DNA of 64,000 bases from an uncultured Litoreibacter sp. (GTDB lineage: Bacteria; Pseudomonadota; Alphaproteobacteria; Rhodobacterales; Rhodobacteraceae): the NCBI RefSeq assembly GCF_947501785.1, contig NZ_CANMXB010000001.1, positions 3,166,501-3,230,500 on the forward strand, read 5' to 3'. Each line of letters starts with the position of its first letter. Within the stretch, counting starts at the first letter, position 1. Below are positions 1 through 64,000 of this stretch, piece after piece. The notes under the pieces were generated by a model. That model saw only the letters and a program-made list of their open reading frames with translations, had not been told where the DNA came from and did no database searches. The position numbers were made by a program, and so were the translations under genes.

Positions 1-1227
1 GGGATCGCCGAAGAACCCTATAACGGGATGATCCAGAACTACGCCAGGAACGGGCTGACCAAGACGGGGCATCATGGCATCGTGGATTCCATGGGCGTAC
101 CGCGCGGCAAGCTGCCCGATTGGGACGATATCCAGCTGCTGACGGCGCAGCTGGCCAAGCCGCCGCTTCTCGATGATGATCCGGTCGGCACCGAGGTGGT
201 GATCGGCCCCAACGCGCAAAAGCCGCTGCGGCTGGAGATACCGCTTTTTGTGTCGGACATGAGCTTCGGCGCGCTGTCGGAAACCGCCAAGCTGGCCCTT
301 GCCATGGGTGCTGAGATGGCCGGCACCGGCATCTGTTCCGGCGAGGGCGGCATGCTACCCGAAGAGCAGGCCGCCAACTCGCGTTACTTCTACGAACTCG
401 CCTCCGCACGGTTCGGGTTCGATTGGGACAAGCTGGACCGGGTGCAGGCTTTCCATTTCAAAGGCGGGCAGGGGGCCAAGACCGGCACAGGCGGGCATCT
501 GCCCGGCAACAAGGTCAAAGGCAAGATCGCCGAGGTGCGCGGGCTGGACGAGGGCGCTGACGCCATCTCCCCTTCCCGATTCCCGGAATGGACCGAGGTT
601 AGCCAGATCAAGGAATTCGCCGACGAGGTGCGCAACCGCACCGGGGGTATTCCTATTGGCTACAAGTTGAGCGCCCAGCATATTGAGGCGGACATAGACG
701 CGGCTTTGGCGGTCGGGGTGGATTACATCATTCTCGACGGTCGCGGCGGCGGCACGGGGGCCGCGCCGATTATCTTCCGCGACAACATCTCGGTTCCGAC
801 CATCCCGGCCTTGGCCCGCGCGCGGCGGCACCTCGACATACTCGGGCGCGGCGATATCAGCCTCGTGATCACCGGCGGGCTGCGCAAACCGGCGGATTTC
901 ATCAAGGCCATGGCGCTGGGGGCGGATGCAATTGCGGTGTCCAACTCGGCGATGCAGGCCATTGGCTGCCTGGCCATGCGCGCCTGTCACACGAACAACT
1001 GCCCCGTGGGCATCGCCACCCAAAAGCCGGAACTGGTCAGCCGGCTGATCGCTGACAAGTCGGCGCAGCAGCTGGCCAATTTCTTCTCCGCCTCGACCGA
1101 GCTGATGCAGGTCATGGCGCGCGCCTGCGGGCATGACCATCTGTCGAAATTCAATCATGCCGACTTAACCACTTGGAAACGGGACATGGCCGATATCTCA
1201 GGGGTGTCCTTCGGAGGCGTCGCATGA
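1..1227 (+). CDS. FMN-binding glutamate synthase family protein (5' truncated)
   Basis: The reading frame is open from base 1, so the gene starts upstream of the window; an internal Met lies at base 28 and 408 residues are visible. The sequence matches the FMN-binding alpha-domain of glutamate synthase, with a GGGTGAAP loop and, at visible residues 323, 329 and 334, a C-x5-C-x4-C motif followed by PVGIATQ, the 3Fe-4S ligand pattern of that family. No amidotransferase domain is visible, so it should be a stand-alone flavin/iron-sulfur oxidoreductase whose substrate is unknown. Its stop overlaps the next start as ATGA, making it part of the operon that runs to base 5679. The family call is firm; real glutamate synthase activity is doubtful. 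Confidence 0.9.
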   Translation, partial: GIAEEPYNGMIQNYARNGLTKTGHHGIVDSMGVPRGKLPDWDDIQLLTAQLAKPPLLDDDPVGTEVVIGPNAQKPLRLEIPLFVSDMSFGALSETAKLALAMGAEMAGTGICSGEGGMLPEEQAANSRYFYELASARFGFDWDKLDRVQAFHFKGGQGAKTGTGGHLPGNKVKGKIAEVRGLDEGADAISPSRFPEWTEVSQIKEFADEVRNRTGGIPIGYKLSAQHIEADIDAALAVGVDYIILDGRGGGTGAAPIIFRDNISVPTIPALARARRHLDILGRGDISLVITGGLRKPADFIKAMALGADAIAVSNSAMQAIGCLAMRACHTNNCPVGIATQKPELVSRLIADKSAQQLANFFSASTELMQVMARACGHDHLSKFNHADLTTWKRDMADISGVSFGGVA

Positions 1228-1592
1228 ATGAGGCAGAGCTGATCCTGATGGTCGTCAAGATCTGGGGCGGCATCGGCGCGCTGGTCGCCGTTGCGTTTCT
1301 GACTTTCGGCATGGACCGGCTCGATGAGGACGCCCAAGGGGCCTACGTCTTCCGCCCGCTGATTGTGCCGGGCGTGCTGCTGATCTGGCCGCTGGTGCTG
1401 TGGCGCTGGTACATTCTGGCCGACGGCAAGGATGAGTGGTCCAAACGCTACCGCCCGCGAAGGCGCGCGCACCACATGGTGGCGCTGATCATGCCCATTG
1501 CGATTGTTTTGGTCATCGCCGCAGGGCTGGCCGTGCGCCAGACATGGCCAACGGACGTGGCCCCCGTTCAACTGTCGGAGCCCGCGCAATGA
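1224..1592 (+). CDS. Three-helix membrane protein of the redox operon
   Basis: This 122-residue protein has no family I recognise. The start is the ATG that overlaps the preceding TGA; an in-frame start further up would run deep into the upstream gene. Hydrophobic stretches at about residues 8-28, 45-65 and 85-105 suggest three membrane helices with a basic, Arg-rich loop (RYRPRRRAHH) between the second and third. Its own stop overlaps the next ATG. Given neighbours with iron-sulfur and probable haem centres, it may be a small subunit or anchor of a membrane oxidoreductase complex. That role is inferred from context only. Confidence 0.75.
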   Translation: MNEAELILMVVKIWGGIGALVAVAFLTFGMDRLDEDAQGAYVFRPLIVPGVLLIWPLVLWRWYILADGKDEWSKRYRPRRRAHHMVALIMPIAIVLVIAAGLAVRQTWPTDVAPVQLSEPAQ

Positions 1593-2662
1593 GCGTCAAA
1601 TACATCCCCGTCCAGTGGAACCGCAACAAATGGATCTACGACTTCGTCATGCTGGCGGGGGTGGTGGCGTTCCTTTGGCTGTTCCTCTTCGTCAGCCCGG
1701 AACTCCTGAGCCACGAATTCCCGATCAACCCGCAGGTCCACAACGCCCGCGCCTTCGGGGCCTGCGCCTTCGTCATGCTGACGGTGATCCTGTGCATCGG
1801 CCCACTGGCGCGCATCGACCGCCGCTTCCTGCCGCTGCTCTACAACCGCCGCCATTTCGGGGTGATGACCACCTTCGTGGCGATCACCCATGCGGGCTAC
1901 ATCCTGAACTGGTACTTCGCCTTCTCCAGCTCCGACAAATACGAGGCGCTGCTTTTTGCCAATACCAGCTTCTTCCAGCTCGCGGGCTTCCCGTTCGAGG
2001 TCTTCGGCATCTTCGCCCTGATCTGCCTGCTGGTCTTGGCTGCCACCAGCCACGATTTCTGGATGAAATTCCTGACCCCGCCGGTCTGGAAGCGCATCCA
2101 CGCGTCCATCTACTTCGCCTATGTCGCCGTGGTCGCCCATGTCAGTCTCGGCATCCTGCAGGACCAGCAGAACCACGTCTTCACCGTGATCTTCATTGGC
2201 GGGGCCGCCGCCGTGGCGGGGCTGCATGCCTACGCCGCGCTGATGGACCGCCGCGCGGGCGACGAGATCGGTGTTGACGCGGACGGCTGGATTGATGTGT
2301 GCGACGCGTCAGACATTCGCAACGGTTTCGCCAAGATCAAGGTGCTGCCCAACGACGAACGCGTCGCCGTGTTCAATCAGGAGGGCAAGCTGAACGCAAT
2401 CTCCAACGCCTGCGCGCACCAAAACGGCCCGCTGGGGGAAGGGCAGGTGGTCTTCTGCCTCGTCACCTGCCCGTGGCACGGGTTCCAATATGACGTCACC
2501 AACGGCCGCTCCCCCGCGCCGTTCACCGAGATGATCCCGACCTACAACCTGCGCCTTGAAGGCGGCACCGTGCAGGTGCACCGCGACGCCAACCCGCCGG
2601 GAACTTACGTCGAGCCGGTCCCGATCCCCGGTTGGCAACCCGCAGAGGAGGCCGCGACATGA
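1589..2662 (+). CDS. Ferric-reductase-like membrane protein fused to a Rieske [2Fe-2S] domain
   Basis: The 357-residue protein starts at the ATG overlapping the previous stop. Residues about 15-215 form five or six hydrophobic segments of ferric-reductase-like type, with His at 101, 155, 171 and 184 as possible haem b ligands. Residues about 230-340 are a Rieske domain: C275-x-H277 and C294-x2-H297 bind the [2Fe-2S] cluster, with NGPLGEG between them. The known family logic is electron passage between a soluble Rieske centre and membrane haem. No NAD- or FAD-binding domain is visible, so the partner must be another protein, plausibly one encoded in the same operon. Confidence 0.85.
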   Translation: MSVKYIPVQWNRNKWIYDFVMLAGVVAFLWLFLFVSPELLSHEFPINPQVHNARAFGACAFVMLTVILCIGPLARIDRRFLPLLYNRRHFGVMTTFVAITHAGYILNWYFAFSSSDKYEALLFANTSFFQLAGFPFEVFGIFALICLLVLAATSHDFWMKFLTPPVWKRIHASIYFAYVAVVAHVSLGILQDQQNHVFTVIFIGGAAAVAGLHAYAALMDRRAGDEIGVDADGWIDVCDASDIRNGFAKIKVLPNDERVAVFNQEGKLNAISNACAHQNGPLGEGQVVFCLVTCPWHGFQYDVTNGRSPAPFTEMIPTYNLRLEGGTVQVHRDANPPGTYVEPVPIPGWQPAEEAAT

Positions 2663-3423
2663 GCGAGAAAGACAAACCGTTCTTCGTGGGCTACCTCGCC
2701 GCGCCCGATGGGCTGCGCAAGTTCCTGCTTCTGGCCTGCGTCGCCGTGGTGGGCATCTTCGTGGCCACTGGGCTGCTGATTGGCAGCACGCAGGACGCGC
2801 CACCGGAATCGGGTTTTCGCTTCGACTATGGCCGCCAGACGGTCACCGGTGTTATTGAACTGACACCCTATCCCTTGCTCCGCGTGACCGAGGGCAACGA
2901 CCTGATCAAACCCGGTAAGACCCTGATGCTGACCAGCGCCGGGAAGGCCGGTGTCGACATGCGCGCCATGGGGCTGGAAGGGCAGTTGGCAGAGGTCTCC
3001 GGCATCATTTTGCAACGCGGCACCATCGACATGATGCAGCTGCGCGGCGGCCAGCAAGGGCTGAAAATGGTGGGCGGCGACCCGCCCCCGATGGACACCG
3101 AACCCTTGGGCCGCTGGAAGGTCGCGGGGGAGATTTGCGACGGCAAATGTCTCAACGGGGCGATGCGGCCGGGGCGCGGGCTGGCTCACAAGGCCTGCGC
3201 CAACCTGTGCCTGATTGGCGATGTGCCACCTGTTTTCGTGTCCACGCAGCCCATTGACGGGTCCGACTTCATGCTGATCACCGGCCCTGACGGCACGCGG
3301 CTTCCCGAGGCGGCGTATGATTATGTCGGGCAGTTCGTCTCGCTTGAAGGTGATCTTGAGCGGCGCGGCGACATTCTGGTCCTGTGCATGGACGACACAA
3401 CGATGGAGCTGATCTCCGAATGA
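2659..3423 (+). CDS. Membrane-anchored protein with paired CxxxC motifs
   Basis: The protein has 254 residues, starting at the ATG overlapping the preceding TGA. One hydrophobic helix (about residues 22-42) should anchor it, with the remaining 210 residues outside the membrane, probably periplasmic. Near residues 160-184 lie C160-x3-C164 and C180-x3-C184, separated by a Gly/Pro/His stretch (GAMRPGRGLAHK). Four such cysteines could bind a metal or form disulfides. I recall similar K-C-x2-G-x-M-x-P-G motifs in small membrane proteins near oxidoreductases, but can name no function. It sits between the two Rieske-containing genes, which suggests a redox or assembly role. Confidence 0.75.
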   Translation: MSEKDKPFFVGYLAAPDGLRKFLLLACVAVVGIFVATGLLIGSTQDAPPESGFRFDYGRQTVTGVIELTPYPLLRVTEGNDLIKPGKTLMLTSAGKAGVDMRAMGLEGQLAEVSGIILQRGTIDMMQLRGGQQGLKMVGGDPPPMDTEPLGRWKVAGEICDGKCLNGAMRPGRGLAHKACANLCLIGDVPPVFVSTQPIDGSDFMLITGPDGTRLPEAAYDYVGQFVSLEGDLERRGDILVLCMDDTTMELISE

Positions 3424-3707
3424 AACGCGTTGTCCTTTTGGTTCTAATGGCAGTGGTCGGCGCGGTGATGCTGTACCTGTCGCGCTTCTGGATATTTGAT
3501 CTCTGGGGCCGCCCCGGCCTGTTCGGCATTCAGGAGCTGCGCCCAAATGGCGGCCTTCTGGCCCGCTGGCTACGCGGCACGCCCTTCGCCCCGTTCGAGC
3601 TGCTGATCTGGGCCACCGGCGTGTTCCTGATCCTGACCTACCTGCAAAAATTCATTGATTTCCTGACCCAGCCCAACGCGCCAGAAGAGGAGACCACCGA
3701 TGACTGA
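3420..3707 (+). CDS. Small two-helix membrane protein
   Basis: This 95-residue protein starts at an ATG overlapping the preceding stop (ATGA) and overlaps the next gene by 8 bases. Hydrophobic segments at about residues 4-22 and 60-80 give two membrane helices; the C-terminal tail is acidic (APEEETTDD). No family was recognised. Tight coupling on both sides and co-directional redox genes make it a likely subunit of the same membrane complex, but nothing in the sequence shows a cofactor site. Confidence 0.7.
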   Translation: MKRVVLLVLMAVVGAVMLYLSRFWIFDLWGRPGLFGIQELRPNGGLLARWLRGTPFAPFELLIWATGVFLILTYLQKFIDFLTQPNAPEEETTDD

Positions 3708-5679
3708 CCAGACGCTCGACTGGATATCTGTAGGCCATATCGACGACCTGCCCGAGGGCCGGGTCAAAACCGTGACCGCGCGCACCACATCCATCTGCCT
3801 GGTGCATTTCGACGGTCAATGGGCCGCGATGAACAACCACTGCCCGCACCAAAAGGGCCCGCTGGGCGAGGGCTCGATCGAGAAGGGCATCGACGACAAA
3901 TGCTGGATCCGCTGCCCATGGCACGGCTGGGATTTCGACCCGCTGACCGGCAAGCCGCCCGGCGGGCACGAGGATACCGGCCAGGACATGTACCCGCTCG
4001 ACATTCGCGACGGGGAGATTTTCGTGGGGCTGGAAGCCGAGCCGCCGCATGAGCGCACCGTCACCGACGTCATGGTCGAAACCATGACCAACTGGGGCGT
4101 GCAATCGGTGTTCGGCATGGTCGGCCACTCCAACCTTGGCCTCTCAGACGCGATCCGGCGGCAGGTGATCGACAAAAAGCTGAAATACTACGGCATCCGC
4201 CACGAAGGCGTCGCGGCCTTCGCGGCTTCGGCCTACGGCAAGCTGACCGGCAAGCCCGCGGCCTGCCTGACCATCGCGGGGCCGGGGGCCACCAATCTGA
4301 TGACCGGCATGTGGGACGCCAAGGTCGACCGCGCGCCGGTGCTGGCGCTGACCGGTCAGGTGCAGACGCAGGTCTTCGGGCCGGGCGCGTTTCAGGACAT
4401 TGACCTCAGCTCCGCCTTTCAGGCGGTGTCGGCCTTCTCGCAAACCGTGCTCAGCAGCTCCAACCATGCAGAGCTGATGTCGCTGGCCTGCAAAAACGCC
4501 ATCGTTGAACAGAATGTGGCGCATCTGATCTTTCCCGATGACATGCAGACGATCCCGTCCGACAAGCCCGCCGCCACGCCGGAGGGCCGCATGGGCGGCA
4601 CCCGCGTCACGCCCTCCAAGGACGACATTGACGCGGCCGCCGCGCTGCTCAATTCAGCCAAACGCCCGATGTTCGTCGTGGGCCACGGCGCTTACGGCGC
4701 GCGCGACCAGATCATCGCGCTTGCCGAAAAGATCGGCGCGCCAGTCGTGACCACCTTCAAGGCCAAGGGCCTGATCGCCGATGACCACCCGCTTGGCGGC
4801 GGGGTCTTAGGCCGGTCCGGCACGCCGATTGCCAGCTGGTTCATGAACGAGGCGGATGTACTGGTGGCCTTCGGGGCCAGCTTCTCCAACCACACGGGTA
4901 TCGCGCTGAAGGAAAACATCATTCAGGTCGATTACGACCGGATGCAGCTGGGCAAGTTCCATCCCGTGAAGGTCCCCGTCTGGGGCGAGATTGGCGCGTT
5001 TTGTGACGCGGCTGCAGGCCGGATCAAACCGCATCAGGACGCCGACGATCAGGTCGCGGAAATGGCCGACCGCTGGGCCATCTGGCGCGATGAAAAACAC
5101 CGCCGTCTGGCCGAAGAGCATGGCAAAGGCATCCATTCCTTCGCCATCTTCGATGCGCTGGGCAAGCTGGTCCCCGATGACACGATCTTCGCCGTCGACG
5201 TGGGCAACAACACCTATTCCTTCGGGCGCTATCTGGAAACCAAGGGCAATCAGCGGGTGCTGATGTCGGGCTATCTGGGTTCCATCGGTTTCGGCTTCCC
5301 CGCGGGTCTCGGCGCGTGGGCCGCGACGCAGGATGTGGCGGAACTCAAAGGGCGCAAGGTCGTCTCCATCTCCGGCGACGGCGGATTCGGGCAGTACCCG
5401 ATGGATTTCACCACGGCCGTCAAATACGGCATGGATGTCACCGATATCCTGTTGCACAACGGTGAGCTGGGCAAAATCTCGAAGGAGCAACGCTCCGGCG
5501 AATGGCCCGTTTGGGAAACCGACCTGATCAACCCGTCCTTCGCGGCCTTTGCCAAACTGTGCGGCGGCCATGGGCAGAAGGTCACCAAGACCGAGGACAT
5601 TGCCGACGCGATCACCAAGGCGCTCGCCGTCAACGGCCCCGCGCTGGTCGAGATCATGACGGATGCAGAGCTGGTCTAA
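3700..5679 (+). CDS. Rieske-domain / thiamine-pyrophosphate enzyme fusion
   Basis: The protein has 659 residues. Residues 1-115 are a Rieske domain (C48-P-H50, C72-P-W-H75). Residues about 120-655 are a thiamine-pyrophosphate enzyme of the acetolactate synthase/pyruvate oxidase fold: E169 in RHEGVAAFAASAYG matches the cofactor-activating glutamate, and G559-D560-G561 with N587 forms the GDG...N metal-diphosphate motif. Such enzymes cleave 2-keto acids or related C-C bonds. The fused cluster suggests that electrons from the TPP intermediate pass to a Rieske centre instead of, or as well as, a flavin. The substrate is unknown. It is the last gene of the operon; the next gene is convergent. Confidence 0.88.
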   Translation: MTDQTLDWISVGHIDDLPEGRVKTVTARTTSICLVHFDGQWAAMNNHCPHQKGPLGEGSIEKGIDDKCWIRCPWHGWDFDPLTGKPPGGHEDTGQDMYPLDIRDGEIFVGLEAEPPHERTVTDVMVETMTNWGVQSVFGMVGHSNLGLSDAIRRQVIDKKLKYYGIRHEGVAAFAASAYGKLTGKPAACLTIAGPGATNLMTGMWDAKVDRAPVLALTGQVQTQVFGPGAFQDIDLSSAFQAVSAFSQTVLSSSNHAELMSLACKNAIVEQNVAHLIFPDDMQTIPSDKPAATPEGRMGGTRVTPSKDDIDAAAALLNSAKRPMFVVGHGAYGARDQIIALAEKIGAPVVTTFKAKGLIADDHPLGGGVLGRSGTPIASWFMNEADVLVAFGASFSNHTGIALKENIIQVDYDRMQLGKFHPVKVPVWGEIGAFCDAAAGRIKPHQDADDQVAEMADRWAIWRDEKHRRLAEEHGKGIHSFAIFDALGKLVPDDTIFAVDVGNNTYSFGRYLETKGNQRVLMSGYLGSIGFGFPAGLGAWAATQDVAELKGRKVVSISGDGGFGQYPMDFTTAVKYGMDVTDILLHNGELGKISKEQRSGEWPVWETDLINPSFAAFAKLCGGHGQKVTKTEDIADAITKALAVNGPALVEIMTDAELV

Positions 5680-5682
5680 GCC

Positions 5683-7521
5683 TTAGCCGATCCCGCACGC
5701 CTTAAGGTCGGCTTCGGGCAGGTGGTCCTTCAGCTCCAGCGCGAGGTCTTTCAGAAGAGGGCCGTATCGCTGCCACCGGGCAACGGAGCTACTGTAAATC
5801 GGCTCCCGCACCTGCGATACAGAGGCGGTGTTGACCTGCCGCGTTGATTTCACGTGGTCCAGCACATCGCTGTCCCAAGGCAGCCCAACAAAGTCTAGGG
5901 CGCTCCGCATCTGCCCTTCCGCGTCGGTGACAATGTCCTCGTAGCGCAGTTCACGCACCTGATCTGGCAGCAGCGATGCCCAGTTCGTGGCGATCTGGTC
6001 GAACTCCTTGTACGTGCTGGCCAGGTACTCGATGCGGGTGGAAAACGGCTGGTTTTGCCCGAAATTCTGCGTGAAGTTCGACAACAGGCAGTCCAGCGGG
6101 TGGCGCCGCATGATCAGGAATTTCGACCTTGGGAACGCCAGTGCCAGCAGGCCGATATAGATGTAGTTGCTCGGCATTTTGTCCGTGACAAATTCCGTTT
6201 TCAGCCCTTCGCGTTGCACAAAGGATATGTAGCCCTCGGCCAGCCGGTTCAGGTCGTCATCGGTCATGGCGCTGTCGGGGGCCTCTTGCTCCATGATGTC
6301 GCGGACCGGTTTGTTCATCCGAAAGGCATAGGGAACGGCGGCCATTTCGCCGCCCGCCTGCACCTGCGGGTGGCGGGAAAACATCTGCTCCGTCAGCGTG
6401 GTGCCGGACCGGGGCAGGCCGCAGATGAAGATCGGGGCGAGGTCGCTGATCCCCGCGCCACGGTGCTTGGCAATGAAGTCCGGGGTGGCAAGGCTGCGCA
6501 TGCGCGACGTGCGCGCCGCCAATGCGCTGATGTCGAAAGGGTAGGACTCCGCGGCCAGCTCGTTGGCCCGGCTGAAATAGCCAAAGGCGTCATCATATTT
6601 GCCAAGATCTTCTGATGCCTTGCCCAGCGCGAAGAGCAGGCTGGCTTGGATTTCGGCGTTCTGGATATTGTCGAACTGTTCCTCATAGCGCTTTAGAAGC
6701 GCGTGTTCCGGGCTGTCGGCCTTGGTTTTTCGCATGTACACCAAGCGGGTCAAGGCGGCCATCCCGATGGGCGGTTGGCCGGCGATCTTCAGATAGGCTT
6801 CGGCCGCCTCGTCCATGCGGCCAGAGGCGGCGAGCGTCATGCCAAGGTTCAACCACGCCTCTGCGGCGTTTGGCGCCAGTTCAATCGCGCGGCGGGCGTG
6901 GTGTTCCGCCGCCTCATGGCGTTCCCGTCGAAACAGCGCCAGCGACAGGTTGACATGCGCGGCTGCAGATTGCGGGTCGATGGCCAGAACGCGGAACAGC
7001 GCGTTGATCGCGGCGTCAAACCTGTTGGTGCGAATGAAGGCCTGCGCAAGATTGAGATGCGCGTCCAACACGGTGCCGTCCAGCTCGATGGCCTTTTCAA
7101 GGTTGGGGATGGCGCGCTCATATTGCTTTTCCACCACCTGCGCGGCGCCCAGATTGGCGCGGGCAAGCGCGTAGTTGGGCGATATCTCGACGGCCATTTG
7201 GAATTGCTGAATGGCTTTGTCCACCTCGCCATCATTGGCCAGCATGCCGCCATAGTCGATCAGCACCCCGACATCGGACATGTCATAGGCCAAAACAGAT
7301 TCCAGCAGCGCCCGTCCCGCGGCGCGGTCGCCGGCCAGGGATTTGTTCAGCCCCTTGAGGTGGATCAGCCGGGGGTGGTCTTCATATTGCGCCAGCAGGC
7401 CGTCGATTGCTTCGCCCGCCTCGTCGACCCGGCCTGCCTGCTGGTGCTGAATGATGCGTTGCACCTGCTCGTTGACGGCGGCGAGTTCGGTGGGGTCGTC
7501 TGGCGTGGCAGTGGCGCTCAT
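5683..7521 (-). CDS. TPR-repeat sulfotransferase family protein
   Basis: The protein has 612 residues. Residues about 15-330 are a run of tetratricopeptide repeats, with helix pairs such as LNLGMTLAASGRMDEAAEAY. The C-terminal 245 residues form a sulfotransferase domain: GLPRSGTT at 368-375 is the P-loop-like 5'-phosphosulfate motif that binds PAPS. No signal peptide is visible, so action in the cytoplasm is expected. The acceptor is unknown; the TPR part probably recruits a protein or glycan partner. It ends 4 bases from the convergent redox operon and is followed by other secretory or glycan-type genes. Confidence 0.87.
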   Translation of the reverse strand: MSATATPDDPTELAAVNEQVQRIIQHQQAGRVDEAGEAIDGLLAQYEDHPRLIHLKGLNKSLAGDRAAGRALLESVLAYDMSDVGVLIDYGGMLANDGEVDKAIQQFQMAVEISPNYALARANLGAAQVVEKQYERAIPNLEKAIELDGTVLDAHLNLAQAFIRTNRFDAAINALFRVLAIDPQSAAAHVNLSLALFRRERHEAAEHHARRAIELAPNAAEAWLNLGMTLAASGRMDEAAEAYLKIAGQPPIGMAALTRLVYMRKTKADSPEHALLKRYEEQFDNIQNAEIQASLLFALGKASEDLGKYDDAFGYFSRANELAAESYPFDISALAARTSRMRSLATPDFIAKHRGAGISDLAPIFICGLPRSGTTLTEQMFSRHPQVQAGGEMAAVPYAFRMNKPVRDIMEQEAPDSAMTDDDLNRLAEGYISFVQREGLKTEFVTDKMPSNYIYIGLLALAFPRSKFLIMRRHPLDCLLSNFTQNFGQNQPFSTRIEYLASTYKEFDQIATNWASLLPDQVRELRYEDIVTDAEGQMRSALDFVGLPWDSDVLDHVKSTRQVNTASVSQVREPIYSSSVARWQRYGPLLKDLALELKDHLPEADLKACGIG

Positions 7522-7636
7522 GGGAAATCTCGTACAATCGGGTGATACCTGTCCCGCAGGTTAGCAAATCGCCCGCCTTTGACAAACGCTGTTTGCGACC
7601 TGCCGGCTTGGAAATGCCGCGAACGCGGGCCCAAAT

Positions 7637-7670
7637 GAAAAGCAGCCGGTCGGGGGTCCGATCGGCTGCT
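7637..7670 (-). terminator. Terminator of the Hint-domain gene
   Basis: AGCAGCCGGTCGG and CCGATCGGCTGCT form a 13-bp near-perfect stem around a 4-base loop at 7641-7670. Read on the minus strand it is followed by TTTTC, giving a weak rho-independent terminator 25 bases after the stop of the Hint-domain gene. Confidence 0.7.
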
Positions 7671-7694
7671 CATTCAATCTGTATTTGTCGGTCG

Positions 7695-8732
7695 CTACGC
7701 GGCGCGAACGGCACGTGGTGCTTCAATCCCCAGCGCGTCCGCGCGGGCCTCAAGGGCTGCGGCAAGCGGCTGCGGCACCATGCGTTTGGCGGCAATGCGC
7801 GGCAGGGCCATCTCGGGGATAATCGGCGCGTCGGCGCGTTCGTCACCGTTGACGAAGTTCTCACGTCCAACCGCGTCCAGGTAGCTTTCAGAGGGGCAAT
7901 TTTCGGCCATGATCACCTCATGGGCCCCGGTGTCGATGTGGTAGTAGGTGAAGCCGTCCAGCGGCATGTTGCGCGCCTGGAAGATGGAGCGGCCGTTGAC
8001 CAGCGCATGCGCGTTGAAAAGCAGCCCGTCGATTTCGATGGCGTGGTCTGGCGACACGAACAGGTCGCGGGCCGGTACGTTGTCGGCAATGGCGCCTTTG
8101 ACCAGGCAGATCGGGTTGACCTTGCTTGGGGTGGCCTTGCGGGTATCAACCGGCTGGATGCCGACCCATTTGACCTCGGTCGTGCCGCCATCTGCGGTCA
8201 TGATGACATCGCCCGGTTGCAGGTCCTCAACGGCCACGTCGCCATCCGGCGTGGCGATGCCTGTGCCTTCAAGGTAGCAGGTGATTTCTGCAGTAAGGCT
8301 GTCGATCGCGATGAACTGGCCGGCGCCAGTCGGTGTAAACCGAATTTCGGAGTAATTCGACCCGGCGGTGCCGGTGAAATTAAGTACCTGGCCTGTGGTC
8401 GAGGCCGACAGGACCACATTTGCGGCGCCGTCCGCGCCAACCAAAGTCACATTCCAGGTGCCGGAAATAGTGTCGATCGCGACCTGAAGGTTACCGCCAG
8501 CCGTCTGGGCAAAGTTGGTATTGGCGGGTCCGGCCGCCACATCCAACGTGAAGACATCCAACCCCGCGTTATCTGAGAAAGTCAGCTCGCCAACCTGAGG
8601 CGCATAGCTAATATTGTTGCTACCACCGACACCGCTGGTGCTGGCGACAAATGTAACGGTATTGTCTGTGAAGGTAAGGCTGGTCGAATTGCTTGTGACC
8701 CCAGTCCCGGTGTCAAAATCAAATAGTGGCAT
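7695..8732 (-). CDS. Hint-domain (hedgehog/intein-like) protein
   Basis: The protein has 345 residues. Residues 1-150 are Gly-, Thr- and Ser-rich beta-type sequence without a classical signal peptide. From C152 the sequence reads CYLEGTGIATPDGDVAVEDL, followed by PGDVIMT and later SPDHAIEIDGLLFNAHALV: these are Hint blocks A and B, of the Hint_2 type common in Roseobacters. In the wider family the first Cys attacks the preceding peptide bond and cuts the protein in two, so self-cleavage before C152 is plausible. A C-terminal Hedgehog cholesterol module is absent. No RTX repeats are seen. It is followed by a hairpin terminator, so it is probably monocistronic. Confidence 0.85.
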   Translation of the reverse strand: MPLFDFDTGTGVTSNSTSLTFTDNTVTFVASTSGVGGSNNISYAPQVGELTFSDNAGLDVFTLDVAAGPANTNFAQTAGGNLQVAIDTISGTWNVTLVGADGAANVVLSASTTGQVLNFTGTAGSNYSEIRFTPTGAGQFIAIDSLTAEITCYLEGTGIATPDGDVAVEDLQPGDVIMTADGGTTEVKWVGIQPVDTRKATPSKVNPICLVKGAIADNVPARDLFVSPDHAIEIDGLLFNAHALVNGRSIFQARNMPLDGFTYYHIDTGAHEVIMAENCPSESYLDAVGRENFVNGDERADAPIIPEMALPRIAAKRMVPQPLAAALEARADALGIEAPRAVRAA

Positions 8733-8841
8733 GTCGCACTCCCCGCACGTTTACTACATTTTTCCGATAGATACCCCAAATAGCTGTTCAAATCCAATTA
8801 AAAAGTTAACCGGACGTAAGCGTGGCGGCCTCGTCAACAAT

Positions 8842-9237
8842 ATGCATGACGGTAATATGAGACCATTCGCGGATGGCCTCTTGCCAACCGCACTTCAGAG
8901 GGCCAAAAACCGTGGCATGTTTGACTTCGAACCAGACCATTTCGAACAGATTATCGGGCAGCAGGTGCTTGTGTCTGACGGGCAGAACCAGCTTACCCTG
9001 ATCGTTGAGGACGTCAAAATCCGCGACAAGGGATCGGCCACAAGCAGCTTGGGCGCTCCAGCGACGCCAAGCGGGTTTCGTCAATCATTTTCCGTGGGCT
9101 TGCGCGGCCCGGTCGACCCCATTCTCCCAGACCGGGTCTGCCAGATGGAACTGCCCCGGTTTGGGGTGCACGAGCTTTTCATCTCGCCCTACAGCGCCGA
9201 TAACGCGGGCACCTATTACGAGATCGTATTCGCGTAG
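8842..9237 (+). CDS. DUF6916-like protein, copy 1
   Basis: The protein has 131 residues if it starts at the ATG at 8842; a second ATG at 8857 is equally possible, and neither has a clear ribosome binding site. There is no signal peptide. Residues about 30-131 align by eye with the product of 9838-10308: an IGQ-V motif, an L-x-L strand, a Pro-rich central loop, G-x-x-EL and a closing TYYEIVF. Both resemble the small beta-rich DUF6916 family found beside tail-collar proteins. Function is unknown. It is divergent from the Hint gene and convergent with the GNAT gene. Confidence 0.65.
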   Translation: MHDGNMRPFADGLLPTALQRAKNRGMFDFEPDHFEQIIGQQVLVSDGQNQLTLIVEDVKIRDKGSATSSLGAPATPSGFRQSFSVGLRGPVDPILPDRVCQMELPRFGVHELFISPYSADNAGTYYEIVFA

Positions 9238-9257
9238 CCAGGCACCGCCTTGACCCG

Positions 9258-9767
9258 TCAAATCTCGCGCGGTCCGGTATGGGGGCGCCACTCCAGGTCA
9301 AAATGGCCCGGGCTTTCGCTGGTGACCGTGAACCCGTGCTTTTGGTAAATATGCAGCGCGCGGCCGTTGGTTTTTTCGGCGCATAGCCGGACAGGAACCT
9401 TGCCGCCATGCGCCTCGTTCATCAGGGCGCGGAGAATGTCGGTGCCGATGCCGCGGCCCTGCCATGCGGGTGCAAGCGTCAGGTCGATGATGCGCAGGCA
9501 GTCATCCTGCCGGTCGGCAATCAGGCGGCCAATGTCGGTTTCTCCAAGCTGGATGATGCGGAAGGAGGCCCCAAGATAGGTCATTTCATATGACGCGCTT
9601 TGGGCCTCGAACTGTCGCTTTACGAAATCGTCAAAGGCGGGCCGGTCCCATGCCAAATTGGCAAATTCCCACTCTCGCGTGGACGCGTATAGCTCAAGTA
9701 GAAAGGGGCCATCCTCGTCGCGGATGAGACGAAAGGACACCTGTTCCTTCGGGGGTTGGATCAACAT
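9258..9767 (-). CDS. GNAT family N-acetyltransferase
   Basis: The protein has 169 residues with a GNAT fold. The acetyl-CoA pyrophosphate loop appears as LAPAWQGRGIGTDILRAL (Q-x-x-G-x-G/A motif), followed by the terminal beta-strand and helix region with ALHIYQKHGFTV. It should transfer an acetyl group from acetyl-CoA to an amine on an unknown acceptor in the cytoplasm. It lies downstream of the DUF6916-like and tail-collar genes on the same strand but is separated from them by a terminator hairpin. I recall GNAT genes recurring beside tail-collar proteins in proteobacteria, which suggests a linked modification role. Confidence 0.88.
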   Translation of the reverse strand: MLIQPPKEQVSFRLIRDEDGPFLLELYASTREWEFANLAWDRPAFDDFVKRQFEAQSASYEMTYLGASFRIIQLGETDIGRLIADRQDDCLRIIDLTLAPAWQGRGIGTDILRALMNEAHGGKVPVRLCAEKTNGRALHIYQKHGFTVTSESPGHFDLEWRPHTGPREI

Positions 9768-9779
9768 CTGCGGCTCTCA

Positions 9780-9817
9780 AAAGAAAAGACCGCCGCAAGT
9801 TGAAGCTCGCGGCGGTC
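9780..9817 (-). terminator. Rho-independent terminator of the tail-collar/DUF6916 pair
   Basis: GACCGCCGC (9788-9796) and GCGGCGGTC (9809-9817) form a perfect 9-bp stem around a 12-base loop. On the minus strand it is followed by TTTTCTTTT. It lies 20 bases beyond the stop of the Tat-signal DUF6916-like gene and should end that transcript before the GNAT gene. Confidence 0.85.
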
Positions 9818-9837
9818 AAATGTCGTGGCTTCGGCGC

Positions 9838-10308
9838 CTAGTTCAGCACAACTTCGACGTAGTTGCCACCATGTCGGCGCGGGCTGGCAGTCATGTAAAG
9901 CTCCGCCGACCCGATCTGCGGGTGATGCACCTGGTAGCTGCCGTATTGGTCCGCCACCAGTGGTGCAAGGTCGGGGCTGTCGAACACCGCCGTAACAGCT
10001 TCGCGCCGCGCAAGGTCTGCGGGGCGCGCCGCGCCCGAGCGGCCGGGCTCTACCGAAATCAGTTTGAGCACCAGGTTTCCGTGCTCGGCCGATTTCACCC
10101 GAAACCGCTGACCGATAAACGGCGCAAGCTCCTCAGCCGTGGCCGTGTCCCACCGGGGTTGCAATTTGGGCGCAGCGGCAACACCGCTCGCGTCCACACC
10201 GACTGTGACGCTGCGCGCCGTCGCGATTGATGGCAGTGTTGCCAGCCCCGCCAAGGCGGCTTGGCCTGCCAACACCATGCGTCGGGATACCTTGTCCAGA
10301 AATCTCAT
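9838..10308 (-). CDS. DUF6916-like protein, copy 2, with Tat-type signal
   Basis: The protein has 156 residues. The start at 10308 is preferred because AGGAGG lies 6 bases upstream; an upstream in-frame ATG at 10326 lacks this. The N-terminus, KVSRRMVLAGQAALAGLA, has a twin-arginine and hydrophobic stretch typical of Tat export, with likely cleavage after ATA near residue 31. The mature domain resembles the 8842-9237 product: FIGQRFRVKS, LVLKLISVE, a Pro-rich centre and NYVEVVLN at the end. It follows the tail-collar gene by 24 bases, so the two are co-transcribed. The exported location differs from copy 1. Biochemical function is unknown. Confidence 0.75.
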   Translation of the reverse strand: MRFLDKVSRRMVLAGQAALAGLATLPSIATARSVTVGVDASGVAAAPKLQPRWDTATAEELAPFIGQRFRVKSAEHGNLVLKLISVEPGRSGAARPADLARREAVTAVFDSPDLAPLVADQYGSYQVHHPQIGSAELYMTASPRRHGGNYVEVVLN

Positions 10309-10332
10309 ATTGGCCTCCTGTTTCAAGCGTGA

Positions 10333-10869
10333 TCAGTTGCGGGACGGGAATATGCCCTGCAGCGCAATGATGTAATTGACCGCAGTGAACGGTTGCATGT
10401 TGTTGTGGGATTGGCTTCCGCCAACGTTGTTTTGGGTCAAGGCGTCGGACGCCATGTTGACGTCGTCCCGCGCCGAATTGGGCCTGAACAAAGTGGTGCC
10501 ACTTCCGGTCGATATGATGTTGCCGGCCGGGTTGTCCGTGTTGCCCGAGCGGCTGTCGGCCCGCATTGTCACGTTGTGGTTGTGCTGTGGGATCTGTGCC
10601 TGTGTCAGCGTTTCACTCTCGGACCCGCCGCGTTCCCCCAATCTGCGTGGCGAAAGTCCTGGTCCGTTGCCTGCGTGGATCGGTACGCGCCCTCTCATTT
10701 CAGGCAGGCCAAACGAAGTTCTCCCGTCGCCGCCATAGATTGTTCCGAGGAGCGAAAAGAGCGCCGAGTTCTGCGAAATCGGCAAAAGCTGCCCGTCGCA
10801 GAACGCCCATGAGCGGGGTGCGAAATTGCTCCCAAACATCACAATCTGTGCGAGAAATGGATCTGACAT
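10333..10869 (-). CDS. Phage tail collar / microcystin-dependent family protein
   Basis: The protein has 178 residues. The N-terminal half has the tail-collar domain: FAPRSWAFCDGQLLPISQN, then LFSLLGTIYGGDG and TSFGLPEMRGRVPIH. The second half contains a His-rich IPQHNHNV stretch, as in the microcystin-dependent protein (MdpB) family, and ends with FTAVNYIIALQGIFPS, also typical. Such stand-alone chromosomal copies occur widely outside prophages and their function is not established. It leads a two-gene unit with the Tat-type DUF6916-like protein. No other phage structural genes are nearby, so prophage origin is not supported. Confidence 0.88.
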   Translation of the reverse strand: MSDPFLAQIVMFGSNFAPRSWAFCDGQLLPISQNSALFSLLGTIYGGDGRTSFGLPEMRGRVPIHAGNGPGLSPRRLGERGGSESETLTQAQIPQHNHNVTMRADSRSGNTDNPAGNIISTGSGTTLFRPNSARDDVNMASDALTQNNVGGSQSHNNMQPFTAVNYIIALQGIFPSRN

Positions 10870-11231
10870 AATTATTGTTCCCCTTGTGAATTCTACATGG
10901 GATCGACGTTAGCGACGCGTTGGTTGTCCTGTAAAGCTTTAACACTGAGCCCTCACAGACCTCGGATCGGGCCCGGCTGGCCAATAGGCTGACATGGGGG
11001 AAGGTCTCACCCGATATGTTTTTCCACAACCCGTTGATAAATATAAGGAAAACAACGACAATGGTCGGATATTTCGTGGCCCGGCGGACCTCATGAGCCG
11101 CCATTTTTGATCGGTATCCTTTTTTGGGCGGTATTGAGGTAGTTCCAAATTCAGGGGGTGAAGGTGGCAATTTGGTTGCGCGGGGCAGATGCCTGGCCAT
11201 AGTTGCTGGTGGAAGACATGAAGGACCACGC
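10870..11231. other. Intergenic region between tail-collar and TPR-glycosyltransferase genes
   Basis: This 362-base stretch separates divergent genes. It is more AT-rich around 11000-11060 than the flanking genes and should hold promoters for both directions, but I could not assign -35/-10 boxes. Frames crossing it give no recognisable protein. The right-hand end (11221-11225, AAGGA) is the ribosome binding site of the next gene. Confidence 0.5.
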
Positions 11232-14200
11232 GTGACCAAGGATAAGGCGACGGACAAGGCGGCCATCCCCGCGATCTTGAAAGAAGCGCAGGAGTTGGCG
11301 CAGGCCGGCAACGGCCCCGCCGCCGAGACCTTGTTCAAAAGAATCCTGAAATCCCATCCCAATACTCTGGCCGCGTGGCGCGGCTACCTCGACCTATTGC
11401 TGAGCCAGGGGGACGACAAGAAGGCTATCACACTCGCCAAACGCGGGCGGAAGGAAGCCCCGGATTTCGCGACGATGTTCGCCACAAAACAGGCCACGGC
11501 GCTGGACCGGCTTGGGCGCACGAAGGCGGCGGTCAGTCTGCTCGACGACGCCCATGCCGCCGACCCTGCCGATGTGCCTGCCACGCTGCTGTTGGCCCAT
11601 CTGAATTTCAAGCAGCAAACCTATGACCGCGCCGCCGCGCTGTATCGCGAGGTGACCGAGGCGGTGCCGGACCACCTGATTGCGTGGCGCGGCCGGCTGG
11701 ACGTCTGCCTGCAGCGTCAAGACCGGGCGGAGGCGCTGCGCCTCTGCGCCCAATTGCTTCTGCATCAGCCCAAACTGGCGGAATTGGCCTTGGCAAAGCA
11801 GGCGGCGGTGCTCAGCCAGCTGGGGCAGCGGCCGGAAGCCATTGCGATCCTGTCGGTTCTGCATGAGCAAGACCCAAGTGATTTGCAGAATGCCGCCCTC
11901 CTGGCAGACTCCCTGCTGAAAGAGGGGCGGCCGGACCGTGCCGCCGCCTTGCTTGACGGCACTCTCGAAACGCATCCGCATCACGCGGCCTCTTGGCGGC
12001 AGCGCATCAAGATCAGTCTGGATCAAGGGCAGGCGGAGCAGGCGTTGCACCTGAGCCGGGCCATGGCCGAGGCCCTGCCGGGCATGCGCATCCACGCCCT
12101 GATGGCGCAGGCCGACGCGCTGGAAATGCTCGACCGGCATCAGGATGCGGCACAGACGCTGGCCGCGCTCCAACAAGAGCAACCCGACGACCCGAACGTC
12201 GCCCTCAGGCTAGCGCGCGCCTTGCAGAAGTCCTGGCAGCTGGACGGGGCATTTGCGGCCTTCCAATCCGTTATCAAGGACGACCCCAACCACCTTGCGG
12301 CGTGGCAGGGCCTCGTTGGCGTGCATCTGCAAAAGGGGGATGCGGATGCGGCATTGGCCTGCTGCGACGCAGGGCTGCAGACGATCGATCCGTCCCCTGA
12401 TGTCTTGCTGGAACGAAAGGGCCAAATCCTACGCTCCGCCAACCGCTTCAAGGAGGCGATCGAGGTCTTGATCGCCCTGCAGCGGCGCGACCCCAAAAGC
12501 GAGAAAACGGCGCTCGCCTTGGCGCAGGTGCATCTGGAGAACGGGTCGCTGAAGGCCGCCGACAAGGTGTATGAGACCTGCCTGCAATTTGCGCCGGGCA
12601 GTCAGGATGCCCTGCTGGGCCGCGTCAGCGTTGCCGAAGGCTGGGGGGAGGCGGCAAGGGGCGTGAGCCTTTTGACGGATTTCGTTGGGATGGATGCGGC
12701 CAGCTGGGGCGCGGACACACCTGCCGCATTTGTTCTGAAGTATTGCGAGCTGCAAATACAGCTCTCTGATGTGGCCGATATCGGCGCGCATTTAACCGCT
12801 CTGGCGTCGCGAGCCGGTGATCTGACGGGCGAGGAGCTGCTGCGCGCATTTGCCCTGGCGGAGCGACAGACCCTGTCCGAACCGGCGGCGGGGTTTTTGC
12901 AGGCCATTGCGTTGCGCGAAACGCTGTCTATCGAAGGGGCGTTGATCCTGCTGCGCCACACCCACGCCATGGCGGATCTCAAACTGACCGGTCGGTTGGC
13001 CGGGCAGTTGGGGCAGAAGCTGCCACCGGCGCAGCGCACGGAATTCAGGGTGCATGTGGCGGCGTTGCTGGAAGGCCCCGCCGCTGCGCTGGACATGGCC
13101 CGTCGCGAGCTGCCGACGCCGCGGGTTCCCAAGGACGCTTGTCTCATCGGGCGCTACCTGATCGACGCGGGCCGCGCGCAGGCGGCGGTGCGGTACCTGC
13201 ACCGGGCGGCGCGGAACTGGGCGGGGTCACGATCGGTGCGCAGCCTGTTTTTGCACGCGTGCGGGCTGGCCGGGCAACATGATCTTCTTGAGCGCCATCT
13301 CGACCGGGTCAGCGCGGAATTTCCAAGCCTCGATCTCGGGTTGGAAAAACTCAAGGCGTTGCACAGCAGCGGCAAGACCAAGCAGGCGCAGATCGTGGCC
13401 GAGAAGCGGCGGGAACGCGGGCTCAGCACGCTGCACCCCCGCCAATATCTCGATATGTGTCTCGCCTGCGGGGCGCTGGACAAGGCGGAGGCGGCAACCG
13501 ACGCGCTTAGAACGAACCCCGACAGTAACAGCCGCACCGCGGCGCATTTCAGTGCCAGCCTGCAGGGCCGGATGCTCAACGATCTGCGGCTCTATCGCCG
13601 GATGGAAACCTATGGCGGGGCGACCACGCCGCCTGATGCCGAGGCCATGGGCCAGCTGATCCAGCAATATTACTACCCCGCCAAAGCGATCATCGACCGT
13701 TGGATGGCCCGCCCAGCGGTGCCGCGCGCTGCCGACATCGATCAGACCGCCGCAATCCCGCCCCTCATTTTCCAATATTGGAATACCGCCAAGCCGCCCG
13801 ATGAGGTGGCCGCGCTGATGGAAGGCTGGCGCATGGCAGAGGGGTTCGAACACCGTCTCTTCAATCACATGGATGCCGCGGATTTCCTGCGCTCCGAATT
13901 TGGCCCGCGCTTTGCGCAGGCCTTCCAGAAGGCCCGCAGCCCGGCGGAGGAAAGCGACTTCTTCCGGCTCTGCTGCCTGCACAAATATGGCGGCGTTTAC
14001 GTGGATGCCGATGACAAGCGGGTCGGAGACCTGCGGAAATTTGTCGGGCTGGGGCAGGGGCTGACGGTCGTGCGCGAGCCCATCGGCGCGGTGGGCAACA
14101 ACACCATAGTCGCGCCGCCGGGCCACCCGGTCCTGGCGGCCGGCATCAAATTCACCATGCGCGCTCTGATCGCAAATGAGAATGACGGCGCTTGGTTCAA

Positions 14201-14417
14201 GACCGGCCCGGGCATGCTGACCCGCGCCATAGCGCTTTACATCCATCAGGCGCCGGCTCAGCAGGTGAACAAAACGTTGACCATTCTGACCGGCGATCAG
14301 GCCCGCAAATTCATCCAGCCGCATGTTCGCCTGCCGTATAAGTCGACGGTAAAATATTGGAATGCCAAGGACCGCAAGCTCGCCAAGGGCGTGCTGGAGG
14401 CGCTGGGAAATCTGTAG
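11232..14417 (+). CDS. Large TPR protein with C-terminal DXD glycosyltransferase domain
   Basis: The protein has 1061 residues from the GTG at 11232, chosen for AAGGA 6 bases upstream. Residues about 15-800 are tetratricopeptide-like helix pairs (for example ALRLARALQKSWQLDGAFAA). Residues about 845-1061 match the sugar-binding DXD glycosyltransferase family: LIFQYWNT, then ESDFFRLCCLHKYGGVYVDA with D925-A-D927, the metal/nucleotide-sugar site. It should add a sugar to an unknown acceptor in the cytoplasm, with the TPR array as a scaffold. An apparent longer frame reaches back to 11124 but lacks a ribosome site. It is unlinked to other glycan genes except the TPR-sulfotransferase nearby. Confidence 0.85.
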   Translation: MTKDKATDKAAIPAILKEAQELAQAGNGPAAETLFKRILKSHPNTLAAWRGYLDLLLSQGDDKKAITLAKRGRKEAPDFATMFATKQATALDRLGRTKAAVSLLDDAHAADPADVPATLLLAHLNFKQQTYDRAAALYREVTEAVPDHLIAWRGRLDVCLQRQDRAEALRLCAQLLLHQPKLAELALAKQAAVLSQLGQRPEAIAILSVLHEQDPSDLQNAALLADSLLKEGRPDRAAALLDGTLETHPHHAASWRQRIKISLDQGQAEQALHLSRAMAEALPGMRIHALMAQADALEMLDRHQDAAQTLAALQQEQPDDPNVALRLARALQKSWQLDGAFAAFQSVIKDDPNHLAAWQGLVGVHLQKGDADAALACCDAGLQTIDPSPDVLLERKGQILRSANRFKEAIEVLIALQRRDPKSEKTALALAQVHLENGSLKAADKVYETCLQFAPGSQDALLGRVSVAEGWGEAARGVSLLTDFVGMDAASWGADTPAAFVLKYCELQIQLSDVADIGAHLTALASRAGDLTGEELLRAFALAERQTLSEPAAGFLQAIALRETLSIEGALILLRHTHAMADLKLTGRLAGQLGQKLPPAQRTEFRVHVAALLEGPAAALDMARRELPTPRVPKDACLIGRYLIDAGRAQAAVRYLHRAARNWAGSRSVRSLFLHACGLAGQHDLLERHLDRVSAEFPSLDLGLEKLKALHSSGKTKQAQIVAEKRRERGLSTLHPRQYLDMCLACGALDKAEAATDALRTNPDSNSRTAAHFSASLQGRMLNDLRLYRRMETYGGATTPPDAEAMGQLIQQYYYPAKAIIDRWMARPAVPRAADIDQTAAIPPLIFQYWNTAKPPDEVAALMEGWRMAEGFEHRLFNHMDAADFLRSEFGPRFAQAFQKARSPAEESDFFRLCCLHKYGGVYVDADDKRVGDLRKFVGLGQGLTVVREPIGAVGNNTIVAPPGHPVLAAGIKFTMRALIANENDGAWFKTGPGMLTRAIALYIHQAPAQQVNKTLTILTGDQARKFIQPHVRLPYKSTVKYWNAKDRKLAKGVLEALGNL

Positions 14418-14484
14418 CGCGGCCCATCGGCCCGGCGGTCAGCAAGCTTGATGTGGGCGGCGGCTGCCTCTATTCCGCTTGCCT

Positions 14485-15174
14485 ATGGAACCATCCCAAC
14501 CCGCGCTCGCCCCGATCAAGCATTCGCCGCAAACCCTGCGCGACGTTGTGCAGGACCGGATGCGCGAGGCAATCATCGCGGGCCATTTCAGCCCGGGCGA
14601 GCGGTTGGTTGAACGCACCCTGTGCGACCAGCTTGGTGTCAGCAGAACCGTCATCCGCGAAACCATCCGCTATCTTGAGGCAGAAGGGCTGGTCGAGACG
14701 CAGGCCCATCGCGGCCCGATCATTGCGCGCATGGATTGGGCGCAGGCCTCCCAGATTTACGACATTCGCAAACAGCTCGAATCCGCCGCCGCCGCCGCGT
14801 TTGCGGTGAACCACACCCCCGCCCATGCAAAAACATTGCGACAGGCGCTCTCGAAACTGAAAGCCGCCTCCAAGGCGGATGACCGCACGCGGTTGTTCAA
14901 GGCGACAACCGGGTTCTATGCCGCGATCTTTGATGGCGCAGGCCACACCGTCGCGTGGGAAATCGTGCAGCGCCTCAATGGTAGGATCAGTCGGTTGCGG
15001 GTGATGACGCTTGCGACAAGCGACCGTCACAGGCCGGGCCTGTCACATATGACCGGCATCAGCGAGGCGGTTTTGTCCGGGGACGCCGCCGCCGCCAGGG
15101 TTGCGGTCGAAGCCCATATCGACGACGCGGCGGCAATCGCCAAAACCGTGTTGACCGAGCAGGACCAGTCATGA
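14485..15174 (+). CDS. GntR family regulator, FadR/FCD subfamily
   Basis: The protein has 229 residues. Residues about 15-85 are the winged helix (LRDVVQDRMREAIIAGHFSP, LGVSRTVIRETIRYLEAEGL) and residues about 90-225 are the all-helical FCD ligand domain. The ATG at 14485 is taken as the start; a TTG two codons upstream is less likely. It overlaps the following kinase gene as ATGA, so it probably controls that operon or a linked uptake or catabolic pathway. FCD domains usually bind small carboxylates or sugar acids; no specific ligand can be read from the sequence. Confidence 0.9.
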   Translation: MEPSQPALAPIKHSPQTLRDVVQDRMREAIIAGHFSPGERLVERTLCDQLGVSRTVIRETIRYLEAEGLVETQAHRGPIIARMDWAQASQIYDIRKQLESAAAAAFAVNHTPAHAKTLRQALSKLKAASKADDRTRLFKATTGFYAAIFDGAGHTVAWEIVQRLNGRISRLRVMTLATSDRHRPGLSHMTGISEAVLSGDAAAARVAVEAHIDDAAAIAKTVLTEQDQS

Positions 15175-15785
15175 CCCTCGATGAGCTTGCGGCGCGCATC
15201 GCCCAGGTGCCCCGCGTCAGACACCGCCGGATCATCGCCATTGCCGGCCCACCCGCCAGCGGCAAGTCGACCATTGCCGAGCAGCTGGCGGAGCGTATCC
15301 CGAACGCCTGCGTGGTACCCATGGACGGGTTTCATCTCGACAATGAGACCCTCGACCGCATGGGGCAGCGGCATCGCAAAGGCGCGGCCCATACATTCGA
15401 TGCCGGGGGTTTCGTCGCGCTCGTCCGCTCCATGCAAAAGGAAGGCCCGGTACCGTACCCGCTGTTCGATCGCACCCGCGATTGCGTGGTGCCAAATGCA
15501 AGCAGCATCCCGGCTGACTGCGACACGGTCATCGTCGAAGGGAATTACCTTTTGTTAACCGATGCGCCGTGGGATGCCTTGACGTTGGAATGGGACTTTT
15601 CAGTCTATCTCGACGTGCCGATGGAGGTGCTCCGCGCGCGCCTGATCCAGAGGTGGCTCGACCATGGTCTCAATCGTCAAGATGCGGTTAACAGGGCCGA
15701 AAGTAACGATTTGATTAACGCAGAATTTTTGGGACAATTTGGGGAAAGGGCCGATTTGATTTGCCCTATTTTGTCCCAAAACTAG
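15171..15785 (+). CDS. P-loop nucleoside/sugar kinase family protein
   Basis: The protein has 204 residues. It has a Walker A motif AGPPASGKSTIAEQL (about residues 25-39), then PMDGFHLDN and later VIVEGNYLLL with DVPMEVLRARLIQRW, the pattern of the uridine kinase/pantothenate kinase-like group that includes FrcK of fructose transport loci. It should phosphorylate a small hydroxylated substrate with ATP. The start overlaps the GntR stop. The last 30 residues are AT-richer than the rest and the stop codon lies inside an 11-bp inverted repeat. Substrate specificity cannot be read. Confidence 0.85.
   Translation: MTLDELAARIAQVPRVRHRRIIAIAGPPASGKSTIAEQLAERIPNACVVPMDGFHLDNETLDRMGQRHRKGAAHTFDAGGFVALVRSMQKEGPVPYPLFDRTRDCVVPNASSIPADCDTVIVEGNYLLLTDAPWDALTLEWDFSVYLDVPMEVLRARLIQRWLDHGLNRQDAVNRAESNDLINAEFLGQFGERADLICPILSQN
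15727..15781 (+). terminator. Inverted repeat across the kinase 3' end
   Basis: TTTTGGGACAA (15727-15737) and TTGTCCCAAAA (15771-15781) are perfect 11-base inverted arms; an inner GGGC/GCCC pair (15748-15751 and 15763-15766) extends the structure. The stop codon (TAG, 15783-15785) follows the second arm. It could act as a terminator between convergent genes, though no long T-run follows on either strand. Confidence 0.45.
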
Positions 15786-15810
15786 GAAATTTCGACTTCT
15801 GGCGGCAGCG

Positions 15811-16860
15811 CTAACCCGCACGTCTGAGCATGCCGAACAGGTCACGTGGGTCATCCGGATCTGCCAGCATATCCAACAACGAATAATGGCCGGTGCGGTC
15901 GAGTTGATCGCGAACATAACGAAGCGCCGAGAAGTCCTCGGTCGCGAATCCGACGCTGTCAAACAGGGTAATCTGTGCTGCGTCTTTGCGGCCCTCAGAC
16001 TTGCCGGCGATAACTTTCCAAAGCTCTGTGACCGGGTGGTCGGGGTCGAGCTGCTGAATCTCCCCCTCTATCCGCGTTTGTGGCGGGTATTCGACGAAGA
16101 TGTCGGATCGCAACAGGATGTCGCGGTGCAATTCGGTCTTGCCCGGACAGTCGCCGCCGATGGCGTTGATGTGCTGACCCGCCCCGACCATGTTGTCGGT
16201 GAGGATGGTCGCGTATTGCTTGTCGGCGGTGCAGGTTGTGATGATGTCGGCCCCGGTTACGGCCTCCTGCGCGGAGCTGCAGACGACAATGTTCAGTCCC
16301 GTTTCGCTCAGGTTTTTGGCCGCTTTTTGGGTGGCAACCGCATCGATGTCATACAGGCGCACCGTATCGATTCCGATAACCTCCTGAAAGGCGAGGGCCT
16401 GAAATTCGCATTGCGCGCCATTGCCGATCATTGCCATCGTTTTCGAGGTTTTGGGCGCAAGATATTTTGCGGCGACAGCCGAGGTCGCCGCTGTCCGCAA
16501 TGCCGTTAAGACCGTCATCTCGGACAGCAAGATTGGGTAGCCATTGTCCACCCGCGCCAACACGCCAAAGGCCGTGACGGTCTGAAAGCCGCGCGACATG
16601 TTTGCGGGGTGCCCGTTGACGTATTTGAAGCCATAGGTTTCCCCGTCTGACGTGGGCATCAGCTCGATAACCCCCTCATCCGAGTGGGCGGCAACGCGGG
16701 GGGTCTTGTCGAATTGCTCCCACCGCAGGAAATCAGCTTCGATGTAATCTGCGATATCAGCGATCACCCTGGCCGGCTCGATCGTGTTCACAATTTTCAT
16801 CATGTTGTCGACGCTGACGAAGGGAACCATTGCAAGTTTCGATGGGGTCGGCTTGGTCAT
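15811..16860 (-). CDS. Ornithine cyclodeaminase
   Basis: The protein has 349 residues and belongs to the ornithine cyclodeaminase/mu-crystallin family. Substrate-side residues lie in LLSEMTVLTALRTAATSAVA, and the NAD-binding Rossmann part contains MIGNGAQCEFQALAF and the acidic strand VRLYDID. The reaction is L-ornithine to L-proline plus ammonia, with NAD recycled within the enzyme. The gene follows arginase by 50 bases on the same strand, so together they convert arginine via ornithine to proline, releasing urea and ammonia. The length is normal. Its 3' end is convergent with the kinase gene. Confidence 0.93.
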   Translation of the reverse strand: MTKPTPSKLAMVPFVSVDNMMKIVNTIEPARVIADIADYIEADFLRWEQFDKTPRVAAHSDEGVIELMPTSDGETYGFKYVNGHPANMSRGFQTVTAFGVLARVDNGYPILLSEMTVLTALRTAATSAVAAKYLAPKTSKTMAMIGNGAQCEFQALAFQEVIGIDTVRLYDIDAVATQKAAKNLSETGLNIVVCSSAQEAVTGADIITTCTADKQYATILTDNMVGAGQHINAIGGDCPGKTELHRDILLRSDIFVEYPPQTRIEGEIQQLDPDHPVTELWKVIAGKSEGRKDAAQITLFDSVGFATEDFSALRYVRDQLDRTGHYSLLDMLADPDDPRDLFGMLRRAG

Positions 16861-16910
16861 GATTTAATGTCCTTTGCGTGAAACTGCTGCGGGAGCCTGA
16901 CTTGATCTCA

Positions 16911-17843
16911 TCAGTAACTCCTTGTCTTGCGGTCAAGAACCTGGCGGCCCAGCAGGCTGGCACATAGGTCGACCATGAGCTTTGCTGTGCGGCCGCGCTC
17001 GTCGAGAAACGGGTTGAGTTCGACCAGATCAAGGGAGCCGACCAAGCCACTGTCGCACAGCATTTCCATGACCAGATGCGCCTCGCGGAATGTCGCCCCA
17101 CCTGGAACGGTGGTCCCGACGGCGGGGGCGATTTCCGGGTCAAGAAAATCAACATCCAAACTCACATGCAGCGCGCCATTCGCGGCTTCCACACGTTCTA
17201 GGAATGCCTTTAGTGGACGCCGAATGCCATGTTCATCAATGCTTCGCATGTCATGAACATCAACGCCGAGGTCACTCAGAAAAGTCCGCTCTGCGGGATC
17301 AACCGACCGAATGCCAATCATACAGACGTTTTGGGGTGGGACGGCTTTGGAAAGCTCGGGATAGACCTTTTCAAAGCCGGGCTGGCCCGTGAAGTAGGAC
17401 ACCGGCGTTCCGTGCAAGTTCCCGCTTTGCGTGCTGTCCAGGGTGTGAATGTCGGGATGGGCATCAAGCCAAAGTACGAATTGTTCTTTGCCCAACGCCT
17501 CGCTGTGTTGGCTGACCCCTGGCACTGTCCCAATGGAAAGACTGTGATCGCCGCCCAAGAAAATTGGCATATCACCGGACTGGCAGGCCCGAAACGCCGC
17601 CTCTCTCAATGTCGTCGCCCAAGCAACGGTTTCTGACAGGTCGTGAACAGAGCTGTTGGGGTGAGAAACGTCCGGCCCGTGCGTGATGGCCGCATTCCCA
17701 TGATCGACCACCGTATGACCAAGAGCCTCCAACGTTGGTGCCAGCCCCGCGGTCCGAAACGCGTCCGGACCCATAATGCAGCCTGGTTGGCTTGCTCCTG
17801 ATTGTACCGGTGCGCCGACTAGAATACAGGTCTTGGGTGTCAT
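16911..17843 (-). CDS. rocF: Arginase
   Basis: The protein has 310 residues. The binuclear manganese motifs are intact: GGDHSLSIG, WLDAHPDIHT and SLDVDFLDPEIAPAVGT, supplying the conserved His and Asp ligands. It hydrolyses L-arginine to L-ornithine and urea in the cytoplasm. It is the first gene of an operon with ornithine cyclodeaminase and is divergent from an Lrp/AsnC regulator 129 bases away, the usual arrangement for substrate-induced arginine catabolism. The related agmatinase family shares these motifs; length and the ornithine cyclodeaminase partner favour arginase. Confidence 0.94.
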   Translation of the reverse strand: MTPKTCILVGAPVQSGASQPGCIMGPDAFRTAGLAPTLEALGHTVVDHGNAAITHGPDVSHPNSSVHDLSETVAWATTLREAAFRACQSGDMPIFLGGDHSLSIGTVPGVSQHSEALGKEQFVLWLDAHPDIHTLDSTQSGNLHGTPVSYFTGQPGFEKVYPELSKAVPPQNVCMIGIRSVDPAERTFLSDLGVDVHDMRSIDEHGIRRPLKAFLERVEAANGALHVSLDVDFLDPEIAPAVGTTVPGGATFREAHLVMEMLCDSGLVGSLDLVELNPFLDERGRTAKLMVDLCASLLGRQVLDRKTRSY

Positions 17844-17914
17844 GAGGTTGCCTCCGTTTGCCGAAGGATAGTCTCAATTTGGTAGAAAATTGCGTTGTGA
17901 AATTGATCAGAAAG

Positions 17915-17942
17915 GTAGATATTTTTGCCATTATGTAGATAT
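17915..17942. promoter_or_regulatory. Direct repeat GTAGATAT in the arginase/Lrp intergenic region
   Basis: GTAGATAT occurs at 17915-17922 and again at 17935-17942, 20 bases apart start to start, about two helical turns. The pair lies in an AT-rich stretch between the divergent arginase and Lrp/AsnC genes. It is a plausible binding site for the regulator; this is inferred from position and spacing only. Confidence 0.4.
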
Positions 17943-17972
17943 ACTTCATCAAAACGATAGGGTTTTGGCGAA

Positions 17973-18398
17973 ATGGCTCAATTTACGGATACTGACGGCG
18001 CATTGTTGTCCTTGCTCAAACAGGACAGCAGAGCCTCTGTGACAACACTCGCGGCAAAGCTCGGCGTTGCGCGGGCCACTGTGCAATCGCGGCTAGAGCG
18101 TCTTCAACGCAACGGTACAATTCGCAGGTTCACAATTGAACTGAGCAGGGAAGCCGAGGTTGATGTGGTCAGGGCCGTGATGCTGATTGAACTTCAGGGC
18201 AGCATGGCACGCAGTATCATATCGGCGCTTGGCCGGATCCCGGATATTGTGGATTTGCATTCAACCAACGGTGCCTGGGACCTTGTCGCGCAGATCGAAA
18301 CCACCAGCTTGCCCAAATTTGACCGCGTTCTGCGCGACGTGCGGGAGATCAAAGGCGTTTTGAACAGCGAAACGTGCCTTCTGCTCAATCAGGCATAG
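17973..18398 (+). CDS. Lrp/AsnC family transcriptional regulator
   Basis: The protein has 141 residues. Residues about 5-60 are the helix-turn-helix domain (DGALLSLLKQDSRASVTTLA, LGVARATVQSRLERLQRNG) and residues about 68-140 are the RAM ligand-binding domain. The family forms octamers that wrap DNA and respond to amino acids. Divergence from the arginase-ornithine cyclodeaminase operon suggests it activates or represses that operon in response to arginine or ornithine. The flagellar motB gene follows 74 bases downstream and is likely a separate unit. Confidence 0.9.
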   Translation: MAQFTDTDGALLSLLKQDSRASVTTLAAKLGVARATVQSRLERLQRNGTIRRFTIELSREAEVDVVRAVMLIELQGSMARSIISALGRIPDIVDLHSTNGAWDLVAQIETTSLPKFDRVLRDVREIKGVLNSETCLLLNQA

Positions 18399-18472
18399 TG
18401 CTTCAAATTTGATACGTTAAGCCAGACTTCACCTGACAATATTAGGAGAACCCGAACAGCCAAGGGTTTCTC

Positions 18473-19309
18473 ATGTCCGACAACACGCGCCCCATCATCA
18501 TCAAACGTAAGAAAGTCATTGCCGGAGGCGGCCACCACGGCGGCGCCTGGAAAGTAGCCTACGCCGACTTCGTCACCGCCATGATGGCGTTTTTTATGTT
18601 GATGTGGCTGTTGAACGCCACAACCGAGAAACAGCGTAAAGGCTTGGCCGACTATTTTAGCCCGACCATCGCTATCGCAAGGGTTTCCGGCGGTGGGGAC
18701 GGCGCGTTTTCCGGCGATAGCCTGATGTCCGAAGAAACGTTGGCCAGAAGCGGTCGCGGCGGGTTTGCCGACCTGCCACCAATGACCTTGAATGGCCAGG
18801 GCGTGGACGGGAACAACAAATCAAACGGAGCACGTGAACTCAGCGACCTGGAAAATGTGCAGCTGGGCATCGTCGGCCGCGGGGGCGAAAGCCTCGTTCG
18901 CGATATGGCAAAGAAACACATTATCACGCGGTTGACGGACCGGGGGTTGGTGATCGAGGTATTCGATCTTGAAGACGCGCCGCTATTTGAGCCCGGCACG
19001 GCGCGCCCTACGCCGACCCTGCACGCCATTGCTGACATATTGAACGAAGGGTTCCGTTTGGTCACAAACCCGGTTTCGGTGGCCGCGCATGCCAAGTCCA
19101 TCAGCCCCCTATTTCTTGAGAACCCCGCATGGGAGATTACGACCGACCGCGCTCAATCGGCCCGCGCTTTGTTGGAAACTGCCGGCCTGGCTCCCGATCG
19201 CGTCGCGTCGGTGTCCGGTTTCGGGCAACAAAAACCGCTGTTGGATGACCCGATGTCAGCGCGCAACAACCGTCTGGAGATCGTCTTGCTACGGGAAGAC
19301 GCAGATTGA
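18473..19309 (+). CDS. motB: Flagellar motor stator protein MotB
   Basis: The protein has 278 residues. After a short cytoplasmic tail there is one membrane helix containing the proton-channel aspartate D32 in YADFVTAMMAFF, the hallmark of MotB. The C-terminal part (about 150-275) is the OmpA-like peptidoglycan-binding domain (TDRAQSARALLE, RVASVSGFGQQKPL, RNNRLEIVLL). Together with MotA it forms the stator that turns proton flow into rotation. Unusually for many bacteria, motA lies 10.5 kb away; this split is normal in this type of alphaproteobacterial cluster. Confidence 0.95.
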   Translation: MSDNTRPIIIKRKKVIAGGGHHGGAWKVAYADFVTAMMAFFMLMWLLNATTEKQRKGLADYFSPTIAIARVSGGGDGAFSGDSLMSEETLARSGRGGFADLPPMTLNGQGVDGNNKSNGARELSDLENVQLGIVGRGGESLVRDMAKKHIITRLTDRGLVIEVFDLEDAPLFEPGTARPTPTLHAIADILNEGFRLVTNPVSVAAHAKSISPLFLENPAWEITTDRAQSARALLETAGLAPDRVASVSGFGQQKPLLDDPMSARNNRLEIVLLREDAD

Positions 19310-19330
19310 AATTAGGTCGCATTTTATCCG

Positions 19331-19346
19331 TTAGCGCAGAATTAAG
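19331..19346 (+). promoter_or_regulatory. Putative CtrA-type site upstream of flgE
   Basis: TTAG-N7-TTAAG matches the TTAA-N7-TTAA(C) CtrA recognition pattern with one substitution. It lies 55 bases before the flgE start, in the 91-base gap after motB. CtrA control of Rhodobacterales flagella is established in general; binding here is inferred. Confidence 0.4.
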
Positions 19347-19400
19347 AGTTCGCGCCAATAGTACGCCCAACATTGAAAGCTGCTTCAGAAAGGCGCGAGC

Positions 19401-20705
19401 ATGACAATTTCATCTTCCCTTAACGCCGGCGTTGCTGGGCTGGCCGCGAATGCCAGCAGACTAGCTACGATCTCCGACAATATCGCGAATTCCAACACAT
19501 TTGGCTACAAGAGGGCAGAGACCGGGTTCCACTCTATGGTCATTTCCAACGGGACAGGGACCTATTCGGCTGGCGGTGTCCGCGTTACGTCACAGCGATT
19601 GATTGATCAAGCAGGATCATTGGTAACAACAGCCAACTCAACCGACCTTGCCGTTCGGGGCAGGGGTTTTCTGCCCGTCACGACAGCGGCCTCTATCGCC
19701 GGCGAAGGGGATACCGAATTCCCCTTGCGGCTCGCTACGACAGGGTCATTTAGAACGGATTCGCAGGGGTACCTGGTGACGGAAACCGGAATGGTGCTTT
19801 TGGGGTGGCCAGCATCCGCAGATGGCAGCGTCCCGACCAATCCGCGCGATACGGTCGATGCGCTTGAGCCAATTCAGATCAATGTAAACCAGTTTGCCGG
19901 TGAGCCGACGACACGAATGAACCTTGGGGTGAATTTGCCGGCGACAGAGACGGAGGCAGGTGCCGACGGCACTCCACTTGAGCTGTCTGTGGAATATTAC
20001 GACAACTTGGGGACCTCTCAAAACGTTCTTGTGACGTTTACCCCGAGCGTGCCTGCAACTGGTAGTTCGAACGAATGGACGATGACGCTCGCCGATTCCG
20101 CATCCGGAGGCGCGATCATTGGTGAATACACCCTTTCCTTTGACGATTCTCGTGCCAGCGGCGGGACGCTAGACAGCGTGACCACGATTTCCGGGGGGCC
20201 TTACGACCCCGCAACCGGCGCGTTCTCGGTCGTTGTTGCAGGTGGACCGCTTGAAATTGCCGTTGGCGGATTGAATGAGGGTACGGGATTAACCCAACTC
20301 TCAGACAGTTTCGCTCCGACCCAGATAACGAAGGATGGGTCACCGGTTGGGAACATGATCTCAGTGGATGTCGATCAGAACGGTTTTGTTCAGGCGACAT
20401 TTGATATCGGCATTACCAGAACGGTCTACCAAATTCCGTTGGTCGATTTGCCCAACCCCAACGGCTTGATGGCGCTGGACAACCAGACCTATCAGACGAC
20501 CCGTGAAAGTGGATCATTCTTCCTGTGGGACGCGGGTGATGGCCCAACGGGGGACATTGTTGGGTTCGCTCTGGAAGAGTCAGCAACCGATGTAGCCGGC
20601 GAGCTAACGCAGTTGATCCAAACCCAGCGCGCTTATTCGTCGAACGCGAAGGTCATTCAGACAGTGGATGAAATGCTGCAAGAAACAACCAACATCAAAC
20701 GTTAA
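19401..20705 (+). CDS. flgE: Flagellar hook protein FlgE
   Basis: The protein has 434 residues. The N-terminal flagellar rod/hook motif is clear (SLNAGVAGLAANASRLATIS, then NIANSNTFGYKR), the middle contains the beta-rich hook D1/D2 domains, and the C-terminus is the coiled-coil type QRAYSSNAKVIQTVDEML. It polymerises outside the cell as the universal joint between rod and filament, and is exported by the flagellar type III system without a cleaved signal. It is the first gene of the flgE-flgK-flgL-flgI block; a CtrA-like site lies 55 bases upstream. Confidence 0.94.
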   Translation: MTISSSLNAGVAGLAANASRLATISDNIANSNTFGYKRAETGFHSMVISNGTGTYSAGGVRVTSQRLIDQAGSLVTTANSTDLAVRGRGFLPVTTAASIAGEGDTEFPLRLATTGSFRTDSQGYLVTETGMVLLGWPASADGSVPTNPRDTVDALEPIQINVNQFAGEPTTRMNLGVNLPATETEAGADGTPLELSVEYYDNLGTSQNVLVTFTPSVPATGSSNEWTMTLADSASGGAIIGEYTLSFDDSRASGGTLDSVTTISGGPYDPATGAFSVVVAGGPLEIAVGGLNEGTGLTQLSDSFAPTQITKDGSPVGNMISVDVDQNGFVQATFDIGITRTVYQIPLVDLPNPNGLMALDNQTYQTTRESGSFFLWDAGDGPTGDIVGFALEESATDVAGELTQLIQTQRAYSSNAKVIQTVDEMLQETTNIKR

Positions 20706-20722
20706 GAAAGGCGGATTGATTC

Positions 20723-22174
20723 ATGAGCCTAACGGGAGCCCTATCTGCAGCCACATCAGGATTGAGCGCAGCATCACGTTCTGCCCAATTGGTTTCATCA
20801 AATGTGGCCAATGCCCTGACAGAAGGTTATGGCCGCCGGGACATCCGGCTGTCCTCTTTGGGTGCAGGTGGCGCCGGCGGGGGCGTTCAGGTCACGGGCG
20901 TGGACCGCGTCGTCGATCAATACGCCATAGGCCAACGGCGCCTCGCGAGCGCGAATTTCGGACAAGCTAATCAGCTCGCTGATCTGTACAGCATTGTCAG
21001 TACGGTTGTTGGAACACCTGATGATCCAACGTCTCTTTCAGCAAGGGTCGCTGCATTTGAAAACTCATTGATTTCTGCCACGGCATCGCCTGAAAGCGCC
21101 ACCACTTTGGATGCCGCCGTAACTGCCGCGCGCGGTATCGTGTCGTTTTTTCACTCGGCCTCTGACGTTGTCCAGGAAACACGCGAGTCTGCCGACCTGC
21201 AAATTCACCAACAAGTGCAACTGCTGAACGTGAATTTGTCCGCAATCTCAGGCCTAAACACGCAGATACGTAGCCAAATTAGTTCGAACTGGGATCCCTC
21301 ACCATTGATGGATGAACGTCAGCGTTTGATCGATGAGATATCTGAAATTGTTCCACTTCGGGAAATTCCGGGTGAGTACGGCAGAATATCGCTTTTGACG
21401 GAAAACGGAACGATACTCGTCGGCGATCATGCCGCAACATTTGAATTCGAACCGACGCTGACCATCGTACCAGAAATGACGGTTCAATCAGGCGCTCTTT
21501 CGGGGCTTACGCTGGTCGGCGCGGAAAGCTCGGTTGGATCAGCTCTCGAAGCAATCTCAGGCGGAGCGTTGGCAGCCAACTTCGCGATCCGCGATGAGGC
21601 TACCATAGAGCTACAGGAAAAGTTGGACGCACTCGCGCAAAACTTGATCACGCGGACTTCGGATGCAACAGTTGATCCCACACTGGGCGCGGGTCCAGGA
21701 ATATTCACCGATCAGGGACTTGCGATTGATCCTGCCAACGTTACCGGGATCGCGGCCCGAATACAGATCAATTCCGAAATTGACCCCTTGCAAGGTGGAG
21801 CATCCTGGAAACTGCGCGACGGCGTTGGTGCAACAGCACAGGGGCCCTCAGGCAACATAAGCATCCTGTCGTCGATAGCCGATGCATTGAGGGCTGCACC
21901 TGCGGGAGGATCCCCATCTTCCCCGGAAACAGCATCATTTGCATCGCTCGCGGCGGGCTTCGAATCCCATGTCGGGACCGTGCGGATCCAGTCAGAGACA
22001 AAAGCGACCTATGCGTCTTCTCAGGTCGCGACATTCTCTGAGATCGAAGGTCGCTTAGGTGTGGATACCGACCAAGAAATGCAAAAGCTGTTGGTGATAG
22101 AACAAAGCTACGCCGCCAATGCGAAGATCATTCAGGCGGTTGATGAAATGATGCAATCATTGTTGAGGATATAG
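20723..22174 (+). CDS. flgK: Flagellar hook-associated protein 1 (FlgK)
   Basis: The protein has 483 residues. It starts with the rod/hook-type N-terminus (LSAATSGLSAASRSAQLVSS, NVANALTEGYGRRD) and ends with EQSYAANAKIIQAVDEMMQS, with a long middle typical of HAP1. It forms the first ring of the hook-filament junction. It lies 17 bases after flgE and one base before the GTG of flgL, in keeping with co-transcription and shared assembly timing. Confidence 0.92.
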   Translation: MSLTGALSAATSGLSAASRSAQLVSSNVANALTEGYGRRDIRLSSLGAGGAGGGVQVTGVDRVVDQYAIGQRRLASANFGQANQLADLYSIVSTVVGTPDDPTSLSARVAAFENSLISATASPESATTLDAAVTAARGIVSFFHSASDVVQETRESADLQIHQQVQLLNVNLSAISGLNTQIRSQISSNWDPSPLMDERQRLIDEISEIVPLREIPGEYGRISLLTENGTILVGDHAATFEFEPTLTIVPEMTVQSGALSGLTLVGAESSVGSALEAISGGALAANFAIRDEATIELQEKLDALAQNLITRTSDATVDPTLGAGPGIFTDQGLAIDPANVTGIAARIQINSEIDPLQGGASWKLRDGVGATAQGPSGNISILSSIADALRAAPAGGSPSSPETASFASLAAGFESHVGTVRIQSETKATYASSQVATFSEIEGRLGVDTDQEMQKLLVIEQSYAANAKIIQAVDEMMQSLLRI

Positions 22175-22175
22175 C

Positions 22176-23180
22176 GTGAATTTCAGTATTACGGGCGATC
22201 TTGCGTCAAGTTTGATGTCGCGCCGCACCAGCGCCTCTCTCAAATCCGAGCTTCAGAGATTGACTCAAGAAGCGGGAACAGGGCGCGTGACAGATGTCGC
22301 GCGGAGCACCAAAGGAGAGCTTGCGCCAATCGCGTCTGTAAAGCGGTCGCTCGCGTTATTGGATGCGCACGCCACATCGGCCTCCAAAACCGCATTGAAG
22401 CTGACTTCTCAAGACTTGGCTCTTCAGGCGATAAGCCAACAAATTAGTGAGTTGGGCCCGGCAATTCTCACGGCCGCGAATTCTGGCCCCGTTGCCTTCG
22501 ACGCTGCAATTTCGTCTCATGCTGATAGATTTTCCGGTGCTGTTTCTGCACTCTCAACGAAAATCTCGGGCAGCTACGTTTTCTCAGGCGTTTCCGTTGA
22601 TACCGCGCCCCTTGCTGCTGCTGATGACATGCTAGCCGAACTTGAGGTGGTCACTGCAGGTTCAGCCAGTGCCGCGGATTTCTACCAACGGATCGATGAT
22701 TGGTTCAACCTACCGGGCGGTTTTGACCAGACAGGGTATCTGGGCAGTGACGCAAATTCAGACCCGCTCGAAGTAAGTTCGACTGAGACAATTCATGTTT
22801 CTTTGACCGCGGACGCTTTGGAGGTGAAAAATGTCCTCAAAGATCTCGCGGTTTTGTCTTTGGTCGCGGATGGCGCATTCCTAGGAAATGCCGCCGAACG
22901 CAAGGAACTTGCAAGCCAGGCAGCGGGCTCTCTCATCTCAGGTACCAAAGACCTGATTGAGGTACGCGCAAATGTTGGCGCGCAGCTGGAGAGGTTATCC
23001 CTTGCAGAAGCGCAGAATGCGTCAGAGCGGTATGCGTTGTCAGAATCCTACAACCAAATCACGGGAGTGGACTTGTTTGAAACAGCAACGCGCCTTGAGG
23101 AAGTTCAGCTTCAACTTGAGAGCCTCTATCTCATTACAGCTCGAACTTCGCGGCTCAATTTGACGGAATTCCTGAGATGA
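22176..23180 (+). CDS. flgL: Flagellin-like hook-associated protein 3 (FlgL)
   Basis: The protein has 334 residues from a GTG start one base after the flgK stop. The N-terminal helix (SLMSRRTSASLKSELQRLTQ) and C-terminal helix (ETATRLEEVQLQLESLYLIT) have flagellin/HAP3 heptad character, with a variable middle. It should join FlgK to the flagellin filament. It is shorter than flagellin in this window and lies within the hook operon, which favours FlgL over a second flagellin. The stop overlaps the flgI start by 4 bases. Confidence 0.87.
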   Translation: MNFSITGDLASSLMSRRTSASLKSELQRLTQEAGTGRVTDVARSTKGELAPIASVKRSLALLDAHATSASKTALKLTSQDLALQAISQQISELGPAILTAANSGPVAFDAAISSHADRFSGAVSALSTKISGSYVFSGVSVDTAPLAAADDMLAELEVVTAGSASAADFYQRIDDWFNLPGGFDQTGYLGSDANSDPLEVSSTETIHVSLTADALEVKNVLKDLAVLSLVADGAFLGNAAERKELASQAAGSLISGTKDLIEVRANVGAQLERLSLAEAQNASERYALSESYNQITGVDLFETATRLEEVQLQLESLYLITARTSRLNLTEFLR

Positions 23181-24280
23181 AGTTTTTCATATGCCTCGCA
23201 TTCATTGTGGCTCAATTGACGTCCGTTGCGAATGCCTCGTCGGTTCGGATCAAAGACCTTGTCAACTTTGATGGTGTCCGGGGAAACGACCTAGTTGGTT
23301 ATGGCCTGGTCGTGGGGCTGAATGGGTCTGGCGATGGGATAAGAAATGCGCCCTTCACCGAAGAAATGATGGCCCTCACACTAGAACGGCTCGGAATCAA
23401 TGTGACGGGTGAACAGTTCCGCCCCAAGAACGTGGCCGCTGTTCTGGTAACAGCTGTTTTGCCTCCATTTTCACGGACAGGTGGTCGCATCGACGTTACT
23501 GTTTCCACGATTGGAGACGCCAAAAGCTTATTGGGCGGCACCTTGATCATGACGCCGCTAAACGGCGCGGACGGAGAAATCTATGCTGTAGCCCAGGGCA
23601 CAGTTATTGCTGGCGGTATCAGCGCGGATGGCGCTGCTGCGCGGGTCGTACATGGAGTTCCCACGGCTGGAACTGTTGTATCGGGCGGACGAATTGAACG
23701 CGAGATCGATTTCGACTTTTCAGCTCTTGAGACGCTGCGCTTGGCGCTTCGTGACCCTGACTTTTCCACTGCCGAAAAGATTGAATCCGTCGTGAACTCG
23801 AAGCTTGGTCGACGAGTGGCTACAATGATGGATGCCGGAACGGTCAGCTTGGACCTACGCGTCGCGGGTGCGCCTTCGCCGGCTCACGTGCTCAGCAGAA
23901 TCGAAAACCTCACTATCGAACCTGAGCGATCAGCGCGGGTCGTCGTCGATCAGAGATCCGGGACAATAGTGATGGGCGAAGACGTAAGAATTTCTCGTGT
24001 CGCCGTTGCGCAGGGCAACCTGACGCTGACTATTGAAGAGGCTCCAATGGTAGTTCAACCAAGTCCGTTTTCTGAAGGGGAAACGATAGTGGTCCCCAGG
24101 ACTGCGGCGGCAATCGGCGAGGCGCAAGGGAGCGGGCTTGCGGAGGTTGACGGTGGAACCTCTCTATCTCAAGTGGTCGCGGGTCTAAATGCACTCGGGG
24201 TATCGCCGTTGGATATGATCGACATCCTGAAGAGCATTAAGGCAGCAGGCGCAATGCATGCAGAATTTATTGTCCAATAG
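23177..24280 (+). CDS. flgI: Flagellar P-ring protein FlgI
   Basis: The protein has 367 residues. A Sec signal peptide (KFFICLAFIVAQLTSVANA) precedes the mature P-ring sequence: RIKDLVNFDGVRGNDLVGYG, LNGSGDGIRNAPFTEEMM and TLIMTPLNGADGEIYAVAQG are highly characteristic. It is secreted to the periplasm and polymerises around the rod in the peptidoglycan layer. It is the last gene of the plus-strand hook block; the next gene is on the opposite strand 214 bases away. Confidence 0.96.
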   Translation: MKFFICLAFIVAQLTSVANASSVRIKDLVNFDGVRGNDLVGYGLVVGLNGSGDGIRNAPFTEEMMALTLERLGINVTGEQFRPKNVAAVLVTAVLPPFSRTGGRIDVTVSTIGDAKSLLGGTLIMTPLNGADGEIYAVAQGTVIAGGISADGAAARVVHGVPTAGTVVSGGRIEREIDFDFSALETLRLALRDPDFSTAEKIESVVNSKLGRRVATMMDAGTVSLDLRVAGAPSPAHVLSRIENLTIEPERSARVVVDQRSGTIVMGEDVRISRVAVAQGNLTLTIEEAPMVVQPSPFSEGETIVVPRTAAAIGEAQGSGLAEVDGGTSLSQVVAGLNALGVSPLDMIDILKSIKAAGAMHAEFIVQ

Positions 24281-24494
24281 GTCGATTATGGAGTGCCAAT
24301 TCACAGTCGACCGACCACTGCGCTGATCGAGCTCTAGTGATTTGGTGAGCACAAAATTGATTTCGGGCAACCCGATGCCCACTTAGTCTGCATTTTATCG
24401 AATGTCTGCTGCTGCTTCTTGAATTGCACCTTTTGGCAGGTCCTTTTGCTATCCAGAGTGCACATTTTTCGTCCTAAAAACGCACGCACTTTGT

Positions 24495-25004
24495 TCAGCT
24501 CTTTTGCCAAGTCTCATTCAGGTACATTGCGACTTGGCGGGCGACGTGACCTGGAAATGACCGGATCTCGCGTTGTTGAAGCTCAGAATCGTCGCCTTTG
24601 ATGATTTCACATATGACTGCCGGGTGTTGATGAACCATATCCACATCTGTTTGCAGCTCCAAGATGTGGTTCGGGCCATTCATCCCCGGGTTTGACGAAT
24701 GCTGTTCGCCTTCATCGCGAGGATGCTCATTACTCGATTGACCAGGTGCTGTTGGAGGAGCGGCTTTTTCATCCATTGCACAAATGAGACTACGGACGAG
24801 CTGTAATTCTTGATCTTGTCCAATGGCGGATACGCCGGTTGAGCTAGCTACCAGCTTCTGCACAAAATCGGGGTCGATCTTTTGGATCGCTTCCCGGTCT
24901 AGCAGTTGTAGCAGCATCCGAGCCTTCATCGACCTGTTTGTAGTGCGTTGAGAATCCGAATTGCCAGGATCTGGTGGGCGTGGGTTTGGATTTGATGACG
25001 TCAT
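24495..25004 (-). CDS. Hypothetical flagellar protein with FliG middle-domain-like C-terminus
   Basis: The protein has 169 residues. The start at 25004 overlaps the fliP stop (ATGA), so it is translationally coupled to fliP. Residues 1-25 and about 80-110 are Pro/Ser/Asn-rich linkers; residues about 26-75 are helical (KARMLLQLLDREAIQKIDPD). The C-terminal 50 residues (MVHQHPAVICEI, then REIRSFPGHVARQVAMYL) resemble the EHPQ helix region of the FliG middle domain or the related MgtE N-domain. The FliG C-terminal charged domain that contacts MotA is absent. It may be a divergent, short motor-switch or C-ring component. No firm family assignment is possible. Confidence 0.6.
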   Translation of the reverse strand: MTSSNPNPRPPDPGNSDSQRTTNRSMKARMLLQLLDREAIQKIDPDFVQKLVASSTGVSAIGQDQELQLVRSLICAMDEKAAPPTAPGQSSNEHPRDEGEQHSSNPGMNGPNHILELQTDVDMVHQHPAVICEIIKGDDSELQQREIRSFPGHVARQVAMYLNETWQKS

Positions 25005-25735
25005 TCGAAGTAACTTCTCACCAAAGCGGTCGCGATGAGGCTCCAACCATCTGCGACAGCAAAGAATGCCAATTTGAATGGAAGTGAAACGACTGCCGGC
25101 GGCACCATCATCATGCCCATGGACATCAGGACAGCTGCCACGACCAAATCGATGATGAGAAACGGAAGGAACACCAGAAAACCGATTTGGAACGCGCGTT
25201 CGACTTCGCTTAGCATGAAAGAGGGAACCAACAATGACAGCGGAGCCTGTTCAGGCGAAGAGCTTGTCAGGTCGAACGATCTTAGTTCGGCGAGGGATGC
25301 AAATGTTTCAACGTCCAATCTCGCCGCCATGAACGTACGAAATGGCGCTATTGTCAGCGGGAATGCCTTTTCGACGTTCAACTCCCCTTCGGTTAGGGGC
25401 TTGAGCCCTTGCGACCAGGCTTCCTGAAACACCGGGTCCATTACGAAATACGTCAAAAACAGCGCCAATGAGATGATCAGCATGTTCGGAGGCGCCTGCT
25501 GCAATCCGATCGCTTGTCGCAGAATGGATAAGACCGTCACAATGAATGGAAAGCAGGTCACCATAATCGCCAGGCCAGGCGCAATGCTGAGCAGCGTTAT
25601 GGCGCCAATGAGCTGGATTGCCCGGCCGCTTAGTCCCGCCTCGTCTCCGATGGAAATCGCGATGTCTTGTGCAGAAGCCGGCTGCATCTGGAAACAGAGC
25701 GCCACAACAAATAGAAATACGATCCGGGGGGACAC
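25001..25735 (-). CDS. fliP: Flagellar type III export protein FliP
   Basis: The protein has 244 residues. A cleavable signal (IVFLFVVALCFQMQPASA) is followed by membrane helices and the family signature FIVTVLSILRQAIGLQQAPP, then LALFLTYFVMDPVFQEAW; it ends LPFKLAFFAVADGWSL near the C-terminus. FliP with FliQ and FliR forms the core export gate of the flagellar secretion system. It is 3 bases downstream of fliN on the minus strand and overlaps the following FliG-like gene. Confidence 0.96.
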   Translation of the reverse strand: MSPRIVFLFVVALCFQMQPASAQDIAISIGDEAGLSGRAIQLIGAITLLSIAPGLAIMVTCFPFIVTVLSILRQAIGLQQAPPNMLIISLALFLTYFVMDPVFQEAWSQGLKPLTEGELNVEKAFPLTIAPFRTFMAARLDVETFASLAELRSFDLTSSSPEQAPLSLLVPSFMLSEVERAFQIGFLVFLPFLIIDLVVAAVLMSMGMMMVPPAVVSLPFKLAFFAVADGWSLIATALVRSYFE

Positions 25736-25738
25736 GTT

Positions 25739-26020
25739 CTAAATGTCCTTTTGCGAAGGGACCCGCGTAATCCGAACCCCTATGCCGGTTTCGCCGCCGT
25801 TCGAGATTTCTTCCAGAACGCCTTCCGCGATGAGCCTCTTTCCGACATAAAGAGCTATCGGATCATCCAAATTGGTGTCCAGCGTGAGCACCTCGTCGAC
25901 GCTTAGGCGGGCAAGTTCCCCCATTGTTGGATGTGCGCATCCCACAGTTACGGCTACCTCAACCTGAACGTTGTCTAAAATGTTTGTAATTGCGCCACCC
26001 GGGGCTTGCTCTTCAGGCAT
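25739..26020 (-). CDS. fliN: Flagellar motor switch protein FliN
   Basis: The protein has 93 residues, essentially the SpoA/surface-presentation domain alone: ILDNVQVEVAVTVGCAHPTM, LTLDTNLDDPIALYVGKRLI and a final GIGVRITRV strand. FliN builds the lower C-ring and helps dock the export ATPase complex. It overlaps fliH by 8 bases, matching the known FliH-FliN contact. It is the only SpoA-domain protein in the window; FliM is not found here. Confidence 0.92.
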   Translation of the reverse strand: MPEEQAPGGAITNILDNVQVEVAVTVGCAHPTMGELARLSVDEVLTLDTNLDDPIALYVGKRLIAEGVLEEISNGGETGIGVRITRVPSQKDI

Positions 26021-26609
26021 GTTTCATCTCCTCACCTGTGTCAGCCGCAAAGAATTTTCCAACCGCATCCTGAATGCGTTTGACCGTTGCCTCAGTATCA
26101 AGCGTTGAAAACCCGTCTGCATAGCGCAGTTGAATTTGCGATGGGGCCAGGGTTTCTTCGGCCACGATGTTGACCGGTGGCGAACCGTTAGCGCTGACGA
26201 GATCAGTGAGCTGCTCGACATTGATGGGTGAACAAAGGATTTGAATAGGCGGCTCCACCATTTCGGCCAGGGCAGTCATTTCCTGCTGAACCATAGCGGT
26301 AAGGGACGCTTGCGAAGCTTTTGGCAAAACCGAGTGCAGCATCGCGTCGAGTAGAGGACGAAACGACCCAAGGATATGTTGTCTGGCCTCAAAATAGGTG
26401 AAGCCGAGTTCTTGCAACGCGATAGCTATGTCCTTTTGCGCTTTGCCTTCCTCGGTCCGGGCCTCCTCGAACGCGTCATTCCAGCCATCTTTATAACCAG
26501 CATCAAAAGCGCCCTTTTCAACGGCCTTCAGATCGACCGCCTGCGACACAGGCGCGTGGCCTATCCCCGGTACGCCAAAGTCTTCTAGGACCAACATTTC
26601 CCCCATCAT
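26013..26609 (-). CDS. fliH: FliH-like flagellar export regulator
   Basis: The protein has 198 residues. It has a Gly- and Asp-containing helix near residues 30-50 (AFDAGYKDGWNDAFEEA), a central coiled-coil, and a C-terminal domain (IQILCSPINVEQL, IQLRYADGFSTLDTEATV) like the FliH/HrpE/YscL group. FliH holds the FliI ATPase near the export gate. The start is the ATG overlapping the fliF stop, with a second ATG directly after it. Family similarity is moderate; position between fliF and fliN supports it strongly. Confidence 0.8.
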   Translation of the reverse strand: MMGEMLVLEDFGVPGIGHAPVSQAVDLKAVEKGAFDAGYKDGWNDAFEEARTEEGKAQKDIAIALQELGFTYFEARQHILGSFRPLLDAMLHSVLPKASQASLTAMVQQEMTALAEMVEPPIQILCSPINVEQLTDLVSANGSPPVNIVAEETLAPSQIQLRYADGFSTLDTEATVKRIQDAVGKFFAADTGEEMKHA

Positions 26610-28207
26610 GCTGGCTCCTCGGGCGCTTCAATCCAACTTCGAAGAATTTCCACAGTTTCATCCTGGCGCTCATCAATGAGAGCCTTCAACCGCTCAACCG
26701 GGTCAACGCCGAGATCGGTTACTGGTAGCGAGGGCAGCGAGGTGTTTGACTGTGGTCGGGACGCGGACATATTCGAGGGTGGATCTTGAATTTCACCGCT
26801 CAACGCTTGCCCGATCTCGGCATTTGTTTCCTGCGGCAAGGCAATAGATTGTTGGCTATTGGCGAGCGCGGAAACCACTATTGGGCGGATGACGAAGAGC
26901 CCCAGCACAAGGACCACTAAGCTTGTGGCAGCCAGTTGCGAAAGCTTCATGACGTCAAAGGGCTGGGACGTAGCCCATCCTGCGTCGGGTTGTTCCGGGG
27001 CCACAACCGCAGGCAGTTCAAGGGATCTGATGGTGACGCTGTCGCCGCGGGCCTCGTCATATCCGACCGCGGACTTCACCAGTTCTTCTAGCATGGCAAT
27101 TTCTTCGGCAGGGCGCGGTTCCCAGACGATTGACCCGTCGGCAGCAGGTTGTTCTGTCCCATCTACAAGGACAGCGACGCTGATCCGTTTGATCGATCCG
27201 GGAAGTTTTCTGAGCTCACGCGTGGTCTCGGACAGCTCGTAGTTAACGGTTTCCTGTGTTTCAGTGTTCTGACTGTTCGACTGGTCACTTCCTGCAGCGG
27301 CATCTCCGTCGGGAAGATTTGACGCGACGGTGACGTCTCCGCCCTGAGAGTTTTGGCTATTCTTGCTTGTTTCCTGCGTTTGGGTGCTGACAACGACCCT
27401 CCCTTCGGGATCAAATCGCCGTTCGGTTATCAACTCATCATCTGTCAACGTCTCCACATTGACTTCAACAATGGCGTTGCCGACGCCTGTTCGCGCCTCG
27501 ATCAGGCGCTCTACGTTGCGTTTGAGTAGTTCTGCACGGTCCATTCCGACACGAAGCGGGTTGGATGAATCTTCCAAAGACATGACGGTTCCCAGATCGG
27601 CGTTGATAATTGAAACGCTTTCTGGTTGCAGCCCTGATACCGCGGATGCGACGAGATAGCGGATAGCCTCGGCTGAGGCTGGGGTGATCCCCCCCGCGCT
27701 TCCACGAATAGACACGGAAGCAGTGGGCGTTGATCCCTTGCGGAACGGCGTCTTGGTGCTTTGTGCAATGTGAACCCGTGCTGCGGATATCTGTGGGTTT
27801 GCCAAAATCGTTCGAGCAAGTTCTCCCTCCTTCGCACGGAGGTAAGCTGCATCAAACATTTGGGATGTTGTCCCGAATCCCGAAAGAGAATCGAGCAACT
27901 CATACCCATTTACGTCGCCGGAAGGCAGACCCTCAGCGGCGAGAGTAAGGCGCAGCGCGTCGCGATGAACTGCATCAACATAAATGGCTGAATTTCTAAC
28001 GTCGTAAGCGACGCCTTGGCCATCAAGGGAGGCCAACACCTCGCCGGATGCTTTTGGGCTAAGGCCGCTATAGAGCAAAGCGTAATTGGGTTGCGCCGCC
28101 ATACGGGCGAGAAGCAGCACGCCGACAAAAACTATCGCGGTCGCGCCGATGACGATCATTCGCCGACGCATGTCGAGTTTGCTCCAGACATTTGTAAATT
28201 GCTGCAC
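26606..28207 (-). CDS. fliF: Flagellar MS-ring protein FliF
   Basis: The protein has 533 residues with two membrane helices (about 17-37 and 430-450) flanking a large periplasmic part. Recognisable FliF stretches are PNYALLYSGLSPKASGEVLA, ANPQISAARVHIAQ, and SIRGSAGGITPASAEAIRYL with VSGLQPESVSIIN. It forms the inner-membrane MS ring on which rod and switch assemble. It is the first gene of the minus-strand fliF-fliH-fliN-fliP operon and is divergent from fliL, sharing a 125-base intergenic region with a CtrA-like site. Its C-terminal tail would bind FliG. Confidence 0.95.
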   Translation of the reverse strand: MQQFTNVWSKLDMRRRMIVIGATAIVFVGVLLLARMAAQPNYALLYSGLSPKASGEVLASLDGQGVAYDVRNSAIYVDAVHRDALRLTLAAEGLPSGDVNGYELLDSLSGFGTTSQMFDAAYLRAKEGELARTILANPQISAARVHIAQSTKTPFRKGSTPTASVSIRGSAGGITPASAEAIRYLVASAVSGLQPESVSIINADLGTVMSLEDSSNPLRVGMDRAELLKRNVERLIEARTGVGNAIVEVNVETLTDDELITERRFDPEGRVVVSTQTQETSKNSQNSQGGDVTVASNLPDGDAAAGSDQSNSQNTETQETVNYELSETTRELRKLPGSIKRISVAVLVDGTEQPAADGSIVWEPRPAEEIAMLEELVKSAVGYDEARGDSVTIRSLELPAVVAPEQPDAGWATSQPFDVMKLSQLAATSLVVLVLGLFVIRPIVVSALANSQQSIALPQETNAEIGQALSGEIQDPPSNMSASRPQSNTSLPSLPVTDLGVDPVERLKALIDERQDETVEILRSWIEAPEEPA

Positions 28208-28270
28208 TGGTTTGCCTCTGATTTAGACGAGCCATTCTGGTCTCGCCCCACTGAGATAGATCACGCAGCC

Positions 28271-28285
28271 TTAACAATCGGTTAG
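28271..28285. promoter_or_regulatory. Putative CtrA-type site between fliF and fliL
   Basis: TTAA-N7-TTAG at 28271-28285 fits the CtrA pattern with one substitution. It lies 47 bases before the fliL start and 63 bases from the fliF start, so a single site could serve both divergent operons. Confidence 0.45.
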
Positions 28286-28332
28286 CCAGTTGGGGGCTAT
28301 AGGACAAAAAGTGAACTTCGAAAGAGATTCGT

Positions 28333-28812
28333 ATGTCCGATACCGATATTGACGAAGACCAGACCAAGCCGGCCAAAAGCAAAAAGGGTTTGCTTGTAGG
28401 CGTGGTTGGTGCCGCGCTATTGGGTGGTGGCGCTTACTATGCAGTCAACTCGGGCATGGTATTGGCACCAGCTCAAGAGGTGGCTGAAGAAAAGCCCATC
28501 ATTGAGGAAACCGAAATGGCGACCTTTCTTCCCCTGACACCGATCCTGGTGTCTTTGGGCACTGGGTCGGCCAATCAACTTCGATTTCATGCAGAGCTAG
28601 AAGTTGAACCCACAAAATATGAGGCCGTCGAAAACCTGATGCCAAGAATTTTGGATGTCCTGAACGGATATCTGCGGGCAGTCGACATCGGCGAACTCAA
28701 GGACCCGGCTGCCCTGATAAAATTGCGCGCGCAGATGCTTCGCCGGGTCCAGTTGGTCACAGGGGGCGGTCATGTGCGCGATTTGCTGATAACGGAGTTT
28801 GTTCTGACATGA
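28333..28812 (+). CDS. fliL: Flagellar basal body-associated protein FliL (copy 1)
   Basis: The protein has 159 residues. A short cytoplasmic tail, one membrane helix (KKGLLVGVVGAALLGGGAYY, about residues 18-37) and a periplasmic FliL domain are seen, with FLPLTPILVSL, LRFHAELEVEP and VRDLLITEFVLT. FliL associates with the stator and stabilises it around MotB. It leads the plus-strand operon that includes motA, consistent with that job. A second FliL-like gene lies at 37393-37878. Confidence 0.9.
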   Translation: MSDTDIDEDQTKPAKSKKGLLVGVVGAALLGGGAYYAVNSGMVLAPAQEVAEEKPIIEETEMATFLPLTPILVSLGTGSANQLRFHAELEVEPTKYEAVENLMPRILDVLNGYLRAVDIGELKDPAALIKLRAQMLRRVQLVTGGGHVRDLLITEFVLT

Positions 28813-29219
28813 TTGCCGCGGGTCTGGAATATCTATCTGACATATTGCTGGGCGCGGGTGCCCTTGCTGCTGCATTTTACTGCGTTGTTCTATCACGCAA
28901 ACTGAACCGATTGACGGGCTTGGATCAGGACCTCGGAAGCGCAATAGCGCTGCTGTCCCGGCAGGTTGACGATATGACGACTGCATTGGAGGTCGCACAG
29001 GCGTCGGCCAGCGGCTCTCATCAAGAATTGAGCGATCTCACAACCCGGGCGGAGAAGATCGCTTCGCGCTTGGATGATTTCCTCAAAAATGAGCATTCGG
29101 TCGTATCTGCAACGAATGAGGATCCTGCTCCGCCAAAGGTATCCGAGCGTGACACCGGCGGATTGCAGGACGGATCAACGTCGCTCTTTGTTCGGCATGC
29201 TGCGAGAGCGTCGTCATGA
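28809..29219 (+). CDS. Hypothetical single-pass membrane coiled-coil protein (flagellar)
   Basis: The protein has 136 residues, starting at the ATG overlapping the fliL stop. An N-terminal hydrophobic segment (YLSDILLGAGALAAAFYCVV, residues 8-27) is followed by a predicted coiled coil (about 30-95, with DLGSAIALLSRQVDDMTTAL). The C-terminus is disordered and charged. It resembles conserved small proteins found at this place in alphaproteobacterial flagellar clusters (possibly DUF6468; from memory). Between fliL and the MotE-like gene, a role in stator function or placement is likely but unproven. Confidence 0.7.
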   Translation: MIAAGLEYLSDILLGAGALAAAFYCVVLSRKLNRLTGLDQDLGSAIALLSRQVDDMTTALEVAQASASGSHQELSDLTTRAEKIASRLDDFLKNEHSVVSATNEDPAPPKVSERDTGGLQDGSTSLFVRHAARASS

Positions 29220-29797
29220 TCCGCGCCGGTGGCAAAGGCAAGCCTTCGGGTACCCTGCTCTGCATTGTCGGCGTTCTTGCCCTCTCTGGAACGCTGCGGA
29301 TCGGCGGAATGAGCATTGCCGTCGCCAGTGAGTCCCCTGATCAAGCGGCGATGGACCAAAACATGGCGACGCAGCAGTGTGAAGTTGATCCCGACATAGG
29401 AGCCATGTTGGAGGTCATTTCGACAAGAACCGCTGCGCTGGATGAACGCGAACAGGCATTGCTTGACCGTTCACACGCCATCAAGGCAGCAAATGTGCTG
29501 GTGGAAAACAACCTAAAGAGACTGGCCGAGGCGGAGCGAAAACTGGCCGAAACAATCGCTCAGGTCGATGGAGCAGCTGAAAGCGACCTGGATCGTCTGA
29601 CATCCGTCTATGAGTCCATGAAGCCAAAGGTGGCGGCCGCTCTGTTTGAGCAAATGGCCCCCGACTTTGCCGCAGGCTTTCTCGGGCGCATGGCGCCCCA
29701 GTCGGCCGCCGACATAATGTCGAGCCTGTCATCTGACACCGGCTATGCGATCAGCGTTGTTTTGGCTGGCCGCAATGCAAACGCACCCACTGAATGA
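29216..29797 (+). CDS. MotE-like protein with MgtE N-domain-like C-terminus
   Basis: The protein has 193 residues. Residues about 10-38 are a signal or membrane anchor, residues about 65-130 a coiled coil (ALDEREQALLDRSHAIKAAN), and the C-terminus (VAALFEQMAPDFAAGFLGRM, then AADIMSSLSSD) is an MgtE_N-like helical repeat. This layout matches MotE of alphaproteobacteria, a periplasmic chaperone needed for motor function in Sinorhizobium. It overlaps the preceding gene as ATGA and precedes motA by 43 bases. Confidence 0.8.
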   Translation: MIRAGGKGKPSGTLLCIVGVLALSGTLRIGGMSIAVASESPDQAAMDQNMATQQCEVDPDIGAMLEVISTRTAALDEREQALLDRSHAIKAANVLVENNLKRLAEAERKLAETIAQVDGAAESDLDRLTSVYESMKPKVAAALFEQMAPDFAAGFLGRMAPQSAADIMSSLSSDTGYAISVVLAGRNANAPTE

Positions 29798-29840
29798 CAC
29801 ACAAAGCACCGCCCATTTGTAGCAACGAGGTATCGCAAAC

Positions 29841-30710
29841 ATGATAGGTATTGTTGGCATTATCATTGTCTTCGCCATGGTTTTTGGCGGCTACCTTGCC
29901 GCTGGCGGTAAGATGGGGATCATCATGAAATCCCTGCCATTCGAAATGACAATGATCGGCGGTGCCGCCTTGGGCGCATTTGTCATCAGCAACGACATGG
30001 CCGGAATCAAACATACCGCAAAAGACATTGCGAAGGTCTTCAAAGGGCCCAAATGGGTGAGATCTGATTATCAGGACCTGCTGTGCCTTTTGTTTGAACT
30101 GATCAGAATAGCGCGCAAAAACCCGGTCGAGCTGGAACCTCATATTGAAACGCCGGAAGACTCGGCGGTGTTTGGGCGATATCCGAAAATTCAAAAGGAC
30201 CGTGAGGCCGTCGAATTGATTTGCGACACGATGCGGTCTGCTGGAATGAACTATGACGACCCGCATCAAGTCGAAGAGGTTTTGGAAAAGCGGCTGGAAG
30301 CCAACCTGCACCACGCGCTGCACTCCAGCCATGCTCTTCAGACGGTTGCGGATGGATTGCCAGCCCTTGGTATCGTCGCCGCCGTGCTTGGTGTGATTAA
30401 GACCATGGGTTCCATTGACCAGCCGCCGGAAATCCTGGGCAAGCTCATCGGCGGCGCACTGGTCGGGACATTTTTGGGTGTCTTTCTGGCGTACGGTTTC
30501 TTCGGTCCGTTCGCAGCAAAGGTAAAGACGATCACGGAGCAAGATGGACAGTTTCACCTTTTGATCCGCGAGGTGCTTGTCGCCAACCTTCATAACCACG
30601 CTGTGAATATCTGCATTGAAGTCGGCCGGCAGAACACGCCGGGTCATCTGCGTCCAAGTTTCTCCGACCTGGAACAAGCACTGAAGGAAGCCAAGCAGGT
30701 CGCAGCATGA
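29841..30710 (+). CDS. motA: Flagellar motor stator protein MotA
   Basis: The protein has 289 residues with four membrane helices: two near the N-terminus (IGIVGIIIVFAMVFGGYLAA and PFEMTMIGGAALGAFVI) and two near residues 170-220 (LGIVAAVLGVIKTMGS, LIGGALVGTFLGVFLAYGFF), with a large cytoplasmic loop between. It forms the proton channel with MotB and pushes on the rotor. GAGGTATCG precedes the ATG. The stop overlaps the next gene as ATGA. Confidence 0.96.
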   Translation: MIGIVGIIIVFAMVFGGYLAAGGKMGIIMKSLPFEMTMIGGAALGAFVISNDMAGIKHTAKDIAKVFKGPKWVRSDYQDLLCLLFELIRIARKNPVELEPHIETPEDSAVFGRYPKIQKDREAVELICDTMRSAGMNYDDPHQVEEVLEKRLEANLHHALHSSHALQTVADGLPALGIVAAVLGVIKTMGSIDQPPEILGKLIGGALVGTFLGVFLAYGFFGPFAAKVKTITEQDGQFHLLIREVLVANLHNHAVNICIEVGRQNTPGHLRPSFSDLEQALKEAKQVAA

Positions 30711-32815
30711 GACTTTTTGCGGCGGTGGTTTTCTTTCTGGCTCTCGGAAGCGCAGTGTCGGCGCAGCCGCTGGGCTCAGTAAGGTCCGGAGAGCATGATG
30801 GCTTTAGCCGCCTCGTTGTCTATCTATCTGAAAACATCACTTGGGCGTTTGAACGATCGGAAGACAGCTACATCCTAACAGTGCCGAATTGGACTGCCGG
30901 CTTTGATGCAACCGCGGTCTTTGAACGTCTTCGAAGAGATCGGGTTGTTGAAGTTAACTCAGATGACTCTTCGTTGCGGTTGGTATTGGGTTGCGATTGT
31001 ACGGCGACCGCAACGGCATTTGGCCCTAATGCGGTTATCATTGATGTCATCGATGTTCCGGCTGAGACTGAGAAACTGGCGCAACGGGAAATAATCCGGC
31101 TGCCAACGGACTTACCAGCGCGCGCCTCGACATCCGACCTGCCCCTCCCTCAAGACATTCCTGACGCTTCAAATTTGGGCGAATTGGATGCGTTCCGCCA
31201 ATCATTGTTGGAAAGTGTAAGCGGATCTACCGCACTGAACCTGTTGCAGCTTGATGATGCGCAACCAATCCCGGACCAAAGCGCTGAGCAAATAGCAATT
31301 GGCGCCATGGACGCAGCTGGTCAGTTTCAAGTCACGACTGCAATTGAGGAAGCTCAGTTACGCGCAGGTTTAGGTGTCCAACCGCCGCCACCAGCAGACT
31401 GCCCGGATCCTCGAAATTTTGACATACTGTCTTGGGGGCAGGGTGAAGATTTCAGCAACCAACTTTCTCAGTTACGACAAAACACGTTTGGAGAATTCGA
31501 CACCCCAAATGGGCCCCAAATTTTGAGATTGGCCCAACTATACTTGTATTTTGGTCTCGGCGCGGAGGCGCAATTGGTCCGGGGGGTTTTCGGTCTAGAT
31601 GGCCCATCTTGGGAAGCGGTCCATAATATTTCTCGACTTCTTGAGCCAAGCAAAGCCAGTGCCGGGTCGATGCTCAGCAACATGAAAGGTTGCGACCCCT
31701 TGCTTGCCCCGTGGACACTACTCGATCTTGCTGAAGGGTCAGTGGCGTCGGAAAAGCTCACAAAGGATACGGTCTCACAATTTTCGAAATGGCCCCATCA
31801 TTTGCAGGTTCTTTTGGGCCCTCGTCTGATCTCGTTGTTAGCCAGGAGTGGTCAGGACGACGCGGCTGGAGTGATACAAAGTATCCTTTCCCGACATGAG
31901 GGCGGAGCAACGAGCGCGTTGACCCTTACGATCGCAAGAGAGAGTGAAACGGAGACGGTATCGCAAGACGCATTGTGGGCCGTGGTAAAGGAAGACGGTG
32001 CTGACGCCCCCGAAGCGCTGCATCTCTATATGCTAGCGCAACTGGATGACCGGGTAGATGTGGAAGCGCACGTCCTAGAATTGTCCGCGGCATTTGAACA
32101 AGAACTGGAAGGTACGCCTGTTGCTGTATCTCTCGCGCGCGCGCGTGTGCTGGCCTTGGCCCAAAAGGGTTTGACCAAGGACGCGTTGGATCTTTTGCGG
32201 CGTGTGGAAACAGGCGAAGAAAACGCCACAGACGAATTGTTGGATGACCTTGTGGAACGTGTTTTGAACACCGGAAGGGCAGAGGATTTGATGCAGGTTG
32301 CTCACCATCTGCTCCGCGAAAACTCTGCTGGAAACGTTGATTCCGAGAATATGGAACGGCTGGCTAGGGGGCTTCTTGAATTCGGATTGCCGGAGGCTGC
32401 CAGCAAACTCCTTGGTGGGGTCCGCAGTACACCTAAGTCAACGATATTGGAGGCTGACATTGCTATTGCGCTGGGGAATTTCGACGATGCTGACACCATC
32501 CTTGCAAACATTGCTTCGGCACAAGCAAACCTAATACGGGCGGACCAACTGCTGCGTCAGGGGGATGATACATCCGCGTGGAACGTTCTGTCTGAAGAGC
32601 ATCCTGAAGAGCAAAGATCAGACATTGCCTGGGCTGCGTCCGAGTGGCAGTCGGTGACGCTTGATGGCCCGAAGAAACAGGTTGCGGAAATGATCGGCGA
32701 AACGTCTGATGTGTCGCTGGAAGATCGTCCTTTGGCAACGGCGTTGGACTTCCAGAAGGCAAGCGAGCAAAGCCGCGAGGCTATCCGACGTTTATTGGCT
32801 GAAGGTGCGCTTTGA
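30707..32815 (+). CDS. Large exported protein coupled to motA
   Basis: The protein has 702 residues. A Sec signal (RLFAAVVFFLALGSAVSA) is followed by a beta-type N-terminal domain (FSRLVVYLSENITWAFERSE, residues about 28-110) that resembles AMIN-like modules, a linker (about 120-240), and a long all-helical region (about 250-700) that looks like degenerate TPR repeats (ALAQKGLTKDALDLLRRVET). The start overlaps the motA stop. No known flagellar protein was recognised. The place among stator genes suggests a periplasmic partner of MotB, FliL or the P-ring, a larger analogue of rhizobial MotC; this is inference. Confidence 0.75.
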   Translation: MRLFAAVVFFLALGSAVSAQPLGSVRSGEHDGFSRLVVYLSENITWAFERSEDSYILTVPNWTAGFDATAVFERLRRDRVVEVNSDDSSLRLVLGCDCTATATAFGPNAVIIDVIDVPAETEKLAQREIIRLPTDLPARASTSDLPLPQDIPDASNLGELDAFRQSLLESVSGSTALNLLQLDDAQPIPDQSAEQIAIGAMDAAGQFQVTTAIEEAQLRAGLGVQPPPPADCPDPRNFDILSWGQGEDFSNQLSQLRQNTFGEFDTPNGPQILRLAQLYLYFGLGAEAQLVRGVFGLDGPSWEAVHNISRLLEPSKASAGSMLSNMKGCDPLLAPWTLLDLAEGSVASEKLTKDTVSQFSKWPHHLQVLLGPRLISLLARSGQDDAAGVIQSILSRHEGGATSALTLTIARESETETVSQDALWAVVKEDGADAPEALHLYMLAQLDDRVDVEAHVLELSAAFEQELEGTPVAVSLARARVLALAQKGLTKDALDLLRRVETGEENATDELLDDLVERVLNTGRAEDLMQVAHHLLRENSAGNVDSENMERLARGLLEFGLPEAASKLLGGVRSTPKSTILEADIAIALGNFDDADTILANIASAQANLIRADQLLRQGDDTSAWNVLSEEHPEEQRSDIAWAASEWQSVTLDGPKKQVAEMIGETSDVSLEDRPLATALDFQKASEQSREAIRRLLAEGAL

Positions 32816-32887
32816 GGGCGCTTGATCATATTTCCTAAACTCTTTGATTCTAATTTCATGCTAACTGCAAGAATTGCGAGGCATGGC

Positions 32888-33121
32888 ATGAAAAATGTCA
32901 AACGACCGGCCAAACCGGCAGTGATGGCCGTCTTGATCCTGTCATCTCTGTTACTGATGACATTGGAGGCCGCGTCCGCATTGCTGCGAACTGCTACATC
33001 TTCATCTGCGCCGTTGGTCGAAAGCAGGCAAGCCAGGCCCGCCAATTCATCTACCGTCGTTGAGCGGCAGGCGATGGTTGCGAACCCCCGACAGCAAGAG
33101 CTCGTAAGCGGTTCAAAGTAG
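32888..33121 (+). CDS. Possible small membrane protein before flhA
   Basis: The frame encodes 77 residues from an ATG with GAGG 6 bases upstream. It has a basic N-terminus (MKNVKRPAKPA), one strong hydrophobic helix (VMAVLILSSLLLMTLEAASA) and a polar tail. It stops 4 bases before the flhA ATG, fitting the operon spacing. No family was recognised. The opposite strand also has a long open frame here, so the coding call rests on spacing, the ribosome site and the membrane pattern. Confidence 0.45.
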   Translation: MKNVKRPAKPAVMAVLILSSLLLMTLEAASALLRTATSSSAPLVESRQARPANSSTVVERQAMVANPRQQELVSGSK

Positions 33122-33125
33122 ATCA

Positions 33126-35192
33126 ATGCGTTCGGTATTTCAGCCAACAGTTCTCCTAGCATTCGCGCTTATGTCCATCATCGTAATGATGGTCCTGCCG
33201 ATGCCCGCTTGGATATTGGATCTGGGTCTTGCGGCGAGCTTTGGGCTAGCCATCCTCATTTTTACGGTGACGCTGTTTCTCGATAGGCCTCTCGATTTTT
33301 CGGCGTTTCCCACCGTGCTGTTGGCATCATTGATGCTACGACTTTCACTCAATGTGTCCTCAACAAAGCTGATCATTGGAAACGGCCACAGTGGCACTGG
33401 TGCTGCTGGAGAGGTCATTCAAGGGTTTGCCATGTTCATAATGGGTGGCAGCGTCGTTCTTGGCTTGGTGGTTTTTTGTGTACTGCTGATCGTCAACTTC
33501 ATCGTCATTACCAAAGGCGCAGCCCGGATGGCGGAAGTGGGTGCCCGCTTCGCACTTGACGGGATGCCCGGCAAGCAATTGGCGATCGATAGCGACATGT
33601 CGGCGGGTGCCATTGATCATAACGAAGCAAAATTACGTCGGGAGCGTGAGCAGCAAGAAACGACCTTCTTTGGATCCTTGGACGGGGCTTCGAAGTTCGT
33701 AAAGGGTGACGCAATCGCCGGGCTTCTCATCACTCTGCTAAATCTTGTTGTCGGGCTGATTATCGGGGTCAGTATCCACGAGATGCCGATTTCCAAGGCG
33801 TTTGAAACCTACGCGATTTTGACTGTGGGTGACGGCCTGGTTACCCAAATTCCGGCAGTAATAATTTCCATTGCGACGGCGCTATTGTTGGCCCGTGGTG
33901 GCGTAAAGGGTGCCACGGACTTGGCATTGACGGCGCAGTTGGGGAAGTACCCTGCCGCCCTGGCAACCGTTGGCGTTTTGATGGTTTTTTTCGCGCTCGT
34001 TCCCGGGCTTCCCTTTGTGCCGTTTGTCTTGGGGGCAGCGGCATTGTTGTTTGCCGCGTGGTACAGTCGGCAAGACCGATCTCCTGAAACCGCGGAAGAC
34101 GCTTCGAAACCGATGGAACCACAACCGTCCGAGAGGTCCATGGGAGATGTCTTGGATTTAGACGACATTCATGTGGAGTTTTCGCCGGATTTGGTTGGGA
34201 TGGCCTTAGATCCTACGACCGGCCTGGATGCTAGAATCGCCAGCATGCGCCAGCATATCGCCAGCGATTTTGGGGTCATTTTGCCCGAAGTCCGGCTCAC
34301 TGATAATTTGGGGCTCAGGTCAGGTGAGTACTGCCTTAACATCCAAGGTGTCGAACACGCGCGCGATGTTTTACGCCCAACACTGTCGTTAGCGCTTTTG
34401 CCCTCCGACCAATCCTACAAATTGGCTGGCGAGCAAGTCCAAGAACCGGTTTATGGCGCGCCGGCAATTTGGGTCGACAATGAGAAGCAAGAAGAGGCGG
34501 CCCTGAATGGTTGCACGGTCGTGTCCGCGCCGGAAATTTTGGCAACGCACTTATTGGAGATCATCAAACGTAATTTGTCCCGCCTTTTGACCATGAGAGC
34601 ATTGCGTCGAATTCTGGACGAGTTCACGAATCTCAGCGATGAGAATCGGAACGAGGCAAATCGGAGATTGATAAGCGATTTGATCCCCGAAAAAGTGTCT
34701 CACGACCTGCTGCTCCAGGTGCTTCGGCTGCTGCTGGACGAGCAGGTTTCCATTCGCAATCTGGCCTTGATTCTGGAAGCGATCGCAGAAGCGCGACCGG
34801 TCTACAAAAACGCGGAGGCGATATGCGAGTATGTACGGCAGCGATTGGGTTTTCAGATCGTGGCCCAGCTAAGGAGGGAAGACGGTAGCTTACCGCTTTT
34901 GCAACTCGCTCCGGAGTGGGAAGATCTCTTTCAGAAATACCAACTTGAATCTGACGCTGGCTCGGACGTCGCATTGCCGCCGGATGAGTTCAACAAATTG
35001 GCTGGACAGGTCTCCGCGAAGTTGAATGCTGCCAATGAAACAGGAGTTTTCCCTGCGCTAGTCACGTCATTGCACAGAAGGCGGTTTGTGCACGCAGTGC
35101 TCCGGGCCAAAGGGATATCCGCTTCCGTGTTGTCGTTTGAAGAAATTGCCAGAGACGCGAAGCCATCCGTTGTTGGTCTTGTCGCGGCATGA
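33126..35192 (+). CDS. flhA: Flagellar biosynthesis protein FlhA
   Basis: The protein has 688 residues. The first half has about eight membrane helices and the conserved cytoplasmic FHIPEP stretch (GAARMAEVGARFALDGMPGK, QLAIDSDMSAGAIDHNEAKL). The second half is the cytoplasmic domain (FGVILPEVRLTDN, RNLALILEAIAEA) that forms the nonameric export ring and binds chaperone-substrate complexes. It is the largest part of the flagellar type III export gate. The stop overlaps the fliR start (ATGA). Confidence 0.96.
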   Translation: MRSVFQPTVLLAFALMSIIVMMVLPMPAWILDLGLAASFGLAILIFTVTLFLDRPLDFSAFPTVLLASLMLRLSLNVSSTKLIIGNGHSGTGAAGEVIQGFAMFIMGGSVVLGLVVFCVLLIVNFIVITKGAARMAEVGARFALDGMPGKQLAIDSDMSAGAIDHNEAKLRREREQQETTFFGSLDGASKFVKGDAIAGLLITLLNLVVGLIIGVSIHEMPISKAFETYAILTVGDGLVTQIPAVIISIATALLLARGGVKGATDLALTAQLGKYPAALATVGVLMVFFALVPGLPFVPFVLGAAALLFAAWYSRQDRSPETAEDASKPMEPQPSERSMGDVLDLDDIHVEFSPDLVGMALDPTTGLDARIASMRQHIASDFGVILPEVRLTDNLGLRSGEYCLNIQGVEHARDVLRPTLSLALLPSDQSYKLAGEQVQEPVYGAPAIWVDNEKQEEAALNGCTVVSAPEILATHLLEIIKRNLSRLLTMRALRRILDEFTNLSDENRNEANRRLISDLIPEKVSHDLLLQVLRLLLDEQVSIRNLALILEAIAEARPVYKNAEAICEYVRQRLGFQIVAQLRREDGSLPLLQLAPEWEDLFQKYQLESDAGSDVALPPDEFNKLAGQVSAKLNAANETGVFPALVTSLHRRRFVHAVLRAKGISASVLSFEEIARDAKPSVVGLVAA

Positions 35193-35965
35193 GCGAGCTT
35201 GCGGAACAACTCCAGGCGTTTTCCCAATCTGGGCTCTGGGTGTTCTCGCTTGTGTTCCTGCGCATCGGTGCTGCAATGGCGCTTTTGCCTGCCTTTGGTG
35301 AGCAGGTAACGCCGATGCGGGTCAAGCTTTCCGCCGCACTCGCGTTCACCATAATCGTTGCACCTGTCGTCTGGGGTGATTTCGAGCAGGCGTTGCAAGC
35401 CAACAGCTGGTGGTCGCTGATGTTCACAGAGGTTGTTGCAGGATTTGCGATCGGGATCATGTTCCGGCTTATGGTCATCGCTTTGCAGGTTGCCGGGGCT
35501 GTTGCTGCAAATGCGACCTCTTTGTCTCAAATGTTTGGTGGGGGTATTGGAACCGAGCCTCAACCCGCGATCAGTACGTTGTTGGTGGTGGCAGGGCTTT
35601 GCCTGGCGGTCATGGCGGGGCTGCATATCCGAGTGTGCGAGGCGCTCATTCTCTCGTTTCAGCTTTTCCAACCTGGTGGCAGAATTGGACCATCGGATAT
35701 GGCGACCTGGGGAATTAGCCGTGTCGCCCACGCTTTCGAACATGGATTGACCTTGGCAGGACCGTTCGTTCTGGCCTCTCTGATTTACAACTTGGCGCTT
35801 GGGGCAATCAACCGGGCCATGCCGCAATTGATGGTTGCTTTCGTAGGGGCCCCGGCGATCAGTTTGGGTGGGCTGGTTCTGTTGCTTGTTACGGCCCCGT
35901 TCATCCTTGGGGTCTGGGTCTCAGTCTTTTTGGACATGACAGATCTGCAGAGCGGCAGCCTCTAA
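35189..35965 (+). CDS. fliR: Flagellar export protein FliR
   Basis: The protein has 258 residues, with about six hydrophobic segments. Family features are LRIGAAMALLPAFGEQVTPM near the N-terminus, the long helix GFAIGIMFRLMVIALQVAGA, and GINRAMPQLMV-type sequence (GAINRAMPQLMVAFVGAPAI) near residue 210. FliR joins FliP and FliQ in the export channel. Its last base is shared with the first base of the flhB ATG, within the same operon as flhA. Confidence 0.95.
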   Translation: MSELAEQLQAFSQSGLWVFSLVFLRIGAAMALLPAFGEQVTPMRVKLSAALAFTIIVAPVVWGDFEQALQANSWWSLMFTEVVAGFAIGIMFRLMVIALQVAGAVAANATSLSQMFGGGIGTEPQPAISTLLVVAGLCLAVMAGLHIRVCEALILSFQLFQPGGRIGPSDMATWGISRVAHAFEHGLTLAGPFVLASLIYNLALGAINRAMPQLMVAFVGAPAISLGGLVLLLVTAPFILGVWVSVFLDMTDLQSGSL

Positions 35966-37044
35966 TGTCCGAAGAAGATGCCGCCGAAAAGTCGCATGAG
36001 GCAACGCCGCAGAAACTGGAGCAGGCCCGAAAAAAGGGTGAATTTCCAAAGTCTAACGATCTTACTGCATCTGCATCATATCTCGGCCTCATCATCTCTC
36101 TTCTGATCATAGGTCCTCTTGCATTGGAGCGACTGGCCGGGACAGGTGCAGCATTCTTGCGCATGCCCGATCAAATGTCGGAGCCATTTTCAGATGCTAT
36201 TGGGTCGAGTTTTTTCTCTGCGCTCATTGTGGATGTCGGATTTGCCATGGCGGGGCTGTTTGGAGCGCCGGTCGTGATGGTTCTAATTTCATTGACGGCA
36301 CAACGCGCCTGGGTGTTTGCACCGGAAAAAATTGCGCCCAAGTTATCGCGCGTATCGGTCATATCCGGCGCCAAGAACAAGTTTGGAGCGAATGGTCTCT
36401 TTGAGTTCGCCAAGTCGACAACAAAGCTGGTTTTGGTCTCATCATTGTTGGTCTGGTTTGGGATCAGACACTTTGGGCTTTTGCTGGATTCGACGAAGTA
36501 CAGTTCCGGTCAAATATTCCAGACAATGTCAGATTTGATCGTCGAATTCTTGCTGCTGATATTTGTCATGATGCTGTTGATTGGCGGAGTAGATTATCTT
36601 TGGCAGGTCGCCAGCCACCTGCGCAAAAACCGGATGTCGCGCAAAGAGCTGGAAGACGAAACAAAAACGAACGAAGGCGATCCACACCACAAACAAACGC
36701 GCAGGCAGCGTGGCTACGAAATCGCCATGAACAAGATGCTTGCTGAGGTGCCAAATGCGGATGTTATCCTGGTCAACCCCACACATTATGCGGTCGCACT
36801 CAAATGGAATCGCAACTCCGTTGGAGCGCCGGTTTGCGTCGCGAAAGGCGTTGACGAAATTGCTGCACGGATCCGGGAAATTGCCGACGCGTCAAACATC
36901 CCCATCCATGAAGACCCACCGACCGCGCGTGCGGTGTTTGCGACAGTTGAAGTTGATCAACAGATATTGCCTGAACATTATCGCGCCGTTGCAGTCGCGA
37001 TCCGATTTGCCGAGGCCATGCGCGCAAAGGCTGGCCCTAAGTGA
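35965..37044 (+). CDS. flhB: Flagellar export switch protein FlhB
   Basis: The protein has 359 residues: four membrane helices in the first 210 residues and a cytoplasmic domain with the self-cleavage motif N271-P-T-H274. FlhB cuts itself there and switches export from rod/hook parts to filament parts, with FliK as the length sensor. The start TAATG overlaps the fliR stop. The C-terminus is of ordinary length. The next gene begins 4 bases inside its end. Confidence 0.96.
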   Translation: MSEEDAAEKSHEATPQKLEQARKKGEFPKSNDLTASASYLGLIISLLIIGPLALERLAGTGAAFLRMPDQMSEPFSDAIGSSFFSALIVDVGFAMAGLFGAPVVMVLISLTAQRAWVFAPEKIAPKLSRVSVISGAKNKFGANGLFEFAKSTTKLVLVSSLLVWFGIRHFGLLLDSTKYSSGQIFQTMSDLIVEFLLLIFVMMLLIGGVDYLWQVASHLRKNRMSRKELEDETKTNEGDPHHKQTRRQRGYEIAMNKMLAEVPNADVILVNPTHYAVALKWNRNSVGAPVCVAKGVDEIAARIREIADASNIPIHEDPPTARAVFATVEVDQQILPEHYRAVAVAIRFAEAMRAKAGPK

Positions 37045-37388
37045 GCGTTAGTCGCAGATCAAAGATAAATCTTCAACGGTTGGACGGCGTGGTCCGCCAT
37101 ACTGTGTCTCGTGACGAAGCGCAGCTGAAGGACCTATTGGGAACGATCAGGAGCATTGAACAACAGATCTACGAGCTGCGTCAGGCTGTTGCGCGACCAG
37201 CGCCTGAGTTCGTCAATACTGATCATATTTCTGGAATGGTTGCGGACAAGCACCGAAAGTGGCTGGAGCAGCGCATTCGTCAACTCAACATGAAATTGGT
37301 GGCCGCAATGGCCCAACGGGAGGAAGCCCGTGGTCGTCTGGCGCGCTCAGTCGGGAAGCGGGAAGCAATCAAAAAGCTCCTCAGCTGA
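37041..37388 (+). CDS. FliJ-like coiled-coil protein
   Basis: The protein has 115 residues from a GTG start overlapping the flhB stop. It is almost all helical with two coiled-coil stretches: residues about 25-50 (LKDLLGTIRSIEQQIYELRQ) and 75-112 (LEQRIRQLNMKLVAAMAQRE), ending basic (KREAIKKLL). This is the general shape of FliJ, the central stalk and chaperone escort of the export ATPase; no distinct signature confirms it. It closes the plus-strand operon and is convergent with the second fliL. Confidence 0.6.
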   Translation: MSVSRRSKINLQRLDGVVRHTVSRDEAQLKDLLGTIRSIEQQIYELRQAVARPAPEFVNTDHISGMVADKHRKWLEQRIRQLNMKLVAAMAQREEARGRLARSVGKREAIKKLLS

Positions 37389-37392
37389 CGGC

Positions 37393-37878
37393 CTAGTTGT
37401 CCTGTCGAATAATGTCGGTAATTAGGACATCGCTCAGAACGCCATCGGCGATTGGATCAATGGCATCCAGCAATGCTTTGCGCAAAGTGTTGAGTTTTGA
37501 CGGAGCTGTGAATTGGCCGTCAAATCCACCTGCGTAGGCGTGATCGAACAACACCCGAAGTGCCACATCCCGGATTTTGGGTTCGAGACTATATAGCCGC
37601 TCGGTGGCGTCGGTTTTGGATTCAAGCGTTAGTGACAGCACAACAAGCGCTGAGACGTTGTCCGCATGAACCACTGGGACAACAAATTGATTGTTCAACT
37701 TAACAAAGGACGGCGTTGATCCCGCCTCCTCGTCAGAATGCGTTTCGTCCGAGTGGGACGTCTCTTTCTCAACTTTGGCGTCGGCTTTCTCATCCGGCGG
37801 CGCGCGCATTACAAAGCCTGCGCCCCCACCCGCGAGGGTTCCGACGACAATTAGAAGTATAGGAAGAAGCTTGCCCAT
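37393..37878 (-). CDS. FliL-like protein (copy 2)
   Basis: The protein has 161 residues. An N-terminal helix (LLPILLIVVGTLAGGGAGFV) is followed by a Ser/His/Glu-rich linker (about 30-55) and a periplasmic domain with FVVPVVH, VSALVVLSLTLES and VLSDVLITDIIRQ, as in FliL. It is clearly different in sequence from the fliL at 28333. It is the last gene of the flgB-to-flgH rod/ring operon, 8 bases after flgH, so it is expressed with basal-body parts and not with the stator genes. Confidence 0.8.
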   Translation of the reverse strand: MGKLLPILLIVVGTLAGGGAGFVMRAPPDEKADAKVEKETSHSDETHSDEEAGSTPSFVKLNNQFVVPVVHADNVSALVVLSLTLESKTDATERLYSLEPKIRDVALRVLFDHAYAGGFDGQFTAPSKLNTLRKALLDAIDPIADGVLSDVLITDIIRQDN

Positions 37879-37886
37879 CTAGATCC

Positions 37887-38624
37887 TCAAAACGGGAGAA
37901 TGATATCTGCGACCTGTTGGCCGTAGCGCGGCTGCTGAACATCTGTAATTTGTCCGCGTCCACCGTAGGAGATACGCGCCGCGGCAATTTTGTCGTAGGT
38001 GATTTCATTTTGTCGCGTAATGTCGGCAGGCCTAACGTATCCGTTCACCAGCAGCTCCCGTAATTCGAAATTGACGCGGACTTCTTGAGAGCCCTGAACT
38101 GCCAAAACGCCGTTTGGCAGAATGTCGACTATGGTCGCGGCAATTCGAAGTGTCAGTTTCTCGTTTCGACGAACCGACCCATCCCCGTTCGAGGAGCTGG
38201 AGGAATTGGTGTTTACGGCGTTGTCCAGCGATGCCCCCTCCGGGAGGATTTCGTTTACTCGTTGGGGAATGCCGACCAAATCCGGAATACTCAGCGATTC
38301 AGACCCGCTTCGTGTTCTGGATGTGCTGTTGGATATTTCAGCCTTGTCGTTGATCTCGATCACAACTGTCAAAATGTCGCCCACACGACCGGCACGCTGA
38401 TTTCCCAAAAGCGAGTCTCGACCCGATTTCCACAATGATGCTTGCTGGGTGGGCGTCTGTTCGGGAAGGGTTTCGGGCAACGGTGTCCGTATCATCGCGA
38501 AATGTTCGTTGCCTTGTTGCGGCGAGTTGAATTCCGGGGCTTTGCCAACCTCTTTCAGGCGGCCGCATCCCGACAAACAAATGATCAAAGCTGATCCGAC
38601 TATTATTGATTTTGCGAAGGTCAT
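37887..38624 (-). CDS. flgH: Flagellar L-ring protein FlgH
   Basis: The protein has 245 residues. The lipoprotein signal has a lipobox LSGC, so the mature protein starts at that Cys and is lipidated. L-ring signatures are SLWKSGRDSLLGNQRAGRVG, DILTVVIEINDKAEISN, LAVQGSQEVRVNFELREL and a final YGGRGQITDVQQPRYGQQV. It forms the outer-membrane L ring around the rod. The start is directly after flgA (no gap). Confidence 0.96.
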   Translation of the reverse strand: MTFAKSIIVGSALIICLSGCGRLKEVGKAPEFNSPQQGNEHFAMIRTPLPETLPEQTPTQQASLWKSGRDSLLGNQRAGRVGDILTVVIEINDKAEISNSTSRTRSGSESLSIPDLVGIPQRVNEILPEGASLDNAVNTNSSSSSNGDGSVRRNEKLTLRIAATIVDILPNGVLAVQGSQEVRVNFELRELLVNGYVRPADITRQNEITYDKIAAARISYGGRGQITDVQQPRYGQQVADIILPF

Positions 38625-39050
38625 TTACTCTCCAACCTGAACAACGCCGGTGGCGTCGATCTTTCCAGAAACCGTCGTCCGCGAGTCCAGATTGATCACG
38701 CGAATCCTGTCGCCCAATCCACCCCGACCAAGTGATCTCCCCTCCGTCTGGATGGTTAGGCCGTTGATGTTATAGGCCAAAGCGACGATCTGATTGCGAT
38801 TCACCAACGCTGGAGGGCCAACATCGCTCAGGGCAATTGGTCGGCCAGCATACAGAATGCGCCTGGCCTCCAAACCCTGCACATCCGGCAATCCACTCGC
38901 CATGCCGGGAATGTCATCGGGGGACATGTTTACGTCAGAGGGCATGATGATTTCTTTCGCCCTGATGGTGCGGTTTGCAATCACAGTCTCAGACATTGCG
39001 GGCAACGCGATGAGCAGTGAACTTACGAATATGGCGCATCGACCTATCAT
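38625..39050 (-). CDS. flgA: Flagellar basal body P-ring formation chaperone FlgA
   Basis: The protein has 141 residues. A signal peptide (CAIFVSSLLIALPAMS) is followed by a SAF-type domain (RTIRAKEIIMPSDVNM, EARRILYAGRPIALSDVGPP) and a beta-clip C-terminus (GLGDRIRVINLDSRTTVSGK, then VVQVGE). FlgA chaperones FlgI in the periplasm during P-ring assembly. It is short compared with enterobacterial FlgA (about 219 residues) but ordinary for alphaproteobacteria. It overlaps flgG by 4 bases. Confidence 0.92.
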   Translation of the reverse strand: MIGRCAIFVSSLLIALPAMSETVIANRTIRAKEIIMPSDVNMSPDDIPGMASGLPDVQGLEARRILYAGRPIALSDVGPPALVNRNQIVALAYNINGLTIQTEGRSLGRGGLGDRIRVINLDSRTTVSGKIDATGVVQVGE

Positions 39051-39832
39051 CTTATTTGGGTCGTCGCGCTCAGCATTTGGTCGGCGGCGGTGATAACTTT
39101 GGCGTTCAGTTCGTATCCCCGTTGTGCTTCGATCAGCTCAGTTATTTCGCGAACTGGGTCGACAGATGAATCCTCCAAGAACCCATGCCGAAAGATGCCC
39201 AACCCTTCGGTCCCCGCATTGCCGATAGCCGGTGGGCCAGACGCGTTTGTTTCGGCGAACAGGTTGCCCCCAAGGGCTTCCAAACCTTTCTCGTTCGTGA
39301 AGCCGGCGAGACTGAGCTGCCCTAGTAATTCTGGTTCAACCTGATCGGCAAAGTAGGCGTAAATTTCGCCATCCGCATTGATCGAAATGGAACGGGCATC
39401 TTCGGGTATCGTTGTGTTGGGTACGACAGGGAACCCATCGGATGTCACGATCAACCCATCGCCAGTGCGCTTCAGAGCGCCGTCGCGGGTGTAGGCCGAA
39501 CTGCCGGACGGCAGCGTTACTTCGATATAGCCGCGACCTTCGATTGCAACATCCAAATCGCCACCCGTCGCCGACAGTGCGCCCTGTGATACGTTCACAC
39601 TGACTGCCGTTGGACGCGCACCAAGTCCAAGTTGAACGCCTGCGGGGATCAGCGTTCCATCAACGGCATTGATCGTTCCCGCGCGTGTCAGCTGTTGATA
39701 ATGGAGATCGGCAAACTCGGCGCGTCTCGTATTATATCCGGTCGTCGACATGTTGGCCAAGTTGTTGGAGATTACGTCAACGCGAGTCTGTTGGGCAGAC
39801 ATGCCTGTGGCTGCAATTTTTAGCGCATTCAT
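39047..39832 (-). CDS. flgG: Flagellar distal rod protein FlgG
   Basis: The protein has 261 residues, the usual FlgG length. The N-terminus (LKIAATGMSAQQTRVDVISN, then NLANMSTTGYNTRRAEF) and the C-terminus (VDPVREITELIEAQRGYELN, AKVITAADQMLSATTQIR) are classical. It builds the distal rod that passes through the P and L rings. It lies 11 bases after flgF and overlaps flgA. Confidence 0.96.
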   Translation of the reverse strand: MNALKIAATGMSAQQTRVDVISNNLANMSTTGYNTRRAEFADLHYQQLTRAGTINAVDGTLIPAGVQLGLGARPTAVSVNVSQGALSATGGDLDVAIEGRGYIEVTLPSGSSAYTRDGALKRTGDGLIVTSDGFPVVPNTTIPEDARSISINADGEIYAYFADQVEPELLGQLSLAGFTNEKGLEALGGNLFAETNASGPPAIGNAGTEGLGIFRHGFLEDSSVDPVREITELIEAQRGYELNAKVITAADQMLSATTQIR

Positions 39833-39843
39833 TTCTCGTATTC

Positions 39844-40563
39844 CTATCTGTTGCTGATCAACGACATGATGGAGCGAAGTCGGTCTTCTTCCTTCTCTAG
39901 GAAGCTCTGGCCCATTTCATAGGCACGTTGAACCTGAATCATGCGTGCAATTTCTCCAACCGGATCGACATTGGAGCTTTCCAGAAATCCTTGAAGAACT
40001 GTCGGGTTCTCGACGATTTCAACTTCTCCATCGACATTAAAGCGAACACCATCTTCCCGGATCAAAGTCGCGTCGTCTGCGGGTCGGACAATGCCCAATT
40101 GTGCCAACGGGTTTCCACTGACACTCAGTGTGCCGTCCGACGCCAAAGCGATCTCGCCGGCATCTGAGGGGACGAACACGGGTGCACCGCCGGCGTCTAG
40201 AACGCGGTGACCGTCCGCTGTGACAAGATCACCTTCGGGCGTTGGAAAAAACGCGCCCGCCCTGGAAATACGGATCCCGTTTGGTGTCTCTATCTGAAAG
40301 AAGCCTTCCCCCTCGATGGCAAAATCAAAGTGACCACCGGTCTGTGTGAGGCTTCCTTGACTTTGGCTGATCAAGTGGGCTCCAGCCGTTGCCATGGACA
40401 AGGAAGGTTGGTCTCCGCCAGTTGCATTGACGAATTCTGAAAATACGACACTGTTGGCGCGAAATCCTGTTGTCGCCGAATTGGCAATGTTATGCGCAAC
40501 CGATTGCATTTCCTTCATCAGCCCTGATTGGCGGGCCAGTGATGCGTAAATCGAATTGGTCAT
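39844..40563 (-). CDS. flgF: Flagellar proximal rod protein FlgF
   Basis: The protein has 239 residues, starting at the ATG at 40563, one base after the fliQ stop; a longer frame would run into fliQ. N-terminal SIYASLARQSGLMKEMQSVA with NIANSATTGFRANS and C-terminal SNVDPVGEIARMIQVQRAYE mark the rod family; length and order next to flgG indicate FlgF. It forms part of the proximal rod. Confidence 0.93.
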   Translation of the reverse strand: MTNSIYASLARQSGLMKEMQSVAHNIANSATTGFRANSVVFSEFVNATGGDQPSLSMATAGAHLISQSQGSLTQTGGHFDFAIEGEGFFQIETPNGIRISRAGAFFPTPEGDLVTADGHRVLDAGGAPVFVPSDAGEIALASDGTLSVSGNPLAQLGIVRPADDATLIREDGVRFNVDGEVEIVENPTVLQGFLESSNVDPVGEIARMIQVQRAYEMGQSFLEKEEDRLRSIMSLISNR

Positions 40564-40564
40564 C

Positions 40565-40831
40565 TTAGCTCCCCGCAACCAAAGGAATAATGTGGTCCGT
40601 CCAAAAGAAGGTCAGCGTGCTGGTCATGAAGCTCATCGAGGCCCAAAATACGGCCAACATCGCACCTACTTTGGGTACGAATGTTAAGGTCATCTCTTGA
40701 ATGGAGGTGAGCGCTTGAAACAAGCCAATCGCAAGCCCCACCACCAATGCGACGGCAAGAATGGGAGTGGACATCACAACCGCTGCCCAAAGCGCCTCTC
40801 TCAATACGTCAAAGAACTGCGCTTCCAGCAT
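40565..40831 (-). CDS. fliQ: Flagellar export protein FliQ
   Basis: The protein has 88 residues with two membrane helices (STPILAVALVVGLAIGLFQA and VGAMLAVFWASMSFM). The stretch LFQALTSIQEMTLTFVPKVG is the FliQ signature. Four copies join FliP and FliR in the export gate. The start and the fliE stop share one base (TAATG-type junction). Confidence 0.95.
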   Translation of the reverse strand: MLEAQFFDVLREALWAAVVMSTPILAVALVVGLAIGLFQALTSIQEMTLTFVPKVGAMLAVFWASMSFMTSTLTFFWTDHIIPLVAGS

Positions 40832-41106
40832 CAGACTGGCATCCGCAATATTTCCTGATAGGCCTCGACAACCTTATCCCGGACAGACACGGCCGTCTGA
40901 ATTGCCAATTCAGATTGTGCAAGTGCCTCGACCAGCGCATGCGGGTCAGCACTGCCGGACAATGCCTGTTTGGCCGTTGCCTCACCTGATTCCAATACCT
41001 GCACGAATTCACGAGCAGCGGTGCCAAGAGACGATCCGGCATCGGGCTGAGTGACGGGCTTTGCTGCGCTGTAATTGTTTGCGGCGAGTTGTGTGGTTAA
41101 TTCCAT
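40831..41106 (-). CDS. fliE: Flagellar hook-basal body protein FliE
   Basis: The protein has 91 residues. The C-terminal half (LVEALAQSELAIQTAVSVRD, KVVEAYQEILRMPV) is the conserved FliE helix pair; the N-terminal half is variable. FliE links the MS ring and export gate to the rod. It sits between flgC and fliQ, its usual neighbours. Confidence 0.93.
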   Translation of the reverse strand: MELTTQLAANNYSAAKPVTQPDAGSSLGTAAREFVQVLESGEATAKQALSGSADPHALVEALAQSELAIQTAVSVRDKVVEAYQEILRMPV

Positions 41107-41114
41107 TTTTCTTC

Positions 41115-41507
41115 CTATCTACGGAGCAAATCCATTACGGCGGAAGACATCTTCCGCGATTGTTCGAACATCTTGAGGTTCGCCTCATAGCTGCGTTGCG
41201 CTTCGCGGGCGTCTGCCATTTCAATGATGATGTTGACGTTTGATCCTTCATAGTAACCACCGGCATCAGCCATGGGGTGCGAAGGATCATACAATTTTGG
41301 GAGCACGGTCTGATCCAGGCGGATCCTGCCCTGACGGACCGTGCCATCCGTCCGACCACCGTTGAACACCTGCTCAAACGCTGCTGTTTTGCGCCGAAAT
41401 CCTGGGGTGTCCAGATTGGCCATGTTTTCAGATACAACGCGGAGTCTCGCCGCTTGGGCCTGCATCCCGCTGGCGGCCAACATCATGGATTTACTCAAGT
41501 CGGTCAT
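41115..41507 (-). CDS. flgC: Flagellar proximal rod protein FlgC
   Basis: The protein has 130 residues. N-terminal SMMLAASGMQAQAARLRVVS with ENMANLDTPGFRRK and C-terminal YEGSNVNIIIEMADAREAQR with RSYEANLKMFEQSRKM are standard FlgC features. It is a proximal rod subunit exported by the type III system. It lies 9 bases after flgB and 8 before fliE. Confidence 0.96.
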   Translation of the reverse strand: MTDLSKSMMLAASGMQAQAARLRVVSENMANLDTPGFRRKTAAFEQVFNGGRTDGTVRQGRIRLDQTVLPKLYDPSHPMADAGGYYEGSNVNIIIEMADAREAQRSYEANLKMFEQSRKMSSAVMDLLRR

Positions 41508-41516
41508 ATCTGGCCC

Positions 41517-41909
41517 TTACCGTCCGCGCCCGATGCTGGACCGAATGATATTCAATGCGCTTTGATAAACGGTGATGGCGCGAGAATGATTCCGTTCAGC
41601 TTCGATGGATTTCAACGTTTCGATTTCGACCGACACCGAATTCCCATTGGGCGACGTGCTGCCCCTCGGCTCCAGCTGAAGCTGAGTCGAACTAAAGAGT
41701 GGTGAATTCTGGATGTGGTTGGAGCGGGAGGTTTTCAGCCCGCCGGGCGACACATTGGCGTGGGAATTGTGGGCCGGGTCAGAAAGAGTCATCGCTTTGA
41801 ACCCGGGCGTGTCGGAATGCGCAATATTTCGTGCAATGACTGCCTGTTGGTGTGCAGAATGCCGTGCGACCGAGTTGGCGGTTTGAAATATCTCTAGCGA
41901 TGTAAACAT
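41517..41909 (-). CDS. flgB: Flagellar proximal rod protein FlgB
   Basis: The protein has 130 residues from the ATG at 41909. The open frame extends 46 codons further upstream, but the rod-family N-terminus (MFTSLEIFQTANSVARHSAH, then NIAHSDTPGFKAM) begins here. The C-terminus has ERNHSRAITVYQSALNIIRS. It is the first gene of the nine-gene minus-strand rod/ring operon and is divergent from fliI. Confidence 0.93.
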   Translation of the reverse strand: MFTSLEIFQTANSVARHSAHQQAVIARNIAHSDTPGFKAMTLSDPAHNSHANVSPGGLKTSRSNHIQNSPLFSSTQLQLEPRGSTSPNGNSVSVEIETLKSIEAERNHSRAITVYQSALNIIRSSIGRGR

Positions 41910-41985
41910 CGGGGCTTCTCCCTCGACTGGTTTCAACGAACCATTAAGGGTGATTCCTTTAGAAACGGTAATCATCGTCTCAACA

Positions 41986-43338
41986 ATGGGAAAAATATCC
42001 GTGAGAGTTTCTAGCTTCGCCCCACTGACCGGCGAAATATCAACCATGACCAGTGTTTCGCGCTTTGGCTTGGTCGCGAAGACGGCTGCCGGCTTGGTTC
42101 ATGTGACGGGTTTGTCCAGTTTTGCCAGAGTCGGCGATCTGGCCTTGTTGTCAACGAATGATGGGGAGATGATTGCGGAAGTCGTCGATGTGGAAAAATC
42201 GACAATTCAACTCCTTCCCGAAGCTGGTGGAACTGGGGTCGCTGTCGGTGATGTCGTAAGGCATTTTGGAAGCGGCGATATCTATCCTGATGTCTCCTGG
42301 GCTGGCCGCATCATTGATAGCTACGGAAAACCATTGGATGGGATGCCTCTGGCAAGGGGACCTGTTGCGTATCCGGTTCGTTGCGGCCCACCGGCGTCAT
42401 CGACGCGGAAGCGTCTTGGTCTACCTTTGGAAACCGGAATACCTGCATTGAATACATTCCTCCCGTTGGTGCGCGGACAGCGCATTGGACTTTTTGCGGG
42501 CTCAGGCGTCGGCAAATCCACCTTGTTGGCATCTTTGGCGCAGGGTGTGGAGGCGGATCATATCGTCATTGCGCTGGTAGGCGAACGCGGCCGTGAAGTA
42601 CGTGAATTCATCGAAGATACGCTGGGGGAATCTGGGTTGAAGCGTGCGGTTGTCGTTGCCGCCACATCAGATCAATCAGCTGTTTCGAGACGTCGCGCTG
42701 CTTGGACAGCAATGGCGACGGCTGAATATTTGCGTAACCAAGGATCCCACGTATTGCTGCTGGTCGACTCTGTCACCAGGTTTTGCGAGGCGCATCGCGA
42801 AATCGTCGCTACGACCGGGGAGGCGGCATCTTTGCGTGGATTTCCTCCATCGACGACGCAAGCGCTGATGGAGCTGTGTGAGAGAGCGGGGCCAGGCACT
42901 GACATCCAAGGCGACATAACTGCTGTGTTCTCGGTGCTGGTCGCCGGGTCAGATATGGACGAACCCGTCGCTGACATGGTTCGCGGGGTTCTGGACGGGC
43001 ATATCGTGTTGGACCGGGCGATTGCCGAACGTGGTCGATTTCCTGCAATCGATATTCTCCGATCCGTATCGCGAAGTTTCGTCAAAGCCTTAGCCCCTGA
43101 GCTGAAGAGCACGATAAAGAAGGCAAAGTTGCTAATGTCGAGCTATGACGACGCTGAAGTGATGATTCAGACTGGCCTATATCAACCCGGATCAGACCAG
43201 ATAATAGACCGTGCGATTAAGGCCCGACCTCAGTTTGAAGGCTTTCTATCTATGGTAGATAGGCAAGACGGGCATTCCGCAAAAGACGATCAGCTTCGGC
43301 TGACCGAAATTGTCGCGGAACTTGAGAAAGATGGCTGA
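41986..43338 (+). CDS. fliI: Flagellum-specific ATPase FliI
   Basis: The protein has 450 residues from the ATG at 41986; a GTG at 41950 or an ATG at 42046 are alternatives and none has a clear ribosome site. Walker A is AGSGVGKST (around residues 171-179), Walker B is HVLLLVDSVTRF, and VGERGREVREFIEDTLGESG is typical of the F1-beta-like export ATPases. It unfolds substrates at the export gate with FliH and FliJ. It is a single gene between divergent flgB and the minus-strand DUF1217 gene, 63 bases beyond its stop. Confidence 0.94.
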   Translation: MGKISVRVSSFAPLTGEISTMTSVSRFGLVAKTAAGLVHVTGLSSFARVGDLALLSTNDGEMIAEVVDVEKSTIQLLPEAGGTGVAVGDVVRHFGSGDIYPDVSWAGRIIDSYGKPLDGMPLARGPVAYPVRCGPPASSTRKRLGLPLETGIPALNTFLPLVRGQRIGLFAGSGVGKSTLLASLAQGVEADHIVIALVGERGREVREFIEDTLGESGLKRAVVVAATSDQSAVSRRRAAWTAMATAEYLRNQGSHVLLLVDSVTRFCEAHREIVATTGEAASLRGFPPSTTQALMELCERAGPGTDIQGDITAVFSVLVAGSDMDEPVADMVRGVLDGHIVLDRAIAERGRFPAIDILRSVSRSFVKALAPELKSTIKKAKLLMSSYDDAEVMIQTGLYQPGSDQIIDRAIKARPQFEGFLSMVDRQDGHSAKDDQLRLTEIVAELEKDG

Positions 43339-43401
43339 TATTGGATGATGTCGAAACCGCAACATGAGATTTCAGTTTTCATCGAAAATTCGCGGATCTG
43401 G

Positions 43402-44205
43402 CTAGATTGCCCCGATACTTATGCGGCCGGTCTGAAGCAAAGTTAGGGCAGTAGATCGCGGATCAAGTGATTTTGTTTCCGCCAACTGAGATTGGAGCAA
43501 GAAGTTGTTCACAATCCTGTCCTGGGAGGATGTGTCGGAAAAATCAGAGACATCACTGGTTCCAAATGTGCTGTTCGACCTGTTTTTGAACAGTTCTAAC
43601 TGATCGTCGATAGGCAGGGAACCAACAGAACTTGGTAGTCTGAATGCGACCTCGAACACTTTCCGAAGTGGGGGACTTCCCATGATGGTGAACCATTTTG
43701 TGTCATTAGATGTTGAAGAATTGGCAATATCAGCAATTTCACGGTGAAGATTTAGGGCCAATCTATAGTCGGAATTCTGCTCTCCCACCGCGGCCTCAAA
43801 AGACTGATCCACATAAGAGGATATGGTTGTTTCTACGATGGTCGGGCGGTCAATGTCTCTAACGGGAAAACTAAAGGTTTCGGCGAAATCCCGGTACCGA
43901 TTATCGGAGAGCAAATTTGCAAGCGCATTTCGATCCTCGGTACCATCTTCCAAGATGCGCTGCAAAAAATATTTGTTGTCTATGTCATCTTGTAGACCGA
44001 ATGCTCCCAGTGCCACGCTAAGAAGTTGGCGATCCTTGATCAGCTGAGAGGCTGTTTCAATGCCGCCAAACTTATTTCGGAAATTTGAAACATCTCTCTG
44101 AACAGCCGTGTCCTGACTTAACACCTGCTTTTGCGCGGTCGATGTGCGCTGAAGTAAACTCCAACCTACTAATCCCGATCCGAATAAGACTGGGGAAAAG
44201 GTCAT
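43402..44205 (-). CDS. DUF1217-type flagellar protein
   Basis: The protein has 267 residues, starting at the ATG that overlaps the flbT stop. Mostly helical, it contains a repeat-like pattern (RDVSNFRNKFGGIETASQLI; DRQLLSVALGAFGLQDDIDN; KYFLQRILEDGT) typical of DUF1217 proteins, which in Rhodobacterales are found in flagellar clusters. There is no signal peptide. By position after flaF-flbT it may be a secreted filament or hook-related protein, or a regulator; biochemical role is unknown. Confidence 0.8.
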   Translation of the reverse strand: MTFSPVLFGSGLVGWSLLQRTSTAQKQVLSQDTAVQRDVSNFRNKFGGIETASQLIKDRQLLSVALGAFGLQDDIDNKYFLQRILEDGTEDRNALANLLSDNRYRDFAETFSFPVRDIDRPTIVETTISSYVDQSFEAAVGEQNSDYRLALNLHREIADIANSSTSNDTKWFTIMGSPPLRKVFEVAFRLPSSVGSLPIDDQLELFKNRSNSTFGTSDVSDFSDTSSQDRIVNNFLLQSQLAETKSLDPRSTALTLLQTGRISIGAI

Positions 44206-44606
44206 GCCGGTGGTTCCGACAGTAGGCGGGCTTCGCGAGGAAGAAGGCAACGCAAAGCTTTCAACGCGGGATAAATGTTAGAGTCCCGGATGTGGTCTGT
44301 GGCTTCACTCAGCAATGCCCTGCTGTCCATATCGGTCAAAACGTGACTGAGCTGCTCTACGCCGCGCATGGCTTGATGTTTTGCATCAGACAATTCTGTG
44401 TCACCCGACAATATGAGTTGCAAAATATAGCAAACCCGACGGACTGGCGTATTGGCTTCTTGTGGGTGGATGGCATCGCGAAGGCGCAGAATATTGGCGT
44501 TTGGAGTCAGTATGTTGATACGGTTGCGGCGGTTTCCGTTTTCAATTACTGCGCCATTGATCAAGACTCTTTCATTGGGACCCAGTTTCAGAACAAGACC
44601 GCTCAT
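44202..44606 (-). CDS. flbT: Flagellin synthesis regulator FlbT
   Basis: The protein has 134 residues. Features such as LVLKLGPNERVLINGAVIEN and the helical PVRRVCYILQLILSGDTELS match FlbT. In Caulobacter FlbT binds the 5' leader of flagellin mRNA and promotes its decay until the hook is complete, acting against FlaF. It overlaps both flaF and the DUF1217 gene by 4 bases. The fliC leader upstream has inverted repeats that could be its target. Confidence 0.93.
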   Translation of the reverse strand: MSGLVLKLGPNERVLINGAVIENGNRRNRINILTPNANILRLRDAIHPQEANTPVRRVCYILQLILSGDTELSDAKHQAMRGVEQLSHVLTDMDSRALLSEATDHIRDSNIYPALKALRCLLPREARLLSEPPA

Positions 44607-44974
44607 AGCAATGGCTCCGTTTTGAGGCCACGCATGACTGAAAGGTTGATATCTATGAGCGGAGCAATGTCAGCTTCTCCCTTAATCACTTTTCTGGAGT
44701 GATCTACGGTGAACTCGTAAAGAAAGAACAGTTGGGCCTTCAGTTCTGGAGGCAACGAATTTTGCGCGTCTGCGACGCTGGTCGCAATTACCGTCCAAAG
44801 GCGCCGGTTTAGTTCAATCGTGGCCACACGCTCTGGAAAACTAGTGGCCTCGTTTGCGGCCGCCTTTAATTTGGAAGTTGCCTGCGCTATCACGTCATAT
44901 TCGAGAGCCCTATCAGGCTTTGCGGGGATGCTTGCGGTTGCATAGGCATGTTGGGCTTGCTGCATCAGGGTCAC
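44603..44974 (-). CDS. flaF: Flagellin synthesis regulator FlaF
   Basis: The protein has 123 residues. The family is seen in PDRALEYDVIAQATSKLKAA, LNRRLWTVIATSVADAQNSL and KAQLFFLYEFTVDHSRKVI. FlaF is required for flagellin translation or secretion in alphaproteobacteria, working with FlbT. It lies 62 bases after fliC, with a stem-loop between, so it may be transcribed with fliC at a lower level or from its own promoter. Confidence 0.93.
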   Translation of the reverse strand: MTLMQQAQHAYATASIPAKPDRALEYDVIAQATSKLKAAANEATSFPERVATIELNRRLWTVIATSVADAQNSLPPELKAQLFFLYEFTVDHSRKVIKGEADIAPLIDINLSVMRGLKTEPLL

Positions 44975-45007
44975 TTTCGCCTACTCCAAATGGGTTAGAT
45001 TAGATTC

Positions 45008-45028
45008 GGGGCGCCATTGAGGCGCCCC
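45008..45028 (-). terminator. Stem-loop after fliC
   Basis: GGGGCGCC and GGCGCCCC form a perfect 8-bp stem with a 5-base loop, 9 bases past the fliC stop on the minus strand. The following bases (GAATCTAATCTA) hold only short T pairs, so it may attenuate read-through into flaF or protect the fliC message instead of fully terminating it. Confidence 0.6.
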
Positions 45029-45036
45029 TCCTTGGA

Positions 45037-46515
45037 TTAGCGGAACAGTGACAAGATGCTCTGCGGAGCCTGGTTGGCGATAGATAGCGCCTGAACGCCG
45101 AGCTGTTGTTGCACCTGTAGCGCTTGAAGCCGGGCGGAAGCTTCTTCCATGTCAGCATCAACCAATGTGCCGATTCCGGTTTTCAATGAGTCGGTCAATT
45201 TGCCAATAAATTCGGCCTGAATTTCGATTCGACCCTGCGCCGTTCCGAATTCTGCGGCCGCATCAATTGAGTTTTGGATCAGCACTTCTACGTTGGCCAA
45301 TGCCGCATCTGCACCAGCATTGGTGCTTACGTCGATACCATCGAGACCAAATAGACCACCGGACGCTTCACCTCCGGCAGCACCCACCGCAGTGAAGGTG
45401 GTGATGGATGTCGCACTGTCATTGTCGATCTTCAGAACTTGGGCGCCGTTTGCATCCGTCGTAACCAAAGTTGTCAACCCGTCGACGTCTGCGCTATCGA
45501 TGGCTGCCTTGAGCCCGTTTGCAACATCTTCAAATGTCTCACCCTGCCCAGCAATGTAGGTTGCGACCGTTGACCCGACCGTTACGCGGTAGCCGTCACC
45601 TTCGTTTACCTGTGACACCTGGGAGAAGGTAACGTTTTCGGCGCGCTCGGCGATTGATACAGTATCGTCAGTTACGCCGGTACCGGAGAAGGTTACATCG
45701 ACATCCTCAAAGGCACGTGTCGAGGTCAAGACGAGATCACTGCCGGTTCGGCTGGCAGAAACACCCTCAAGACCGAGCGCATTGATGGCGCCCGCGATTT
45801 GGTCAATCGCCACTTCTTCCGTAACGGCCCCAAAGTCCGCGCCGACAAAGCTCAGCGTAGAGCCAGCGACTGTGATATCAAAAGTGTCCGACGAACTATC
45901 CGCAGTGTTTGCGAATGTTATCGACTGCGTATTGCCGGTATTTGCAATTGGCCCTGCGCTGGCAACTGAGTTGGCACTAAGTGCTGTGCCTGTGCCGTAG
46001 ACCCCAGCGTCAGCGGACAGGTCTTGGCGCGCGACGGCAATATTGCTCGCCGTTACTTGGCCAGATTCTTGCCGGTCGAGCGATGCGAGGATATCAACAC
46101 CTTCGGTCCCTTTGAGGAGGTTAAGGCCATTGAATTGAGCAGCGCCAACAACCGATCCGATTTGCGAGGTAAGCGCATCAATATCGGTTTGGATCTTGCC
46201 ACGATCGACATTTTCTTCTTGCGCGGCGACAATCTTGCCTTTGATCTCCGTCAGCAAGTCAGTGACGGTTTCGGCACCTTGCCGGGCAACGGCGATGGTA
46301 GACTCACCCAAAGAAAGGCTTTCCGAAATTGACTTGAAACCTTGAACGTCAGATTCCATGACTTTTGAGATTGCCCACAGCGCCGAATTGTCTTTCGCGG
46401 AGCCAACAGATTTACCTGTGGAGATCTCAGATTGAACACGGGATAGATCGCTGTTGATACCTTTGAGGGTCTGTAGCGCGACCATCGCGCTGGTATTTGT
46501 CAGAATGCTAGACAT
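45037..46515 (-). CDS. fliC: Flagellin FliC
   Basis: The protein has 492 residues. The N-terminal D0/D1 part (ALQTLKGINSDLSRVQSEIS with TGKSVGSAKDNSALWAISKV) and C-terminal D1/D0 part (ASARLQALQVQQQLGVQALS with IANQAPQSILSLF) are strongly conserved; residues about 170-390 are a Thr/Asp/Gly-rich variable domain exposed on the filament. It is longer than many Roseobacter flagellins. TAGGA precedes the start. The 208-base region upstream has a CtrA-like site and inverted repeats; FlaF and FlbT genes follow. Confidence 0.96.
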   Translation of the reverse strand: MSSILTNTSAMVALQTLKGINSDLSRVQSEISTGKSVGSAKDNSALWAISKVMESDVQGFKSISESLSLGESTIAVARQGAETVTDLLTEIKGKIVAAQEENVDRGKIQTDIDALTSQIGSVVGAAQFNGLNLLKGTEGVDILASLDRQESGQVTASNIAVARQDLSADAGVYGTGTALSANSVASAGPIANTGNTQSITFANTADSSSDTFDITVAGSTLSFVGADFGAVTEEVAIDQIAGAINALGLEGVSASRTGSDLVLTSTRAFEDVDVTFSGTGVTDDTVSIAERAENVTFSQVSQVNEGDGYRVTVGSTVATYIAGQGETFEDVANGLKAAIDSADVDGLTTLVTTDANGAQVLKIDNDSATSITTFTAVGAAGGEASGGLFGLDGIDVSTNAGADAALANVEVLIQNSIDAAAEFGTAQGRIEIQAEFIGKLTDSLKTGIGTLVDADMEEASARLQALQVQQQLGVQALSIANQAPQSILSLFR

Positions 46516-46531
46516 AATTTTTTCCTATTTT

Positions 46532-46588
46532 GAACGGCGCTTTCGACGCCAACTACTTGACCGCTTTAAAGCGGATACTCTGCCGTTC
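46532..46588 (-). promoter_or_regulatory. Inverted repeats in the fliC leader
   Basis: GAACGGC (46532-46538) and GCCGTTC (46582-46588) enclose a perfect 14-base palindrome CCGCTTTAAAGCGG (46561-46574). They lie 17-73 bases upstream of the fliC start. If transcribed, they would give a structured 5' leader, a candidate for FlbT/FlaF control. The transcript start is not known from sequence alone. Confidence 0.45.
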
Positions 46589-46665
46589 TGACATTCGCCT
46601 TCAGCGGGTTCTCGCGCTGAAATGGCCCCTTCTCGGAGTTGCATGACTAGAAGAATGGAATTGCC

Positions 46666-46680
46666 CTAACCAAATCCTAA
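46666..46680 (-). promoter_or_regulatory. Putative CtrA-type site upstream of fliC
   Basis: On the minus strand the bases read TTAG-N7-TTAG, 151 bases before the fliC start. Both half-sites differ from TTAA by one base. Spacing is the exact 7 bases of the CtrA pattern, as at the flgE and fliF/fliL sites. Confidence 0.35.
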
Positions 46681-46723
46681 TGGGAAAGCTTAGAACGTAG
46701 ACGATTTTAATATAATGACGGGA

Positions 46724-47074
46724 TTAGGCCTTGAGAGACAGAGAACGCCCCGAAATAGCTTTGTCGGAAATATTCCCGTCTCCATCGTATGTCTTGAGCT
46801 GACCACTGTTTGTTCGAATGCTCTCAATGCGTTGTTGGGCAAGTTTGACCCCTTTTAAAGAAGCTTCATACAGCAGCCCGTTCCATTCTATTTTCTTCAT
46901 TATTCTTCTAAGTGGCGCATGGTCTGTAATTTTGCCCAGGCGTTCAACCAGTTGCTCTTTCTTCGCCGAGATAACTTCGATCCCATCGAAATCGGCCTTC
47001 ATCAGACACGCTTTCTCAGCATCTAAGACATTCTCAATCTCGCGTTCCAGCGCGCCAATATCTACTCCGCCCAT
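46724..47074 (-). CDS. FlgN-like flagellar chaperone
   Basis: The protein has 116 residues, largely two long helices (IGALEREIENVLDAEKACLM; LNGLLYEA-type WNGLLYEASLKGVKLAQQRI) with a tail containing LKTYDGDGNI, a feature of FlgN proteins. FlgN escorts FlgK and FlgL to the export gate. It lies 2 bases after the rod-binding FlgJ-like gene. Similarity is weak but position and shape agree. Confidence 0.7.
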   Translation of the reverse strand: MGGVDIGALEREIENVLDAEKACLMKADFDGIEVISAKKEQLVERLGKITDHAPLRRIMKKIEWNGLLYEASLKGVKLAQQRIESIRTNSGQLKTYDGDGNISDKAISGRSLSLKA

Positions 47075-47076
47075 GC

Positions 47077-47337
47077 CTACTGGCCTTTCATTGCGTGAAA
47101 AATGTGTTCTGCGAGACCGACCCCGCCGCCTTGGGCCAGGTTCTTCGCCTGCTGTTCAATTAGAAAGGAAGAAAATTGATCTTCGCCCACGCCTCCGCCA
47201 AATGATTCTGACTGCTTGCCAAAACCCGCAGCTTTTAGCATTTCTGCAAGAAATACGGCTTCTAATTCCTTGGCTGCAGTCCTAATCAACTGGTCGGAGT
47301 TTTTTGGCGCCTGCGCTGACAACCCGGATACTTCCAT
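47077..47337 (-). CDS. Rod-binding protein, FlgJ N-terminal type
   Basis: The protein has 86 residues from the ATG at 47337, with GAGG 9 bases upstream. It contains the rod-binding domain alone (AAKELEAVFLAEMLKAAGFG, FLIEQQAKNLAQGGGVGLAE). The muramidase domain of enterobacterial FlgJ is missing, as is usual in alphaproteobacteria, where a separate enzyme opens the peptidoglycan. It caps or scaffolds the growing rod. It is divergent from fliK. Confidence 0.87.
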   Translation of the reverse strand: MEVSGLSAQAPKNSDQLIRTAAKELEAVFLAEMLKAAGFGKQSESFGGGVGEDQFSSFLIEQQAKNLAQGGGVGLAEHIFHAMKGQ

Positions 47338-47445
47338 ATTCACATACCTCAAATTCTATTGATAACGCTCAGCCTAAACCGCTCGAAGTAAAGAATCGGT
47401 AATCACTGCGGTTCATATTTGCGGCAACGTAGTCATGGAGTCAGA

Positions 47446-48951
47446 ATGGATCTGTCAGACTTAATCGGGTTGCCAGCAAATCTTCCGGTAGTTCGTACAT
47501 CCGAAATTCAACAAAGCGCAAAATCTCAAGGAATTGAAGGCACGTTGTTCCTTTCCGAATTTGGCGACGCTGACGGCGAGCCCTCATCGGAGTGGTCTCG
47601 TTTGGAGGAGATGCCACCCATTGCGGGACGGGACATGAAATCTTTGACTGGACGGTCAGAGACAATCGAAGATCTGGCAGTCCCGGCGGCGGCAGGGTTG
47701 TTTAGAAAGGCGCCCGAATGGCCCAATCCTACGGAAATAGAACCCTCACGGCCCACGGCCTCGAACCCGAAAATTGACGAAGACGCACCGGTTGACAGTG
47801 ACGCACAGATTGTCGGCGGTCCCCCGGTTGACGGAGACGCGCGCGCAGTAGGGGATAATGGCCGAGTGGCGAATGTCTCGGTTGAAAGACCGGCATCTGT
47901 GGAAACTTCGCAAAACCCGCCTTCAGGTAAGCAACAGTCTGTAGAACCGACGCCAAGACCAACAGAACAGCCACTCCTTCCTGATGTTCAGGCTCTCCGG
48001 GAATCGCAACCGAACGGACATGCTGGCATCAAACTGGAAGAACGTTTGGGGCCGGTCAGTGCCTCGGTCGACGCCCAGAATGCGCGGATGGGAATGGATA
48101 TCAGTCAACAAAATTCCACAGCAAAATCAGACGCGCAACCGGGGACACTCGTCATTTCATCAACCGCTGACCGCAAGATCACGCGACCCGAGGCGAGACC
48201 TGTTTCGCAATTGCCGTCCAGAGAAGGTGCTGAGCAGCATTTTGACCGGACAGTTCAAAATTCAGAACGGACCTTTGAAGCCGGGGATTTGCGGAGGTCG
48301 TATAAAGGCGTGAATACTGAGGGCGTTGCCCTGCGCCACCAAAAAATTATCCCAGCGCAGTCACCCCAACCTGCGGTGATCCAGGCAGATGATGGGATTG
48401 GCCAAAAGATTGGAACAGGACCCTCCGAAAAACTGATGGGTGCCGACAGTTCTTTTGAGCATTTAGGCAAATCCCCCAGCGGCGTTTCCGAGGTCGCTTT
48501 AGGCAGTTCCAGTGCCAACTTGCGGTCCCCTCTCCCAAGCGTCGCGAATGTATATGCCCCAAACCCAGCTGTTCAAGTTGCAGCGCAAATCCTGGCGAAA
48601 GGTGGCAATGGGGACGTTCGTGAGTTTGAAATTCGGCTGGATCCCGAAGAGCTTGGGAAATTGCGCATCAACATCGGGCCGAAAGAGCTGGGCCTCGTTG
48701 TCACGATCACCGCGGAACGGCAGGAAACACTAGAGTTGTTGAGGCGTCATTCGGACGATTTGCTAGAGAACCTGGAACATATGGGGTTTGACGGTGCCGC
48801 TTTGGAATTCCATCAGGGCCACGAAACCGATCAGCAATTTGACCAGGATGACGAGGCTACATTTTTGCCCCCGAGCTTAGAGCCAATACAGGAGTTGCCC
48901 CACCAGCAAGTAACAACGATCAGAAACGATCGTCTCGACATCCGTCTTTAG
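47446..48951 (+). CDS. fliK: Flagellar hook-length control protein FliK
   Basis: The protein has 501 residues from the ATG at 47446, with GGAG 5 bases upstream. Residues about 20-380 are low-complexity, Pro/Ser/Gln/Asp-rich and likely unfolded, as expected for a molecular ruler. Residues about 385-470 are the C-terminal Flg_hook domain (EFEIRLDPEELGKLRINIGP, LVVTITAERQETLELLRRHS). FliK is exported and triggers the FlhB switch when the hook is complete. It precedes flgD by 15 bases. Confidence 0.9.
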   Translation: MDLSDLIGLPANLPVVRTSEIQQSAKSQGIEGTLFLSEFGDADGEPSSEWSRLEEMPPIAGRDMKSLTGRSETIEDLAVPAAAGLFRKAPEWPNPTEIEPSRPTASNPKIDEDAPVDSDAQIVGGPPVDGDARAVGDNGRVANVSVERPASVETSQNPPSGKQQSVEPTPRPTEQPLLPDVQALRESQPNGHAGIKLEERLGPVSASVDAQNARMGMDISQQNSTAKSDAQPGTLVISSTADRKITRPEARPVSQLPSREGAEQHFDRTVQNSERTFEAGDLRRSYKGVNTEGVALRHQKIIPAQSPQPAVIQADDGIGQKIGTGPSEKLMGADSSFEHLGKSPSGVSEVALGSSSANLRSPLPSVANVYAPNPAVQVAAQILAKGGNGDVREFEIRLDPEELGKLRINIGPKELGLVVTITAERQETLELLRRHSDDLLENLEHMGFDGAALEFHQGHETDQQFDQDDEATFLPPSLEPIQELPHQQVTTIRNDRLDIRL

Positions 48952-48966
48952 AGAGGAACGCGCAAC

Positions 48967-49617
48967 ATGGACGTATCAAACCCGACATTGTCATCCGGTC
49001 CCCAAAATCCTGCCCCACAAAGCAGAGCCACTGCACTGAGCTCTGATTTCGAGACATTTCTTGTCATGCTCACGGCACAGATGAAAAATCAGGATCCTTT
49101 GAACCCATTGGATTCGCAGGACTTTGCCACGCAGCTGGCCACCTTTTCCGGTGTAGAACAGCAAGTTCAAACCAATGATCTGCTTACGGCCTTGGGATCA
49201 CAATTCGCATCGTCCAGCCTTGCGGATATGGCGGGTTGGGTTGGTATGGAAGCGCGGATGGCGGTTCCCGTGCAGTTCAACGGCACGCCGGTTGAATTCG
49301 TTCCAAATCCACCAATCTTTGCAGATAAGACCGAGCTGGTCGTGTGGGATAGCGCCGGCAATGAAGTGCAGCGGATGGACATACCCGTGACCGATGACGC
49401 TATGGAATGGGCCGGCGTAGATGAGAACGGCAATCCGTTTCCAGATGGCGAGTACAGCTTCGGTATCGTGGCTTATTCTGACGGCGAAGTCATCGACGAG
49501 GCCGTGCCGGAAGTCTTTGCGCGGGTGAGTGAAGTTCGCACAGTGAACGGACAGCCGCTGGTGGTTCTGGAGGGCGGCCAGCTTTACCCGTCCAGCCTGG
49601 TTCGCGGGCTCCGATAG
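48967..49617 (+). CDS. flgD: Flagellar hook cap/assembly protein FlgD
   Basis: The protein has 216 residues. The N-terminus (FETFLVMLTAQMKNQDPLNP, then FATQLATFSGVEQQVQTNDL) is classical FlgD; the rest has the tudor/FnIII-type beta domain. It caps the growing hook and is discarded once FlgK adds. AGAGAGGAACGC precedes the ATG. It ends the flagellar cluster and is convergent with ubiB 13 bases away. Confidence 0.95.
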   Translation: MDVSNPTLSSGPQNPAPQSRATALSSDFETFLVMLTAQMKNQDPLNPLDSQDFATQLATFSGVEQQVQTNDLLTALGSQFASSSLADMAGWVGMEARMAVPVQFNGTPVEFVPNPPIFADKTELVVWDSAGNEVQRMDIPVTDDAMEWAGVDENGNPFPDGEYSFGIVAYSDGEVIDEAVPEVFARVSEVRTVNGQPLVVLEGGQLYPSSLVRGLR

Positions 49618-49630
49618 GATGATGGCAACG

Positions 49631-51163
49631 CTAAGACGCCAGCAGCCAGATCAATGCGACGTTTGACGCCAACACTGCTGCCAACAGAACATACAAAATC
49701 TTCGGGGCCCCCTTTGGAGGACTTTGGTTTTGGTCCGTGCTGGACTGCCTGGATAGCAGCTCTTCGACGAGCCCCGGCAGTTTTGGGCCAAACCGAGAAA
49801 CGACAGTGGCGGTCTTCAGCAGATCTTGAAGCGCAGCTGCTGGCCCAACGTTTTTGCGAATGTATGCCTCGACAACCGGTTGCGCGACTTCCCAAATGTT
49901 GATCTGGGGATGCATGGATCTTGCGACCCCTTCAACAACAACCATGGTACGTTGTAGCAAGATCAGGTCTGTTCTGGTCTCCATCCCAAATCGTTCGGTG
50001 ACTTCGAAGAGGTAGTTAAGCAGCCGCGCCATTGAAATTTGACTGGCGTCCATGCCGAAAATTGGTTCTCCAACGGCCCGCAATGCCTGCGCGAATTCAT
50101 CCACATCCTGATCGGCGGGAACGTATCCGGCCTCGAAATGCACCTCAGCCACGCGCCGATAGTCTTTGCGCATGAAGCCCATCAGGATTTCGGCATAGGC
50201 GCGGCGTGTATATTCATCGATCCGCCCCATGATACCGAAGTCGTACGCGATGATGTCTCCTGCGGCGCTGACCTTGAGGTTGCCCTGATGCATGTCGGCG
50301 TGGAAATAGCCGTCATTCAACGCGTGACGCAGGAACAGCTGCAAGACACGCTCGCCAAGGGCGCGGCGGTCATGGCCTGCGGCCTCAACCGCGGAAACGT
50401 CGCCAAATGGAATGCCTTCGGCCCAATCCATCACCATTACCTGGCGAGCCGATAGGCCAAAATTTGCGCCAGGTACGACGAACCCTTGGTCGTTTTTGGT
50501 GTTTGCCGCGTATTCGCCGGCAGCCGCCGCCTCTAGCCGCAGATCCAATTCCCCGCGAACCACACCGTCAAAATGCGCGATTACTTCGGTTGGCCTTAGC
50601 CGCCGTGACGCCGGAGACAGAAATTCGATGAGCGAGGCAGCAAAGTAGAAGGCATCAATATCTTTGCGGAACGCCTTTTCGACACGGGGCCTCAGAACTT
50701 TGATGGCGACCTCTTCCCCCGTTGTGGTCAGACGCGCATGGTGAACTTGTGCGATTGATGCGGCAGCGACGGGTTCAGAAAACTCCGAAAACATCTCGTC
50801 AACCGGGGCTCCTAGAGAAGCCGCAACCATCTCCATGGCGACATCTCTTGAAAAGGGCGGCAGCTTGTCTTGCAGAACCCTCAGTTGTAGCGCGAGCTCA
50901 TCGCCGACAACGTCAGGCCGGGTCGAAAGAACCTGACCAAACTTGATGTAGGCCGGACCAAGCGCCGTCAGTGCGCGGGTCGCGGCTGGCATTGAAGGGT
51001 CCCCCTTGTGGCCCAGCCATTTGAAAGGCCACCCAAGAACGCGGGCGGCGACCCGCAATGCGGTCGGCGCTTTATACGCGTCGAGCACAATTTTCATTGC
51101 GCCGGTCCGTTCCAAAGTTGCGCCGGTTCGGATCAGGCGCCAAATGTTGTGTGGCCCTCTCAT
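49631..51163 (-). CDS. ubiB: Ubiquinone biosynthesis accessory kinase UbiB
   Basis: The protein has 510 residues, an atypical kinase of the ABC1/ADCK/UbiB family. Features: ALTALGPAYIKFGQVLSTRP with RPDVVGDELALQLRVLQDKL (the KxGQ motif), EVAIKVLRPRVEKAF (catalytic Lys) and YFHADMHQGNLKV (catalytic loop). One or two C-terminal membrane helices (LYVLLAAVLASNVALIWLLA) anchor it to the inner membrane. It supports ubiquinone synthesis, probably by ATP-driven handling of lipid intermediates. It lies one base after ubiE on the same strand. Confidence 0.95.
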   Translation of the reverse strand: MRGPHNIWRLIRTGATLERTGAMKIVLDAYKAPTALRVAARVLGWPFKWLGHKGDPSMPAATRALTALGPAYIKFGQVLSTRPDVVGDELALQLRVLQDKLPPFSRDVAMEMVAASLGAPVDEMFSEFSEPVAAASIAQVHHARLTTTGEEVAIKVLRPRVEKAFRKDIDAFYFAASLIEFLSPASRRLRPTEVIAHFDGVVRGELDLRLEAAAAGEYAANTKNDQGFVVPGANFGLSARQVMVMDWAEGIPFGDVSAVEAAGHDRRALGERVLQLFLRHALNDGYFHADMHQGNLKVSAAGDIIAYDFGIMGRIDEYTRRAYAEILMGFMRKDYRRVAEVHFEAGYVPADQDVDEFAQALRAVGEPIFGMDASQISMARLLNYLFEVTERFGMETRTDLILLQRTMVVVEGVARSMHPQINIWEVAQPVVEAYIRKNVGPAAALQDLLKTATVVSRFGPKLPGLVEELLSRQSSTDQNQSPPKGAPKILYVLLAAVLASNVALIWLLAS

Positions 51164-51164
51164 G

Positions 51165-51917
51165 CTAGATTTTCCAGCCGGAATGCAGGGCCGCTACCCC
51201 GAATGTCATGTTGCGGTAGCTGACGTTTTCAAATCCGGCATCGCGGATCATGCTGGCGAAACGGTCTTGATCGGGAAATTTGCGGATGGATTCGACCAAA
51301 TATTGGTAACTGTCGCTGTCATTGGCGATCAATTGCCCCATTTTGGGGATCACGTTGAACGAATATAGGTCGTATGCCTTTTGCATCGCGGGATTTGGCA
51401 GCTGCGAAAATTCAAGCACCATCAGTCGACCGCCCGGCCGCAACACGCGATAGGCCTCCGCCAGTGCGTCCGCGATCCGGGTCACATTTCGTATGCCGAA
51501 GCTAATTGTGTAGACGTCAAAGCTGTTGTCTTCGAAGGGCAACGCCATTGCATCACCCACGACCCAATCCAGTTGGGCACTCATCGCTTCTGCTTCGGCG
51601 CGTTTTCGTCCTTCGATTAGCATGTTTTCGGTCATATCGAGTACGACAGCATCGGCCGCGCCAGCACGGTTGAGAAAGCGGAATGCAATGTCGCCGGTGC
51701 CTCCAGCAACATCAAGAAGGCGCTGACCCGCACGTGGCGCGAGCCAATCCATCATCGCGTCTTTCCAAACACGGTGGATGCCCACCGACATGACGTCATT
51801 CATGACGTCATATTTGGAGGCGACATTGCTGAAGACGCCATGGACCATGCCGGCCTTGTCGGCCTCGGGCACGTCGCGATACCCGAAATGGGTTGTTTTT
51901 GCAGAATCGTTCGTCAT
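51165..51917 (-). CDS. ubiE: Demethylmenaquinone/ubiquinone C-methyltransferase UbiE
   Basis: The protein has 250 residues from the ATG at 51917. The SAM site is [20 protein letters not shown], and [17 protein letters not shown] and [20 protein letters not shown] are UbiE/COQ5 signatures. It methylates the ring carbon of the ubiquinone precursor using S-adenosylmethionine. It forms a two-gene unit with ubiB and is divergent from mutM with 92 bases between, a layout common in alphaproteobacteria. Confidence 0.97.
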
Positions 51918-52009
51918 CTTACCTTGCAACCTTTATGGCCTGACCTTCCTTATAGGTTGGCATTGGCGAAGGACAATGCGACCAAACACACACTTGGAAG
52001 GTGACAAAA

Positions 52010-52861
52010 TTGCCTGAACTGCCAGAGGTCGAAACAGTAAGGCGCGGATTGCAGCCCGTAATGGAGGGCAAACGCATCGGCCGGGCCGAGGTGCGACGAC
52101 CGGATCTGAGATGGCCATTCCCCGAAAACATGGCTGAACGCTTGACGGGACAGCGGATTTTGTCGCTGCGTCGGCGCTCCAAATACATATTGGCGGACCT
52201 CAGTTCCAACGAGACGCTCCTCGTTCACCTGGGCATGTCCGGCCGAATGTTGATTGATGACGCGCCGACCGCGAATTTCAATGCGAATTCCGCACTTCCT
52301 GGTAAGCACGATCATGTTGTTTTCCACATGCAAGACGGCGCAACGATCACTTTCAACGATGCCCGCCGCTTTGGTGCGATGGATCTGATCCCAACAGACA
52401 GGTTGGATGCCCATTGGTTGTTGGAAAAACTTGGGCCGGAACCCTTGGGTAACGCGTTTGATGAGCCCTACTTGAAGAAAAAATTGTCGGGGAGAAACTC
52501 ACCGATCAAGACGGCGCTTTTGGATCAGCGGGTCGTGTCGGGATTGGGGAACATATACGTGTGTGAGGTTTTGCACCGCACAGGCATTTCGCCAAAACGC
52601 GAGGCGGCAAAGATCAGCGGACCCCGCGTCGCGTCGATGGTTCCCGCAATCCGGGCTGTTTTGTCCGAAGCGATCGACGCAGGCGGGTCGTCCCTGCGTG
52701 ATCATCGGCAAACAAATGGCGAGCTGGGGTATTTCCAGCACAGATTCGCCGTCTATGACAGGGAAGGCGAAGATTGCTGCAAGGAGGGATGCGATGGTCG
52801 TATCTGTCGCATTGTGCAATCCGGACGATCGTCCTTTTATTGCCCGACCTGCCAAAGATGA
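52010..52861 (+). CDS. mutM: Formamidopyrimidine-DNA glycosylase MutM (Fpg)
   Basis: The protein has 283 residues. The start is taken as the TTG at 52010: it places Pro directly after the initiator Met in the invariant [13 protein letters not shown], and that Pro is the catalytic nucleophile once Met is removed. GGAAGG lies 9 bases upstream. A GTG at 52001 would add three residues before the Pro and disable it. The mid-protein [11 protein letters not shown] holds the conserved Lys, and the C-terminus is a zinc finger (two Cys upstream, then YCPTCQR). It removes oxidised purines such as 8-oxoguanine from DNA. Confidence 0.94.
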
Positions 52862-52926
52862 ATTGACGCAATGCGCCGGGCTGGCAGGTCAGAGGATCAA
52901 ATTTCGCGCGCGAAGGGGTAAGAGCA

Positions 52927-53703
52927 ATGGCTTACAAGACAATAAATGTTGAAGTTGAAGACCACATAGCGGTCATCACGCTGAACCGACCGGAAGCGCT
53001 GAACGCGTTGAACAGCCAACTTCTGAGTGAGCTGAGCAACGTTATCAAAGAGGTCGACGCAAACGAGAAAGTACGCTGCATTGTCTTGACCGGGTCCGAA
53101 AAGGCATTCGCGGCCGGCGCAGACATTACAGAAATGAAGGACATGTCCTTCACTGATGTCTTCAGCGGCAACCTGTTTGTGGCTGAGGCAGGGGCGGTGA
53201 CATCTGCCCGAAAGCCAATCATCGCCGCCGTTTCCGGCTACGCGTTAGGCGGCGGCTGCGAGTTGGCAATGATGTGTGATTTCATCATCGCGTCTGACAC
53301 GGCCAAATTCGGACAGCCAGAGATTAACCTCGGGGTTATGGCAGGCATGGGCGGGTCCCAACGTCTGACAAAATTCATCGGCAAATCGAAATCGATGGAT
53401 ATGCACCTCACCGGTCGTTTCATGGACGCGGAGGAAGCGGAGCGCTCAGGTCTTGTGAGCCGGGTCGTGCCGGTCAAGAATCTGATGGCTGAAACTTTGG
53501 CCGCCGCGGCCAAGATCGCCGAGAAATCCGCAATCGCGACAATGGCGGTGAAGGAAGCGGTCGACCGAAGCTACGAAACGACGCTGGAGGAAGGACTTAT
53601 CTTCGAGCGCCGTTTGTTTCACAGCCTGTTTGCCACCGAAGACCAGTCCGAAGGGATGGCCGCATTCCTTGAGAAACGCGAACCACAGTTCCGCGACAAG
53701 TAG
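52927..53703 (+). CDS. Enoyl-CoA hydratase
   Basis: The protein has 258 residues of the crotonase family. The oxyanion-hole part [14 protein letters not shown] and the region [20 protein letters not shown] are intact, and both catalytic glutamates (in GGCELAMM and in [13 protein letters not shown]) are kept, which supports true hydratase activity: trans-2-enoyl-CoA plus water to 3-hydroxyacyl-CoA in fatty-acid or amino-acid breakdown. It follows mutM by 65 bases. GGGGTAAGAGCA precedes the ATG. Confidence 0.94.
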
Positions 53704-53857
53704 GGTGCAAAATAGGTCTTCCTATACGCGGTCAAACTGCCTATAGACGCCCCATCCATGCGCGTGAGGTCCGCTTCGACCAGAATCACCTAGTAGTAAA
53801 CCTGGGTCGGGCCGATTGTGCAGTTGTAGAAATTTGACCCGATGAAAGGGAACTCAC

Positions 53858-54124
53858 ATGGCCAATTCGCCACAAGCCAAGAAACGCGCTCGCCAGAACG
53901 AGCGTCGTTTTGCCGTAAACAAAGCACGTCGTTCGCGTATCCGTACGCACCTGCGTCGCGTCGAAGAAGCAATCGCCTCCGGTGATCAAGCGGCAGCCGC
54001 CGCAGCTCTGAAGGAAGCACAGCCAGAATTGATGCGCGGTGTGACAAAAGGTGTGCTGCACAAAAACACAGCCGCGAGAAAAATGTCACGCTTGTCCTCG
54101 CGGGTGAAGGCGCTGAAGGCCTAA
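53858..54124 (+). CDS. rpsT: 30S ribosomal protein S20
   Basis: The protein has 88 residues, rich in Lys, Arg and Ala, with the S20 start [20 protein letters not shown] and end [18 protein letters not shown]20 binds 16S rRNA early in assembly of the small subunit. It has its own 154-base upstream region, AAGGGAA as ribosome site, and a strong terminator 27 bases after the stop, so it is probably monocistronic. Confidence 0.98.
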
Positions 54125-54150
54125 GCTTTCGCAAATCGAAAAAAACCAAA

Positions 54151-54177
54151 ACGCGCCGGAAACCGGCGCGTTTTTTT
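54151..54177 (+). terminator. Rho-independent terminator of rpsT
   Basis: ACGCGCCGG (54151-54159), an AAA loop and CCGGCGCGT (54163-54171) form a perfect 9-bp GC-rich stem directly followed by a run of seven T (54171-54177). This is the clearest intrinsic terminator in the window. Confidence 0.95.
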
Positions 54178-54328
54178 ATGAGTCAAAGGGTTAAGCCGCG
54201 CGATTGAGGTGATCCTCAGATTCGGTTTCGAACTAACTCTGAGTCAAGCGCGAAGATAAGTTGCGACAGCCCCTCACGTGTCGCTAGTTTCATCAAGCGA
54301 TTCACTTCGTCTTTGGGGGACATAGGAA

Positions 54329-54778
54329 ATGAGCACGGACGATGGTTCGCGCGTTTTAGAGCTTTCACCGGCCGAAACGTGGGACCTTCTGAAGCAGAAT
54401 TCAGACGCTGTGCTCGTCGACGTTAGGTCAAAACCGGAATGGGGTTTTGTTGGGATACCTGATGTGTCGACGCTGGGGCATGAGACAGTCTTTGTCGAAT
54501 GGGCCAGTTTTCCGGGAATGTCTGCGAATGCTGGGTTTGCCGATGAGGTATTGGATGCGCTGGGCGGTACCACTCCGTCAGCGATGCTGTTTCTTTGTCG
54601 GTCCGGCGTCCGTTCCATCGGCGCAGCGCGTGCGATGACAGCAGCCTTCGAGAAGCAAGGCGTCACAGTCAAATGCATCAGCGTTGCCGAGGGCTTTGAA
54701 GGTGACTTGAACTCGCACAAGCAACGGGGGGGCCTGAACGGCTGGAAGGCCCGGGGACTGCCATGGTTGCAGTCTTGA
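54329..54778 (+). CDS. Rhodanese-like domain protein
   Basis: The protein has 149 residues, a single rhodanese domain. VLVDVRSKPEWGFVGIPDV is the first signature and FLCRSGVRSIGAARAM contains the active-site Cys with its six-residue loop. It should carry a persulfide on that Cys and transfer sulfur in the cytoplasm. It lies between rpsT and dnaA and ends 22 bases before the dnaA ATG. Its acceptor is unknown. Confidence 0.92.
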   Translation: MSTDDGSRVLELSPAETWDLLKQNSDAVLVDVRSKPEWGFVGIPDVSTLGHETVFVEWASFPGMSANAGFADEVLDALGGTTPSAMLFLCRSGVRSIGAARAMTAAFEKQGVTVKCISVAEGFEGDLNSHKQRGGLNGWKARGLPWLQS

Positions 54779-54800
54779 ATTATTGGATGACGGGTTTGTA

Positions 54801-56156
54801 ATGACTGAAGCTGAATGGGGACAGATACGTGCGGCACTTGAACAAACGGTGGGCAAAAACAACCACCTGACATGGATAGAACCTCTTAGCTTCTTGGGCT
54901 TTGACGATGGCGTCATTGAGTTTCAGGTGAAAACCACCTTCATGGGGGACTGGGTTTCGCGCAATTTCGGCGATGAGATCAAGCGCGAAAGTCTGAAGCA
55001 AGGGGTCCAGGTTGACCGGATTGTCTTCAAAGTCGGCGGCGCAAAAACTGCCGTGGCAAAGCCCGAAAAGGTGGCAGAACCTCTCAGGACCGTGTCTGCA
55101 AAGGCGGACGTCGATCTGCCGGGTGCGCCCTTGGACAAACGGTTCACATTTGATCGTTTCGTGGTCGGCAAGCCGAACGAGCTGGCACATGCCGCGTCCC
55201 GTCGTGTCGCTGAAGGCGGAGCCGTTACATTCAACCCGCTGTTCCTTTATGGCGGTGTCGGCCTCGGCAAAACGCACCTGATGCACGCGATCGCCTGGGA
55301 GCTTCAGGAACGCTCGCCAAAGCTGCGCGTCGTGTATCTGTCGGCTGAACAGTTCATGTACCGTTTCATCCAGGCGCTGCGCGACAAGCAGATGATGGAC
55401 TTCAAAGAATTGTTCCGCTCCGTTGACGTGTTGATGGTGGATGACGTGCAATTCATCGCCGGCAAAGACAGCACGCAGGACGAATTCTTCCACACATTCA
55501 ACGCTTTGGTCGATCAGGGCAAGCAGGTCATCATCTCCGCCGACCGTGCGCCGGGCGAGATTGACGGTCTAGAAGACCGCATCAAGTCGCGCTTGCAATG
55601 GGGGCTCGTCGTTGACCTTCACCCAACGGACTACGAACTGCGCTTGGGCATCCTTCAACAGAAGGTCGAGAACTACAAATCCCAGTACCAAGAGTTGCAA
55701 ATCTCCGACGGTGTTTTGGAATTTCTGGCGCACCGCATCTCAAACAATGTGCGCGTCCTGGAGGGCGCACTGACCCGCCTCTTCGCGTTCGCATCACTGG
55801 TTGGCCGTGAGATTACGTTGGATATGGCGCAGGAAAGTCTCGCTGACATTCTGCGCCAATCCGACCGCAAGGTCACAATGGACGAGATCATGCGCAAGAC
55901 CTGTGACTACTACAACGTGCGGATGTCCGACATGATGTCGCCCAAGCGGTCTCGTAACATCGCGCGGCCTCGCCAGATGGCGATGTGGCTGGCCAAGCAT
56001 CTGACGCAGCGGTCCTATCCTGAGATCGGCAAACGCTTCGGGGGTCGTGACCACACGACCGTTATCCACGCGGTTCGCAAGATCGAGGAGCTGAAGGCGC
56101 AAGACAGTCAGGTTGCTGAAGACGCGGAGCTTCTGCGACGTATGCTTGAGGCTTGA
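54801..56156 (+). CDS. dnaA: Chromosomal replication initiator DnaA
   Basis: The protein has 451 residues from the ATG at 54801; the open frame reaches six codons further to a TTG. Domain I is about 1-85 and domain III has Walker A (YGGVGLGKTHLMHAIAWEL) and VLMVDDVQFIAGKDSTQDEF. Domain IV has the DNA-binding signature IGKRFGGRDHTTVIHAVRKI. It opens oriC and loads the replisome. dnaN follows with 100 bases between, which contain a stem-loop. No DnaA boxes are seen in the flanking gaps. Confidence 0.98.
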   Translation: MTEAEWGQIRAALEQTVGKNNHLTWIEPLSFLGFDDGVIEFQVKTTFMGDWVSRNFGDEIKRESLKQGVQVDRIVFKVGGAKTAVAKPEKVAEPLRTVSAKADVDLPGAPLDKRFTFDRFVVGKPNELAHAASRRVAEGGAVTFNPLFLYGGVGLGKTHLMHAIAWELQERSPKLRVVYLSAEQFMYRFIQALRDKQMMDFKELFRSVDVLMVDDVQFIAGKDSTQDEFFHTFNALVDQGKQVIISADRAPGEIDGLEDRIKSRLQWGLVVDLHPTDYELRLGILQQKVENYKSQYQELQISDGVLEFLAHRISNNVRVLEGALTRLFAFASLVGREITLDMAQESLADILRQSDRKVTMDEIMRKTCDYYNVRMSDMMSPKRSRNIARPRQMAMWLAKHLTQRSYPEIGKRFGGRDHTTVIHAVRKIEELKAQDSQVAEDAELLRRMLEA

Positions 56157-56203
56157 CCCCAGCGCGGTAACGGCGGACATTCTAAATTAACAATTGCATT
56201 GAC

Positions 56204-56229
56204 GGGCGGAGAGGGTACCTTCTCCGCCC
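56204..56229 (+). terminator. Stem-loop between dnaA and dnaN
   Basis: GGGCGGAGA (56204-56212) and TCTCCGCCC (56221-56229) form a perfect 9-bp stem with an 8-base loop. The bases after it are mixed, with no T run, so it could be a weak terminator of dnaA, an RNA-processing signal or part of the dnaN leader. Confidence 0.5.
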
Positions 56230-56256
56230 CGACTGTCTAAAAAGGGACTTTGCCCG

Positions 56257-57375
56257 ATGAAAATCAGTGTCGAACGCAGCGTGCTATTGAAGGCCGTAGG
56301 CCAAGCCCAATCCGTCGTTGAGCGCCGGAACACAATTCCGATTTTGGCCAACGTACTGATCGAAGCCGAGGGCAACACCGTCAGCTTCCGCGCGACGGAC
56401 CTTGATATCGAAGTCGTCGACAAAGCCGCCGCGCAAGTCGAACGTGCAGGGGCCACCACGGTCTCCGCGACCACGCTTCATGAGATCGTGCGCAAGCTTC
56501 CTGACGGGGCCTTGGTCTCGCTTTCAGACGATGGCACCTCCGGGAGGCTTACGGTTGAGGCGGGGCGGTCCAATTTCTCGCTAGCAACGTTGCCGAAGGA
56601 AGACTTTCCGGTGATGGCATCGTCGGAGTACGAGTCGAATTTTTCGGCCTCGGCACCGGTGCTGCGCAGGCTTTTTGACAAGTCCAAATTCGCAATTTCT
56701 ACTGAAGAAACAAGATATTATCTCAACGGCGTGTATATGCATGTGTCGGATGCAGATGGTGGAAAAGTTCTGCGGTGTGTGGCCACCGATGGTCACCGTT
56801 TGGCGCGAATTGATGCGGATCTGCCGTCTGATGCAGCAGGTATGCCGGGCGTCATTGTCCCCCGTAAGACTGTCGCGGAGCTCCGCAAATTGCTTGATGA
56901 TGACGAGATGCAGATCGCGGTTTCCGTGTCGGAAACCAAAGTGCGGTTTGCAACGCCCGATATCACGCTGACGTCGAAAGTCATCGACGGAACCTTCCCC
57001 GACTACACCCGCGTTATTCCGCAAGGTAACACGCGCCAGATGACAGTAGAGGCAAAGGATTTCGCCACGGCGGTGGATCGTGTGGCGACGGTGTCTTCTG
57101 AACGCTCGCGTGCGGTGAAATTGCAGCTGTCGGAAGATAAGCTGGTCCTGTCGGTCAATGCTCCCGATTCAGGTGCGGCTGAGGAAGAACTTGGCGTCGC
57201 GTACAGCGGCGAATTGCTGGAAATTGGGTTTAATGCCAAATACCTGCTCGAAATCGCTGGTCAAGTGGACCGCGAAAACGCGGTTTTCATGTTTAATTCC
57301 GCAGGTGATCCGGCTTTGATGCAGGAAGGCAATGACAGCTCTGCAATTTACGTTGTGATGCCGATGCGCGTTTGA
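56257..57375 (+). CDS. dnaN: DNA polymerase III beta subunit (sliding clamp)
   Basis: The protein has 372 residues in the three-domain clamp fold. The start MKISVERSVLLKAVGQAQSV, the central LNGVYMHVSDADG with VATDGHRLAR, and the end SSAIYVVMPMRV are classical. Dimers encircle DNA and tether the polymerase. AAAGGGAC precedes the ATG. recF follows 7 bases after the stop. Confidence 0.98.
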   Translation: MKISVERSVLLKAVGQAQSVVERRNTIPILANVLIEAEGNTVSFRATDLDIEVVDKAAAQVERAGATTVSATTLHEIVRKLPDGALVSLSDDGTSGRLTVEAGRSNFSLATLPKEDFPVMASSEYESNFSASAPVLRRLFDKSKFAISTEETRYYLNGVYMHVSDADGGKVLRCVATDGHRLARIDADLPSDAAGMPGVIVPRKTVAELRKLLDDDEMQIAVSVSETKVRFATPDITLTSKVIDGTFPDYTRVIPQGNTRQMTVEAKDFATAVDRVATVSSERSRAVKLQLSEDKLVLSVNAPDSGAAEEELGVAYSGELLEIGFNAKYLLEIAGQVDRENAVFMFNSAGDPALMQEGNDSSAIYVVMPMRV

Positions 57376-57382
57376 CGCGTGA

Positions 57383-58477
57383 ATGAGCGCGCTTTTCCTC
57401 TCTGAACTGAAACTCTCGCATTTCAGATCGCATAAATCCGTTAACATTTCCTGTGACGGCAGACCAATCGCGATATTTGGATCAAACGGCGCGGGCAAAA
57501 CCAATATTTTGGAAGCGATATCAATGCTCTCGCCGGGGCGCGGCTTGCGGCGGGCGAAGGCTGATGAAATTGCCCGGGCGCCGGAACATGTTGGCTGGAA
57601 GGTTTCGGGCGTCTTGCACTCGTTGGGGCAAATCCACGAGGTTGAAACGCGGGCGGAACATGGTGCCAACCGTGCTGTTTTCATTGGCGAAAAGACGGCC
57701 CCGCAAGTGGCGCTTGGGCGCGTTGCGAGGGTCGTTTGGCTGATCCCGGCGATGGACCGGCTGTGGCTGGAAGGCGCGGAAGGGCGACGGCGTTTTCTGG
57801 ATCGAATTACGTTGAGCTTTGAGCCTAAACATGCTGAAGTTTCAGTGGCTTACGAGAAAGCGATGCGGGAGAGGAACAGGTTGCTGAAGGACATGGTGCG
57901 GGACGCCATGTGGTACAAAGCACTGGAGGACCAGATGGCGGAGGCAGGGGCGGCGATTATATCTAATCGTTCCAATGCGTTAGCGCGGTTGCAGCAGGCT
58001 ATGGACAGCGCGCAGACAGCCTTTCCGACGGCGGAGTTGTCGATTGATGGTGATTTGATTGATGGAAAAGCAAGTCTTCTCAATGCGTTAGAGACGTCAC
58101 GTCCGCAGGATTTGAGGGCAGGGCGCACGCTGGTGGGGCCGCACAGGGTGGACATGCTGGCGATTTACAAGGCCAAGAATATCGAAGCAAAACAATGTTC
58201 TACGGGGGAACAGAAGGCGTTATTGCTGTCGCTGATCCTTGCCAATGCGCGCGCGTTGTCGGAGGACTTTGGCGCACCGCCGATCATGTTGCTGGACGAA
58301 GTCGCAGCGCATCTAGATGCGGACCGCCGCGCCGCGCTTTATGATGAAATTTGTGCTTTAAAAGCACAGGCTTGGATGACAGGAACGGGGGCGGAGCTGT
58401 TCGAGGAACTGGGCGGCAGGGCGCAGCATTTTGAGGTTTCTGATGCAGAAGATGGATCGGTTGTTAACCATGTTTGA
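57383..58477 (+). CDS. recF: DNA replication/repair protein RecF
   Basis: The protein has 364 residues, an SMC-like ATPase. It has Walker A FGSNGAGKTNILEAISML, the signature STGEQKALLLSLILANARAL and Walker B PPIMLLDEVAAHLDADRRAA. It helps load RecA at gaps through RecO and RecR. It is transcribed with dnaN, separated by 7 bases. Confidence 0.97.
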   Translation: MSALFLSELKLSHFRSHKSVNISCDGRPIAIFGSNGAGKTNILEAISMLSPGRGLRRAKADEIARAPEHVGWKVSGVLHSLGQIHEVETRAEHGANRAVFIGEKTAPQVALGRVARVVWLIPAMDRLWLEGAEGRRRFLDRITLSFEPKHAEVSVAYEKAMRERNRLLKDMVRDAMWYKALEDQMAEAGAAIISNRSNALARLQQAMDSAQTAFPTAELSIDGDLIDGKASLLNALETSRPQDLRAGRTLVGPHRVDMLAIYKAKNIEAKQCSTGEQKALLLSLILANARALSEDFGAPPIMLLDEVAAHLDADRRAALYDEICALKAQAWMTGTGAELFEELGGRAQHFEVSDAEDGSVVNHV

Positions 58478-58540
58478 GGGGTGTGTAGAAAGCGTCTTCC
58501 TTGCATTTAGACAGCGTATAGACACTGTATTGCCACGCCC

Positions 58541-59161
58541 ATGACCGTTAGCGCCTACGAACTTTTATTCTACGCCGGCGGACTTTTTGTCCTTTTCTTA
58601 ACGCCCGGACCTGTATGGGTGGCACTTTTGGCGCGCGCGATGTCGGGCGGGTTCCATGCGGCATGGCCATTAGCCTTGGGGGTCGTCGTGGGGGACGTGA
58701 TCTGGCCGTTGGTGGCGATCTTGGGCGTCACGTGGCTGGTCGATCAAGTCAGCTGGTTCATGGATGTGCTGCGCTGGGTTGCGGTGGTCATGTTCGTTGG
58801 TATGGGTGTGCTGTTGATCCGCAATGCGGACAAGCAGTTGTCGGAAAACTCAAGGCTGACCCGTCCGGGGATGTGGGCGGGTTTCATGGCGGGCGTGGCA
58901 GTGATCCTGGCCAATCCGAAGGCGGTGCTGTTCTACATGGGCGTGCTGCCGGGCTTCTTTGACCTGACACAGGTCACGTGGCTGGACATAGCGGCGATCA
59001 TGTTCCTGAGCATGTTGGTGCCGCTTGTGGGCAATCTGGTGCTGGCCTTGTCGGTGGACAGGGTGAGGGGGCTGCTGAAGTCCCCCGGTGCGTTGCGACG
59101 TATGAACGTGATTGCCGGGTGGTTGTTGATCGGTGTTGGCGTCGTTATCGGCGTAAGCTAG
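58541..59161 (+). CDS. LysE/RhtB family exporter
   Basis: The protein has 206 residues with five to six membrane helices. The N-terminus (FVLFLTPGPVWVALLARAMS) carries the TPGP motif of the LysE/RhtB family, and a later segment holds the second conserved motif near LANPKAVLFYMGVLPGFFDL. The family exports amino acids or their analogues; the substrate is not readable here. Its last 4 bases overlap the end of the convergent TetR gene. Confidence 0.88.
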   Translation: MTVSAYELLFYAGGLFVLFLTPGPVWVALLARAMSGGFHAAWPLALGVVVGDVIWPLVAILGVTWLVDQVSWFMDVLRWVAVVMFVGMGVLLIRNADKQLSENSRLTRPGMWAGFMAGVAVILANPKAVLFYMGVLPGFFDLTQVTWLDIAAIMFLSMLVPLVGNLVLALSVDRVRGLLKSPGALRRMNVIAGWLLIGVGVVIGVS

Positions 59162-59751
59162 CGGGTTGGACCTGCCAGCCAGGGATGCAGATAAGGCTCA
59201 AGCCGGTCTTCGATGCTGTTGGCATTGTGCAAGACGCAGAATTTCAGGGCCATGGCTTGGATCATGAACGCCTGCACCCCCTCTGCCAAAAGCTCGGCAG
59301 ATGTGTCGGCGCGGATCACTGTGCCCTGCAATGGCGTGATCCAGCGGATCAGAAGCTCAACCTGGTGGCCGAAATTGACCGAGATGAGTTCGGTCGTCTC
59401 AATCTGCAACGCGCCTGAATAGCGCAGGATCAGATCAAATACAGCGCGGTCTTGCGCCATGAATTCCATCAAAGGCGATAGCGCCCGGGCGATGCCGGTG
59501 ATCGTTTGCGGCGGCGGGCCTTCGGCAATGGCCGAGAGAATGTGCTCCATTTCTTGGCCAGCGAGCAGAGCCATCAAGCGATCTTTGTCCTCAAAGTGCG
59601 AGAAGAACGTGCCTTTGGCGACCTTGGCCTGCGACACCACATCCTCAACGCGCAGGCCGCCATACCCATCGCGCGCAATGATTTTGGTGGCTGCAGCGAT
59701 CAGTTTGTTACGGGTTTCAATCCGGCGCTTCTGGGGGGCTCGTGTCGTCAT
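59158..59751 (-). CDS. TetR/AcrR family transcriptional repressor
   Basis: The protein has 197 residues. Residues about 10-60 are the TetR DNA-binding domain (KLIAAATKIIARDGYGGLRV, EDVVSQAKVAKGTFFSHFED); the rest is the helical ligand domain. It is divergent from the flavodoxin-fold oxidoreductase with 106 bases between, which hold three perfect 12-base palindromes. It very likely represses itself and that oxidoreductase, released by an electrophile or quinone-type ligand (inference from the neighbour). Confidence 0.92.
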   Translation of the reverse strand: MTTRAPQKRRIETRNKLIAAATKIIARDGYGGLRVEDVVSQAKVAKGTFFSHFEDKDRLMALLAGQEMEHILSAIAEGPPPQTITGIARALSPLMEFMAQDRAVFDLILRYSGALQIETTELISVNFGHQVELLIRWITPLQGTVIRADTSAELLAEGVQAFMIQAMALKFCVLHNANSIEDRLEPYLHPWLAGPTR

Positions 59752-59773
59752 GCCTGCAATATCGCAGTTAATA

Positions 59774-59785
59774 TGACCGTGGTCA
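59774..59785. promoter_or_regulatory. TetR operator candidate 1
   Basis: TGACCGTGGTCA is a perfect 12-base palindrome, 23 bases upstream of the TetR start. It is the first of three copies of the pattern TGACC-RY-GGTCA in this divergent promoter region. Confidence 0.75.
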
Positions 59786-59796
59786 AATAAAGTAAT

Positions 59797-59808
59797 TGAC
59801 CGCGGTCA
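59797..59808. promoter_or_regulatory. TetR operator candidate 2
   Basis: TGACCGCGGTCA is a perfect palindrome (14 bases with flanking T and A). Its centre is 23 bases from that of copy 1. Confidence 0.75.
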
Positions 59809-59827
59809 ATTTATTATCCTAAAGAAG

Positions 59828-59839
59828 TGACCATGGTCA
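59828..59839. promoter_or_regulatory. TetR operator candidate 3
   Basis: TGACCATGGTCA is a perfect palindrome, centre 31 bases from copy 2 and 19 bases before the oxidoreductase ATG. It nearly abuts the ribosome binding site (AAGGAG at 59845-59850), so binding would block transcription of that gene. Confidence 0.75.
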
Positions 59840-59857
59840 TTTTAAAGGAGAATCAAC

Positions 59858-60448
59858 ATGAACCGGAAACGTATATTGGTGTTGGACGGGCACCCGGGCG
59901 GACGCTCATTGTCGGGGCTTTTCACGAAAACCTACGCGGACGCCGCTGTGGCAGCAGGCCATGATGTGCGCCATATGCGTCTATCAGACATGCAATTTGA
60001 CATGGATTTTGGCGACGGGGGTTACAAGAACCACAAACCCTTAGAGCCAGTGCTGGAAGACTTCCTGACCAGCCTTGAATGGGCCGAGCATTTCGTCGTT
60101 TCGACGCCCATGTGGTGGGGCGGCCTGCCCGCGAAACTGAAGGGCTTGTTTGATCGCACTTTGCTGCCGGGGCGGGCCTTTGACACGCGGGTCACCAAGA
60201 TGGGTATGCCGACCCCGATGCTGACCGGCAAAACCGCGCGCGTGATCCTGACATCGGACACCCCGATGTGGGCGATGCGCTGGCTATATCGTCGCGCCCT
60301 GATGCATCAGACCACCAACCAAGTCATGAAATTTTGCGGTTTGAAGCCGACGCGCTACACCTACTTTTCAGGGGCGACCAATGCCGACGCGCCTCAGGTT
60401 TCGTGTTGGTCCAAGCAGCTGGAAGCGCTTGGCGGATCGGCCGCTTGA
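59858..60448 (+). CDS. NAD(P)H-dependent oxidoreductase, flavodoxin-like fold
   Basis: The protein has 196 residues of the Flavodoxin_2/NQO family: KRILVLDGHPGGRSLSGLF at the N-terminus, VVSTPMWWGGLPAKLKGLFD as the FMN-binding loop, then FDRTLLPGRAF. It should reduce quinones or related electrophiles with NAD(P)H via FMN. AAAGGAG precedes the ATG. Its promoter contains three TetR-type palindromes, so it is likely induced under electrophile or quinone stress. Confidence 0.9.
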   Translation: MNRKRILVLDGHPGGRSLSGLFTKTYADAAVAAGHDVRHMRLSDMQFDMDFGDGGYKNHKPLEPVLEDFLTSLEWAEHFVVSTPMWWGGLPAKLKGLFDRTLLPGRAFDTRVTKMGMPTPMLTGKTARVILTSDTPMWAMRWLYRRALMHQTTNQVMKFCGLKPTRYTYFSGATNADAPQVSCWSKQLEALGGSAA

Positions 60449-62980
<2,532 letters not shown>

Positions 62981-63029
62981 AGAATTGTGCGCGTATCCGC
63001 GCGTTTGATGCCTCAGACCCCCTCCTGAC

Positions 63030-63049
63030 CTCCCCCGGTTTCGGGGGAG
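63030..63049. terminator. Hairpin downstream of gyrB
   Basis: CTCCCCCG and CGGGGGAG form a perfect 8-bp stem with a 4-base loop (GTTT), 50 bases after the gyrB stop. There is no T run; it may end gyrB weakly or be part of a repeat. Confidence 0.45.
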
Positions 63050-63106
63050 AGAGCCCATTGGCGGGCCTACCCCGTAATATCCGTGTTAGTGATTGGCGCT
63101 GGCGGT

Positions 63107-63143
63107 GGATGCCTCCGGCGGGCATATTTGGGCCAAGATGAAA
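63107..63143. repeat. Rhodobacterales-type intergenic repeat
   Basis: The core GCCTCCGGCGGGCATATTTG (63111-63130) followed by GGCCAAGATGAAA resembles a short sequence I recall as abundant between genes of Roseobacter-group chromosomes. It contains the small inverted repeat GCC-TCCGG-CGGGC. Other copies are not seen in this window, so the repeat status relies on memory of related genomes. Confidence 0.5.
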
Positions 63144-63157
63144 CTGGGGTGAGCACT

Positions 63158-64000
63158 GTGATTGAGACCGACATTCTGATTGTGGGTGGTGGCCCGGCAG
63201 GGCTGTCCGTGTCGGCGCATCTGTCAGGCCTGACCTCAGTCGTGGTGCATCAGGACCGCGAGATCGGCAAGCCGGTGCGCACCTCAGGCGGGTCCTGGCT
63301 GGCAGATGCGCAGAGGTTAGGTATCCCCGAAGACCTGTACCAGCGCGTTGACCGGCTGGATGTGTATTCGGACACGCGCAAGATCGCGTTGGATATCACG
63401 GACGCGCCTGGCGTGGTGTTCGATATTACCAATTTGTATCAATGGCTTGCCTCTCAAGCGACGTCAGAGATCCATTGTGCCACCAAGTTTTTGCGCACCG
63501 AGAAGGTCGCGAATGGCTACCTGTCCACCGTGCGCACGGCGGGCAAGGGAGAGTGGCAGATCAAGTCGCGCCAGATTGTCGACGCATCGGGTTGGCACTG
63601 TACTGTGCTGGAAAGCCTTGGGCTAAACACACGGCCCGCCCGCGAAGGGGTGGGCATCGAATATGAATATCCTGTCGACGATTTGGACATGAACCGCGCG
63701 ATCCTGTTTTTTGGCTCCTTCGCGCTGGCGGGTTACGGCTGGGCCTTCCCCACCAATTACGGAACGGTCCGGCTTGGGGTTGGGGTGGTCAGCGCGGCCT
63801 CGGAGCAGAGCTTGCGGGAGATGATGAACGCGCTTTTGGCATCGGACCTGCTAAAGCGCATGGGTATTCCGGCTCCTGAAGGCGAGCATGTGAACGCCGG
63901 CACGATCCCGTCGGTCGCTTATGAAAAGACGCTTGTGTACGGCGACGTGGTGCGGGTGGGTGACAGCGCAAATATGGCGACCCCGACCCTGGGCGAGGGG
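63158..64000 (+). CDS. FAD-dependent oxidoreductase (3' truncated)
   Basis: The frame is open to the right edge, giving 281 residues. The start is taken as the GTG at 63158 with GGGGTGAG upstream; a GTG three codons earlier (63149) is in frame. The N-terminal dinucleotide-binding motif is ILIVGGGPAGLSVSAHL; later VGDSANMATPTLGEG matches the second FAD motif (GD-SA). It looks like the geranylgeranyl reductase/NAD(P)/FAD-dependent group. Substrate and C-terminal half are outside the window. Confidence 0.85.
   Translation, partial: MIETDILIVGGGPAGLSVSAHLSGLTSVVVHQDREIGKPVRTSGGSWLADAQRLGIPEDLYQRVDRLDVYSDTRKIALDITDAPGVVFDITNLYQWLASQATSEIHCATKFLRTEKVANGYLSTVRTAGKGEWQIKSRQIVDASGWHCTVLESLGLNTRPAREGVGIEYEYPVDDLDMNRAILFFGSFALAGYGWAFPTNYGTVRLGVGVVSAASEQSLREMMNALLASDLLKRMGIPAPEGEHVNAGTIPSVAYEKTLVYGDVVRVGDSANMATPTLGEG

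Follow-up and report, generated by a model that had tools for sequence, protein, structure and literature searches.

We propose that the six-gene operon at the beginning of the window (the whole stretch of 64,000 nucleotides analysed) encodes a stress-linked electron relay, in which an enzyme F would oxidize pyruvate and pass electrons through Rieske domains to a flavoenzyme A and/or to a membrane protein C and its periplasmic partner D, a reading to which we assign a probability of about 45% from sequence comparisons. F would oxidatively decarboxylate pyruvate, or a 2-oxo acid close to it, and the electrons would leave through its fused Rieske cluster instead of going to quinone, as in PoxB, or to oxygen, as in POX. 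The soluble FMN/3Fe-4S enzyme A would take electrons for a glutamate-synthase-like reduction, and the membrane haem protein C would take them and, like MsrQ, convey them through the membrane to the periplasmic D. The whole would form a modular and accessory system, probably linked to stress. The gene content, the conserved cofactor ligands, the repeated linkage among A, F and C and a promoter-like motif that some carriers also have at malic-enzyme and poxB-like genes are read directly from the sequences, and we infer the use of pyruvate as substrate, the direction of electron flow, the product of A, the function of D as acceptor and the role in stress. The potentials of typical Rieske clusters may be too high to drive the FMN of a glutamate synthase, which counts against the relay.

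The electrons of TPP-dependent 2-oxo acid oxidation are known to exit to lipoamide, to 4Fe-4S clusters or ferredoxin, or via FAD to quinone or oxygen. It is conceivable, albeit somewhat unlikely, that a further exit exists, in which a fused Rieske cluster would power, directly and independently of NADPH, both a glutamate-synthase-like flavoenzyme and a transmembrane haem exporter, as a stress system common to bacteria and haloarchaea and controlled by an ECF sigma factor in some carriers. If this is true, pyruvate-oxidase-type chemistry would gain a new route by which electrons leave, the fusions for which the plasmid records examined give only the names cited below would acquire a meaning, and marine bacteria and halophiles would have a reducing line, fed by carbon and independent of NADPH, that leads into the cytosol and perhaps also into the periplasm. 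Direct tests in culturable strains are feasible, since the partners are sufficiently well defined, as is a candidate promoter in some carriers.

Gene content and layout of the operon

The operon consists of six genes, A to F, all on the forward strand, with successive overlaps of 4, 4, 4, 4 and 8 bases from A/B to E/F. The overlapping same-strand layout (4 to 8 bases) and the parts list of the preliminary description were thus confirmed, the latter by Pfam matches and hydropathy. Gene A is truncated by the window edge: its 3' part occupies positions 1..1227 (+), and its true start lies at contig position 3166117, 384 bases before window position 1 (full gene, contig positions 3166117-3167727). 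Since the 5' part outside the window encodes a Rieske domain, the operon has three such domains (A, C and F); the two counted previously, in C and F, are real, and the one in A had escaped notice beyond the edge. The genes do stay together elsewhere: of 80 loci fetched, 19 have A followed by the C module and then by F, and the arrangement is therefore not due to chance.

Distribution and conserved unit

What is conserved is a unit both smaller and more mobile than the six genes first taken as a whole within Rhodobacterales: the operon is real, but its conserved core is A plus F, and B-C-D-E is a separable module found between A and F, before both, elsewhere in the genome or not seen at all. 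Within the order Rhodobacterales, full-length F is present in 26 of 292 genomes, 23 of which encode the Rieske form of A and one a CDGSH form, with no match to A in the genomes G221 and G239. C is found in 28 of 244 genomes, 22 of them with F, and lies far from F in at least four (G059, G112, G169 and G230). The restriction to this order proved too narrow, as three of four haloarchaeal plasmids carry both A and F, and so do four genomes whose titles name other bacterial phyla; the operon recurs in different versions in distant bacteria and among salt-loving archaea. In the plasmid records examined, the fusions are named only "thiamine pyrophosphate-binding protein" and "glutamate synthase-related protein".

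The co-occurrence of A, F and C, even where C is far from F, and the pairing of A with F on haloarchaeal plasmids favour the relay. It is weakened by F genomes without A (G221, G239 and the cyanobacteria examined, from which A is absent), by seven genomes with A and without F, and by the 31 of 55 A loci in which C was not seen, a locus-level view that leaves C free to be elsewhere in the genome. This distribution also bears on a different scheme, in which A would oxidize an amino acid or amine and F a 2-oxo acid, both feeding C and thereby quinone or a periplasmic acceptor, as a respiratory collector in place of a relay into A. The presence of a Rieske domain on all three proteins fits such a convergence, and since A and C occur without F (G075, G154) and C and F without A (G221, G239), A and F can each pair with C alone. 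However, C was not seen within those 31 A loci, and the Myxococcota, Acidobacteriota and haloarchaeal carriers, which lie outside the set searched for C, have A and F together on a single genome or plasmid, so that we regard convergence on C as unlikely.

Protein A, a Rieske and glutamate-synthase-like fusion

Protein A (536 aa in total) combines its Rieske domain with a Glu_synthase domain (PF01645, 298.7 bits). The Rieske ligands C43, H45, C62 and H65 are invariant in 64 aligned sequences, as are C451, C457 and C462 (codons within 967..1002, +), which we take to form the 3Fe-4S site. Among solved chains, the large subunits of glutamate synthase are the closest, and A aligns with residues 867-1152 of GltS (7mfm_G) with the three cluster cysteines kept. 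Unlike glutamate synthase (GltB/GltS), A has no glutaminase (amidotransferase) domain, being composed of Rieske and Glu_synthase only, has its own Rieske domain and is not accompanied by a gene for a beta subunit. The Halorarius copy likewise consists of these two domains only. At the five positions that presumably form the 2-oxoglutarate site of glutamate synthase, A keeps four residues (E243, Q285, K288 and R308), the fifth being an invariant histidine, H294, instead of Gln.

The FMN part of A is 68-72% identical to that of type 5 CISD proteins, described as a tandem CDGSH fused to the FMN domain of glutamate synthase and with no function found, according to the portion of the source available to us (PMC3174974); A differs in carrying a Rieske domain in place of the tandem CDGSH. 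The CDGSH form of A adjoins F in loci L027 and L092, zf-CDGSH being detected in the Vibrio copy and in L092, and recognized by sequence in L027. That the Rieske domain of A is exchangeable for two CDGSH 2Fe-2S domains suggests a function in electron transfer.

Protein F, a Rieske and pyruvate-oxidase-like fusion

Gene F (3700..5679, +; 659 aa) encodes an N-terminal Rieske domain (3721..3957, +; 62.1 bits) followed by a complete pyruvate-oxidase-like TPP enzyme with all three Pfam domains, TPP_enzyme_N, _M and _C (4057..5655, +). The Rieske ligands C48, H50, C72 and H75 and the TPP-activating glutamate E169 are invariant in 87 aligned sequences. The top NCBIfam model is pyruvate oxidase PRK08611, with a score (389.9 bits) about half of its equivalog cut-off of 742; PRK09124 scores 312.9 bits, also below its cut-off (792). 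The best solved chains are those of E. coli PoxB, whose residues 3-528 are matched by F; in contrast to PoxB and POX, with which it shares the three TPP-enzyme domains, F adds the N-terminal Rieske. Because the alignment stops at residue 528 of 572 in PoxB and at 655 of 659 in F, where four residues are left, F lacks the C-terminal segment of PoxB, which we assume to be the membrane-binding tail. Pyruvate oxidases and PoxB as the nearest models and structures, with a Rieske domain replacing the C-terminal tail, favour the relay and point to pyruvate or a close 2-oxo acid as the probable substrate. The central domain aligns with PoxB, making FAD a putative redox cofactor. One scan of IMG/VR with short exact peptide patterns gave no match indicative of viral carriage of F, and our literature search found no paper on Rieske-TPP or Rieske-glutamate-synthase fusions.

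Models of acetolactate synthase and other relatives score 190-274 bits with F, and some of these relatives are non-redox enzymes in which FAD is only structural. F might accordingly be read as a non-oxidative decarboxylase or carboligase, its Rieske domain as a redox sensor or structural element, and A as a separate enzyme. Such an assignment is quite improbable given the invariance of the ligands in 87 of 87 sequences, the Rieske domains of both partner proteins and the replacement by CDGSH domains in A. Sulfonate or acetolactate chemistry was considered for F and set aside, as the corresponding models score well below pyruvate oxidase.

The membrane module B-C-D-E

Gene C (1589..2662, +; 357 aa) encodes a ferric-reductase/YedZ-type haem membrane domain (Ferric_reduct, 42.6 bits) and a C-terminal Rieske domain (2288..2512, +; 56.0 bits in Pfam); five histidines and the four Rieske ligands are invariant in 52 aligned sequences. 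The invariance of the Rieske ligands in A, C and F favours the relay and, together with the linkage of the genes, supports the Rieske-linked chain that the preliminary description had envisaged. C shares with MsrQ/YedZ both the Ferric_reduct domain and an arginine replacing the first canonical haem histidine, a signature of YedZ/MsrQ according to the part of PMC3591440 accessible to us, in which FRD proteins with a Rieske module are already in print as model M4. This signature speaks for the relay as well. C is nevertheless distinct from MsrQ, scoring 38.9 bits on the MsrQ model (cut-off 130); msrP is not among the six operon genes, and the partner of C, D, is of no known family.

Gene D (2659..3423, +; 254 aa) encodes an N-terminal membrane anchor and a domain for which no Pfam family scored above cut-off. 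The single anchor and the charge bias indicate that this domain is probably periplasmic. It contains the conserved motif E-x-C-D-x-K-C...H-x2-C-x3-C, whose residues are invariant across 50 sequences except for C160, which at least 97% of them keep, and the AlphaFold model of D has a mean pLDDT of 77.8. The small membrane proteins B (1224..1592, +; 122 aa), with homologues in the module, and E (3420..3707, +; 95 aa) have no match in Pfam or NCBIfam. Transmembrane segments in B (three), D (one) and E (two) are predictions from a simple hydropathy script.

Genomic neighbourhood and a promoter-like motif

A cation/proton antiporter gene is a frequent neighbour, and an ECF sigma/anti-sigma pair is also recurrent. 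A catabolic pathway conserving energy from an unknown 2-keto acid or sulfonate, the kind of substrate first suggested for F, is allowed by the domain content but highly improbable, since both models of sulfoacetaldehyde acetyltransferase, at 217.8 and 238.7 bits, lie well below pyruvate oxidase and, in the examined clusters, genes for uptake or degradation do not recur next to the A/F pair across lineages.

Thirty antiporter loci were taken, of which 28 were usable, L035 and L055 running off the contig. An ECF sigma gene is present in eight antiporter loci, and in seven of these TGTAAC-N16-GCATC precedes the antiporter; the motif itself occurs in eight antiporter loci, seven with an ECF match (exceptions, L074 and L069). 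L070 and L071 are near-duplicates, L085 and L088 are alike, and the shuffle expectation of 0.006 is biased because the motif was picked by eye in upstream regions that overlap with the set used for counting. Five ECF promoter patterns known from other systems were tried on 30 upstream regions, and none clearly exceeded chance.

Genome-wide, matches to the motif barely exceed the control in ten genomes (22 against 20), which weakens the relay, and number 16 against 5 in a set of seven (G338 and G869-G874). Six of the latter 16 precede an antiporter, one precedes malic enzyme (G338), two sit between mlaE and poxB-like genes (G872, L070), one is 462 bases upstream of a DUF6789 gene, five overlap or abut other reading frames or have no convincing gene after them, and the remaining one is that of L242. 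In some carriers the motif is shared with malic-enzyme and poxB-like genes, and this sharing favours the relay. The operon of the window has no adjoining antiporter, ECF gene or motif, the two matches in its own genome both being away from it, and this absence counts against the relay. In its favour is the gene content of Rhizobium islands, where genes of the Dsb, peroxiredoxin-like or GST kind accompany BCD(E); two of the three islands also contain ECF sigma and NrsF/DUF1109 genes.

Operon organization and cofactor sites

The window opens with six genes on one strand (bases 1-5679), A to F, which overlap by 4, 4, 4, 4 and 8 bases. Gene A (1-1227) starts 384 bases upstream of window base 1 and its outlying part encodes a Rieske domain, so that three of the six operon proteins (A, C and F) carry such a domain. 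The six-gene layout of the preliminary description is thus borne out, but A is cut by the window edge and the Rieske domains number three instead of two. Protein A joins its Rieske domain to the FMN/3Fe-4S domain of glutamate synthase but, unlike that enzyme, has no glutaminase domain; C (1589-2662) is a fusion of a YedZ/MsrQ-type haem membrane domain with a Rieske domain, and F (3700-5679) combines a Rieske domain and a complete TPP enzyme in a single protein. B (1224-1592), D (2659-3423) and E (3420-3707) lie in the membrane or are anchored to it, and none of them scores above cut-off for a Pfam or NCBIfam family. Since positive charge is greater before the single membrane anchor of D than after it, the motif E-x-C-D-x-K-C...H-x2-C-x3-C of this protein is probably periplasmic. 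A TPR-sulfotransferase gene (5683-7521, minus strand) is convergent with F, and a protein with a Hint_2 domain is encoded at 7695-8732 on the minus strand.

Conservation of the cofactor sites was assessed in alignments of homologues passing a coverage filter (64 sequences for A, 52 for C and 87 for F). The Rieske ligands are invariant in A (C43, H45, C62, H65), C (C275, H277, C294, H297) and F (C48, H50, C72, H75), as are the three cluster cysteines of A, the TPP glutamate E169 of F and five histidines of C. A retains four of the five residues assigned to the 2-oxoglutarate site of glutamate synthase, the fifth being an invariant histidine. In C, an arginine (R87 or R88) located 13-14 residues before H101 replaces the first canonical haem histidine, a substitution that C shares with YedZ/STEAP proteins, whose signature it is (PMC3591440).

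Proposed electron transfer

The nearest relatives of F are pyruvate oxidases and PoxB, but F lacks the PoxB tail and has a Rieske domain instead. Given these features, the most economical interpretation is one in which the TPP adduct would give up its electrons via the fused Rieske cluster. Two candidate receivers encoded in the same operon are A, a Rieske-bearing flavin protein with no membrane segment, and C, a Rieske-bearing haem membrane protein that might pass electrons on to periplasmic D in the way MsrQ supplies MsrP. Both C-F without A and A-C without F occur, and loci that have A-F but no C are common (31); a network fits these combinations better than a fixed linear chain.

Two CDGSH motifs take the place of the Rieske domain ahead of an A-type FMN part in a Vibrio plasmid protein and at loci L027 (genome G102) and L092, with FMN parts 68-71% identical to that of A; at both loci this form lies directly before F. 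The exchange of one 2Fe-2S domain for another suggests electron transfer. A tandem CDGSH-glutamate synthase fusion has been published as type 5 CISD, which has CDGSH ahead of the FMN part where A has Rieske (PMC3174974). No published description of the Rieske-TPP fusion, the Rieske-glutamate-synthase fusion or the operon was found among titles and abstract openings of openly licensed literature. The operon parts are from known families; as far as the literature searched goes, the set as a whole and two of the fusions seem not to have been described.

Conservation of the gene set

A pattern scan of one genome per species (84,980 species) gave 120 F relatives, of which the best 80 loci, including near-duplicates, were kept. 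Among these 80, A was found in 55 and C in 34; where at least 4.5 kb was available upstream of F (65 loci), the counts were 48 for A, 34 for C and seven for neither. In 34 loci no more than 150 bases separate the end of A from F. The preliminary description had proposed looking for the same gene order elsewhere, and the order A, C module, F indeed recurs in 19 of the 80. The C module precedes A-F at four loci (L043, L044, L045, L049), and at L104 A-B-C-D lies on the opposite strand, heading away from F.

Within Rhodobacterales, full-length F is encoded by 26 of 292 genomes, with TPP-domain-only matches in eight further ones. Full-length Rieske-A occurs in 30 genomes of the order, while matches beginning only at about residue 131 occur in 17, one of which (G102) was read as the CDGSH form, and one more match is partial. 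Rieske-A accompanies F in 23 of the 26 F genomes, the CDGSH form adjoins F in G102, and neither is present in G221 and G239. Among 244 genomes, C occurs in 28; 22 of these also have F, and in at least four of the 22 (G059, G112, G169, G230) C lies far from F. A-C without F occurs in G075 and G154, and C without both is likewise found. F is rare in wider samples, with five of 398 Pseudomonadota (four from the window's family, one of these being its own genome) and one of 194 genomes of a cyanobacterium's phylum, this one being the genome at the search centre.

Carriers beyond Rhodobacterales

F is found at 51-60% identity on four haloarchaeal plasmids and one Mycobacteroides plasmid, and at 60-62% in assemblies titled Cyanobacteria, Acanthopleuribacter, Myxococcota, Phycisphaerales, Longimicrobiales and Caldithrix. 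A was sought in 18 records and found full-length (61-82% identity) in eight: four of eight distant bacterial genomes (G666-G669), one (G671) of five alphaproteobacterial genomes chosen because A does not adjoin F, and three of five plasmids, all three haloarchaeal. The Halorarius plasmid has F, a Na+/H+ antiporter, a K+ channel and A within 8 kb. The three cyanobacteria gave only glutamate-synthase-level matches to A (31-32%). In these, an FMN_red-type protein is encoded beside F, and the Mycobacteroides plasmid has a counterpart near its F with 58-59% identity (loci L107, L111, L112, L117); a flavin partner thus recurs, not always the same one.

Antiporter, ECF sigma factor and shared motif

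Of the 83 loci examined, including many short ones, 30 have an antiporter homologue; that of L070 is a Na_H_Exchanger. Other adjoining genes encode a weakly TrkH-like protein and a family-less 280-residue protein (no Pfam or NCBIfam match). The gene for the latter follows F or is close to A at L069-L072, L074, L078, L085, L087, L088, L059, L101 and L197, also in Longimicrobiales and Myxococcota assemblies. Eight of the 30 antiporter loci have an ECF sigma match, Pfam-confirmed for the L070 copy, and the one anti-sigma gene tested (L201) is zf-HC2.

The motif TGTAAC-N16-GCATC precedes the antiporter in eight of 28 usable regions, seven of them in ECF loci. It also occurs 171 bases before a malic enzyme in G338. 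In G872 and at L070 it separates an mlaE gene from a divergently oriented poxB-like gene, which at L070 is followed by a malic-enzyme gene. Genome-wide it is only modestly above control (16 versus 5 in seven genomes, 22 versus 20 in ten). Shared by a pyruvate-forming and a pyruvate-oxidising gene, this motif is the best hint that F may use pyruvate.

Rhizobium plasmids and surroundings of the operon

C and D are encoded on five Rhizobium plasmids, none with an F match at 1e-100. In the three inspected, the neighbouring genes include Dsb, peroxiredoxin-like, glutathione-transferase or haloacid-dehalogenase genes, joined in two of them by ECF sigma with NrsF or DUF1109 genes. An ECF/DUF1109 pair of Brucella governs resistance to hypochlorous acid as well as an msrPQ-like operon (PMC8315932). 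A short-chain dehydrogenase gene lies directly 5' of B-C-D at five roseobacter-type loci (L044-L047, L049) and on three Rhizobium plasmids (L150-L152), and on account of this position may be part of the membrane module.

Near the window's own operon there is no antiporter, ECF sigma or motif, nor any of the genes that accompany C and D on the Rhizobium plasmids. In the region reaching upstream of the window (L002), the stretch directly upstream of A (L002:5022-9229) holds a phage-type integrase with three integrase Pfam domains and small genes that are family-less or DUF5681, the corresponding place being occupied by the antiporter in relatives such as L036; no tRNA was found in L002. A perfect tandem hexamer repeat (about 12 copies of a CGATAC-type unit) lies within a small reading frame of this island at L002:6883-6950.
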